From Desulforhopalus sp. (GTDB taxonomy: Bacteria > Desulfobacterota > Desulfobulbia > Desulfobulbales > Desulfocapsaceae), in NCBI GenBank assembly GCA_013139415.1, contig WTAT01000528.1:1-38769 (forward strand): DNA of 38,769 bases, in the 5' to 3' direction. Below the pieces are notes generated by a model. The model did not search any database. It was not told the DNA's origin and was given only the letters and a program-made list of their open reading frames with translations. This document shows positions 1 through 38,769 of the stretch, piece after piece. The position numbers and the translations under genes were made by a program. The first letter of the stretch is position 1; every line of letters starts with the position of its first letter.

Positions 1-25
1 CAAGGCTTTTTTATTATTTCGGGGG

Positions 26-481
26 TCATGGTACCTCGGTAAATGTGAATACTGTTGTAAACTTGGCTGCACGCTTTGGACCTATTCCTTTAAGATTTTG
101 AAGATCCATACTCTTTTTAAAAGGTCCGAATTCATTACGGTATTCTACAATACTCGCGGCCAGAGCAGGCCCGATTCCATTGATAGTCATAAGTATATTC
201 TTGTTTGCTCTGTTAATCGGAATCAATTCAAAAAAGAAAGGGGAGTATGTTGCAGGGACAGGTTTGTGGTCCTGCTCCCTACCAGCATCTGAACAATTTT
301 CAACAACGAGTTTATCCGGACGTAGAAATGCCAACTGTCCTCCAGAAATGTAACCGTTGTTTCCATCTAAAAAAGACCAATGCTGCCTATAACTAAAGTC
401 AAACAACAGGAGGCCGAACATAAGGAGAAGTAATACTGTCAAACGTCCATCGCCTGAAATGTCGTTGTTTGAATCATTCAA
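26..481 (-). CDS. ComEA-like helix-hairpin-helix protein
   Basis: This 151-residue protein has one N-terminal hydrophobic segment at about residues 14-30 and a C-terminal helix-hairpin-helix region at about residues 85-145. The motifs INGIGPALAASIVEYR and LKGIGPKRAAKF are the paired GIG hairpins typical of ComEA-type DNA-binding domains. In competence systems ComEA binds incoming double-stranded DNA at the outer face of the inner membrane. Here the gene stands alone without other com genes, so a competence role is only inferred. The start is a TTG preceded by GGTGA at a good distance; no in-frame ATG lies nearby. An alternative is a general HhH DNA-binding membrane protein. Confidence 0.8.
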   Translation of the reverse strand: MNDSNNDISGDGRLTVLLLLMFGLLLFDFSYRQHWSFLDGNNGYISGGQLAFLRPDKLVVENCSDAGREQDHKPVPATYSPFFFELIPINRANKNILMTINGIGPALAASIVEYRNEFGPFKKSMDLQNLKGIGPKRAAKFTTVFTFTEVP

Positions 482-847
482 TTTTCATTCACCACTCAAG
501 TCAGATGGCCTGTATAATTTGTTTTACGAATTTGTTTTACGAATGTGAACGAACTTCAAAATCTATCCGTTCGCACTTAAAAAGCAACGTTTTATGCTCA
601 CCCCTGCTCACTTCTGCTTGTTTTTCGTTGTTTTCGTCCTGCGCAATGAGTATAAACCATACTCCTTTAACCATTTATGAGCCCGTTGATTTACGGCCTT
701 TTCGCCCGATCTCCGCGTTATGTGGAAAAAATAATCCTCGAAATATTAAGTATATGTCTCCGGTTATTTTTTCCACATGCCTTGATATCGAACGAAAATT
801 CTCATAAATCAACAGACTCATTTATAATCATACTGAAGTTTCCTGAC
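482..847. other. intergenic region with dispersed element copy 1
   Basis: This gap lies between the divergent ComEA-like gene and trmL. I see no convincing gene in it. Its right part is occupied by the palindromic element at 685-813 described separately. Open frames through it are low in complexity and run into the element, so I treat them as chance frames. Confidence 0.6.
685..813 (+). repeat. dispersed palindromic element, copy 1
   Basis: Outer arms GTTGATTTA (685-693) and TAAATCAAC (805-813) are inverted repeats. An inner perfect 15-bp stem is formed by ATGTGGAAAAAATAA (720-734) and TTATTTTTTCCACAT (764-778). The 29-nt loop (735-763) matches the loop of copy 2 (9338-9366) at 23 of 29 positions, although the stem arms match at only 6 of 15. 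Sequence outside the stem, such as CGATCTC before it and TCGAAC after it, is also shared. This looks like a MITE-like element or a conserved structured RNA. Confidence 0.7.
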
Positions 848-1318
848 ATGAATACACCTCGTCCTTTCAACATAGTACTGGTTGAACCTGAAATTCCTCC
901 GAACACCGGTTCCATAGCCAGACTTTGCGGAGCCACCAACTCAGTGCTGCACTTGATACACCCACTCGGCTTTTCAACCGATGATAAACATCTCAAACGC
1001 GCTGGTCTCGATTATTGGCAACATGTTGATATTCGACATTGGGATAACTTTGATGCATTTCTACAGGCCCAAAATGAGCTTGAACTCTTTTTCTTTACTA
1101 CGAAAGTCACTAAAGTATATAGCTCAGCACAGTTGAATCCAGGTAGTTTTTTGATTTTCGGAAAAGAGACAAAAGGCATACCCGAAGACATACTTCATTT
1201 GTATCAAGACAGGTGCTATACTCTGCCGATGCCAAATCCCAATATCAGAAGTTTGAACCTTGCCATGACTGCAGGGATAGTCTTATATGAGGCCATCAGG
1301 CAAAATTCAGGCAGATAG
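848..1318 (+). CDS. trmL: tRNA (cytidine(34)-2'-O)-methyltransferase, TrmL-like SPOUT enzyme
   Basis: The 156-residue product matches the short SPOUT methyltransferase TrmL, which 2'-O-methylates the wobble base of certain leucine tRNAs using S-adenosylmethionine. The N-terminal segment NIVLVEPEIPPNTGSIARLC, the middle segment IFGKETKGIP and the C-terminal RSLNLAMTAGIVLYEAIRQ are the three SPOUT knot motifs. Length fits the family (about 155). I chose the ATG at 848 because the longer open frame from 677 runs through the palindromic element and has no family similarity that I can see. It is followed 79 nt later by serC on the same strand. Confidence 0.9.
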   Translation: MNTPRPFNIVLVEPEIPPNTGSIARLCGATNSVLHLIHPLGFSTDDKHLKRAGLDYWQHVDIRHWDNFDAFLQAQNELELFFFTTKVTKVYSSAQLNPGSFLIFGKETKGIPEDILHLYQDRCYTLPMPNPNIRSLNLAMTAGIVLYEAIRQNSGR

Positions 1319-1397
1319 TTTGCTGCTACATTTGACAAGTTATAACTAAACCCTCAAATATCATTCAATATAAAACCCACCACAGGAGAAACCAGCA

Positions 1398-2486
1398 ATG
1401 ACTGATCGTGTATTTAATTTTAGTCCCGGACCAGCAACCCTCCCCTACGAAGTGCTGCAAAAAGCTGGGAAGGATGTCGTTAATTTTCAGGAAACCGGTA
1501 TTGGTCTTATTGAAATCAGTCACCGTTCTAAAGAATTTATGTCCGTTGCAGATGAAGCTGAAGCCAACCTTCGCGAGTTGATGCAGATTCCAGATAACTA
1601 TAAGGTTTTATTTTTACAAGGTGGTGCCTCAAGCCAGTTTTTCATGATCCCTATGAATTTTTTGGGTGAAGGCAAGAAGGCAACCTATCTCAACACCGGT
1701 ACCTGGGCAAAAAAAGCCATCAAGGAAGCCAAATTGTTTGGTGAGATTGATGTCCCCTACTCGAGCGAAGAAGCCAGTTTTAATCGGGTACCTAAGCAAG
1801 ATGAATACACCGTCGCTGAAGATTCTGAGTACCTCTATTACGTATCCAATAATACCATTTACGGTACTGAGTTTCCCGAACTTCCGAAAACTGACAAGAT
1901 GCTCATCAGTGATATGAGTTCTGATATCCTGTCACGACCGGTGGACGTCTCAAAATTTGGTCTTATATTTGCTGGAGCGCAGAAAAACCTTGGACCAGCT
2001 GGTGTTACCGTCGTCATCATTCGGGAGGATCTTCTTGAGAAGACACCGGCAAACACCCCAACCATGCTGAGCTACAAAACACACGCCGATAAAGGGTCCA
2101 TGTTTAATACCCCACCCTGCTTTTCGATTTATGTCGTCGGCGAGGTGTTAAAATGGCTGAAGCAACAGGGCGGTATCGATGCCATGGCAAAAATAAACAG
2201 GGAAAAAGCAGCTCTTCTTTACGGGGCGATTGACAGCAGCGACTATTATCGTGGTCACGCCGAAAAAGAATCCCGCTCACTCATGAACATTGCCTTCAAC
2301 TTGCCGACCCCAGAACTTGAGGCAAAATTTATTGCTGAGGCTGCAGCGGTCGACCTCAACGGTTTAAAAGGGCATCGCTCAATTGGTGGCTGTCGAGCAT
2401 CCATTTACAACGCTTTTCCTGTCGAAGGTGTCGTAAAGCTGGTTGAATTCATGAAAGATTTTAAAGCAAAAAATCCGGCGGCCTGA
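1398..2486 (+). CDS. serC: phosphoserine aminotransferase
   Basis: This 362-residue protein is a class V PLP aminotransferase. It converts 3-phosphohydroxypyruvate and glutamate to phosphoserine and 2-oxoglutarate in serine synthesis, and also acts in the pyridoxal phosphate pathway. The N-terminal FNFSPGPATLP motif is diagnostic for SerC, and the PLP-binding lysine is expected at K196 in GAQKNLGPAG. Other family segments are LQGGASSQF (substrate site) and the C-terminal GGCRASIYNAFP. Length matches the family. A strong AGGAGA ribosome site precedes the ATG. It is followed after 11 nt by a radical SAM gene, suggesting co-transcription. Confidence 0.97.
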   Translation: MTDRVFNFSPGPATLPYEVLQKAGKDVVNFQETGIGLIEISHRSKEFMSVADEAEANLRELMQIPDNYKVLFLQGGASSQFFMIPMNFLGEGKKATYLNTGTWAKKAIKEAKLFGEIDVPYSSEEASFNRVPKQDEYTVAEDSEYLYYVSNNTIYGTEFPELPKTDKMLISDMSSDILSRPVDVSKFGLIFAGAQKNLGPAGVTVVIIREDLLEKTPANTPTMLSYKTHADKGSMFNTPPCFSIYVVGEVLKWLKQQGGIDAMAKINREKAALLYGAIDSSDYYRGHAEKESRSLMNIAFNLPTPELEAKFIAEAAAVDLNGLKGHRSIGGCRASIYNAFPVEGVVKLVEFMKDFKAKNPAA

Positions 2487-2497
2487 AGCGATTTTAT

Positions 2498-3367
2498 ATG
2501 AACTATGTAGGGAATGTCATCCGACCGCCCAGCGAGGCAAACGCAATCATCCTCCAGGTGACGGTCGGATGTTCCTATAATAAATGCACCTTCTGCGGTG
2601 CCTATAAGGAAATTGGTTTCCAGTTGAAGGCACAAGATACCATTGATGCAGACCTTGAATTTGCCAAACAGCATTGTCGCAATCAAAAACGTGTTTTCCT
2701 GGCCGACGGTGACGTGCTTATACTGTCACAGAGAAGACTACTCCAGCTTTTCAATAAGATTCGAACGCATCTCCCCTGGATCACAAGGATTTCAATGTAC
2801 GGAAATGCAAAAGCTGTGCGAAATAAGAGTATAACTGAGTTAAAAGAGCTAAAATCCATGGGGCTTGACCGTGTGTATATGGGCCTTGAGAGCGGCTGCG
2901 ATAAGGTTTTGCAATACGTCAAAAAAGGGGAAACAGCGTCAACCATGACGGCTGCAGGTAAAAAAATAAGGGAATCCGGGATTTTTCTCTCGGTGACTAC
3001 CCTTCTCGGCCTCGGCGGAGTTTCATTATCATCTCAGCATGCTACTGATACAGCAGGAGTCTTAAATAAAATGGCACCAAATCAGATTGCCGCCCTTACC
3101 CTGATACCGCTCGAAAACACCGAACTAGGTGAAGATGTTGCAGCGGGAAAATTTATACTGCCGACTCCCTCTGGAATCCTGCAAGAACTCCATCTGCTTA
3201 TTTCTCACCTTAAAGACGTCAAATGTCAATTCCATGCCAATCATGCCTCAAGCTATTTGCCGCTTGCGGGCCGATTGCCAAGAGATCAGAATGCCTTCCT
3301 CGCTTCCATAGAGATGGCATTGAACGGCGCCACACCTCTTGTGCCGGATTACAGGAGGGCACTATGA
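2498..3367 (+). CDS. radical SAM protein of unknown function
   Basis: The 289-residue protein has a radical SAM cluster motif near the N-terminus, with cysteines 25, 30 and 33 in GCSYNKCTFCG. The spacing is CX4CX2C rather than the usual CX3CX2C. Segments such as MGLDRVYMGLESGCDKVL and a C-terminal FHANHASSYLPLAGRLPRDQ resemble a stand-alone radical SAM family of about 290 residues whose substrate I cannot name. It sits between serC and rlmN; its TGA overlaps the ATG of rlmN (ATGA at 3364-3367), so it is probably translationally coupled to it. It should bind a 4Fe-4S cluster and cleave SAM; the substrate is unknown. Confidence 0.85.
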   Translation: MNYVGNVIRPPSEANAIILQVTVGCSYNKCTFCGAYKEIGFQLKAQDTIDADLEFAKQHCRNQKRVFLADGDVLILSQRRLLQLFNKIRTHLPWITRISMYGNAKAVRNKSITELKELKSMGLDRVYMGLESGCDKVLQYVKKGETASTMTAAGKKIRESGIFLSVTTLLGLGGVSLSSQHATDTAGVLNKMAPNQIAALTLIPLENTELGEDVAAGKFILPTPSGILQELHLLISHLKDVKCQFHANHASSYLPLAGRLPRDQNAFLASIEMALNGATPLVPDYRRAL

Positions 3368-4425
3368 GCCTTGGGCAAAAAACAGACCTGAAAAACCTCA
3401 CCCAGGATGGTTTGATTGAGTTCGCCGTGAGCCTTGGACAATCAACCTTTCGTGGCAAGCAAATAATGGGATGGCTATATCGGCCTGAAATCACTGATTT
3501 CTCACAGATGACAGATCTTGCCAAGGTCTTCAGGAAAGTGTTAGAGGAAAATGCTTTCATATCTAGATTCTCCAATCCCATTATTGAAAAGGCCAACGAT
3601 GGCTGCGTTAAGTTTGGTTTTAGGCTCCACGATGGGCATATCATTGAATCAGTTCTTATCCCGGAGCCGGATAGAAATACTCTCTGTATTTCCTCCCAGG
3701 TCGGCTGCGCCATGGGCTGCACCTTCTGTCTCACTGGAACCATGGGTTTTATAAGAAACCTGACTCCTGCGGAAATTGTCAACCAGGTATGCGGGGCACG
3801 GGATTACCTGCTCGCCCAACCCATAGAGAGTCTCATAGGCCCCGACAGGATAACCAATGTTGTCTATATGGGAATGGGTGAACCACTCAATAATCTGGAG
3901 AATGTTCTCGCTTCCCTGTCAATCATAACTGAACCGAAGGGGTTGGATCTCGCAGGGAGGAGGATTACTGTCTCCACCTGCGGTATTGTACCAAAAATCA
4001 AAGAGTTCGGAGAGAAGTCTCCAGTGAATCTAGCTATTTCCCTGCACGCAATAAACGATGAAGTGCGAAGCAATTTGATGCCTGTGAATACTCGTTATTC
4101 CCTCGATGAGCTGCTCGATGCATGCCGTAAATTTCCCTTGTCGAAAAGAAAAAGAATAATGTTTGAGTATACTCTTCTCAAAGGCATTAATGACGCAGAT
4201 CGAGATGCCATCCAGTTAGGAAGGAAACTTCAAGGAATCCCCTGCAAAATTAATCTGCTGCCCTATAATGAATCTCCGGCACTTCCATTTGAAAGCCCCA
4301 GCAAGGACCGGCTCTTGAGATTTCAAAAAATACTGATAGATGCTCATTATACAGTATTTATAAGAAGCAGCCGCGGGACTGATATCTCCGCCGCTTGTGG
4401 TCAGCTTGCAACGGGAGAGCGCTGA
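3364..4425 (+). CDS. rlmN: dual-specificity 23S rRNA/tRNA adenine C2-methyltransferase RlmN
   Basis: RlmN methylates C2 of A2503 in 23S rRNA and A37 in some tRNAs by a radical SAM mechanism using a methyl-cysteine intermediate. The 353-residue product has the cluster motif CAMGCTFC (Cys115, Cys119, Cys122) and the C-terminal cysteine in DISAACGQLA (about Cys345) that is the methyl-carrying residue in the family. GMGEPLNNLENV and SLHAINDEVRSNLMP are further family motifs. The ATG overlaps the previous stop codon and has GGAGG just upstream, which favours it over the longer open frame from 3223. Confidence 0.96.
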   Translation: MSLGQKTDLKNLTQDGLIEFAVSLGQSTFRGKQIMGWLYRPEITDFSQMTDLAKVFRKVLEENAFISRFSNPIIEKANDGCVKFGFRLHDGHIIESVLIPEPDRNTLCISSQVGCAMGCTFCLTGTMGFIRNLTPAEIVNQVCGARDYLLAQPIESLIGPDRITNVVYMGMGEPLNNLENVLASLSIITEPKGLDLAGRRITVSTCGIVPKIKEFGEKSPVNLAISLHAINDEVRSNLMPVNTRYSLDELLDACRKFPLSKRKRIMFEYTLLKGINDADRDAIQLGRKLQGIPCKINLLPYNESPALPFESPSKDRLLRFQKILIDAHYTVFIRSSRGTDISAACGQLATGER

Positions 4426-4550
4426 CCTGCAGAGGTGCCTGTCAATTTCAGACGAGGACTGCAATGAGATCAGAAGGCGATTTCAAGGGGAGGTACCCTT
4501 CAAGATTTAGGGTTAAAAGATATTCACGTTACATCACGTATACGGTTTTT

Positions 4551-4895
4551 CTATTCTTTTAATATTTGATGGTATCGTAAAAACTCTTCATCTTCTTCGT
4601 TGTTGCAAATTCCGACAGCCTTAAACCTGTTTCTTTTACTGATTAACCATGGTCTCCAACAAGAAGCTGAACCAATATCACCCCAGACATTGGAAGTTTT
4701 CATATAGTCTTTACGGGTAATGATGAAAATAATCACATCAGCCCTTGAGATGTGGAAGGAGTATCCCCCGCTCTTGCCGGTTGGATGACAATTATAATAA
4801 TAGTTTCCATCAGGTCCGAGCCTGATCTCAATCGGTTTCCTGGTTTGCTGAAATTCAAACTTGGGCGATTTGCCGTTTTTCTTGGTTTGTGTTGG
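4551..4895 (-). pseudogene. N-terminally broken coding remnant, unrecognised
   Basis: One minus-strand frame is open for 114 codons from a TAA just above 4895 to the stop at 4551. Its translation has ordinary protein composition, for example IEIRLGPDGNYYYNCHPTGK and VWGDIGSASCWRPWLISKR and an acidic C-terminus NEEDEEFLRYHQILKE. There is no ATG, GTG or TTG start before about residue 54, so the first half would have no start unless translation began at an unusual codon. The simplest reading is a gene that lost its N-terminus by deletion or frameshift. I do not recognise the family. Alternatively a short protein of 61 residues starts at the GTG at 4736. Confidence 0.35.
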
Positions 4896-4988
4896 TTATT
4901 TAAGGTTGTTGTGGCGTTATCGTTCTTTCTACGTATTATGGTGCAATCTACTCCTCTAGATTGTCTACGCGAAAGCAATCTAAACGAG

Positions 4989-5030
4989 AAGCCCTTTCTA
5001 CGAGTCGAAAGACCTCTGTGGAAAGGGCTT
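4989..5030. repeat. perfect 10-bp inverted repeat
   Basis: AAGCCCTTTC (4989-4998) and GAAAGGGCTT (5021-5030) are perfectly complementary across a 22-nt loop and are followed by TTAT on the plus strand. It could be a weak intrinsic terminator or part of a structured RNA. The loop is long for a terminator. Confidence 0.45.
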
Positions 5031-5405
5031 TTATGTTCCTTGATTGCCCAGGATCAGCAGCTCACCAAGGAAGGGAATCAAGTTTCTCGCTGTACCGTTC
5101 TCTTCAGCCGCAAAAGCTGCCCTCGCCGGTACTCCGCTGGTTCAAAACCTGAAAAACTGTGAGTATATGGATATCATTCTCAATGGTGCTCAAGCTTGGC
5201 GGGAAGGTTTTCCCAAATTGATGCTTATCTGGTACAAAAAGAAATAGATAATGCAAAAAAACAACAGCGAAAGGATATTGTCTGCGATCAGGAAACTGAT
5301 AAGAGATTCTGACGTGACAATGAAAATATCCTCATTGTTTTCCTTACATTTAAAATGAATGCCAACCGTAATTTGCGGCCATAGATTGATTCCAAATCAA
5401 TAAAA

Positions 5406-5858
5406 TTACATAGAACTCAAATTGGCCAACAAATACAGCTCCCATATGACGACGGACCCGAACAGCAATATGCAGAAGGGAAACATAAGTGAGGATGCAA
5501 TACGGTATCGTACGGAGATGATAGGATTAAGAACAACCATGATCAGTAAAGCCAAAGCCGTAAGACCATACTTAACCATCAAAAAAATTCCAGGGCCAAG
5601 ATTAATGTAGTACCTCATCACTGGGTTGAGTTCCACCGCCCCTTTATCCAACAAAGTGAGGGTTAAAGCAGCATCCAACAGGCTCAGGCCCACCACAACC
5701 AGTACGGAAATCAATAAGCCGGGATGGTACTGATCAAGCACGGTGATCCGTTTGCAGTCTTCGGTGCGCTGCAAGGTCCGCCGCCTGCCCTTAAAGAAAA
5801 AGAGCTTGTAAAATGGTATATGGTTTTGTCGGCGATCCTGATTGGAGCGCTGTTCCAT
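5406..5858 (-). CDS. DUF5658-like small membrane protein
   Basis: The protein (150 residues from the ATG at 5858, 172 from a TTG at 5924) has a basic N-terminal cytoplasmic segment rich in Arg and Gln, then three predicted membrane helices. The segment LSLLDAALTLTLLDKGAVEL followed by NPVMRYYINLGPGIFLMVKYGLT is the pattern I associate with DUF5658, a family of unknown function with a conserved D/T-rich first helix and an NP motif. I prefer the ATG because the MEQRSNQDRRQ start is simple and charged; neither start has a good ribosome site. No partner gene is adjacent. Confidence 0.7.
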   Translation of the reverse strand: MEQRSNQDRRQNHIPFYKLFFFKGRRRTLQRTEDCKRITVLDQYHPGLLISVLVVVGLSLLDAALTLTLLDKGAVELNPVMRYYINLGPGIFLMVKYGLTALALLIMVVLNPIISVRYRIASSLMFPFCILLFGSVVIWELYLLANLSSM

Positions 5859-5924
5859 TTTAACAGGATTCTTCAATTGTGACCTTTTTTTTGGTGCGTC
5901 TATAGAATGTGCGAATATTACCAA

Positions 5925-6253
5925 ATTGGTGAAAAAACATTATTCCAAAAAAAATATTCTGAGGCAAAGCATCTTAGTGAATTTTCATCCTGAAACTAAA
6001 TAGAGATATTCAAACAAAAGGTTAGCAAGGTCACGAAAGAAAAGAGAAATTTCAACAGCAAGGATCGAACGTGTCAGCCAGTTAACCAACCACCACCGAC
6101 TAAAGACTCTTCCCAAACAATTGTGCCAGGGAAATCAGTATGAAATTGGTGTTTTTTCGGTGCAGAACATCTTGAAAATGTCGACCTGATCCACCACCTT
6201 TCAACCACTGGTTGCGAGGATCAGATCGAAATTTTCATCAATACATTCAACAG
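5925..6253. other. intergenic region with frameshifted coding remnant
   Basis: No intact gene is seen here. The right part holds the remnant described at 6004-6260. The left part is A-rich without a recognisable signal. Confidence 0.45.
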
Positions 6254-6260
6254 TTACTGA
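6004..6260 (+). pseudogene. frameshifted C-terminal coding remnant, unrecognised
   Basis: A plus-strand frame open from about 6004 reads ...LPKQLCQGNQYEIGVF up to a run of six T at about 6153-6158. One frame over, the reading continues as FGAEHLENVDLIHHLSTTGC and on to a TGA at 6258-6260. Adding one T to the homopolymer joins the two into one continuous reading of about 85 codons, so a single-base deletion is the likely cause of the break. No start codon is visible and I do not recognise the family. Its end overlaps the end of the convergent lipoprotein gene by a few bases. Confidence 0.3.
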
Positions 6261-6754
6261 TTAATCGAGCCACCAAACGGATTAAGTTTGTTTTCCGCCG
6301 CCACGTCAACCGTCACGTAAAGATTGGCTTGAGTTTTACCTAAACTCTCAGATAAAACGAACATACAGGTCTTATTTGGCTTTTTAAACGCAAGCATGAC
6401 GTTTTTATAGGAGGCCTCACCGACTAGTCTCCATTTATTATTGCGCATTGACACAATAATATAGTCTCGGAGAGAATTAATCTGCACACGGCCGCTATAG
6501 CTGTGAATGCCGCCTTGAAAAGAATCTGTGCGCATTGCGATGCTCTTATTTTGCGACAGGGTCATCTCAATAGGCAATTCGATGTCGCCGTAGCTTTCAA
6601 CCATAGTTGCTACCGGAGCCAAATCATCACTTGTCAGTGGTACGCTGGAATCAGTTTCGCCCGTCATCCCACTGGTGCATCCGGTCATAAGAACCATCAG
6701 CAGGATTAATCCGCTGTATTTTCCAACTATCCTGCCAACTGATTTCATTTCCAT
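6254..6754 (-). CDS. predicted lipoprotein of unknown function
   Basis: The 166-residue product has a charged start, a hydrophobic stretch (about residues 12-24) and a lipobox LMTGC, so it should be exported by Sec and lipid-modified at about Cys26. The rest is a soluble domain with alternating strands, including SLRDYIIVSMRNNKWRLVGE and a C-terminal NLYVTVDVAAE. I do not recognise the family, though similar small lipoproteins of unknown role occur in related bacteria. A strong AAGGGGG ribosome site lies upstream of the ATG at 6754. No neighbouring gene suggests its partner. Confidence 0.8.
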   Translation of the reverse strand: MEMKSVGRIVGKYSGLILLMVLMTGCTSGMTGETDSSVPLTSDDLAPVATMVESYGDIELPIEMTLSQNKSIAMRTDSFQGGIHSYSGRVQINSLRDYIIVSMRNNKWRLVGEASYKNVMLAFKKPNKTCMFVLSESLGKTQANLYVTVDVAAENKLNPFGGSINQ

Positions 6755-7158
6755 AGTATAAACCCCCTTGTAAAATTATAATGCGTGATCTCTATAGCTC
6801 CTACGTGTATATCTTCTCCACATCCTGCCTGTTATGAGAACATAAGGCATTGGCGAAAAGAACCAACCAATCAACAGGAAACAGTATGTCAATCTTATAC
6901 CATAATAATTCAATTATTGTAACTATTCAGGTACATGCAAGAAACCTGAAAACACCACGGACTCTAACTGTTCAGCCGTGCTCCAGATGTGCTCAAGCAG
7001 GTCGATCAGCAGATAAGCGAAGACTTCGATACATTTGTATGCTGGGCGAACTGATCGTGCACAGATGGGGTGCTGCTGAACAGTTACCAATTATTCGAAC
7101 AATTTTACATTCATTCGCGCCCGCGATTCACCCTTGGTCCAACAGGAAATTATAAAAA
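6755..7158. other. intergenic region with possible coding remnant
   Basis: This gap has no intact gene. A plus-strand frame from 6968 reads VLKQVDQQISEDFDTFVCW up to a TGA at 7052-7054 and then continues in the same frame as CTDGVLLNSYQLFEQFYIHS and on to a TAA at 7181-7183, overlapping the next gene. It resembles the end of a degraded gene interrupted by a nonsense codon. I do not recognise it. A longer frame at 6850-7155 with a TTG start has no convincing protein features. Confidence 0.3.
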
Positions 7159-7386
7159 ATGTCAGCACAACACAATACAATAAAAGTCAAAGAGCTGCCT
7201 ATTCGACTCGGTCAATTTCTAAAACTTGCCAATCTTGTCCAGGATGGATTTGAAGCAAAGTTGAAGATACAGAATGGAGAGGTAATGGTGAACAGTATTA
7301 TCGAAAGCAGAAGGGGCAGACAACTCAAACACCTAGACAAGATTACTATCGACGGTGGTACTTGGATTGTAGATCTTGAGGTGTAA
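7159..7386 (+). CDS. S4-domain RNA-binding protein, YbcJ-like
   Basis: The 75-residue product is almost entirely one S4-type RNA-binding fold. The segment IRLGQFLKLANLVQDGFEAKL followed by IQNGEVMVNSIIESRRGRQL and DKITIDGGTWIVDL matches small stand-alone S4 proteins of the YbcJ family. Such proteins bind structured RNA and are thought to act near the ribosome; the exact target is not known. AGGAAA lies upstream of the ATG. The gene is followed by GC-rich hairpin repeats rather than by another gene on the same strand. Confidence 0.85.
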   Translation: MSAQHNTIKVKELPIRLGQFLKLANLVQDGFEAKLKIQNGEVMVNSIIESRRGRQLKHLDKITIDGGTWIVDLEV

Positions 7387-7483
7387 TTGCTGTTCGCTGA
7401 GAGTCGGTTGGCGAACACTCTGCCGTTTTTTATATGTTCGCCACAGACAAGGAAATACAGTAACTTCAGAGTCCATCCCTCTA

Positions 7484-7566
7484 ACACCCCACAAGGGGGT
7501 ACTAAAAAAGAGAGACAGGCTTTCAGGAGTACTCAGTTTAGTGCCCCCTTGAGGGGTAAGGCACTA
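7484..7566. repeat. GC-rich hairpin repeats, cluster 1
   Basis: The hairpin ACACCCCACAAGGGGGT (7484-7500) is the reverse complement of the tail of the 82-bp repeat found at 20021 and 37002. A second unit, 7524-7566, contains CAGGAGTACTCAGTTTAG followed by the CCCCCTTGAGGGG hairpin and matches 13482-13525 with one difference over about 43 bases. The cluster lies between convergent genes, where bidirectional terminators would be useful. Confidence 0.75.
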
Positions 7567-7633
7567 AGTCGCAGACATCAACACAACCTTTATTCATACC
7601 TAAGTTAAAAAAAAATCTTCATCGATCGTTGTG

Positions 7634-9175
7634 TCAGGAATTGTCTTCAGTAAACATACCGCTCTCCCATTGCCGTAGCAATTCGATTAAAGTCCTCACC
7701 CCAACACCGGAAGGGCCCTTTGGAACATATGATTTTTCGGTGAAATTCCAGGCTGTTCCAGCGATATCCAGGTGTGCCCATGGAACCTTGCCGACGAATT
7801 GATGCAAATACTCTGCTGCAGTAATGCTACCAGCTGGTCTACCACCTGTATTTTTACAGTCTGCAACCTTTGATTCTATCTGTTTGGCATACATTTTACC
7901 AAGCGGTAAACGCCAAAGAGGTTCTCCGCAGATCCTTCCAGCTTCAATAAGTTTCTCAGTCAACCGATCATTATTACTCATCAGACCGGAGTGATGATGC
8001 CCCAGGGCAATTATCACCGCTCCAGTGAGGGTGGCAAGATCAATGACACAATTCGGTTGAAATTTTTCTATACCATAAGCAAGTGCGTCGGCGAGAATGA
8101 GACGGCCTTCCGCATCTGTATTTTCTATTTCAGAGGTTATGCCGCCATAATGAGTTATAATATCACCAGGTTTTACTGCACCGCCTCCAGTCATATTGTC
8201 CGTTGATGGAATAATCGCCACTACCCTTATTCCAGGTTTTTCCCGGGAAATGGCCTCCATTGCAGCAAGAACAGCCGCCCCCCCACACATATCATACTTC
8301 ATGTCCATCATGCCCTGTGCCGGCTTTAAACTGATCCCGCCTGAATCAAAAGTGAGTCCTTTACCGACCATTAAGACAGTTTCTGTATACTTTTCAGGAT
8401 TGTATTCGAGAATCACAAGTTTAGGCGGTTCCTCTGAACCCTTATTAACGGCAATGATGCCCCCCATTCCAAGTTTTTTCATGTGGGATTTTTCCAGAAT
8501 GGTACATTTCAAATGTAATTCTTTCGCAACCTTTTCCGCATATTTAGCAAAATGGTTTGGGGTCCAACCGTTCGCCGGTTCATTGGCCATATCTCTTGCA
8601 GCACATGCAGCAAGAGCACTATTATTCCCCTTGTCGACACCTTTACGGATTTTGGATCTGTCAGCGCGAGAAAGGAACTCAATTTTCTTCAGTCCAGGAT
8701 AGACATCGTCATCCTTTTTCTTGTATTTCAAGAACTGATACACTCCGAGAAGAATCCCCTCAGTCACATATTCCCCGACAACAGCAGCATCCAAACCTTT
8801 AAATTCCGGAATATTAACGCCAACAATCTCAATCTTATTTTTTTTACACTGACTGGCGATGCTTCCCCCGGCAGTTCTAAACAGCTCAAACATTTCGTTT
8901 AGATCAGACAGCTCACCAATATCCCCAAGTCCAAGCAACATAAGCCTTTTGCATTGAACTAAGCCTTTAAACTGGCCAATAGCTGGATACAATTGAAGAA
9001 TTTCTTCTTTTTTACCAGTGAACTCCTTGAATTCCTGTAAGGATTTCAACATCGGCCCAAACAGACGATCGCCAATAATTTTACCATCGCTATCCTGAGC
9101 AACAAATATTACCAGTAATTCTCCTGAATATTCCTCTAGTTTCTTTTTCGAAACAGCTACCTTTGTGGTCTTCAT
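7634..9175 (-). CDS. pepA: leucyl aminopeptidase, M17 family
   Basis: This 513-residue cytosolic enzyme removes N-terminal residues from peptides using two divalent metal ions. The C-terminal catalytic domain has the M17 hallmarks: VGKGLTFDSGGISLKP with the metal-binding lysine and aspartate, MKYDMCGGAAV, and NTDAEGRLILADAL, which supplies the Asp and Glu ligands and the active-site arginine. The N-terminal domain (about residues 1-170) is the usual macro-like fold. Length is normal for the family. The gene is single, and its upstream region contains copy 2 of the palindromic element. Confidence 0.96.
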   Translation of the reverse strand: MKTTKVAVSKKKLEEYSGELLVIFVAQDSDGKIIGDRLFGPMLKSLQEFKEFTGKKEEILQLYPAIGQFKGLVQCKRLMLLGLGDIGELSDLNEMFELFRTAGGSIASQCKKNKIEIVGVNIPEFKGLDAAVVGEYVTEGILLGVYQFLKYKKKDDDVYPGLKKIEFLSRADRSKIRKGVDKGNNSALAACAARDMANEPANGWTPNHFAKYAEKVAKELHLKCTILEKSHMKKLGMGGIIAVNKGSEEPPKLVILEYNPEKYTETVLMVGKGLTFDSGGISLKPAQGMMDMKYDMCGGAAVLAAMEAISREKPGIRVVAIIPSTDNMTGGGAVKPGDIITHYGGITSEIENTDAEGRLILADALAYGIEKFQPNCVIDLATLTGAVIIALGHHHSGLMSNNDRLTEKLIEAGRICGEPLWRLPLGKMYAKQIESKVADCKNTGGRPAGSITAAEYLHQFVGKVPWAHLDIAGTAWNFTEKSYVPKGPSGVGVRTLIELLRQWESGMFTEDNS

Positions 9176-9279
9176 TCTACACCTGTATCCTGTTCATTAT
9201 GTTTTATTTTCTCGCTCTTTATTATCTGGTCATTTACAGTATAATTCAAATATCGATATAGAATAGTTATATATTTTGT

Positions 9280-9425
9280 TAGTTTCCGTCCTGCGCCCAC
9301 CCTTTTGTCCGATCTCATCGCTATACGAGATTTTTTATCCTCGGAATATCAAGTAGATGGCTGTGGTATAAAATCTCGTATGCCTCAATCTCGAACAAAA
9401 TTCCTGGTTTCAGGACACAAACTAG
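9280..9425 (+). repeat. dispersed palindromic element, copy 2
   Basis: The terminal inverted repeats are TAGTTTCCGTCCTG (9280-9293) and CAGGACACAAACTAG (9411-9425). The inner stem is formed by 9323-9337 and 9367-9381 and pairs at 14 of 15 positions, including a perfect ATACGAGATTTT/AAAATCTCGTAT block. Its arms differ from copy 1 at 9 of 15 positions, yet the 29-nt loop matches copy 1 at 23 of 29. The element fills the divergent gap between pepA and the CNNM-like gene. Confidence 0.75.
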
Positions 9426-9502
9426 TTACAAATCAATTAATACTCTGATCGCTGCAAATTTAGTTGTGGAGGTTCGGGTAAATCTTCTGAGGTCACATAC
9501 AG

Positions 9503-10570
9503 GTGCTTCAAACATTATTCATTTCAGTATCCCTTGCCATTACTATCTCTGCCCTCTGTTCTATCTGCGAGGCCGTACTGTATACTGTTACCGCGAGTCA
9601 GGTCGAAATGCTGAAAAAGAGTGGTCATTCCGCAGCCGTACATCTACAAGATCTCCGTTCAGACATTGAGCAACCAATAACAGCAATACTTACCCTGAAC
9701 ACTATTGCCAACACCATTGGGGCTTCCGTTGCCGGGGCTGCAGCCGCTAAACTTTTCGGTGACGAGAACCTTATCCTCTTCTCTGCAGTCTTCACCCTGT
9801 CGATTCTCATTTTTTCCGAAATTTTACCGAAAACTATCGGAGTTGTCTATGCCTACAAACTAGCGCCTATTATAACCTACCCCTTGCGTGCCATGATCTT
9901 CCTGCTCAAACCAATAGTCTGGATGTCGAGATCTATGACCAAACTGCTCCCGCAGAAAGTTGAGGAAACGATATCCGCTCAAGAAATACAGACTATTGCT
10001 GATCTTTCCAGACAATCAGGTGACATCGAAGAAAATGAGGCCATGATTATTAACAACATACTCGACCTGAAAGACAAAATTGTCCGGCAGGTGATGACAC
10101 CGCGAACAGTAACCTTTTCCATAAATGAGCATATAACCGTCGGTAATGCCATGGCCACGCTGACCGAATTAAGCAGCCACAGCCGTATCCCAATTTATAA
10201 ACACGAACCGGACAATGTTACAGGAATTGTCATGCGTAAAGACGTTCTTCAGGCCGCCGCAGAAGGAAAAAATAAGTTTACCCTATCAAGATTCAAACGA
10301 CCTGCCCATTTTGTCCCGGAAACGGCGCCACTCCATCTCATCCTCATTGATTTTTTCGACCGGAGACAACATCTTTTTATCGTTGTTGACGAGTACGGAA
10401 CAATGACGGGGGTTATTTCCATGGAAGATGTGCTGGAAGAAATTATAGGCCGGGAGATTATTGACGAATCAGATAAAACAAAAGATATGCGGGAACTCGC
10501 CAGATCCAAAAACCTTGAATCACGCCGAAAACTGAAGAAAAATGGGCCTAAAGACCAGCCAGGGAAATGA
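9503..10570 (+). CDS. CNNM/CorC-family membrane protein with CBS pair
   Basis: The 355-residue product has an N-terminal DUF21/CNNM transmembrane domain (about residues 1-150, with helices around SVSLAITISALCSICEAVLY and LFSAVFTLSILIFSEILPKTIG) and a cytoplasmic CBS pair (about 180-310: VMTPRTVTFSINE, and the second CBS ending FIVVDEYGTMTGVISMEDV). This architecture is found in magnesium or cobalt transport-related proteins of the CorB/CorC/CNNM group. It lacks the usual C-terminal CorC_HlyC domain and ends in a basic tail. The start is a GTG with GAGG upstream. An mgtE gene lies 1.2 kb away on the other strand, so magnesium homeostasis is plausible. Confidence 0.85.
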   Translation: MLQTLFISVSLAITISALCSICEAVLYTVTASQVEMLKKSGHSAAVHLQDLRSDIEQPITAILTLNTIANTIGASVAGAAAAKLFGDENLILFSAVFTLSILIFSEILPKTIGVVYAYKLAPIITYPLRAMIFLLKPIVWMSRSMTKLLPQKVEETISAQEIQTIADLSRQSGDIEENEAMIINNILDLKDKIVRQVMTPRTVTFSINEHITVGNAMATLTELSSHSRIPIYKHEPDNVTGIVMRKDVLQAAAEGKNKFTLSRFKRPAHFVPETAPLHLILIDFFDRRQHLFIVVDEYGTMTGVISMEDVLEEIIGREIIDESDKTKDMRELARSKNLESRRKLKKNGPKDQPGK

Positions 10571-10674
10571 CTGTCCAAAAGGTAGCATAGGGTTAAATTC
10601 TTTCTTCTACGTCGAAGTGCACAAAGACTCAAAGAGAATTATCAATCATGAAAAGGGCATTCTCGGACAGCCTC

Positions 10675-11766
10675 CTAGTTTATTGCCGCCAGACGAAGGG
10701 TAATATCAAGTGTCTCCCCGTTTCTGAGGATGGTAAATAGAACTTCCGCACCAACCCTAAAACGTTCAAGCTCGGTGAGCAAATCCTCGAAAGATCTGAT
10801 CTGTACTCCTGCAACAGCGATGATGATATCGCCGAGGATAATTTCTCCACGATATTGTGTCGTCGGCTGCAACCCTGCTTTTTCAGCTGGTCCGCCTCGT
10901 TCAACGTTCAGAACCAACACCCCTTCAATACCAAGCCTTTTGGTCACCCGTTCATCAGCAAGTGTTGCACCAATCCCAGGACGGATAATTCTGCCATGCT
11001 TAATAAGCTGAGGAACGATACTATTGACTATGTCGACCGCGACGGCGAAACCAATCCCCGCATATGCACCTGAGGGACTATAAATTGCCGTATTTACTCC
11101 AATAAGTCTCCCTGCACTATCAAGGAGTGGCCCCCCTGAGTTCCCTGGGTTGATGGCGGCATCAGTCTGAATAACCCCGTGGATCACCCTGCCGGTAACA
11201 GCTTTGATCTCCCGGTTAAGAGCAGAAATTATGCCGGAGGTTATAGTTTGATCGAGTCCAAAAGGGTTTCCGATGGCAAACACTTTCTGGCCGACGAGCA
11301 AGTCTCTAGAGCTTCCTATGGCAATCGGTTTCAACCGATGACTTGGTGCATCTATCTGTAAGACCGCGATGTCTTTATCAGGTGCTGCTCCAACCAAAAC
11401 TGCCTTCCAGGTCGAGTTATCGGCCATAGTGACCTGAACCCGATTCGCGTCGCTTATAACATGGTAGTTGGTAACTATTCGCCCCTGATCGTCCCAGATA
11501 AAACCAGAACCAGTCCCTTGCGGAATTTCAACAGCATTTAGGGAAAATAATCCACGTCTTACAGCAATACTTGTTACATACACAACCGCCGGAGAATTGG
11601 CCCGGAAGATGTCAATGGTATTGACCTCATCAGCAGCGAGGTCGCCCCGGGCGGTGACTGCTCGAGGTTCAGCATTATAGGTGCTTACAAACCTTTTAAT
11701 TGGCACAAACAGAAGCCAGGCAGCCAGGCAGGCAACAACAATAAGTGCAACAGGTGACGTTCTCAT
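10675..11766 (-). CDS. DegQ/DegS-like periplasmic serine protease with one PDZ domain
   Basis: The 363-residue product has a single N-terminal membrane segment (about residues 6-22), a trypsin-like domain and one PDZ domain (about 265-360). The catalytic triad is visible as His102 (NYHV), Asp132 (DKDIAVL) and Ser210 (GNSGGPLL). One PDZ domain and a membrane anchor make it DegS-like in layout, while similar proteins in other bacteria are called HtrA or DegQ. It would degrade or sense misfolded envelope proteins; a role in sigma-E-type signalling cannot be claimed because no rseA-like gene is present. It lies 43 nt downstream of mgtE on the same strand. Confidence 0.92.
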   Translation of the reverse strand: MRTSPVALIVVACLAAWLLFVPIKRFVSTYNAEPRAVTARGDLAADEVNTIDIFRANSPAVVYVTSIAVRRGLFSLNAVEIPQGTGSGFIWDDQGRIVTNYHVISDANRVQVTMADNSTWKAVLVGAAPDKDIAVLQIDAPSHRLKPIAIGSSRDLLVGQKVFAIGNPFGLDQTITSGIISALNREIKAVTGRVIHGVIQTDAAINPGNSGGPLLDSAGRLIGVNTAIYSPSGAYAGIGFAVAVDIVNSIVPQLIKHGRIIRPGIGATLADERVTKRLGIEGVLVLNVERGGPAEKAGLQPTTQYRGEIILGDIIIAVAGVQIRSFEDLLTELERFRVGAEVLFTILRNGETLDITLRLAAIN

Positions 11767-11809
11767 GGGATGAAATGGCTCACTGAATTATTTCGATTTC
11801 TACCAGAAG

Positions 11810-13210
11810 TTATAATTTGAGAAAGAGCTTGGCAATTGAAAAGTACATAAGGACCCCGAGAATATCAATGGAGGTTGTGACAAAGGGTCCGGTTGCAATT
11901 GCCGCATCGACATCAAACCTCTTCAAGATAAGTGGAATCATCGTCCCTAATGTAGCAGACATTACCATACAGAAGAAAATAGACAGGCCAACGACAACAC
12001 CTAAAAGAGCAGGTTCCGGGAACCCCAGAAAGGCAACGACTCCCAAAAACAAACCGTATATGAGCCCCAGTATGAGACCCACTCGCATCTCTTTCAGCAC
12101 AACGCGATAGGATTCGTCAAGATTTATCCGGCCGGTTGCAATGCCTCGCACCACAATTGTGGAGGACTGGGTGGCAATATTGCCTCCCATACCAATAACA
12201 ACAGGAATAAAGGATGCCAAAGCAATCATCTTTGAAAGTTCATCCTCAAAGGCCCCGATAATGAGCATCGCCATTACTCCGCCTATCCATGAGGCAAACA
12301 ACCACGGCGCCCTGATAAAGGCGCTCTCCCTGGTCGGTTTCAGTAAAATCTCACTATCCTTTCCTGCACCTGCCATCTGCAGGAATTCTTCAGAGGCCTC
12401 CTCCCTGATAACGTCAATAATATCATCAACTGTAACTATACCTACCAGGGTATAATTTGAGTCCACCACCGGTACAGCCAGGATGTTATATTTGGCAACA
12501 ACGTGGGCAACTTCTCCCTGGTTAGTGTCGGTCGTAACCGAAAGGACATTGGGATTCATGATTTCTTTTAGTTGTCGCTCTTCGGGATGCATCAGCAATT
12601 CCCTTAAAGAAACTACTCCGGACAGTTTATGGTCGCCGTGTGTGATGTAAAGATAAAATACCATCTCTTTTTCTTCACTTCGTTTCTGCACTTTTTTTAT
12701 GGCCTCACTGACCACCTGTTCCTCATCAAGATACATGAAATCGGGAGACATCAGCCCACCGGCCGTCTCAGGATCATACTGCAGAAGTTCTTCAACTTCA
12801 TCCCGATCCTTTTTACCCATGTGTTCTCTGATTTCGTCGGCAATCGTACCAGAAAGAACTTCCAGAATATCCACCGCGTCATCAGATGGCATATCAGAGA
12901 GAATTTCCGCCATATACTGCGGGGTGAGCCCCTCGACCAATTCCGTGACAAGCAGGCCATCCAGTTCGCTTAAAAAAGATCCGACAAAGTCCGTTTTAAC
13001 TATAATATTGAAAACAGCAGTCCTTTCAGTCTCTGTCAAATGCCTGTAGACCCAGGCCATATCGGCGGGATGGGTTTTCCTGATGAGTTTCTTCAGATGC
13101 TCAATCGCCCCACGCCTGTTTAAGCGTCTGACCATATCGAGGATAACTATCCCTTCATTACCGATTAATTCTTTTTTCTTTTTAACTTCCATAGCTGTAC
13201 CGTAGCACAT
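11810..13210 (-). CDS. mgtE: magnesium transporter MgtE
   Basis: MgtE is a homodimeric Mg2+ channel gated by cytosolic magnesium. This 466-residue product shows the family order: an N-terminal superhelical domain (about residues 20-140), a CBS pair (about 145-270, including VAVPVVDSNYTLVGIVTVDDIID written here as AVPVVDSNYTLVGIVTV), and a C-terminal membrane domain with five helices starting at about 300. The segment PVVIGMGGNIATQSSTIVVR contains the pore region signature. An ATG at 13192 is an alternative start six codons in; neither has a clear ribosome site. I see no magnesium riboswitch upstream. Confidence 0.95.
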   Translation of the reverse strand: MCYGTAMEVKKKKELIGNEGIVILDMVRRLNRRGAIEHLKKLIRKTHPADMAWVYRHLTETERTAVFNIIVKTDFVGSFLSELDGLLVTELVEGLTPQYMAEILSDMPSDDAVDILEVLSGTIADEIREHMGKKDRDEVEELLQYDPETAGGLMSPDFMYLDEEQVVSEAIKKVQKRSEEKEMVFYLYITHGDHKLSGVVSLRELLMHPEERQLKEIMNPNVLSVTTDTNQGEVAHVVAKYNILAVPVVDSNYTLVGIVTVDDIIDVIREEASEEFLQMAGAGKDSEILLKPTRESAFIRAPWLFASWIGGVMAMLIIGAFEDELSKMIALASFIPVVIGMGGNIATQSSTIVVRGIATGRINLDESYRVVLKEMRVGLILGLIYGLFLGVVAFLGFPEPALLGVVVGLSIFFCMVMSATLGTMIPLILKRFDVDAAIATGPFVTTSIDILGVLMYFSIAKLFLKL

Positions 13211-13533
13211 TGTAATTTAAAGGGATTAACTCGGAGCTTCGAATAGGCACATTGACTTGTGTATCTTGAATATTTTGCTTTTTCGTTCCAAGTCCAGGGG
13301 CGTAAAAATGCAATTAATCAAGGTGACCATGTGAAAATGCACTCTACCTGCATTTACTCACCTAGGTCAATTTCAATTTCTTTTTCTAACTAAATTAACT
13401 AACCCCGGTAAACGGGAAAAAAGAGCACCCCTCAGGTAAGCGACAGACTCCGAGGGGGTATTGAACTGAATGACAGGAAATCAGGAGTACTCAGTTTAGT
13501 GCCCCCTTGAGGGGTAAGGTACTAAAAATCTGA
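13211..13533. repeat. intergenic region with GC-rich hairpin repeats, cluster 2
   Basis: No gene is seen here. The hairpin unit at 13427-13459, ACCCCTC paired with GAGGGGGT, is similar to 20135-20170 along its whole length, sharing CCCCTCAG, TAAG, GA and the GAGG arm. A second unit at 13482-13525 is almost identical to 7524-7566, with one difference. The cluster lies just downstream of the DUF2065 gene on the minus strand and upstream of mgtE. Confidence 0.7.
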
Positions 13534-13734
13534 TTATTGAAAGAGAGATGTTTTTTGAACAACGAAAATAATCGTTAACCCTATTACCATGGCCAGAAGC
13601 CCCATTGACCGTAGCTGGCTGGGATTAATGTCACTCAATTTTTTTAGCCAGTCCTGCATTGCCTCTGGTGCAGCAACGTAAGGCAAACCTTCCAGAATCA
13701 AAACAAGACCGATAAGTAGCGCAAGTAATTTCAT
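13534..13734 (-). CDS. DUF2065 family membrane protein (YjeT-like)
   Basis: The 66-residue product has two predicted membrane helices, MKLLALLIGLVLILEGLPY at the N-terminus and LLAMVIGLTIIFVV at the C-terminus, joined by a short loop containing LRSMG. This is the layout of the DUF2065/YjeT family of small inner-membrane proteins of unknown function, which often sit near hflC or purA. I chose the ATG at 13734 because the family starts at this MK-L-hydrophobic segment; a TTG six codons upstream is also in frame. Here the neighbours are mgtE and purM. Confidence 0.8.
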   Translation of the reverse strand: MKLLALLIGLVLILEGLPYVAAPEAMQDWLKKLSDINPSQLRSMGLLAMVIGLTIIFVVQKTSLFQ

Positions 13735-13931
13735 AACGGGCTTATTTAACAAAACCCATGAAATATTTCAACATGGACTTAGCAAAGCTTTCGTATCCAT
13801 CAATATTTATCGTGATTTGATGCAATTGCATTGCTTTTTTAGAGTTCCCTTAATATTATATATTGTTATATACTCCACAAAACTGATCTATGTCCTGATC
13901 CAAAATATATCAAAATCTACAATCATTAAAT

Positions 13932-14984
13932 ATGAGCGAAACAACTAAGAGTAAATACAGTGAAGCTGGTGTTGATATCGACAAAGGCAATGCATTCATC
14001 GAAGATATCAAAGAGATCGTTGCATCAACTCATCAGCGGAGCGTTCTGGGAGGGATCGGCGGTTTCTCTTCCCATATTGCCATCGATACCAACAAATATA
14101 ATAAGCCGGTTATCGTCAATTCAACCGATGGTGTCGGAACCAAGCTTGCTGTCGCTCATCTCTGCAACAAACACGACACCATTGGAATTGACCTTGTTGC
14201 AATGTGTGTGAACGACTTAGTGGTTGGTGGAGCTGTACCTTTATGTTTTCTCGATTATTTTGCCGTCGGTAAACTGGAATTATCCATCGCCAAAGAAGTT
14301 ATTACTGGTATTGCCGAAGGTTGCAGACAGGCACAATGTTCGCTCGTTGGTGGCGAAACGGCCGAAATGCCGGGACTGTATAAGGACAAGGACTACGATC
14401 TTGCAGGGTTTGTTACCGGAATTGTCGACCGGGATTCAATTATTGACGGATCGGATATCCGTGCCGGAGACCAGATCATCGGCCTTACTTCCAGCGGTCT
14501 TCATTCCAACGGCTTTTCTCTGGTGCGAAAAATTTGTTTTGCCGATCATAAGCTGGATGTCAAACAGCACATCGACGAACTGGGTTGTGAGCTGGGCGAA
14601 GAGTTACTGAAGCCGACCAAAATCTATGTCCAGGCGGTCCTCAATGTTCTGAAAAACTACCCATTAAATGGCATGGTGCATAATACTGGTGGCGGTTTCA
14701 TCGACAATATTCCCCGCATTCTGCCAAAAGGTTATAAGGCTGTCCTTAATACATCAAGCTGGCCCTTACCACCTATTTTTCCATTCCTGCAAAAATTAGG
14801 TGACGTTCCACAGGACGAAATGTACCGCACTTTCAATATGGGAATCGGGTTGCTTGTGATCGTCAATGAAGCTCAAGCGAAAGATATTCGTCATCACTTT
14901 GAAGCAGTCGGTGAAGAGGCCTACATCATTGGCGAAATCGCGCCAATGGCTGTAGGAGAAACAGCCACTGTTGAGATACGATGA
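13932..14984 (+). CDS. purM: phosphoribosylformylglycinamidine cyclo-ligase
   Basis: PurM closes the imidazole ring of aminoimidazole ribotide from FGAM with ATP, the fifth step of purine synthesis. The 350-residue product shows YSEAGVDIDKGN at the N-terminus, the GGIGGFSSHI and STDGVGTKL segments that bind the substrate, and GGETAEMPGLY, all family hallmarks. Length is normal. The gene stands alone on the plus strand, convergent with the mogA-like gene, and is followed by a strong hairpin terminator at 15006-15052. Confidence 0.97.
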   Translation: MSETTKSKYSEAGVDIDKGNAFIEDIKEIVASTHQRSVLGGIGGFSSHIAIDTNKYNKPVIVNSTDGVGTKLAVAHLCNKHDTIGIDLVAMCVNDLVVGGAVPLCFLDYFAVGKLELSIAKEVITGIAEGCRQAQCSLVGGETAEMPGLYKDKDYDLAGFVTGIVDRDSIIDGSDIRAGDQIIGLTSSGLHSNGFSLVRKICFADHKLDVKQHIDELGCELGEELLKPTKIYVQAVLNVLKNYPLNGMVHNTGGGFIDNIPRILPKGYKAVLNTSSWPLPPIFPFLQKLGDVPQDEMYRTFNMGIGLLVIVNEAQAKDIRHHFEAVGEEAYIIGEIAPMAVGETATVEIR

Positions 14985-15005
14985 CAACAGTCAGCATTTC
15001 TGCTG

Positions 15006-15052
15006 ACAAAACGGGGTGAGGCTGAGTAATAATCGGCCTTACCCCGTTTTGT
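15006..15052. terminator. bidirectional intrinsic terminator between purM and mogA-like gene
   Basis: ACAAAACGGGGT followed by AGGC pairs with GCCT and ACCCCGTTTTGT across a 12-nt loop, with one unpaired base on each side. The run of T after the stem on the plus strand and the run of A before it allow use from either direction. It sits between the convergent ends of purM and the mogA-like gene. Confidence 0.85.
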
Positions 15053-15057
15053 TTGAG

Positions 15058-15558
15058 TTATACAACTCCGCAGTCACTCTCCCCACCCCCGATTTTTTCC
15101 AGAGCGTGTGGGATAACAGGGAGAACGACCTCAAGATTTTCTTTAACTGCCTTCAAACTACCAGGCAGGTTTATAATCAGGCTCTCCTTTCGAATGCCAA
15201 CCTTCCCTCGGGAAAGCATGGCCCGTGAAGTTTTTAATAAACTTGCACTCCGCATAGCCTCGGCCATTCCGGGTATTTCACGTTCGATGACAGAAACCAT
15301 TGCCTCAGGGGTAATATCCGACGGGGAAACGCCAGTTCCACCGGTGGTCACAATGAGGGATATTTTTTGATCATCGACAAGTTCTATAAGACTGTCGATG
15401 ATTACCTGTTTGTTATCGGGGATAACACGGTAAGACTGTAAGATATAACCTTCTTCGGCCAACCTTTTCTGAAGATAGGGCCCACTTGTATCTTCCCTTT
15501 CCCCCCGGGCACCTTTGTCGCTCATTGTCAGTACAGCAAAGGAGTAGTTTTCGTGCAT
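15058..15558 (-). CDS. mogA: MogA/MoaB-like molybdopterin adenylyltransferase
   Basis: The 166-residue product adenylylates molybdopterin before molybdenum insertion in molybdenum (or tungsten) cofactor synthesis. It has FAVLTMSDKGARGEREDTSG at the N-terminus, the nucleotide-binding TTGGTGVSPSDITPEA, and PGSLKAVKENLEVVLP at the C-terminus, as in MogA. MoaB-type proteins look similar, so the symbol is by best guess. It lies 18 nt downstream of the EF-G-like gene on the same strand and is likely co-transcribed with it. Confidence 0.88.
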   Translation of the reverse strand: MHENYSFAVLTMSDKGARGEREDTSGPYLQKRLAEEGYILQSYRVIPDNKQVIIDSLIELVDDQKISLIVTTGGTGVSPSDITPEAMVSVIEREIPGMAEAMRSASLLKTSRAMLSRGKVGIRKESLIINLPGSLKAVKENLEVVLPVIPHALEKIGGGESDCGVV

Positions 15559-15576
15559 ATCAGTTCAGCTCTATCC

Positions 15577-17640
15577 TTAATTATTTTCTGCAGCTGTCTC
15601 AGCAACAATTTTCTCTGCGATTTGAGCCGGTACTTCTTCATAATGAGAAAAAGAGATATCGAAACTTCCAAGCCCCCCCGTCATTGAGGTAAGATCTGTT
15701 GCATAAGACAAAATTTCGGATTGGGGAACCTGTGCGTTAATAACCTCTAACCCATTAGCAGAATCCATCCCCATAACCTTGCCACGGCGGGAATTGAGGT
15801 CCCCCATCACATCGCCGACGCTCTCCTTGCCGACCTTGATTTCTATGTCCATATAGGGCTCAAGCAAAACCGGCCCGGCTTCCTGTGCACCTTTTTTGAA
15901 AGCAAGGGAGCCGGCAATTTTAAAAGCCATCTCCGAAGAATCAACATTATGGAAAGAACCGTCAACTAAAACAATCTTTACATCAATCAAGGGATATCCT
16001 GCCAAAACACCTTTCTCCATGGCTTCCTGAATACCTTTATCCACAGCCGGTCTGTATTGCTGCGGGATCACCCCCCCTACAATTTTATCTACGAACTCAT
16101 AACCACCGCCTGGTAGCGGTGAAATTTCTATCCAGCAATCACCAAATTGACCACGGCCACCACTTTGCTTTTTATGTTTCCCCTGTACTCTGGCGGTCGA
16201 TCGAATAGTTTCCATATACGGAATTTTCGGAGTACTAAGCTCCATTTGAACGCCAAATTTTCTCTTAATCTTAGAACCAACCACATCAAGATGTACTCTC
16301 CCAACACCGGACAAAAGCACCTGTTTGGTTTGCTCTTGCCTGGTAAGCCGTAATGTCAGATCCTCATCAAGCATTTTAGTGATGGAGCCAAAAACCTTTT
16401 CTTCGTCGCCTTTTTTGGCACTCACAGCAAAAGAAATTACAGGCTTTAAGGGCTCTGGAGCTTCTAATAACACAGGACTAGAAGCATCAGCCAGGGTGTC
16501 ACCAGTCCCGGTTTCTTTTAGTTTTGTAAGGGCAACAATCATTCCCGGCCCTGCACTATCGATCGGTTTCTGCTCTTTTCCTTCGAGTACATAGAGCTGT
16601 CCAAACCGTTCTGTGGTCTTCTTCGTGGAATTGTAGAAACTATCACCATCCAGAATGCCGCTGAATATTCTTAGGATAGTAAGCCGTCCGGCGTAAGGAT
16701 CGGCCATGGTTTTGAAAACCAGTGCCGTCAGGGGTTCTTCTGAAGTTGGTGCAATTTCAACGGTTTCTTCACCGTCTGCTTTTGTAGCTGAGATGGGCTG
16801 GCGATCAGATGGGCAAGGCATAAGATCATTGATAATATCAAGAAGTGGGGCAGTTCCCTTATTTAGAGTGGCGGCACAAACACAAACAGGGGCAATAGTC
16901 GCAGTCAATATGCCTGTTTTCAAACCTGCCAGCAACTCTGCCTCGGTCAGTTCACCTTCTTCCAGAAATTTTTCTATTAGCTCATCATCGGTTTCAGCAA
17001 CATTTTCCATCAATGTTTCGCGAAGCAGAGCCACTTCATCAGCCATTTCAGCCGGGATATCAGTTGATTTAACCCCACCCTTATCGCCATCAAACAAATA
17101 AGCCTTTCCGGTTACTAGATCTACATACCCCTTAAAATCATCCTCAGCACCAATAGGCAGTTGAATGACAACCGGATTAAACGCCAGTGACTCTTCGATT
17201 TCATCAATCGTTTTCTGAAAATCGGCTCGTTCACGATCCATTTTATTGATAGCAATTACAGTTGGTACGTTTCTCTCTTTTATAATATTCGAGAACTTAA
17301 TGGTCTGCCCCTTCACTCCAAGTACGGCACCGATTGTGAACAGTGCGCTGTCGCATACATGGGAAACAGAGACAGTCTCATTAAGAAAGTTATCATCACC
17401 AGGTGTGTCAATGAGAAACACACTGTGCTTTTTCCAGCTGTAATTATGGAAACTTGTGTTGATGGATATATTTCTGGCTATTTCTTCTTCTTCGTAATCC
17501 ATCGCTGAATTGCCGTCATCAACCTTACCGAGTCTGTTAATTTTCCCGGCCGTGAAAAGCATTGCCTCAGCAAGAGATGTTTTGCCACAATTACCATGAC
17601 CAATTATTGCTACATTCCTGACCATATTTGTTTCCTGCAT
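15577..17640 (-). CDS. elongation factor G-like translational GTPase (paralogue)
   Basis: The 687-residue product has all EF-G domains: a GTPase domain (P-loop GHGNCGKTS at about residues 14-22, DTPGDDNF switch II, NKMDRERADF guanine-specificity loop), a beta-barrel domain 2, and domains III-V (the RGQFGDCWIEI and SSEMAFKIAGSLAFKKGAQEA segments of domain IV). The P-loop GNCGKTS and the DTPGDDNF sequence differ from canonical housekeeping EF-G (GHxDAGKTT, DTPGHVDF), so this is the divergent EF-G-like group, whose role may be in recycling or stress translation. It has GGAG before the ATG. The next gene downstream is mogA-like. Confidence 0.9.
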   Translation of the reverse strand: MQETNMVRNVAIIGHGNCGKTSLAEAMLFTAGKINRLGKVDDGNSAMDYEEEEIARNISINTSFHNYSWKKHSVFLIDTPGDDNFLNETVSVSHVCDSALFTIGAVLGVKGQTIKFSNIIKERNVPTVIAINKMDRERADFQKTIDEIEESLAFNPVVIQLPIGAEDDFKGYVDLVTGKAYLFDGDKGGVKSTDIPAEMADEVALLRETLMENVAETDDELIEKFLEEGELTEAELLAGLKTGILTATIAPVCVCAATLNKGTAPLLDIINDLMPCPSDRQPISATKADGEETVEIAPTSEEPLTALVFKTMADPYAGRLTILRIFSGILDGDSFYNSTKKTTERFGQLYVLEGKEQKPIDSAGPGMIVALTKLKETGTGDTLADASSPVLLEAPEPLKPVISFAVSAKKGDEEKVFGSITKMLDEDLTLRLTRQEQTKQVLLSGVGRVHLDVVGSKIKRKFGVQMELSTPKIPYMETIRSTARVQGKHKKQSGGRGQFGDCWIEISPLPGGGYEFVDKIVGGVIPQQYRPAVDKGIQEAMEKGVLAGYPLIDVKIVLVDGSFHNVDSSEMAFKIAGSLAFKKGAQEAGPVLLEPYMDIEIKVGKESVGDVMGDLNSRRGKVMGMDSANGLEVINAQVPQSEILSYATDLTSMTGGLGSFDISFSHYEEVPAQIAEKIVAETAAENN

Positions 17641-17922
17641 TTGTATCTCCTCTAAAACGACAATTTATCAATACCGTATCCAAATCACGACAAAACTCTC
17701 AACTCGCTCGAGCCTCCATTCGGTGCAAAAGACAGTACTCATATATTCAATTTCAAAAGACAAAGTCAAGAGAGAACAGCGATAGCAAAGTGTTTCAAAA
17801 AAAATATTTGTATAGAAGTACCTGATTCAAATCAAAATGATGATTTTGTGGCATATTTTTTATTATCGGGGTATTCTGGCAACCCGAATTACTATTTCAG
17901 ATTTTTCCCGGATAATTTTCAG
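17641..17922. other. divergent intergenic region upstream of murJ
   Basis: This stretch separates the divergent EF-G-like gene and murJ and presumably holds both promoters. I see no gene in it and cannot assign individual promoter elements with confidence. Confidence 0.4.
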
Positions 17923-19515
17923 TTGACTGATCAGACAGCAAATAAAAGCACAATAGCCAAATCAGCCGCCACCGTTGGCATTGCTGTGATGTGCAGTCGA
18001 ATCCTTGGACTTGTCAGAGAACAGGTGTTCGCTGGACTTTTTGGCGCCGGATACACCAACGATTCCTTTGTTGTAGCGTTCCGCATACCTAACCTTCTAA
18101 GGGATCTTTTCGGGGAAGGTGCGCTATCTGCCGCCTTCGTCACTGTTTTTTCGGCATACGACACGAACCGCTCCCGGGAGGATACCTGGAGGTTGGCGTC
18201 CAATGTTCTAACCTTTATCCTGATACTTCTAAGTATTATCACTTTACTAGGGATCTTTTTTGCCGATTCAATTGTCTCTCTTTTGGCACCGGATTTCAGT
18301 CTGATCGCCGGTAAGAGTGTTCTCACCATAAAACTCACTCAGATAATGATGCCCTTCCTCATTTTCATCTCACTTTCTGCGGTGGTAATGGGGATTTTAA
18401 ATACCAAGGGACGATTTTTTGTCCCGGCGATAGCCTCCAGCTTTTTCAATCTCGGCTCGGTGATTGGCGGAACCAGCCTGGCTTTTACCCTGCCACATTT
18501 TGGACAACCGGCCATAGTCGGAATGGCTATCGGCACACTTATCGGAGGAATGCTGCAACTCGGAATCCAGATCCCCTCATTGCTCAAAACCGGTTTTAGA
18601 TACAGGCCGACTATCGATCTTTCAGACCCCGGCTTGCGTCGGATTCTCAAACTGATGATTCCTGCAACCGTTGGGTTATCCGCCACCCAGATCAACATTT
18701 TCATCAACACCAACTTTGCCTCATCCTGCGCCGAAGGCTCCGTTTCCTGGCTCTATTATGCGTTCAGGCTTGTACAGCTGCCCATCGGCATTTTCGGTGT
18801 TGCTCTGTCGATCGCAATGTTGCCTATATTGGCCAAGCAGGCTGCAAAAAAAAATATAGCTGAAATGAAAAAAACCATGGTGTCGTCCCTCACCATGGTT
18901 TTTGCCTTAACCCTCCCAGCCACGGCCGGACTCATTGTCCTTGCGGAGCCGATTATCCGACTGATTTTTGAGCACGGCGCCTTTACCGCAAAAGACACCC
19001 TGGCAACGGCGCAGACACTGGCCCTTTATTCGGTGGGGCTGTTTGCTTATTCCTCAAACAAAGTGCTGGTACCCGCCTTTTACGCCCTCGACAAAACCCG
19101 TTATCCGGTCATTGCCAGCTTTATGGCGATTGTTATCAACATCATTATTATCAACCTGACTATTGACCGCTTTCAGCACTTGGCAATTGCTTTTTCCACT
19201 TCGTGCACAATGTTGATCAATTTTCTTTTTCTCATGATCGTATTATACAGGAACCTGAACGGTTTTCCCCTTGCTTACCTTTGCAAAAGCCTGCTGAAGA
19301 TAACATTTGCGACCCTGGCCCTTACCTGTTTACTCTGGTATTTGCTGCCATATTTTAATGCCTGGTTGCACGGTTCCGTCATCCACCAGAGTGGTTCGTT
19401 ATTGCTGCTCATCCTGTCAGCGGCTCTCTTGTATGGAGTGATTCTCCATTTATCTAAACTTGCAGAGATGAACATTTTAACGAAAATGATACGAACAAAA
19501 TTCCTCAAGAATTAA
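17923..19515 (+). CDS. murJ: lipid II flippase MurJ (MviN)
   Basis: MurJ flips lipid II across the inner membrane for peptidoglycan synthesis. The product (530 residues from the TTG at 17923) begins with KSAATVGIAVMCSRILGLVR and has about 14 hydrophobic helices across its length, with DSFVVAFRIPNLLRDLFGEG, a signature segment containing the conserved arginines of the central cavity. An in-frame GTG at 17848 would add 25 residues; I prefer the TTG because a GGA lies about nine bases upstream and the length then fits the family better. It is followed by copy 3 of the palindromic element. Confidence 0.9.
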   Translation: MTDQTANKSTIAKSAATVGIAVMCSRILGLVREQVFAGLFGAGYTNDSFVVAFRIPNLLRDLFGEGALSAAFVTVFSAYDTNRSREDTWRLASNVLTFILILLSIITLLGIFFADSIVSLLAPDFSLIAGKSVLTIKLTQIMMPFLIFISLSAVVMGILNTKGRFFVPAIASSFFNLGSVIGGTSLAFTLPHFGQPAIVGMAIGTLIGGMLQLGIQIPSLLKTGFRYRPTIDLSDPGLRRILKLMIPATVGLSATQINIFINTNFASSCAEGSVSWLYYAFRLVQLPIGIFGVALSIAMLPILAKQAAKKNIAEMKKTMVSSLTMVFALTLPATAGLIVLAEPIIRLIFEHGAFTAKDTLATAQTLALYSVGLFAYSSNKVLVPAFYALDKTRYPVIASFMAIVINIIIINLTIDRFQHLAIAFSTSCTMLINFLFLMIVLYRNLNGFPLAYLCKSLLKITFATLALTCLLWYLLPYFNAWLHGSVIHQSGSLLLLILSAALLYGVILHLSKLAEMNILTKMIRTKFLKN

Positions 19516-19517
19516 AC

Positions 19518-19640
19518 TAGTTTCCGTCCGAAAACCAAGGATTTTGTTCGAGATCGAGGCATGCAAAAAAAATTTGAGCATAACGATGAGATTGGACAGG
19601 TAGCGTAGACTCCGAAAGAACAGTTTTCGGATGGGAACTA
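19518..19640 (-). repeat. dispersed palindromic element, copy 3 (shortened)
   Basis: This copy is in the opposite orientation. Its terminal inverted repeats TAGTTTCCGTCCGAAAAC (19518-19535) and GTTTTCGGATGGGAACTA (19623-19640) pair at 16 of 18 positions. Read on the minus strand it shares with copy 2 the left flank TCCAATCTCATCG (TCCGATCTCATCG in copy 2), the right flank CTCGAACAAAAT and part of the TAGTTTCCGTCC end. The central stem-loop is largely missing, replaced by a short AT-rich hairpin (ATGC/GCAT). It follows murJ immediately and precedes the end of the convergent phasin-like gene. Confidence 0.7.
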
Positions 19641-19666
19641 ATCCAGCACTTATTGGATTTCGTGTC

Positions 19667-19981
19667 CTACTCAGTCTCTTTTTTTAGAGAAGAAATCTCT
19701 TCCCGTAACCGCTCAATCTCTGTTTTTAAGAGCTCGACATCCTCAACGCGGGCCAGTTTCATTTTGGCAATAGCGTTTTGCACAACGCTCTCTGTCTGAC
19801 TTTTCATCGTTTCGCGGGATTCCTCAGCACAGCTGAACATTTCTTGAACTAATTTTTCTCCCTCCTGCTCGGACATTTTCCCCTTGTCTATTAATTCTTT
19901 TGCGAGATCTTCAATTTTATCTTTAGTCAGAGACGCAACCCCGACACCCGTCAAAACAGCTTTTTTTATAAGATCTATCAT
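19667..19981 (-). CDS. phasin-like coiled-coil protein
   Basis: This 104-residue protein is nearly all helical and charged. An N-terminal segment LIKKAVLTGVGVASLTKDKI is followed by LAKELIDKGKMSEQEGEKL and a C-terminal coiled coil (about residues 78-102, VELLKTEIERLREEISSLKK). The pattern resembles poly(hydroxyalkanoate) granule-associated or phasin superfamily proteins, which coat storage granules. No phaC-like gene is in the window, so this role is inferred only from the fold. A good GGAG ribosome site precedes the ATG. Confidence 0.75.
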   Translation of the reverse strand: MIDLIKKAVLTGVGVASLTKDKIEDLAKELIDKGKMSEQEGEKLVQEMFSCAEESRETMKSQTESVVQNAIAKMKLARVEDVELLKTEIERLREEISSLKKETE

Positions 19982-20020
19982 CTCGTTCTCCTTAGTGTCT
20001 TACTCCAGATTTTCTGTCAT

Positions 20021-20170
20021 AAAAACAAGAAGTCTGAAGAGTGTTTTGAAATTGGAAACTTAAAGTAACCTGCAAGGCACTTATACCCCCTTGTGGGGTG
20101 TTAGTGTCTTTGAAATTATACTCTTATCATTATCCCCCTCAGATAAGTGATGGACCCTGAGGAGGTACTC
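20021..20170. repeat. 82-bp dispersed repeat and hairpin, cluster 3
   Basis: Positions 20021-20102 match 37002-37083 with 6 differences in 82 bases, ending in the CCCCCTTGTGGGG hairpin. The following unit 20135-20170, CCCCTCAG paired with CTGAGGAGG, resembles the unit at 13428-13463. The cluster lies between the phasin-like gene and the end of the dus gene, both on the minus strand. The long conserved part before the hairpin shows that this is more than a simple terminator. Confidence 0.8.
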
Positions 20171-20207
20171 AAAAGTACAGTTTATCGGAGTTACAATGAT
20201 GTTTTTT

Positions 20208-21200
20208 TTAACACATTGACCGAGCGAAAAAAATCGCTGCTCTCCGACGTGCCTGTTCAATACAATCACTGTTCTGGATCGATGCCGCAAGGTGATGGCC
20301 AAACGGAAATGACGCAGCAAAATATCGAGTAAACTGTTTCAGACGACCTAAGCGTCTTTCCGGTGCAAATCGCTGCTCAAGCAGGGTTATAAATTGAGCA
20401 TAAATCTCTGAGCTTTCAGTTTGTTTGCGACCTTCTCCAATACCGTAGAGTTCTCTGGCAATCTCACCACATAACCAAGGTCGCTCGACTGCTCCTCGAC
20501 CAATCATCACGCCGTCAGCGCCGGAGAGCTCGATACATCTCCTTGCATCCGCTGGAGAAAAGATTCCTCCGTTTGCAAGAATCGGCACGGAAACAGCATC
20601 TTTAATTTCACCAATTACCGCCCACCGAGGTTTACGACAAAACTTTTCTCCATTCAGTCTTGCATGAATAGTAATCATATCTACGCCCTCTGCCTCAAGA
20701 AATAGGCAGAATGATCGCAATTCATCACCGGCGAGACGGTGCCCCAGACGAATCTTCACACTCAGCGGTAATTCGGTGCTCTTTCTCAGGCTGCAAAGAA
20801 CCTTTTGGAGCTGCTTATGGTTACCAGCAAGTATGGCCCCCGCTCCCTGCCGTCTTTGCACTGGTGCCGGGCAACCAAGATTAAGATCAATGCCCTGAGC
20901 CCCAAGCTTATGCAGTTTTTCCACCGCAGGTTCGATAGTTACCTCATTTGAGGTAATAATTTGATATATAAGGGGTTTTTCTGACTCATCCCTGATAAGC
21001 AGAGGCGAACATAATTCGCTATCATGGGGCAGCCGTTTTGCGGCCAGCATTTCGGTAAAAAGTAGTCCAACCCCGCCCTCACCCTGTACCAGGCTGCGAA
21101 AAGCCGAATGGGTGATGCCAACCATTGGCGCGAGAGCAATAGGCGGTGAGATTTCCAGTCCGCGAACAACAAGCTTATTTTTAAATATTTTTCCTGACAC
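20208..21200 (-). CDS. dusB: tRNA-dihydrouridine synthase (DusB-like)
   Basis: This 330-residue flavoenzyme reduces uridine to dihydrouridine in tRNA using FMN and NADPH. The N-terminal part of the barrel has PIALAPMVGITHSAFR, the catalytic-cysteine motif LNLGCPAPVQRRQGAGA, VSVKIRLGH and ANGGIFSPADARR with the flavin site; the C-terminal helical domain begins at about residue 240. The start is a GTG with no clear ribosome site. It lies 17 nt downstream of the cNMP/PilZ gene. DusB is the best guess among Dus subtypes. Confidence 0.92.
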   Translation of the reverse strand: MSGKIFKNKLVVRGLEISPPIALAPMVGITHSAFRSLVQGEGGVGLLFTEMLAAKRLPHDSELCSPLLIRDESEKPLIYQIITSNEVTIEPAVEKLHKLGAQGIDLNLGCPAPVQRRQGAGAILAGNHKQLQKVLCSLRKSTELPLSVKIRLGHRLAGDELRSFCLFLEAEGVDMITIHARLNGEKFCRKPRWAVIGEIKDAVSVPILANGGIFSPADARRCIELSGADGVMIGRGAVERPWLCGEIARELYGIGEGRKQTESSEIYAQFITLLEQRFAPERRLGRLKQFTRYFAASFPFGHHLAASIQNSDCIEQARRRAAIFFARSMC

Positions 21201-21217
21201 GAAGCACTAAATAGCAA

Positions 21218-23575
21218 TTATTGATTTCGTCTGGCAACAGAGAGGATTTTGTTGTAAGAAGTCTCATCAATTTTTTTAGAAAGTTTAACATGAACTGAGA
21301 AATCCTGCACAATCGGCGCATATAACCTGACACCGACGACAACACCAATTAGTGGCGGGAGCTCCTCATTTCCGACAATGATGACTGTCTTAATATGTCG
21401 GCCCAGGAGTAACCTGGCTTTGTTGGTATTTGAGATTCTTATCGTAAATGCCATTCCTTGCCTGGAAATATCAAAAAGTTCACCATTAAAAGTCCGTTTT
21501 TCCTTGTTTCCATAGGGGTCCATCAAATTATTTCTGGTCTGAAGGACCACAGAGTAACGGGCATATTCCCGACGATCCCCCCCTGACATTTTTAATAATT
21601 CCGACACTTGAGTATGTTTTCGACAATACTTGCGCAACTTGTATTCGATGCCAGGATGGTCAACCGCAATTTTTTTTAACACTGCATGATCCAAGACATG
21701 GACCTGGATTTCGCAAAGAGCTCTCAGAGTTACAGTCCAAACAGAATTGGAAAAAAACTGGTCGCCACCCAGCACATTGCTGGGCTGCATTCTTTTAAGA
21801 AAAATTTCTCTTCCACCAACGTTGCAGCTAAGACTAATATAGCCAGAGTTGAGAAAATATAAATTATTGTCGTTCTCACCGCTTTGAACTATGATATCGC
21901 CCTTACGATAATTTTCCTGTCGCAGAGAATGATAAAGTTCACTGAACTCCTCAGTAGTCATTTCATCATACAACTCGCTCCATATCTCAAGATGATGACT
22001 GGTGATCGATTTATTTTTTTGTTCCTCAATAAAATCCCCAAGTTCAATGGCTTCAGTAAGTGCCATAGGGTTGATTTCCAAAAGTCTGGTCAGCAATAAT
22101 CTTGCCACAGGGAAATCAGTTGTTTTTGCCGCAGTGATCGCCTGGTCATAAATCAATTGTCCGGCCTGCTGTACATCACCGGCACGCACGAGAAGCTGAA
22201 CTTCCTCCTCTATTTTTCTAACCTTTTCGGAGGCCAGTTGCCGCTGAACAGGGTCGTTATCAAAAGACACAATATCTTTAAGACCATCAACACCCTGAAG
22301 GCTATGTCTCATCTTTGGCTCAATAACCATCAGTGCCTCATCTATGTGAAGCAGAAGTTGTTCGGTTCCCTGTTTCCTTGAGAATTCATCCCTCATTTTT
22401 CCGAGCTGCTCGACACTCTTTCTGCACGGAAAAGTTTTCAATGCTGCTATGAGAGCATGCGGCAAATCATCTCCTGATTGCACAGAAAAGGTTGTTCTCT
22501 TTCCGGCCAGATTGAGAATGGCCGCTAAAACATTTTCGTCGTTGTCTTCCTGCTCGACAAGCAGGCGGAGTATATGAACCTTCAGACGATCTTGGACAAA
22601 ATCAAGGCCCTTAATTAAACGGGGTTTTATCATCTGTCCGCCTAATTTCAAGACACAACGGATCATTTCATGTTGTATCCGTTCGTCAAAATGGCCAAAA
22701 TATCTTGCAACAAGGGCATAATGTGCATCGTTTTTGATTTCCGAAACGATGTAAATGATATTTTTCACGACTGCCCATGGCGGATCGCTTTTCAGGCAAT
22801 CTTCAAGGGCGGGAACCGCTGAATTACCAAACGTAGATATCAGGTCGAGCAAATCGAACTTTTCTGATCTACTGTCACTATAGATAGCCCGGTTGAACAG
22901 ATATGTTGCTGCTTTGGGACCTATGGAATGAAGTATATTTTGAAAAAGGTGTTGTTGTTCATTCCCAAGCAGATACCCATCTGTAAACTTTTCAAGGATA
23001 TCTTTTTTCTCAAGTTTCTGTAATGTTTTGTTCGTCAGACTTTTAATTACCCTGCTTTTTTTTAAACTACCTGACTGAATCCGGTACAGGAGGATAACCA
23101 CCTCTTCTACTTCAACCCAACATGAGTTATCCATTGACCAATCCAAAACTTCTTCAAGCCTCTTGATCAAAACGGAAAAACCGGGAAGCAATTCAGTCTC
23201 AAATTCGAGCCAGTTACAAAGGCCATGCACTAAAACAAGCATGTTTTGTGCCTCGTTTTGGTCAAGATAGAATTCCGTGGTGGAGGATAGTAATGCCAAC
23301 GCCCTCTCCCTCACTGGGATTTCTTCAACAATGGCCCCCTCACCAATACGTTTAAGAAGTTTTAATTTTATATCTTTGTTCTCACTAGGATCTGCCAAGA
23401 GATACGATCTCAGCCCCGCAATAAATTCATCGTTTTTCAGAACCTGGACATTGCCCCTTTCAAAATTGTTGAGATTATATGCAAACCGGAGTTCCCTCCG
23501 CTCTTTTTCAGCAGCAGCGATGTTCTTTGCAATATTTTCCGCAATATCGACAGGTTGTCCAATTTTATTTTTCAT
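21218..23575 (-). CDS. large cyclic-nucleotide-binding-like plus PilZ domain protein
   Basis: The product (785 residues from the ATG at 23575; a TTG at 23605 would add ten) has three parts. Residues about 1-540 are helical with HEAT-like repeats such as AVPALEDCLKSDPPWAVVKN. About 550-660 is a cNMP-binding (CRP-like) fold, with ENYRKGDIIVQSGENDNNLY and the phosphate cassette region VLGGDQFFSNSVWTVTLRAL. About 665-785 is a PilZ domain with the c-di-GMP motif RREYAR (RxxxR) and DISRQG (DxSxxG). In the cassette the usual GE is GD, so cyclic-nucleotide binding is uncertain, while PilZ motifs are intact. There is no DNA-binding or enzymatic domain that I can see. Confidence 0.85.
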   Translation of the reverse strand: MKNKIGQPVDIAENIAKNIAAAEKERRELRFAYNLNNFERGNVQVLKNDEFIAGLRSYLLADPSENKDIKLKLLKRIGEGAIVEEIPVRERALALLSSTTEFYLDQNEAQNMLVLVHGLCNWLEFETELLPGFSVLIKRLEEVLDWSMDNSCWVEVEEVVILLYRIQSGSLKKSRVIKSLTNKTLQKLEKKDILEKFTDGYLLGNEQQHLFQNILHSIGPKAATYLFNRAIYSDSRSEKFDLLDLISTFGNSAVPALEDCLKSDPPWAVVKNIIYIVSEIKNDAHYALVARYFGHFDERIQHEMIRCVLKLGGQMIKPRLIKGLDFVQDRLKVHILRLLVEQEDNDENVLAAILNLAGKRTTFSVQSGDDLPHALIAALKTFPCRKSVEQLGKMRDEFSRKQGTEQLLLHIDEALMVIEPKMRHSLQGVDGLKDIVSFDNDPVQRQLASEKVRKIEEEVQLLVRAGDVQQAGQLIYDQAITAAKTTDFPVARLLLTRLLEINPMALTEAIELGDFIEEQKNKSITSHHLEIWSELYDEMTTEEFSELYHSLRQENYRKGDIIVQSGENDNNLYFLNSGYISLSCNVGGREIFLKRMQPSNVLGGDQFFSNSVWTVTLRALCEIQVHVLDHAVLKKIAVDHPGIEYKLRKYCRKHTQVSELLKMSGGDRREYARYSVVLQTRNNLMDPYGNKEKRTFNGELFDISRQGMAFTIRISNTNKARLLLGRHIKTVIIVGNEELPPLIGVVVGVRLYAPIVQDFSVHVKLSKKIDETSYNKILSVARRNQ

Positions 23576-23856
23576 CAGATATAACTCACAAAGGATTTCA
23601 AGCAATCATTCGATTTAAAACAGAGGTGGTAACCATTATTACTAGAAATCTTCAGTCTGGGATTTATCAAAAAAAATGGAGTACAGATATGTAATAATCG
23701 TTTCCCAATTTCCTATGTTTTGCATCCGAATCCTGGCGACTGCAAAATCCTTAAGTTAAATAGAGGTAAGCCATACATAAAAATATCTCGATTCAGGATA
23801 GAAGACAGACCACAAAATATATGGACTTTAAGGCATGCAAGAAACATTTTTACAAA

Positions 23857-23897
23857 TATATAGTAACCAATATATAATAACCAATTATAAGCAACAA
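23857..23897. repeat. tandem 14-bp AT-rich repeats, possible operator
   Basis: TATATAGTAACCAA (23857-23870) and TATATAATAACCAA (23871-23884) differ at one position and are followed by a weaker third copy, TTATAAGCAACAA (23885-23897). Repeats spaced by 14 bp could bind a regulator or be chance AT-rich sequence. Confidence 0.4.
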
Positions 23898-24074
23898 GGA
23901 AAGAAAACTACTGCACCCGAACTCTTCACCTTCATTGACTGAGTATTTCTGGCTTGCATAATACAGTTATATAATTCCATGATCAGTAATTCACTATCCC
24001 CCCTTTTGAATTGTCTCAGCTACTATTAATGTTGAATTTTCCAGCCAATTACTCTAGACTTCTATGCTCTTGTC

Positions 24075-24104
24075 TTGACACAAAGTTCAAAAAGATAGAT
24101 CTTA
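24075..24104 (+). promoter_or_regulatory. candidate sigma-70 promoter of the lipid cluster
   Basis: A perfect TTGACA (24075-24080) is followed after 17-18 bases by ATCTTA or GATCTT, a weak match to a -10 box. It lies about 90 bp upstream of the ketosynthase start. The poor -10 box makes the call tentative. Confidence 0.3.
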
Positions 24105-24191
24105 ACCAGATTTCCATATATTCACTGTTGTTCAGTTACAATAATTGAAATTCTTCAATATAATATTCCTCATCAAAAAATACTATTTACC

Positions 24192-25430
24192 ATGCAAAAT
24201 CGAAGAATAGTTATCACCGGAATCGGACTCGCCGCGCCAAATGGCTCAACTCTCCAAGAATACAGAGAAAAGTTAATCAATGGTGTCAGTGAGATCCAAG
24301 ATGTCGAACTGAGATATTTTGGCAAGGCTCCGGCTGGTATATGTTCGTTTCCGGAAACGCTTTATCGAAAAAAGAAAGAAAACAAGAAAGGTACCCGTGC
24401 CGGTTGTCTTGGAGTGTATTGTGCCAATGAAGCGTTAAAGAACGGCAACTTAGATATAGCAAGGTACGATTCTTCAAAAATCGGCGTGTACATTGGTCTG
24501 ACCGAGCATGGCACTGTGGAAACTGAAAACGAAGTATACAATATTAGCAAATACGGCCACAATGTCGATTACTGGAGCCACCACCATAATCCACGAACGG
24601 TTTTAAACAATCCCGCTGGCGAAATCACCATGAATCTCGGCATTACAGGTCCACATTATGTCATTGGCGCGGCCTGCGCTGCCGGTAACGCCTCGCTCAT
24701 CCAGGCAGTTCAAATGATGAGGCTTGGCGAGGTCGATATGGCTCTTGCCGGTGGAATTTCAGAATCAGTTGGATCATTCGGCATTTTCGCCAGTTTTAAA
24801 GCACAGGGAGCTCTGGGTGAAGCGGAAGATCCGAGATTGGCATCGCGGCCATTCGACACTGACAGGAATGGTATCGTCATCTCCGAAGGTGCCTGCATTT
24901 ACACTTTGGAGTATCTAGAAAAAGCCCTGGAGAGAGGAGCCCACATTTACGGAGAGATTGTCGGATATGCAATGAATTCCGATGCCAGGGATTTTGTCCT
25001 CCCCTATGGCAAGCGACAGGCGGAATGTATGCACCTTGCGTTGCAAAGAGCCTCGTTGCGACCGGAAGAGATCGATATAGTGAATACCCATGCGACCGGT
25101 ACTAAACAGGGTGATATTGAAGAATGCAAAGCCATACGAGAAGTCTTCGCCGATAGTCAAAGCACCTACATAAACAATACCAAAAGTATCATCGGTCACG
25201 CAATGGGCGCTGCTGGTGTATTGGAACTGGCAGGAAACCTGCCTTCATTTGATGACGGAATTGTGCACCCTACCATTAACATAGAAAACCTCGATCCAGA
25301 ATGTGACCTCAACAACCTGGTGATTAATAAAGCGATTCAAGCAGAGTCTATTGACACGATACTGAATAATTCATTTGGAATGGTCGGTATCAACTCCACA
25401 GTGATCGTAAAAAAATACACTGCCAGCTAA
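24192..25430 (+). CDS. beta-ketoacyl-ACP synthase, FabF-like
   Basis: The 412-residue product is a condensing enzyme that joins malonyl-ACP to an acyl chain. The active site is complete: Cys162 in GAACAAGNASL, His300 in NTHATGTKQGD, Lys331 and His336 in KSIIGHAMGAAG. It is therefore a catalytic ketosynthase rather than a chain-length factor. The N-terminus RRIVITGIGLAAPNG is typical, but loops such as SKYGHNVDYWSHHHNPR are unlike housekeeping FabF. It starts a set with its own ACP, two CrtI-like enzymes, FabG and FabZ, which points to a dedicated lipid or polyene. No ribosome site is evident before the ATG. Confidence 0.93.
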   Translation: MQNRRIVITGIGLAAPNGSTLQEYREKLINGVSEIQDVELRYFGKAPAGICSFPETLYRKKKENKKGTRAGCLGVYCANEALKNGNLDIARYDSSKIGVYIGLTEHGTVETENEVYNISKYGHNVDYWSHHHNPRTVLNNPAGEITMNLGITGPHYVIGAACAAGNASLIQAVQMMRLGEVDMALAGGISESVGSFGIFASFKAQGALGEAEDPRLASRPFDTDRNGIVISEGACIYTLEYLEKALERGAHIYGEIVGYAMNSDARDFVLPYGKRQAECMHLALQRASLRPEEIDIVNTHATGTKQGDIEECKAIREVFADSQSTYINNTKSIIGHAMGAAGVLELAGNLPSFDDGIVHPTINIENLDPECDLNNLVINKAIQAESIDTILNNSFGMVGINSTVIVKKYTAS

Positions 25431-25514
25431 TTTTTTCCCTGTTGCGTTAAAATAATTATAACCAAGAATGCTCAGGTATGTTATAGGAAGTGTTTTGCTG
25501 TAATTATAATACAT

Positions 25515-25535
25515 ACTCCCTCACTTTTAGGGAGT
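25515..25535 (+). terminator. hairpin between ketosynthase and ACP genes
   Basis: ACTCCCT (25515-25521) and AGGGAGT (25529-25535) pair perfectly around a 7-nt loop, followed by CTTAATATT. The T-tract is weak, so it may act as a partial terminator, a processing site or an mRNA stabiliser that sets the ratio of ACP to ketosynthase. Confidence 0.45.
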
Positions 25536-25584
25536 CTTAATATTTGAAACTTTTTTACCCCACACGTCGAAGCCGGAGAATTAC

Positions 25585-25836
25585 ATGACAAGTGAAGAGA
25601 TCAAAAATCTGATACTGGAAATTATTGAAGATATAGATGACGAAGCAGACTTTGACAGTCTGGATGCCGATCAACCCTTACGTGATCAATTGGATCTGGA
25701 CTCAATGGATTTTCTTGATATCGTGATGGAACTTAGAAAACGGCATAAGCTACAGATTCCAGAGGAAGATTATCCCAATCTCGCTACCCTCAACAGTTGC
25801 GCAATCTACCTAGAACCGCTTTTAAAAAACGCCTGA
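25585..25836 (+). CDS. acyl carrier protein
   Basis: This 83-residue acidic helical protein carries the growing chain on a phosphopantetheine arm. The attachment serine is Ser40 in LDLDSMDFLDIVMEL, a DSM variant of the usual DSL motif. The second and third helices follow as usual. It is separate from the housekeeping ACP, which would be with fabD/fabG elsewhere. A GGAGAA ribosome site lies close to the ATG, and the stop is 4 nt from the next gene. Confidence 0.92.
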   Translation: MTSEEIKNLILEIIEDIDDEADFDSLDADQPLRDQLDLDSMDFLDIVMELRKRHKLQIPEEDYPNLATLNSCAIYLEPLLKNA

Positions 25837-25840
25837 TGTT

Positions 25841-27232
25841 GTGAGAGTTCCCTTTCTGGTTATCGGTGGTGGTCTTTCAGGTTTGGCCGCCGCCATCCGA
25901 GTAGCACGGTTCAATCCAAATGTTCTCCTTTTAGAAAAACACTCCCGACTTGGCGGTCTCAATTCTTATTTTTACCGAAATAAAACTCTTTACGAAACTG
26001 GCCTGCATGCCATAACCAATTACGCCGGGCCCAAAGACAAAAGAGCTCCCCTAAACAGGTTGCTGCGTCAATTGAAGCTTCGACGAAGTGAGCTCACCTT
26101 CTGTGAGCAACACCAGAGTGAAGTAGTGTTCCGTGGCTGCACATCTTTGAAATTTTCCAACGATTTTGATCTGTTCCAAACTGAAATCAGCAATAAATTT
26201 CCCCAAGCCAGCGAGAAATTCCAAAGATTACTTGATTTTCTTCGTGAGTTCGACCCCTTCATCCTCACCCCATTCAACTCAGCAAAGAAGTTTCTCTTGA
26301 ATTGTCTGGAAGATCCACTTCTCGTTGACATGATTCTTTGCCCGTTGATGTATTATGGTTCCAGCCACGAAAACGACATGGATCTGTCCCAGTTCGCCAT
26401 TATGTTTCAGGCGATTTATCAAGAGGGTATGTTTCGCCCTCGTGGAACTATCAAAGATTTCCTTGATTTCCTGGTTGCCCATTATTTTCTTCTCGGTGGC
26501 AACCTAAGGAAGAGCTGCGGTGTAGAAAGGATTATTCATCACAAGAACAAAGCAATTGGTGTGGTCCTGGTGTCCGGGGAAGTTATCGAATGTGACCATC
26601 TCCTCTCTACCATCGGTCGCGATGAGACGATGAGTCTCCTCGGGAAGGAACCGAACACGCCATCTGCTGATTGTCAACGACTTGGTTTTGTTGAAACTAT
26701 CTATCAGGTTCCTGAAAAAACTGCAGCACACCTCCCCCGGGACAAAACTATTATTTTTTATAATGATGCTGACCAATTCTCATACAAAAACCCAGATGAT
26801 TATGTCGATTTTTCGAGTGGGGTCATCTGCTTCCCTGGAAATTTCAAGGGCCTGGAGCCCAAGGACTTACGAGAAATTCGCTCCACACATCTGGCAAATT
26901 TTAATCAGTGGAAAGCGCTCTCACTAGACACAGAGCAATACAAAATCCAAAAGAAAGCCATCTCACACCGCTCCAGCCAATGTCTTGAGAAGCTCATTGG
27001 CAGTTTCACGTCAAATATTATATATGAAAACTCCTTTACTCCTGTTACCATTGAGCGTTACACTTCAAAGATTGAAGGGGCTATTTACGGAAACCCGACC
27101 AAAACAAAAGACGGGGATCTCGGATTCACCAATCTTTTTCTTGCCGGTACTGATCAAGGATTTCTTGGAATTATTGGCTCCATGCTCAGCGGGGTATCGA
27201 TCGTCAATCAGCACATCCTGCCCAAGTTATAA
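25841..27232 (+). CDS. CrtI-like FAD-dependent oxidoreductase A
   Basis: The 463-residue product has an N-terminal FAD-binding Rossmann motif IGGGLSGLAAAIRVARF followed by LLEKHSRLGGLNSYF, and a C-terminal FAD segment NLFLAGTDQGFLGIIGSMLSG (shown here in part). This is the phytoene desaturase/retinol saturase/CrtISO-like amine-oxidase superfamily. These enzymes desaturate, saturate or isomerise polyene or isoprenoid chains; here the context suggests an acyl-ACP or a lipid derived from it. It starts with a GTG a few bases after the ACP stop, so it is probably translationally coupled. It is clearly diverged from the next gene. Confidence 0.87.
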   Translation: MRVPFLVIGGGLSGLAAAIRVARFNPNVLLLEKHSRLGGLNSYFYRNKTLYETGLHAITNYAGPKDKRAPLNRLLRQLKLRRSELTFCEQHQSEVVFRGCTSLKFSNDFDLFQTEISNKFPQASEKFQRLLDFLREFDPFILTPFNSAKKFLLNCLEDPLLVDMILCPLMYYGSSHENDMDLSQFAIMFQAIYQEGMFRPRGTIKDFLDFLVAHYFLLGGNLRKSCGVERIIHHKNKAIGVVLVSGEVIECDHLLSTIGRDETMSLLGKEPNTPSADCQRLGFVETIYQVPEKTAAHLPRDKTIIFYNDADQFSYKNPDDYVDFSSGVICFPGNFKGLEPKDLREIRSTHLANFNQWKALSLDTEQYKIQKKAISHRSSQCLEKLIGSFTSNIIYENSFTPVTIERYTSKIEGAIYGNPTKTKDGDLGFTNLFLAGTDQGFLGIIGSMLSGVSIVNQHILPKL

Positions 27233-27273
27233 GATAAATATTAATTAATCCTCTTTTATTAATCAGCGATTAT

Positions 27274-28677
27274 ATGCCTGTTTCATTTTCCCAATTGGAC
27301 GACAAGTACGACGTTATCATAATCGGATCTGGCCTCGGTGGACTGACAACAGCCAACCGCCTGGCCTATTGCGGCCATAAAGTCCTGCTGCTTGAACACC
27401 ATCATAGACTGGGTGGACTCTCCACCTGGTTTAAACGCCGGGGCCATATTTTCGACATATCCCTGCACGGTTTTCCTTTCGGGATGGTTAAAACCTGCAA
27501 GAAATACTGGAATAAGGCGATTATGCAGTCCATCGTCCAACTGCCGAATATTGTTTTTGACAATCCGCAGTTTTCATTGCGCACTACCTTTGACAAGGAG
27601 GATTTCACCGAACTCCTCAGGTCTCATTTCAAAGTCCCCAGGGAAACAATCAACAAATTCTTTTCAACCGTTGCCGGTATGAATTTTTATGATGACCAGA
27701 CGATGACGACCAGGGAATTGTTTGAGCGTTTTTTCCCTGGAAGAAGTGATGTGCACAGGTTACTCATGGAGCCGATAACCTACGCCAACGGTTCGACCTT
27801 GGAAGATCCTGCTATTACCTACGGTATCGTTTTTTCCAATTTCATGAACAAAGGGGTTTACACCTTTGAGGGTGGTACTGATAAACTGATCGGAATGATG
27901 ACCGATGAACTTGAGAAAAACGGCGTCACCATCTGCACCAGGGCAAAGGTTGATAAAATTATTACTGAAAAAGGCAAGGTCAGAGGAATCTCCGTTCATG
28001 GTAAAATAATTTCCTCGAAAGCAGTTGTTTCCAACAGCGGTATTACAAATACCATAAAAAATCTCACTGACCGTGAGGTATATTCTGATGAGTTTCTCGA
28101 AAAAGCCGATAAGATACGGGTCAATACTTCTAGCTGCCAGGTTTATCTAGGGATACGCGAAGGTGAACAAATCGAAGAGGTCGGTGATCTCCTTTTCACT
28201 TCCAAATCACCGGAATTTGATTCTGAGGAACTGCTCGACATGAAAACCAAATCAAAAACATTTTCCATTTACTACCCAAAAACCAGACCGGGAGCAGACC
28301 GCTACACCATCGTCGCCTCCATGAACAGCCGCTTCGAAGACTGGGCTAAGCTTGACGAAGAGACATACCAGCTTGAAAAGCAGTCTCTTATCTCCAGATC
28401 CATATCTGATCTGAACAAATACCTTCCCGGTGTAAAAGAAAAAATTGACTGGGCCGAAGCTGCCACGCCTAGAACATTCAACAGCTACACCTTGCACACC
28501 CAAGGGACATCTTTTGGGACTAAGTTTGAAGGATTAGATATATCTCGATCAATTTTCAAGGAGGTTGCCGGGCTATTTCATGTCGGTTCCGTCGGAATAA
28601 TCATGTCCGGCTGGCTGGGAGCAATCAATTACGGAGTTATTGTCGCAAATGATGTTGACAGTTTCCTCAGGACATAA
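27274..28677 (+). CDS. CrtI-like FAD-dependent oxidoreductase B
   Basis: The 467-residue product has the FAD motif VIIIGSGLGGLTTANRLA, then LLLEHHHRLGGLSTWFKRRG with a family-typical glycine pair, and a C-terminal segment FHVGSVGIIMSGWLGAINYG. It belongs to the same superfamily as the previous gene but shares only the fold motifs by eye, so the two probably act at different steps or form a pair. The start ATG lies 41 nt after the previous gene and the next gene begins 8 nt after its stop. The most direct reading is a polyene-modifying enzyme acting on the chain built by the neighbouring FabF, FabG and FabZ homologues. Confidence 0.87.
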   Translation: MPVSFSQLDDKYDVIIIGSGLGGLTTANRLAYCGHKVLLLEHHHRLGGLSTWFKRRGHIFDISLHGFPFGMVKTCKKYWNKAIMQSIVQLPNIVFDNPQFSLRTTFDKEDFTELLRSHFKVPRETINKFFSTVAGMNFYDDQTMTTRELFERFFPGRSDVHRLLMEPITYANGSTLEDPAITYGIVFSNFMNKGVYTFEGGTDKLIGMMTDELEKNGVTICTRAKVDKIITEKGKVRGISVHGKIISSKAVVSNSGITNTIKNLTDREVYSDEFLEKADKIRVNTSSCQVYLGIREGEQIEEVGDLLFTSKSPEFDSEELLDMKTKSKTFSIYYPKTRPGADRYTIVASMNSRFEDWAKLDEETYQLEKQSLISRSISDLNKYLPGVKEKIDWAEAATPRTFNSYTLHTQGTSFGTKFEGLDISRSIFKEVAGLFHVGSVGIIMSGWLGAINYGVIVANDVDSFLRT

Positions 28678-28685
28678 AGGATGAT

Positions 28686-29426
28686 ATGGAAGATTTTAGT
28701 GGTCAGACCGTAGTTGTCAGCGGGGCAACAAGAGGCATCGGCAGGGCAATTGCAGTACATTTTCTCGAAGCGGGGGCAACTGTCATAGGGATATATGCCG
28801 GAAATACCGCAGCCGCAGCATCCTTTTCTGATGAATTCAAGAGGTTTTCCTCGAAATTTGAACTTCTGAAATGCAATATAGCCAAAGAGGCTGAGGTAAC
28901 CGCCCTTTTCGCTATGGTGGAGGAAAAATACCAATCCCTCGATATCCTGGTAAATAACGCGGGTATCCGCAAAGATGCCGTACTCGCTTTGATGCAGACT
29001 GAACAATGGCAACAGGTAATTGACATCAATCTGACCGGGACCTATTTAATGGCCAAGCAGGCTGTGCTGCTCATGATGCAAAATAAATACGGTAGAATAA
29101 TCAATATCACTTCGCCGGTAGCCAAACTCGGTTTTCCCGGCCAGGCGAACTATGCAGCATCAAAGGCCGGGCAGGTAGCCCTGACCAAAACACTTGCAAA
29201 AGAAGTCGCTAAGAAAAAAATTACAGTAAATTGCGTATCTCCTGGTTTTATATCCACTGATTTCATAAACGATTTAGGCAAGGAACAGCTTACTGCCTAT
29301 AAGAAAATGGTGCCGATGCGTCGGTTCGGAACCCCCGAAGAAGTTGCCGATGCAGTTCTATTTCTTGCTGGGAACCGGGCGACCTATATAACCGGTACTG
29401 TATTGGAAGTTAACGGTGGACTGTAA
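28686..29426 (+). CDS. 3-oxoacyl-ACP reductase, FabG-like
   Basis: This 246-residue short-chain dehydrogenase reduces the beta-keto group made by the ketosynthase, using NADPH. It has the cofactor motif SGATRGIGR, the NNAG segment (about residues 90-93) and the catalytic set Asn115, Ser143, Tyr156 and Lys160 in the YAASK motif. The C-terminal end ITGTVLEVNGGL is typical for FabG. The stop overlaps the start of the dehydratase gene (TAATG at 29424-29428). It is a cluster-specific copy. Confidence 0.93.
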   Translation: MEDFSGQTVVVSGATRGIGRAIAVHFLEAGATVIGIYAGNTAAAASFSDEFKRFSSKFELLKCNIAKEAEVTALFAMVEEKYQSLDILVNNAGIRKDAVLALMQTEQWQQVIDINLTGTYLMAKQAVLLMMQNKYGRIINITSPVAKLGFPGQANYAASKAGQVALTKTLAKEVAKKKITVNCVSPGFISTDFINDLGKEQLTAYKKMVPMRRFGTPEEVADAVLFLAGNRATYITGTVLEVNGGL

Positions 29427-29872
29427 TGGTGGGCTCTTTTGATGAAATCTCCAGGCTAATCCCCCACCGTCCTCCTTTCTTATGGGTGGATAAAATCATC
29501 TCTTTTGCAGGCGATACCATTGTCACAGAAAAAATAATTCCTGCAAACCTGGATGTTTTTAAGGGCCATTATCCAGACAACCCGATAATGCCCGGAGTAC
29601 TCCTCTGCGAAGCTATTTTTCAGAGCGGTGCCCTGCTTATGGGAAAGATGTCACAACGACAAGATTCAGATAAGCATACAGTTCCTGTTTTGACCCGCAT
29701 TAACAACGCTAAATTCAAAAGAAATGTCCTCCCCGGGGATACTGTCCAGATAAAGGTACAACTGACGGAATCCGTATCCTCCGTAAGCTTTTTCAAGGGT
29801 ACTCTGACGGTCAGAGGTAAATCAGCCGTTCAGGTAAGTTTTGCCTGCGCAATGGTCGCTTCCGAGGTATAA
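29426..29872 (+). CDS. 3-hydroxyacyl-ACP dehydratase, FabZ-like
   Basis: The 148-residue hotdog-fold protein removes water from the beta-hydroxyacyl-ACP to give a trans-2-enoyl chain. The catalytic His48 is in FKGHYPDNPIMPGVL and the acidic partner is Glu62 in LLCEAIFQ. IPHRPPFLWVDKI at the N-terminus is typical. Its start overlaps the stop of the FabG-like gene, so the two are translationally coupled. No enoyl reductase gene follows, which is a notable gap if the chain is to be saturated. Confidence 0.93.
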   Translation: MVGSFDEISRLIPHRPPFLWVDKIISFAGDTIVTEKIIPANLDVFKGHYPDNPIMPGVLLCEAIFQSGALLMGKMSQRQDSDKHTVPVLTRINNAKFKRNVLPGDTVQIKVQLTESVSSVSFFKGTLTVRGKSAVQVSFACAMVASEV

Positions 29873-30078
29873 TTTCATCGTTTTGGGTAAAGGGGCACCC
29901 CTGCTTGACGAACTCTTTTCCATCAATTGACCTGTTGAATTTTTAATTAAAGCAGGTAAGATACCACTTCTGAAATTACACATTACATTTACTATTCTTT
30001 TTATTAAAAAAACCGGGTTAGCCGGGGCACTTAGTAATAACAAGTTACTCGTGTTGTCTATAGATTAAGGATCCACTC

Positions 30079-30780
30079 GTGCAGCTATCAATTTCCGATA
30101 TGATTTTACATGCAGGTCCGGTAGGTCAGCTGGTGATGCTTACCCTGCTCATTTTTTCGCTTGTATCATGGACTATAGTAATAACTAAAGTTCGTTTGTT
30201 CAAAAAAGTACGCCTTGATTCGGAAGACTTTGTTGAGACATTCTGGAACTCCACTAATCTAAGTGAGGCATACAATACCGCTTCTGAATTTGAGTATTCC
30301 CCACAGGCGGAGGTTTTCGTTGCTGGTTTTGGCGAACTTGAAAAAATCAACAAAATCCGTAACAGAAAAGATGACGGCAGAGGGGTGGACACTCTTGATA
30401 TGCAGCTCGCCACTATGGACAACCTTAAACGTGCAGTAAGGAAAGCCGCATCGCAGAAAATCAACGAACTAGGCAGCAGCCTCCCCTTTCTGGCCACAAC
30501 CGGAAGCGCGGCTCCTTTTATCGGATTGTTTGGCACAGTCTGGGGTATCATGGCCTCTTTTCACGATATAGGGCAGAGGGGCTCAGCCTCGCTAGCTGTT
30601 GTCGCTCCTGGAATTTCCGAGGCACTGGTTGCCACAGCAGCAGGTCTTGCCGTTGCTATTCCCGCAGTTATCTTCTACAATTATTTTTCCAATAAACTTG
30701 ATGAAATTGACGGGGAAATCTCCAACTTTTCCACCGACTTTCTGAATCTCGTAGAACGAAATCTATTGAGCAGAGTATAG
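30079..30780 (+). CDS. tolQ: TolQ, proton channel subunit of the Tol-Pal system
   Basis: The 233-residue inner-membrane protein is of the TolQ/ExbB/MotA family. Three membrane helices are visible, the first at about residues 14-34 (GQLVMLTLLIFSLVSWTIVI), the others at about 140-160 and 175-200. The segments LPFLATTGSAAPFIGLFGTV and ISEALVATAAGLAVAIPAV are the conserved pore-lining parts. With TolR it converts the proton gradient into force passed to TolA. The start is a GTG. tolR begins 4 nt after the stop. Confidence 0.94.
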   Translation: MQLSISDMILHAGPVGQLVMLTLLIFSLVSWTIVITKVRLFKKVRLDSEDFVETFWNSTNLSEAYNTASEFEYSPQAEVFVAGFGELEKINKIRNRKDDGRGVDTLDMQLATMDNLKRAVRKAASQKINELGSSLPFLATTGSAAPFIGLFGTVWGIMASFHDIGQRGSASLAVVAPGISEALVATAAGLAVAIPAVIFYNYFSNKLDEIDGEISNFSTDFLNLVERNLLSRV

Positions 30781-30784
30781 AACA

Positions 30785-31201
30785 ATGGGTCCAGCAAGAA
30801 GCAACCACAGAAAAAAACTGGTGTCTGATATCAATGTGACCCCTATGGTCGACGTCATGTTGGTACTTTTGATCATCTTCATGGTAACCGCCCCGATGAT
30901 GACCCAGGGAGTCAATGTGGAACTGCCTGAAACCACGGCAAAGTCACTCCGGCAAGAAGAAAAACCTATTGTAATTACCATTAGTAAAGAGGGTGATATC
31001 AGCATCAACAATATCCCTCTCGTTCGCGCTCTTATGGTTCAGGAACTGCAGAAGAATTATGACTCCAATAAAAACCAACCCATTTTCCTCCGGGCTGACA
31101 AGAACGTCGCCTATGGCCACGTTGTCACGGTTATGGCAGACGTAAAATCGGTTGGTTTTGATAAAATTGGCATGATTACCAAGCCTCCTGAGAAAGAGTA
31201 G
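30785..31201 (+). CDS. tolR: TolR/ExbD-family protein
   Basis: The 138-residue product has a single N-terminal membrane helix with the key aspartate in VTPMVDVMLVLLIIFMV, followed by a periplasmic domain. It forms the stator with TolQ and couples proton flow to TolA. The sequence SDINVTPMVDVMLVLLIIF is diagnostic. It lies tightly between tolQ and tolA and is likely co-transcribed and coupled. Confidence 0.94.
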   Translation: MGPARSNHRKKLVSDINVTPMVDVMLVLLIIFMVTAPMMTQGVNVELPETTAKSLRQEEKPIVITISKEGDISINNIPLVRALMVQELQKNYDSNKNQPIFLRADKNVAYGHVVTVMADVKSVGFDKIGMITKPPEKE

Positions 31202-31205
31202 AAGA

Positions 31206-32090
31206 GTGGACCACGTTTATCGAGTTACCGCTATGCTGCCAAATGAATGGAAACTCCCCCTGAATCTGGCCATTGGCATACATGTGTTGGCCCTTTTGGG
31301 AGCATTATATTTACCAGGTATCTTTGAAGCCAAGCCGAGATTCGCTGACATCTACACGGTGAGTATCATCAATATAGCAGAACCCACAGCCGGTCAGCCA
31401 CCTCCCATCAAAGCACAGGAAACAACTCCACCTCCGGTAATATCCCCCCCACGCAAAGCACAAAAAATTGCTCCGATTGCTGAGATGCAGGAAAAAGTAG
31501 CCCCCAGTCCACAAAAGTCGATTTCCCTGAAACCTTTAAAGAAGAAGAAAATTCAAAAGGTTAAACCACCGGAAAACCAAGCCCGCCAGCAAGAGATTGC
31601 ACGAATTAACAGACAGAGGCTTGCAGAAGCAATCAGGGAGGAAGAACTCCTTTCGGAAAAGGCCAAGCTGGCTCAGGCGGCTCTGGAATCTGAACGAAAG
31701 CTGCTCCAACCGCAACAACCTGCTAATGACTTGCAGGAAAAGTCATCGCCAGATACCGGCAACCAGACCTCAGTCACTGCTGCCGGTAGCAGCTCAAATC
31801 TTCTCGAAAGTCAATACCTGGCATCTATTTTCAACAGATTACATCAGTACTGGGCACCTCCTGAATACCTGCAGCAAGACCCAAACTTAACTACCGTCGT
31901 GGTAATCACTATCAGTGAAGACGGCAAAATTGCCAATATGCTTTTTGAGAGCAAATCAGGCAACAGAGTTTTTGATCAGTTTGTCAGTAAAACAATAGAA
32001 GCAGCAGCCCCCATGCCTCCGATTCCACCAGCCTTGAAAAAACAACAGTTTGAAATCGGCTTGCGTTTCAGGCCGGGCAGTATACAGTAA
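31206..32090 (+). CDS. tolA: TolA/TonB-like energy transducer
   Basis: The 294-residue product has one N-terminal membrane helix (about residues 18-38), a long proline-rich then charged helical spacer (about 55-185) and a globular C-terminal domain ending FEIGLRFRPG that contains the TonB/TolA fold. It spans the periplasm to contact the outer membrane. The start is a GTG 4 nt after tolR; an ATG ten codons in is an alternative. The distinction between TolA and TonB rests on the tolQRAB context. Confidence 0.88.
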   Translation: MDHVYRVTAMLPNEWKLPLNLAIGIHVLALLGALYLPGIFEAKPRFADIYTVSIINIAEPTAGQPPPIKAQETTPPPVISPPRKAQKIAPIAEMQEKVAPSPQKSISLKPLKKKKIQKVKPPENQARQQEIARINRQRLAEAIREEELLSEKAKLAQAALESERKLLQPQQPANDLQEKSSPDTGNQTSVTAAGSSSNLLESQYLASIFNRLHQYWAPPEYLQQDPNLTTVVVITISEDGKIANMLFESKSGNRVFDQFVSKTIEAAAPMPPIPPALKKQQFEIGLRFRPGSIQ

Positions 32091-32112
32091 ACCAGCTTAT
32101 GCAAAAGGTACA

Positions 32113-33396
32113 ATGACAATGTTTACAATCCGATATATCTTTATTTTCCTTGTTCTTTTGTGTTTTGCGCAGCCCACAATTGGTGCAGAACGTGTCTATC
32201 TTGATATTACAGCATCAGAAACCCGAAAAATCAACATTGCTGTACCATGGTTTCAAAACAAAGGGTTACCCCAGCAAAAACAAATTCTAGGCAGGCAACT
32301 TGCCGATACTCTCAGCAGGTCACTAGAGTTTCATGGCATCATCTCTATAATTCCCAGCAATGAATTTGGTGGCAACCAAGCCGACGACCGGAAAAAGCTT
32401 GGCGCAGATTATTCCATTTTAAGTCAATATGAGATCAAATCCGACTCAATTAAACTTGAAATGAGACTGCTGGATGTAGCCGGAAATGAGATTATCATGG
32501 GCAAAAGCTTCTCAGGTTCGATGGAGCAAAAAGAGCAAATGATATTTAAATTTTGCGACAGCGTCATCAAAACACTGACGGGAAAACCGGGTATTGCTAC
32601 TACCCGGATTGCCTTTATCAACGGTGAGCAGAATGTAAAAGAAGTATTCATGACTGACATTTTAGGTACAAAATTCAAACAAATTACCCGACACAAGCAC
32701 CTTACCGTCTCCCCACGGTTCGTCCCTGGAGGAAATTTCTTGACCTATACCTCCTATCATAGCGGTAATCAGAATTTATACATTACAGATTTACGGCAGA
32801 ACAAAACCACGCGGGCACTCTCCAGGCGCAAGGGTTTAAATCTCGCTCCGGCCTGGTCAGCCGATGGTAAACACATGATTCTCACCCTGTCTAAAAACGG
32901 CAATCCAGACCTTTACTTATTGGACGCCAAGGGTAAAATAGTTGAACAGCTGACCAGTCGTGCAGGAATCAATGTTTCCCCTACCTGGTCACCTGACGGC
33001 AGCCATGTGGTTTTCGTTTCCGATCGAAGTGGGAGTCCGCAACTTTATCTTATGGAGATGGGGACAAGAAAGGTTAAAAGACTGACCTTTGAAGGCTCTG
33101 AAAATGCCGAGCCCTGTTGGTCATCAAGCGAAGACCTTATCGTCTATTCCAGTTTACGGGATGGCATATACCAGTTATTTACCCTCAATCCATACAACAA
33201 CAAGCCACCTAATCAGGTGACAAAAGATCTCAATTACCACGAATCGCCCTGCTGGTCACCCGACGGCAACCAAATCATATTTGCAAAACGTGATGGCAAA
33301 AAAAACCAGATATACGCTATAATGAAAAACGGTTCATTTCAAAGAAGACTTTTCACTCTTCCCGGCAGCCAAAATTATCCCCAATGGTCAAGGTAA
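32113..33396 (+). CDS. tolB: TolB, periplasmic beta-propeller of the Tol-Pal system
   Basis: The 427-residue product has a signal peptide (MTMFTIRYIFIFLVLLCF to the QPTIGA cleavage region), a small N-terminal domain to about residue 150, and then a six-bladed propeller with repeated blocks such as LAPAWSADGKHMILTLSKNG and VSPTWSPDGSHVVFVSDRSG. TolB binds Pal and TolA in the periplasm. I chose the ATG at 32113 (another at 32119); the open frame from 32050 overlaps tolA and lacks a signal-peptide layout at its start. Confidence 0.94.
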   Translation: MTMFTIRYIFIFLVLLCFAQPTIGAERVYLDITASETRKINIAVPWFQNKGLPQQKQILGRQLADTLSRSLEFHGIISIIPSNEFGGNQADDRKKLGADYSILSQYEIKSDSIKLEMRLLDVAGNEIIMGKSFSGSMEQKEQMIFKFCDSVIKTLTGKPGIATTRIAFINGEQNVKEVFMTDILGTKFKQITRHKHLTVSPRFVPGGNFLTYTSYHSGNQNLYITDLRQNKTTRALSRRKGLNLAPAWSADGKHMILTLSKNGNPDLYLLDAKGKIVEQLTSRAGINVSPTWSPDGSHVVFVSDRSGSPQLYLMEMGTRKVKRLTFEGSENAEPCWSSSEDLIVYSSLRDGIYQLFTLNPYNNKPPNQVTKDLNYHESPCWSPDGNQIIFAKRDGKKNQIYAIMKNGSFQRRLFTLPGSQNYPQWSR

Positions 33397-33433
33397 GGCA
33401 TCCATCGAATAATTTTAGTTAATAAAAAATATC

Positions 33434-34510
33434 ATGAAAAAAACAGTATTCAACTTTATCCTCCTTGCTTCAGTTGCACCTTTTCTTGTCCAATGTGCAT
33501 CACAGGCTGAACTTGCAGAACTACGCTATCAACTGCGTATTGTAAATAAAAAACTTGAGGATATGAAGTCTACTACAGTCGGCCAGCTCCAGAAACGTCA
33601 GGCTGCTGCTTCTGGCCAGGTCGATATGGTTGAACAGGATATTCTTAAGATGAAGAGCCAGCTTGAGGAAACATATTATTTAAACCAAAGACTCAGAGAG
33701 CAAAATAAAGAACTTGAAGCGACCATTTCCTCTGTTGCCCTGACAGAAGCAACCAAGCGCGAAGAAGCACTGAGGCAGTTCGAAGAAGCTCAACGTGAGA
33801 AAGATGCAAGATTGATGAAAGCGCTTAACGAGAAACTGAGATTGCAACAAAAGAGTGTCAATGCCATCCAGCAGGCTCGTATAAAGGAGGCCGAGCGCAG
33901 AGCTAAAGATGCAGCTCTTGCAGCAGAACTTGCAAAAACAAGGTCAAAATCAGCTAATTCCAACTTGAGTTCACGGAGCGGTGTCAAATATATCCGGTTG
34001 ACTCAGAAAAAAGTCAAACGGAGTGTGGTCGCCAAGGCCCCGACACAGTCAAAACCCAAAACTACTCAGGCGAAACAACTTACCAGTAGTACCGCGAAAA
34101 AACAGACCCCTGTTTCTCAAGTCGAAAATTCCATTGCTGGAGAACAGCCGTCTGACGACTATAACAAAGCCCAGAAACTGTATAGAAAGGGTAAGTATAA
34201 GGAAGCGTTTTCACTATTCGAACAGATAGCTGGCAATTCATCTTCCCCAAATAGCGTTGATGCACGGTTTATGATGGGTGAATGCTTTTTTAAGCAAAAG
34301 GAATATGATAAGGCTATCATGCAGTATCAAAACATCATCTCTCAGCATTCGGGTCATGCCAAATCCCCGGAAGCAATGCTTAATCAAGCCATGGCCTTTG
34401 AAAAACTCGCCGACAAGGACACCGCAAAAGTCATCTATAAAAAATTAGTTAAAAAGTACAGTTCCTCGCCTGAAGCGGCGATAGCTCAGCAAAAACTTGG
34501 CAAGCTTTAA
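33434..34510 (+). CDS. CpoB/YbgF-like lipoprotein with coiled coil and TPR repeats
   Basis: The 358-residue product has a lipoprotein signal ending FLVQC (lipidated cysteine at about residue 21), a long coiled coil (about 25-170, QAELAELRYQLRIVNKKLEDM then Glu/Lys/Ala-rich heptads), a Ser/Thr/Lys-rich linker and two or three TPR-like repeats at the C-terminus (KAQKLYRKGKYKEAFSLFEQ and EYDKAIMQYQNIISQHSGHA). This is the YbgF/CpoB layout, which links Tol activity to peptidoglycan synthesis. In Escherichia coli CpoB is not lipidated and sits behind pal; here it occupies the place of pal directly after tolB. Confidence 0.83.
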   Translation: MKKTVFNFILLASVAPFLVQCASQAELAELRYQLRIVNKKLEDMKSTTVGQLQKRQAAASGQVDMVEQDILKMKSQLEETYYLNQRLREQNKELEATISSVALTEATKREEALRQFEEAQREKDARLMKALNEKLRLQQKSVNAIQQARIKEAERRAKDAALAAELAKTRSKSANSNLSSRSGVKYIRLTQKKVKRSVVAKAPTQSKPKTTQAKQLTSSTAKKQTPVSQVENSIAGEQPSDDYNKAQKLYRKGKYKEAFSLFEQIAGNSSSPNSVDARFMMGECFFKQKEYDKAIMQYQNIISQHSGHAKSPEAMLNQAMAFEKLADKDTAKVIYKKLVKKYSSSPEAAIAQQKLGKL

Positions 34511-34528
34511 TATACGGAAAATGATGTT

Positions 34529-35269
34529 TTGAAAGATCGTCTTGATCAGATATTAATCCGCAGAAAAATTGCCCCTACAATCGAAACAGCACGGGCAATG
34601 ATAATTGCCGGAGAAATATATATTAATGAACAGGTGTCGGATAAACCAGGGCGATCATATTCAACAGACGTGTCGATCCGCATTAAAGAAAAATGTCGGT
34701 ATGTCTCACGGGGTGGCCTGAAACTCGAAAAAGGGCTGTCCCATTTTGGTGTCTCTCCTTCTGGCCTGATCTCTCTTGATATTGGTGCTTCCACCGGTGG
34801 CTTTACGGATTGCCTTCTCCAGCACAATGCCCGAAAAGTGCACGCTGTTGATGTTGCCTATGGACAACTTGCCTGGAAAATCAGGCAGGATCCCAGAGTG
34901 GTCGTTCTCGAACGCTTCAACGCAAGAAACATCACTGCAAAAGATATCAATAGTGACCACATTGATCTAGCAGTTATGGATGTTTCGTTTATTTCCTTGA
35001 CCACCCTTATTCCCCCAATATCAAAACTCTTTGCACAGGAGGTGACGATTCTCGCGCTTATAAAACCGCAATTTGAGCTTCCACGAGATGACGTTGGCCC
35101 AGGAGGAGTTGTGAGTGAACCAGCACTGCACATTAAGGCTATAGAAAAAATTGAATCCTTTGTCCAACAATTCGGGTTGATCAGCAAAGGAACTGTCCCC
35201 TCCCCCATACTTGGCCCCAAAGGTAATCGGGAATTCATTATTTACATTAGCTCCAATCAATCAGGCTAG
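34529..35269 (+). CDS. tlyA: TlyA family rRNA 2'-O-methyltransferase
   Basis: The 246-residue protein has an N-terminal S4 RNA-binding domain (about residues 1-60, RLDQILIRRKIAPTIETARA) and a Rossmann methyltransferase domain with the SAM motif LDIGASTGGFTDCLL. TlyA in mycobacteria 2'-O-methylates 16S and 23S rRNA; many relatives are annotated as haemolysins. IKPQFELPRDDVGPGGVV is the typical motif near the catalytic site. The TTG start follows GGAAA at a suitable distance, and the two nearby ATGs are out of frame. Confidence 0.92.
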   Translation: MKDRLDQILIRRKIAPTIETARAMIIAGEIYINEQVSDKPGRSYSTDVSIRIKEKCRYVSRGGLKLEKGLSHFGVSPSGLISLDIGASTGGFTDCLLQHNARKVHAVDVAYGQLAWKIRQDPRVVVLERFNARNITAKDINSDHIDLAVMDVSFISLTTLIPPISKLFAQEVTILALIKPQFELPRDDVGPGGVVSEPALHIKAIEKIESFVQQFGLISKGTVPSPILGPKGNREFIIYISSNQSG

Positions 35270-35337
35270 AACTGCAAATATTTACCTTCTTGGGGAAGGT
35301 GGAAAGCTGTCAAATAAAGAGACCCATTACCCGACAA

Positions 35338-36948
35338 ATGTCATTAGCAATGAAACCAACAACTATTTTTCAGTTTTTGCTCTTTATTATCTTAATTTTG
35401 ACCGGATCCGCTTTTAGTCAAACTTCCAAACAGTTTAATCCTCAATCATTTTCCCTGCTCTATTCAAGTAACGTTTCAGGTGAATACGAACCCTGCGGTT
35501 GAAAGTCAAATCAGCTGGGCGGACTGTCCGGCAAAGCTCATATAATTGACAAACTAAGAGCTGAGTTGCAACAACCCTTGATTATTGTTGACGCTGGAAA
35601 TCTTCTCTTTAAAAAGGCGCTTTCAGACTCCAAAGGTATAAGCAACACCACCGCCTTAATCACCGCTTATGGTCTCGTCAGGGCTTATAAACAGATGTCG
35701 TATGACGCAGTTGGTATCAGCTCAAATGATTTGTCCGCTGGAACTGAATTTTTCCGGCGATCAATTGACAATTCCTTCCCTTGGGTAGCAGCCAATATTT
35801 ATGATAAAAAAGCCAACCTTCTTTTTTCACCACATATCATTAAAAAATCCGGAAACCTGACTATCGGTATTATTGGCTTAACAGGGGCCGCTGGAAACAA
35901 TATCGAAGATTTCGTTATCAGCGACTGGCGAAAATCGCTGCGGAAGCAAATTGCTTTACTTCAAAAGAACTGTGACATGCTTGTTGTTCTCTCCAGCCTG
36001 AACCTCTCTGAAAACAAAGAAATACAGAGAAACTTCAAGCAGATAGACATCATTGTTTCAGCTAGCCAGAAAGGGAGGAATATTCAACCACAGACAATAC
36101 AAAACGGCCTGCTCATCCAAGGTGGAGGTCGAGGGAAATATATAGGAAAACTCGATATCACCCGAAATAGCGAAGGTAGTTGGCACCTCGCTTCACCCCA
36201 ATCGCCTGATTATCAAAAAAACAGACTCAGATCCATCGACCGGCAGTTAAAACAGCTTGCTAAACAACAAAGCTTAACTGGCAAGGATTTCTCCCAGAAA
36301 ATGGACAGGCTGCGATCATCCAGGGAAATAATTTCCAAGCAAATAGCACAGCAGGTGACAGACCTGACCGAAAAAAAGACTCTATCAGCCAAGAGTTATA
36401 AATCCTCTTTTCTGCCGGTCAAACCAAAGTCACCAACTGGAAAGATCGGTATAATCGTACAGGATATAAAAAAGAGTATCAATACATTCACCAGATATCA
36501 ACGAGCTGCTCTACAGCCAGGTGATCCAGCCGTTCGCCGCGCACTGCAAAACGATGAGATTGCCGGCATTAGCAGCTGTGTTCCTTGCCACGAAAAGCAA
36601 GCTGAATTCTGGAAGAATACCAGGCATTCCAATGCTTATGCCACTCTGTCCCAACAAGGTCAGTCTTTTAATCTCCAATGTCTGCCATGCCATGTAACTG
36701 CCGGTAAAGTTATCCACTCTTCAGTCGATTCTGAGTTGCTCTTTCTCCTTACACTCAGCACTGATCGCCAAACAATAGGTTGTGAAGTATGCCACGGCCC
36801 TGGCAACCGCCACCTTCTTTCCCCTGACGAAGTTACTCCAGAGCGTCTGCCTTCAGAAAAAATCTGCTTGCAATGCCATACTCCTGATCGGGACAACAAT
36901 TTTGATTATCAAAAAAAACTTGCCACAATTGCCTGTCCGGTCGATTAG
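35338..36948 (+). CDS. tetraheme cytochrome c with UshA-like domain; in-frame UGA at codon 55, probable selenocysteine
   Basis: Read through the TGA at 35500-35502, the frame gives 536 residues: a signal peptide (about residues 9-27), a 5'-nucleotidase/UshA-like N-terminal domain (LLYSSNVSGEYEPCG before the TGA, then LGGL, VDAGN and FPWVAANIY) and a C-terminal domain with four CXXCH haem sites at about residues 414, 448, 482 and 510. The TGA sits directly after PCG, where I recall a cysteine in homologues, and the frame is otherwise open on both sides. A small hairpin follows at 35513-35538. Metal ligands of true UshA enzymes are missing. The start is uncertain (35338 or 35350). Alternatives are a nonsense-mutated pseudogene or a separate downstream gene from 35566. 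Confidence 0.75.
35513..35538 (+). promoter_or_regulatory. candidate bacterial SECIS hairpin
   Basis: AGCT (35513-35516) can pair with AGCT (35535-35538), an internal loop follows, and CGGA (35520-35523) pairs with TCCG (35527-35530) around a 3-nt CUG loop. The apical loop is about 21 nt after the UGA, inside the range known for bacterial SECIS elements. The stem is short and the loop lacks the usual G among its first two bases, so this is tentative. Confidence 0.4.
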
Positions 36949-36981
36949 TGCCTTACTCCTGAAAGCCTGTCATTCAGTTCA

Positions 36982-37083
36982 ATACCCCCTTGAGGGGTGT
37001 AAAAAACAAGAAATCTGGAGAGTGTTTTGAAATTAGGGACTTAAAGTAACCTCCAAGGCACTTATACCCCCTTGTGGGGTGTT
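36982..37083. repeat. GC-rich hairpin and 82-bp dispersed repeat, cluster 4
   Basis: The hairpin ATACCCCCTTGAGGGGTGT (36982-37000) is followed by an 82-bp unit (37002-37083) that matches 20021-20102 with 6 differences and ends in the CCCCCTTGTGGGG hairpin. The cluster lies between the convergent cytochrome and ppaC genes. Confidence 0.8.
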
Positions 37084-37100
37084 GAATCAAGGCCACAAAT

Positions 37101-37134
37101 AAAAAAGGGCAGTTACATTAAAATGTAACTGCCC
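37101..37134 (-). terminator. intrinsic terminator of ppaC
   Basis: GGGCAGTTACAT (37107-37118) pairs perfectly with ATGTAACTGCCC (37123-37134) around a 4-nt loop. On the minus strand the stem is followed by six T (37106-37101), the classic form of a Rho-independent terminator. It lies 55 nt downstream of the ppaC stop. Confidence 0.92.
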
Positions 37135-37188
37135 TCAATATTCTTCCGGACGCTACCGGAAGCACAACTCTTAATCAGAGTATTCTGA

Positions 37189-38118
37189 TTAACAACCGAA
37201 AGCGTTCTGCAAATTAGGTACAGTCTGCTTTTTGCGGCTCATCATACCGGGAATCCACATGCAATTTCCGTCAAGTTTGGTATCAAAGGCCTTTTCGATC
37301 AGAGCAGGATCATCGGAAAGAACGACCAGGTCAGTTCCCTCTTTCACAACATCAGTGAGCATAAGCAGTACGGTGTGACGACCATCGGCCTTAACTTCTT
37401 CCATTGCCCCTGCGAGTGCTTCGCGAATAGCAGCAACTTGATCAAGAGTTGCAAGTTCAAGCTGACCAACACCTACTTTATTACCTTTCATATCAAAGTC
37501 TTTGTAGTCACGAAACAGCAGGTCTTTTGCTGGAACACCATCAACAGCAGACTTGGCTTTTAACATTTCCATAAAAAGCTCTTCAGTATCAGCGACACCA
37601 GCAACAGCTTTCAGGTCATTGACAGCAACCTTGTCATCTTCGGTGCAGGTGGGTGATTTGAAATTAACTGTGTCACTCAAAATAGCTGCCAACATTCCAC
37701 CAGCAATATCTTTAGGAATTGCAACACCGGCTTCCTTGAACATTTTATTCAATACGGTACCGGTACAGCCGACAGGCTCTGCCCTGAAAAGAATAGGATT
37801 GTTAGTGGTGACATCACCAATTTTGTGATGGTCAACAACTGCAACTAATTCAGCTGAATCTAAATTTGCAGGCCCCTGGGCAAGATCGCTAAAGTCTACG
37901 AGCGCGATTTCTTTTCCAGCTGCATCGTCAAGCATTTCAGGAGCAGCGAGACCAAAACGTTTTAAAACGGTGGTGGATTCAGGGTTCAGATCTGCAGCAG
38001 CGATTTGCATACATGCCTTCGCTTCCATTCCCTGAGCGTTAAGCAGAGCTGCAAGTGCGATCGCAGCAGTTACTGAATCAGTATCAGGATTTGCATGTCC
38101 AACAACAGAAATAGCCAT
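37189..38118 (-). CDS. ppaC: manganese-dependent inorganic pyrophosphatase, family II
   Basis: This 309-residue DHH-family enzyme splits pyrophosphate to two phosphates and so drives biosynthesis; in sulfate reducers it also pulls the ATP sulfurylase reaction forward. Metal-binding motifs are GHANPDTDS (His8, Asp12, Asp14), VDFSD (Asp75) and DHHKIGD (Asp96, His97, His98). The C-terminal DHHA2 domain contains the substrate-binding SRKKQ. Length is normal, and no regulatory CBS domains are inserted. A strong GGAGGA ribosome site precedes the ATG. Transcription ends at the hairpin at 37101-37134. Confidence 0.96.
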   Translation of the reverse strand: MAISVVGHANPDTDSVTAAIALAALLNAQGMEAKACMQIAAADLNPESTTVLKRFGLAAPEMLDDAAGKEIALVDFSDLAQGPANLDSAELVAVVDHHKIGDVTTNNPILFRAEPVGCTGTVLNKMFKEAGVAIPKDIAGGMLAAILSDTVNFKSPTCTEDDKVAVNDLKAVAGVADTEELFMEMLKAKSAVDGVPAKDLLFRDYKDFDMKGNKVGVGQLELATLDQVAAIREALAGAMEEVKADGRHTVLLMLTDVVKEGTDLVVLSDDPALIEKAFDTKLDGNCMWIPGMMSRKKQTVPNLQNAFGC

Positions 38119-38442
38119 TAACTTTCCTCCAAATTAAATTAATATGAGTAACCAAAATCTTGTCGCCTTAATCTATTATATTTTTTACTTAAACGACAAT
38201 GAGCTTATATTTTTGCCACCCCAAAATAGTGTTTTCGAAGGTATCAGTCAAGCATTAAAAAAATCTTGTGCAGATTGTCCTGCCAATAATCAGTCACAAT
38301 TCCACCTATGGTATGACTAGCCGAATTCGGTTTAAATCCACTTGTTCTTCCGTGACTTTGCAGTTGGTATGGAGTATCTTTTTTGGGAAACTGCCCCCTG
38401 ATTCGGATCTCCTTTCCCTACCGTTTATAAGGTGAATATTTA
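38119..38442. other. divergent intergenic region at ppaC
   Basis: This gap separates divergent genes and presumably carries both promoters. I see no gene or clear repeat in it. A minus-strand open frame crossing it into the next gene is unlikely to be real, because it overlaps the plus-strand gene that has a good ribosome site. Confidence 0.4.
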
Positions 38443-38769
38443 ATGAATAAACAAAATAATAAAGACCAACCACAGTCTCGAGTAAAAAGAGAATCGAATA
38501 CATTTAGTTATCTTGCCATTGTGGTTGTTGTATTATTTGTGGTCATTTTTTATTTTTACCTTAAAAAGAGCCCATCACCATCCTCCTCCCCCGTCAATCA
38601 AGTTGAAAATGGTGCTGCTGTTCAGCAGGCAGACACGCAATCACCAGGTCCAGAGATAGAGATTGAACGTGAAGAAGACGTACCTTCTTCAGATGTCAAC
38701 GGTCCGGAGAACAAACAACCAATTAATCCAATACAAACACAAGGTACCAATGCTGATACCCCGGACCAG
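38443..38769 (+). CDS. membrane-anchored protein, cut by the window edge
   Basis: The frame is open for 109 codons from an ATG with AAGGTG eight bases upstream to the right edge. It begins with a charged cytoplasmic segment (MNKQNNKDQPQSRVKRES), then a single membrane helix (YLAIVVVVLFVVIFYFYL) and then a Pro/Ser/Gln/Glu-rich low-complexity linker. This is the layout of SPOR-domain or other periplasmic anchored proteins, but the functional domain lies outside the window, so I cannot name it. Confidence 0.7.
   Translation, partial: MNKQNNKDQPQSRVKRESNTFSYLAIVVVVLFVVIFYFYLKKSPSPSSSPVNQVENGAAVQQADTQSPGPEIEIEREEDVPSSDVNGPENKQPINPIQTQGTNADTPDQ

Follow-up and report, generated by a model that had tools for sequence, protein, structure and literature searches.

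Results

A Head-Deleted Palindromic Element between murJ and a Phasin-like Gene

The window, the whole stretch of 38,769 nucleotides that was analysed, corresponds to the full length of contig C171, one of the 637 contigs of a draft genome totalling 4.5 Mb. It carries a 119-bp element without a transposase gene, here called copy 3, which is flanked by murJ and by a convergent phasin-like gene, and it holds two longer relatives of this element, copies 1 and 2 (Table 1). The outermost bases of copy 3 at 19518-19640 read TAGTTTCCGTCCGAAAAC and, on the reverse strand, TAGTTCCCATCCGAAAAC, and agree over 18 bp with two differences, just as the original prediction had it. The terminal inverted repeats are 16-18 bp long, with a TA flanking each side. 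Because the 6-bp target duplications of sibling copies include this TA, the element, real as it is, is better bounded at 19520-19638 with the TA outside; the element proper reads GTTTCC...GGAAAC. The predicted reversal of copy 3 is borne out by a 48-bp inverted match to copy 2 (9380-9427 / 19515-19562, 85%). The end 12-mer, with up to two mismatches, has 8 matches against 2.5 expected, a number reached by 0 of 100 shuffles, which speaks against a chance resemblance. The flanks of copy 3, AAACTA and TAATCC, form no recognisable target duplication, as expected of an old or damaged copy, so that its own insertion is not provable base by base.

Table 1. Features of copy 3, its neighbours and the related copies in the window
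Feature	Position	Strand	Remark
Copy 1 left target duplication TTTA	674..677	.	exact
Copy 1, 143-bp element, T6 ends TGAGTCTGTTGATTTA	678..820	-	same core (699-801)
Copy 1 right target duplication TTTA	821..824	.	exact
Copy 2 left target duplication TTGTTA	9276..9281	.	5/6 match to right side
Copy 2, 141-bp full-length element, T1 ends	9282..9422	-	intact core
Copy 2 right target duplication TAGTTA	9423..9428	.	
murJ (lipid II flippase), upstream neighbour	17848..19515	+	stop codon 4 bp from copy 3
Copy 3, 119-bp head-deleted MITE, T1 (ISNCY-type) ends	19520..19638	+	between murJ and convergent phasin-like gene
Copy 3 left terminal inverted repeat GTTTCCGTCCGAAAAC	19520..19535	+	
Copy 3 deletion scar AAAAAAAATTT	19565..19575	+	both AAAATTTT blocks fused to one (alignment)
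19-nt insert module AGGTAGCGTAGACTCCGAA in copy 3	19598..19616	+	alignment with siblings
Copy 3 right terminal inverted repeat GTTCCCATCCGAAAAC	19623..19638	-	2 differences vs left
Phasin-like gene, downstream, convergent	19667..19981	-	Pfam match below curated cut-off

The copy 1 of the original prediction is presumably the one listed here, with the same core inside different ends. The window therefore holds two terminal-repeat shells, T6 (copy 1, with a 4-bp duplication) and T1 (copies 2 and 3, with a 6-bp duplication at copy 2). The open reading frame listed for a SpoU methylase (677-1318) begins within copy 1; since its Pfam domain starts at residue 64, translation probably begins downstream of that copy. 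A second dispersed palindromic repeat family (TTAGTGCCTTAC..., with ACCCCCTTGAGGGGT modules) occupies 7481-7567, 13453-13525, 20021-20104 and 36954-37083 of the window, and modules akin to it occur within or beside copies of the present family.

Loss of the Head between Repeated Blocks

Alignment shows that copy 3 passes from GGCATGC directly to AAAAAAAATTTGAGCATAACG, where its siblings have GCGAAAAATTTTACCGCAGG...GAGGATAAAATTTTGAGCATAACG, and that it has no counterpart of the head hairpin found in copy 2 and the full-length copies, in line with the predicted loss of the inner stem-loop. The missing piece is the exact segment that slippage between the AAAATTTT blocks would excise, and the same head deletion is common to copy 3 and the copy on contig C228. 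Since AAAATTTT is self-complementary, the stem arms are direct repeats as well as inverted repeats. The core had been described as replaced; with deletion endpoints at the AAAATTTT repeats and no new filler in the gap, it was deleted instead. Judging from these endpoints, slippage between the AAAATTTT blocks was probably the mutational mechanism. The same logic would explain a 39-bp remnant, through deletion between CCGAAA repeats, and 20-bp remnants reading TAGTTTCCATCCTGAAACTA, through deletion between GAAAC repeats; the 20-bp remnant at L109 is flanked by an exact 6-bp duplication, TATTTA. Palindromic MITEs may thus shed their heads simply, with self-complementary A/T blocks serving as direct repeats. 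Solo 20-bp palindromes TAGTTTCCATCCTGAAACTA that resemble end-stage deletion remnants lie at L102:269, L109:1165, L111:700 and L104:399.

The 19-nt module AGGTAGCGTAGACTCCGAA of copy 3 is found in most type-A copies and is missing from copy 2 and from the copy on contig C630. In some elements (window 19598-19616; L028, L029, L063, L097) a 19-nt module AGGTAAGCGTAGACTCCGA and its complement sit at separate loop positions of one and the same element, so that the two inserts could pair together.

Dispersed Copies and Target Duplications in the Same Genome

The same genome holds dozens of dispersed copies of the family. A 141-bp query gave many strong matches, the best other copy lying on C228 (E=5e-44, 91% over 123 bp), and full-length copies measure 186 bp (C41) and 141 bp (C630). 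At up to three mismatches the end pattern occurs at 66 + 78 places, compared with 15 + 31 for a reversed control; T6 ends occur at 76 places and T3 ends at 52, each with a control count of 0. Exact 6-bp duplications flank the copies L018/C630 (TAAGTC), L098/C416 (TAAATA), L096/C199 (TACTTA), L095/C170 (TAGATA) and L021/C140. One copy (L113/C236) has a 7-bp duplication, and several more two-ended copies, including copy 2, have a 6-bp duplication with one mismatch. The 6-bp direct repeat of these two-ended copies takes in the outer TA. A duplication of TA only, of the IS630/Correia kind, was assumed at first and was ruled out by C630 and other copies, whose 6-bp duplication has no TA at the left end. 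The genome-wide search that the original prediction had proposed thus returned both dispersed ends and target duplications, the latter in sibling copies.

An Autonomous Partner in a Genus Mate

In a genus mate (G008) the end sequence TAGTTTCCATCCTGAAAC is present twice in inverted orientation, 1687 bp apart. It delimits an insertion sequence (IS) of 1683 bp, flanked by the 6-bp duplication TAGCTA, whose 18-bp ends are identical to those of the family. This IS encodes a 454-aa transposase with the Pfam domains DDE_Tnp_1 and DUF772, which scores 479 bits against the NCBIfam model NF033593 (ISNCY family; cut-off 325), a group that we take to be ISDol1-like. Three further ISs of the same kind, from the same taxonomic family, have related ends and the 6-bp duplications TAACTA, TAGTTA and TAAATA. 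The proposed search for a full transposon with the same ends was therefore successful in a relative and not in the genome itself, in whose draft assembly neither protein nor family-model searches gave a match to the G008 transposase; a multicopy IS could be missing from an assembly in 637 contigs. The element shares with the NF033593 ISNCY ISs its terminal repeats (18 bp identical in G008) and the 6-bp duplication of TA type, and differs from them in having no transposase gene and nothing in common inside the ends. Indeed, no core-like sequence was seen in the end sequences of the G008 IS that were examined, the ends alone being common. The element is thus a type II MITE in the terminology of PMC10969869.

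For shell T4, a candidate partner is a decayed IS (L367:801-2292) with an IS1182/IS5-like DUF772 transposase, T4-like ends GAG[TC]CTCTTGCAAAATG and the 4-bp duplication TGTT; it is a single decayed copy, linked to the T4 MITEs by its ends and duplication length alone. Searches for autonomous elements with shells T3, T5 and T6 found none. Kilobase-spaced pairs of T3 ends (L258, L333, L338) have ordinary genes between them and most likely represent separate MITEs.

The murJ-Phasin Gap in Genus Mates

The gene order murJ - phasin - dus can be made out in the majority of genus mates, and a core profile run over their murJ-phasin loci matched only the copy described here. In the 12 mates where both genes were found, the gap was taken as the distance that separates the aligned portions of the two proteins. 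It is 36-72 bp in 9 of the 12, and 124 and 205 bp in two others, both without the copy 3 element; in G005 it is 172 bp and holds a different palindrome of the ACCCCCTTGAGGG kind, akin to the second repeat family. The gap of the closest relative differs in sequence, and the exact ancestral target is unreadable there. As copy 3 is absent from the gap of all 12 readable genus mates, it is a lineage-specific insertion, contrary to the identical location in all relatives that the original prediction had named as evidence for a fixed regulatory element. Family members lie in 14 convergent, 20 divergent and 50 tandem gaps, compared with 68, 72 and 211 background gaps, with no preference for convergent ones.

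One Core in Six Terminal-Repeat Shells

A profile search of the DNA collected in the analysis gave 244 distinct core copies. Around this core of ~105 nt there are six or more kinds of terminal-repeat shell, and nearly all of the resulting elements measure 141-143 bp. Matched ends are carried by 174 of the 244 copies (T3 43, T2 42, T6 28, T4 23, T1 23, T5 15), and few copies have two different end types. Shell consensus sequences are 141-143 bp long, with ends 6-75% identical and cores 76-97%. Scored shell by shell against permuted flanks, a 6-bp duplication accompanies T1 (at most one mismatch, 8/18 vs 1.9 expected) and T2 (21/37 vs 6.2), and a 4-bp duplication accompanies T3 (exact, 29/40 vs 2.9), T4 (11/19 vs 0.8) and T6 (22/28 vs 3.0); for T5 nothing exceeded the permuted flanks past a constant TA. 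A MITE of the IS630/Tc1-mariner (Correia-like) kind is consequently possible solely for shell T5, given the 6-bp duplications of T1/T2 and the 4-bp duplications of T3/T4/T6.

On a core tree, itself poorly resolved, the shell label changes 21 times. This is below the 58 changes of shuffled labels and above the minimum of 5, and the shells were accordingly inherited yet repeatedly changed. The constant length fits both swapping of shells and gradual divergence of the ends in place. Mixed-end copies (L010, L014, L025 and others) combine a T1 end with a T3 end around a normal core, and it is possible that they are recombination intermediates of shell change.

Folding of the Core

The consensus stem was scored on 57 non-redundant cores: 94.9% of its cells are paired, a share that falls to 33-48% with the partner slid, and both sides have changed in 21 of the 29 stem pairs. 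On the core strand the three window copies all fold better than shuffled sequences (z -4.7, -7.1 and -12.0), and in 55 of the 57 cores this strand gives a better fold than the complementary one, largely through two conserved G-U pairs. At the other pairs, selection at the RNA level was not significant (G-U vs A-C 39:23, p=0.056). Homogenisation of the arms by template switching could likewise yield matched changes; it would tend to erase conserved internal mismatches, yet these persist. Together, the covariation, the strand-biased fold and the retained mismatches make a role for the folded core likely.

Distribution among Sulfate Reducers

When GTDB contigs were scanned for exact matches to GGYATATNNTTGATATTCCGAGGAT, at least 120 stretches were returned. 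Among the matches listed, informative titles name Desulfocapsa, Desulfobulbus, Desulfogranum, Desulfofustis, Desulfosarcina, Desulfatitalea and Syntrophaceae (sulfate reducers and relatives), and a few read merely Deltaproteobacteria, Pseudomonadota or bacterium. The core was present in 19 of 198 sampled genomes of the phylum (E<=1e-6), across well over ten families, at 75-91% identity. Cultured carriers include Desulfogranum mediterraneum DSM 13871 and Desulfobulbus rhabdoformis DSM 8777. At the search sensitivity applied, neither IMG/VR nor the plasmid and phage sets contained a match to the core. Against Rfam 15 the window gave no match at gathering, and none of 7 loci rose above any family's gathering score. 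No earlier description appeared in the open literature searched, a scope outside which subscription papers and ISfinder fall, and the family is apparently a large, undescribed one across sulfate-reducing bacteria.

Discussion

Copy 3 is a genuine MITE, now damaged, and the kind of transposon it belongs to is known. The MITE reading of the original prediction is supported by the dispersed copies, the inverted ends, the 6-bp duplications of siblings, the matching IS and the empty locus in relatives; the reason given for it, ends kept around a replaced core, does not hold, as family-wide it is the core that is kept and the ends that are exchanged. In full, copy 3 is very probably an internally deleted and probably immobile MITE with ISNCY-type (DDE) ends, which lost its head by slippage and whose family was mobilised in trans. 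This reading draws on the ends, the copy number, the sibling target duplications, the IS of a relative, the empty gap in relatives and the deletion endpoints, all of them observed directly. The parent would have been a near-palindrome of ~141-186 bp with the conserved core, on whose ~16-bp ends a cut-and-paste transposase would act in trans, duplicating 6 bp of target. With the matching transposase gone from the available assembly, the copies would now be stranded. The core of copy 3 would then have lost its head through slippage between the AAAATTTT blocks, in an order of events reconstructed from the sequences, and the same slippage at other short repeats may have given rise to the remnants of 39 bp and 20 bp found in other parts of the genome.

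Three alternatives to this MITE reading can be weighed against the same evidence. The short form could be the older, minimal element, from which long forms arose by gaining the hairpin through insertion; small hairpin modules do enter core loops of other copies, but the head is the best-conserved part of the family across the phylum and the short forms show the exact junction expected from deletion between AAAATTTT repeats, which makes an ancestral short form very unlikely. Copy 3 begins 4 bp past the murJ stop, lies between convergent genes and folds strongly on one strand (z -4.7), which might suggest that it serves murJ as a fixed terminator or regulatory element and is no mobile insertion. 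With the same gap empty in the genus mates checked while gene order is kept, and without a convergent-gap preference in the family, we regard this as highly improbable. The palindromic anatomy, and a Y1 transposase gene near one core copy in G019, would fit a derivative of REP/RAYT or IS200/IS605 type, mobilised as a single strand by an HUH transposase. Such an origin is extremely unlikely in view of the clean 6-bp and 4-bp target duplications, the matched inverted ends and the DDE transposases encoded by ISs with identical ends; furthermore, the Y1 genes of the genome that contains the window showed no element match in the loci fetched. The IS200/IS605 origin, considered on account of the G019 gene, was ruled out by these element-free Y1 loci together with the target duplications. 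The G019 gene itself (L076:847-1380) is complete and encodes a Y1 transposase of the IS200 type; its position ~80 bp from a T3-shell copy is probably a coincidence.

A broader reading extends the preferred one and is no true competitor to it. In a MITE superfamily the structured core would be the selected unit, changing its transposase partner by exchanging or mutating end shells of ~16-20 bp; its fold, as RNA or single-stranded DNA, would aid persistence, and copy 3 would be a decayed member. The 244 core copies in six shells, most with matched ends, the shell-specific duplication lengths and the greater divergence of ends than of cores at constant length all point in this direction, as do the covariation, the 21 shell changes, the phylum-wide occurrence and the better folding of one strand. 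On the other hand, template switching during replication can homogenise palindrome arms without selection, the G-U vs A-C asymmetry is not significant, the core tree is poorly resolved, the fold is known here from sequence alone, and the constant length equally fits gradual end divergence. We therefore consider this reading quite possible though short of probable. A bolder version seems rather doubtful: a phylum-wide hyperparasite whose ~105-nt core, selected on one strand as RNA or single-stranded DNA, outlives its transposases and repeatedly finds new partners by swapping shells between IS families that cut 6-bp or 4-bp targets, with mixed-end copies as intermediates and hairpin-templated arm copying restoring matching ends.

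MITEs are normally named and understood through their ends, as offspring of one transposon. In the present family the inside is constant and it is the ends that turn over, throughout a phylum and with at least two lengths of target duplication. What is new in the family is this constancy of the core while transposase ends turn over, the MITE kind being already known. The bacterial MITEs Correia, Chunjie and QMITE (PMC10969869) share with the element its shortness, lack of coding capacity, inverted ends, target duplications and strong folding, and are likewise mostly intergenic, with internally shortened copies and partial remnants. They differ from the present family, in which a single core recurs throughout a phylum within six or more kinds of ends, whose duplication lengths differ; the papers searched held no case of a phylum-wide core shared by several end types. 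REP/BIME elements with RAYT (PMC3733652) are likewise palindromic, intergenic and multicopy, but their partner is an HUH transposase, whereas the present family combines inverted ends and target duplications with a DDE transposase as partner. With this family it can be tested directly how a parasite without coding capacity comes to change its transposase, and whether the folded core performs a function in its own right. In other genomes, the core loops have taken up various small G+C-rich hairpins at different positions, like nested mini-elements (L250, L252, L254, L258, L261, L263, L314, L329).
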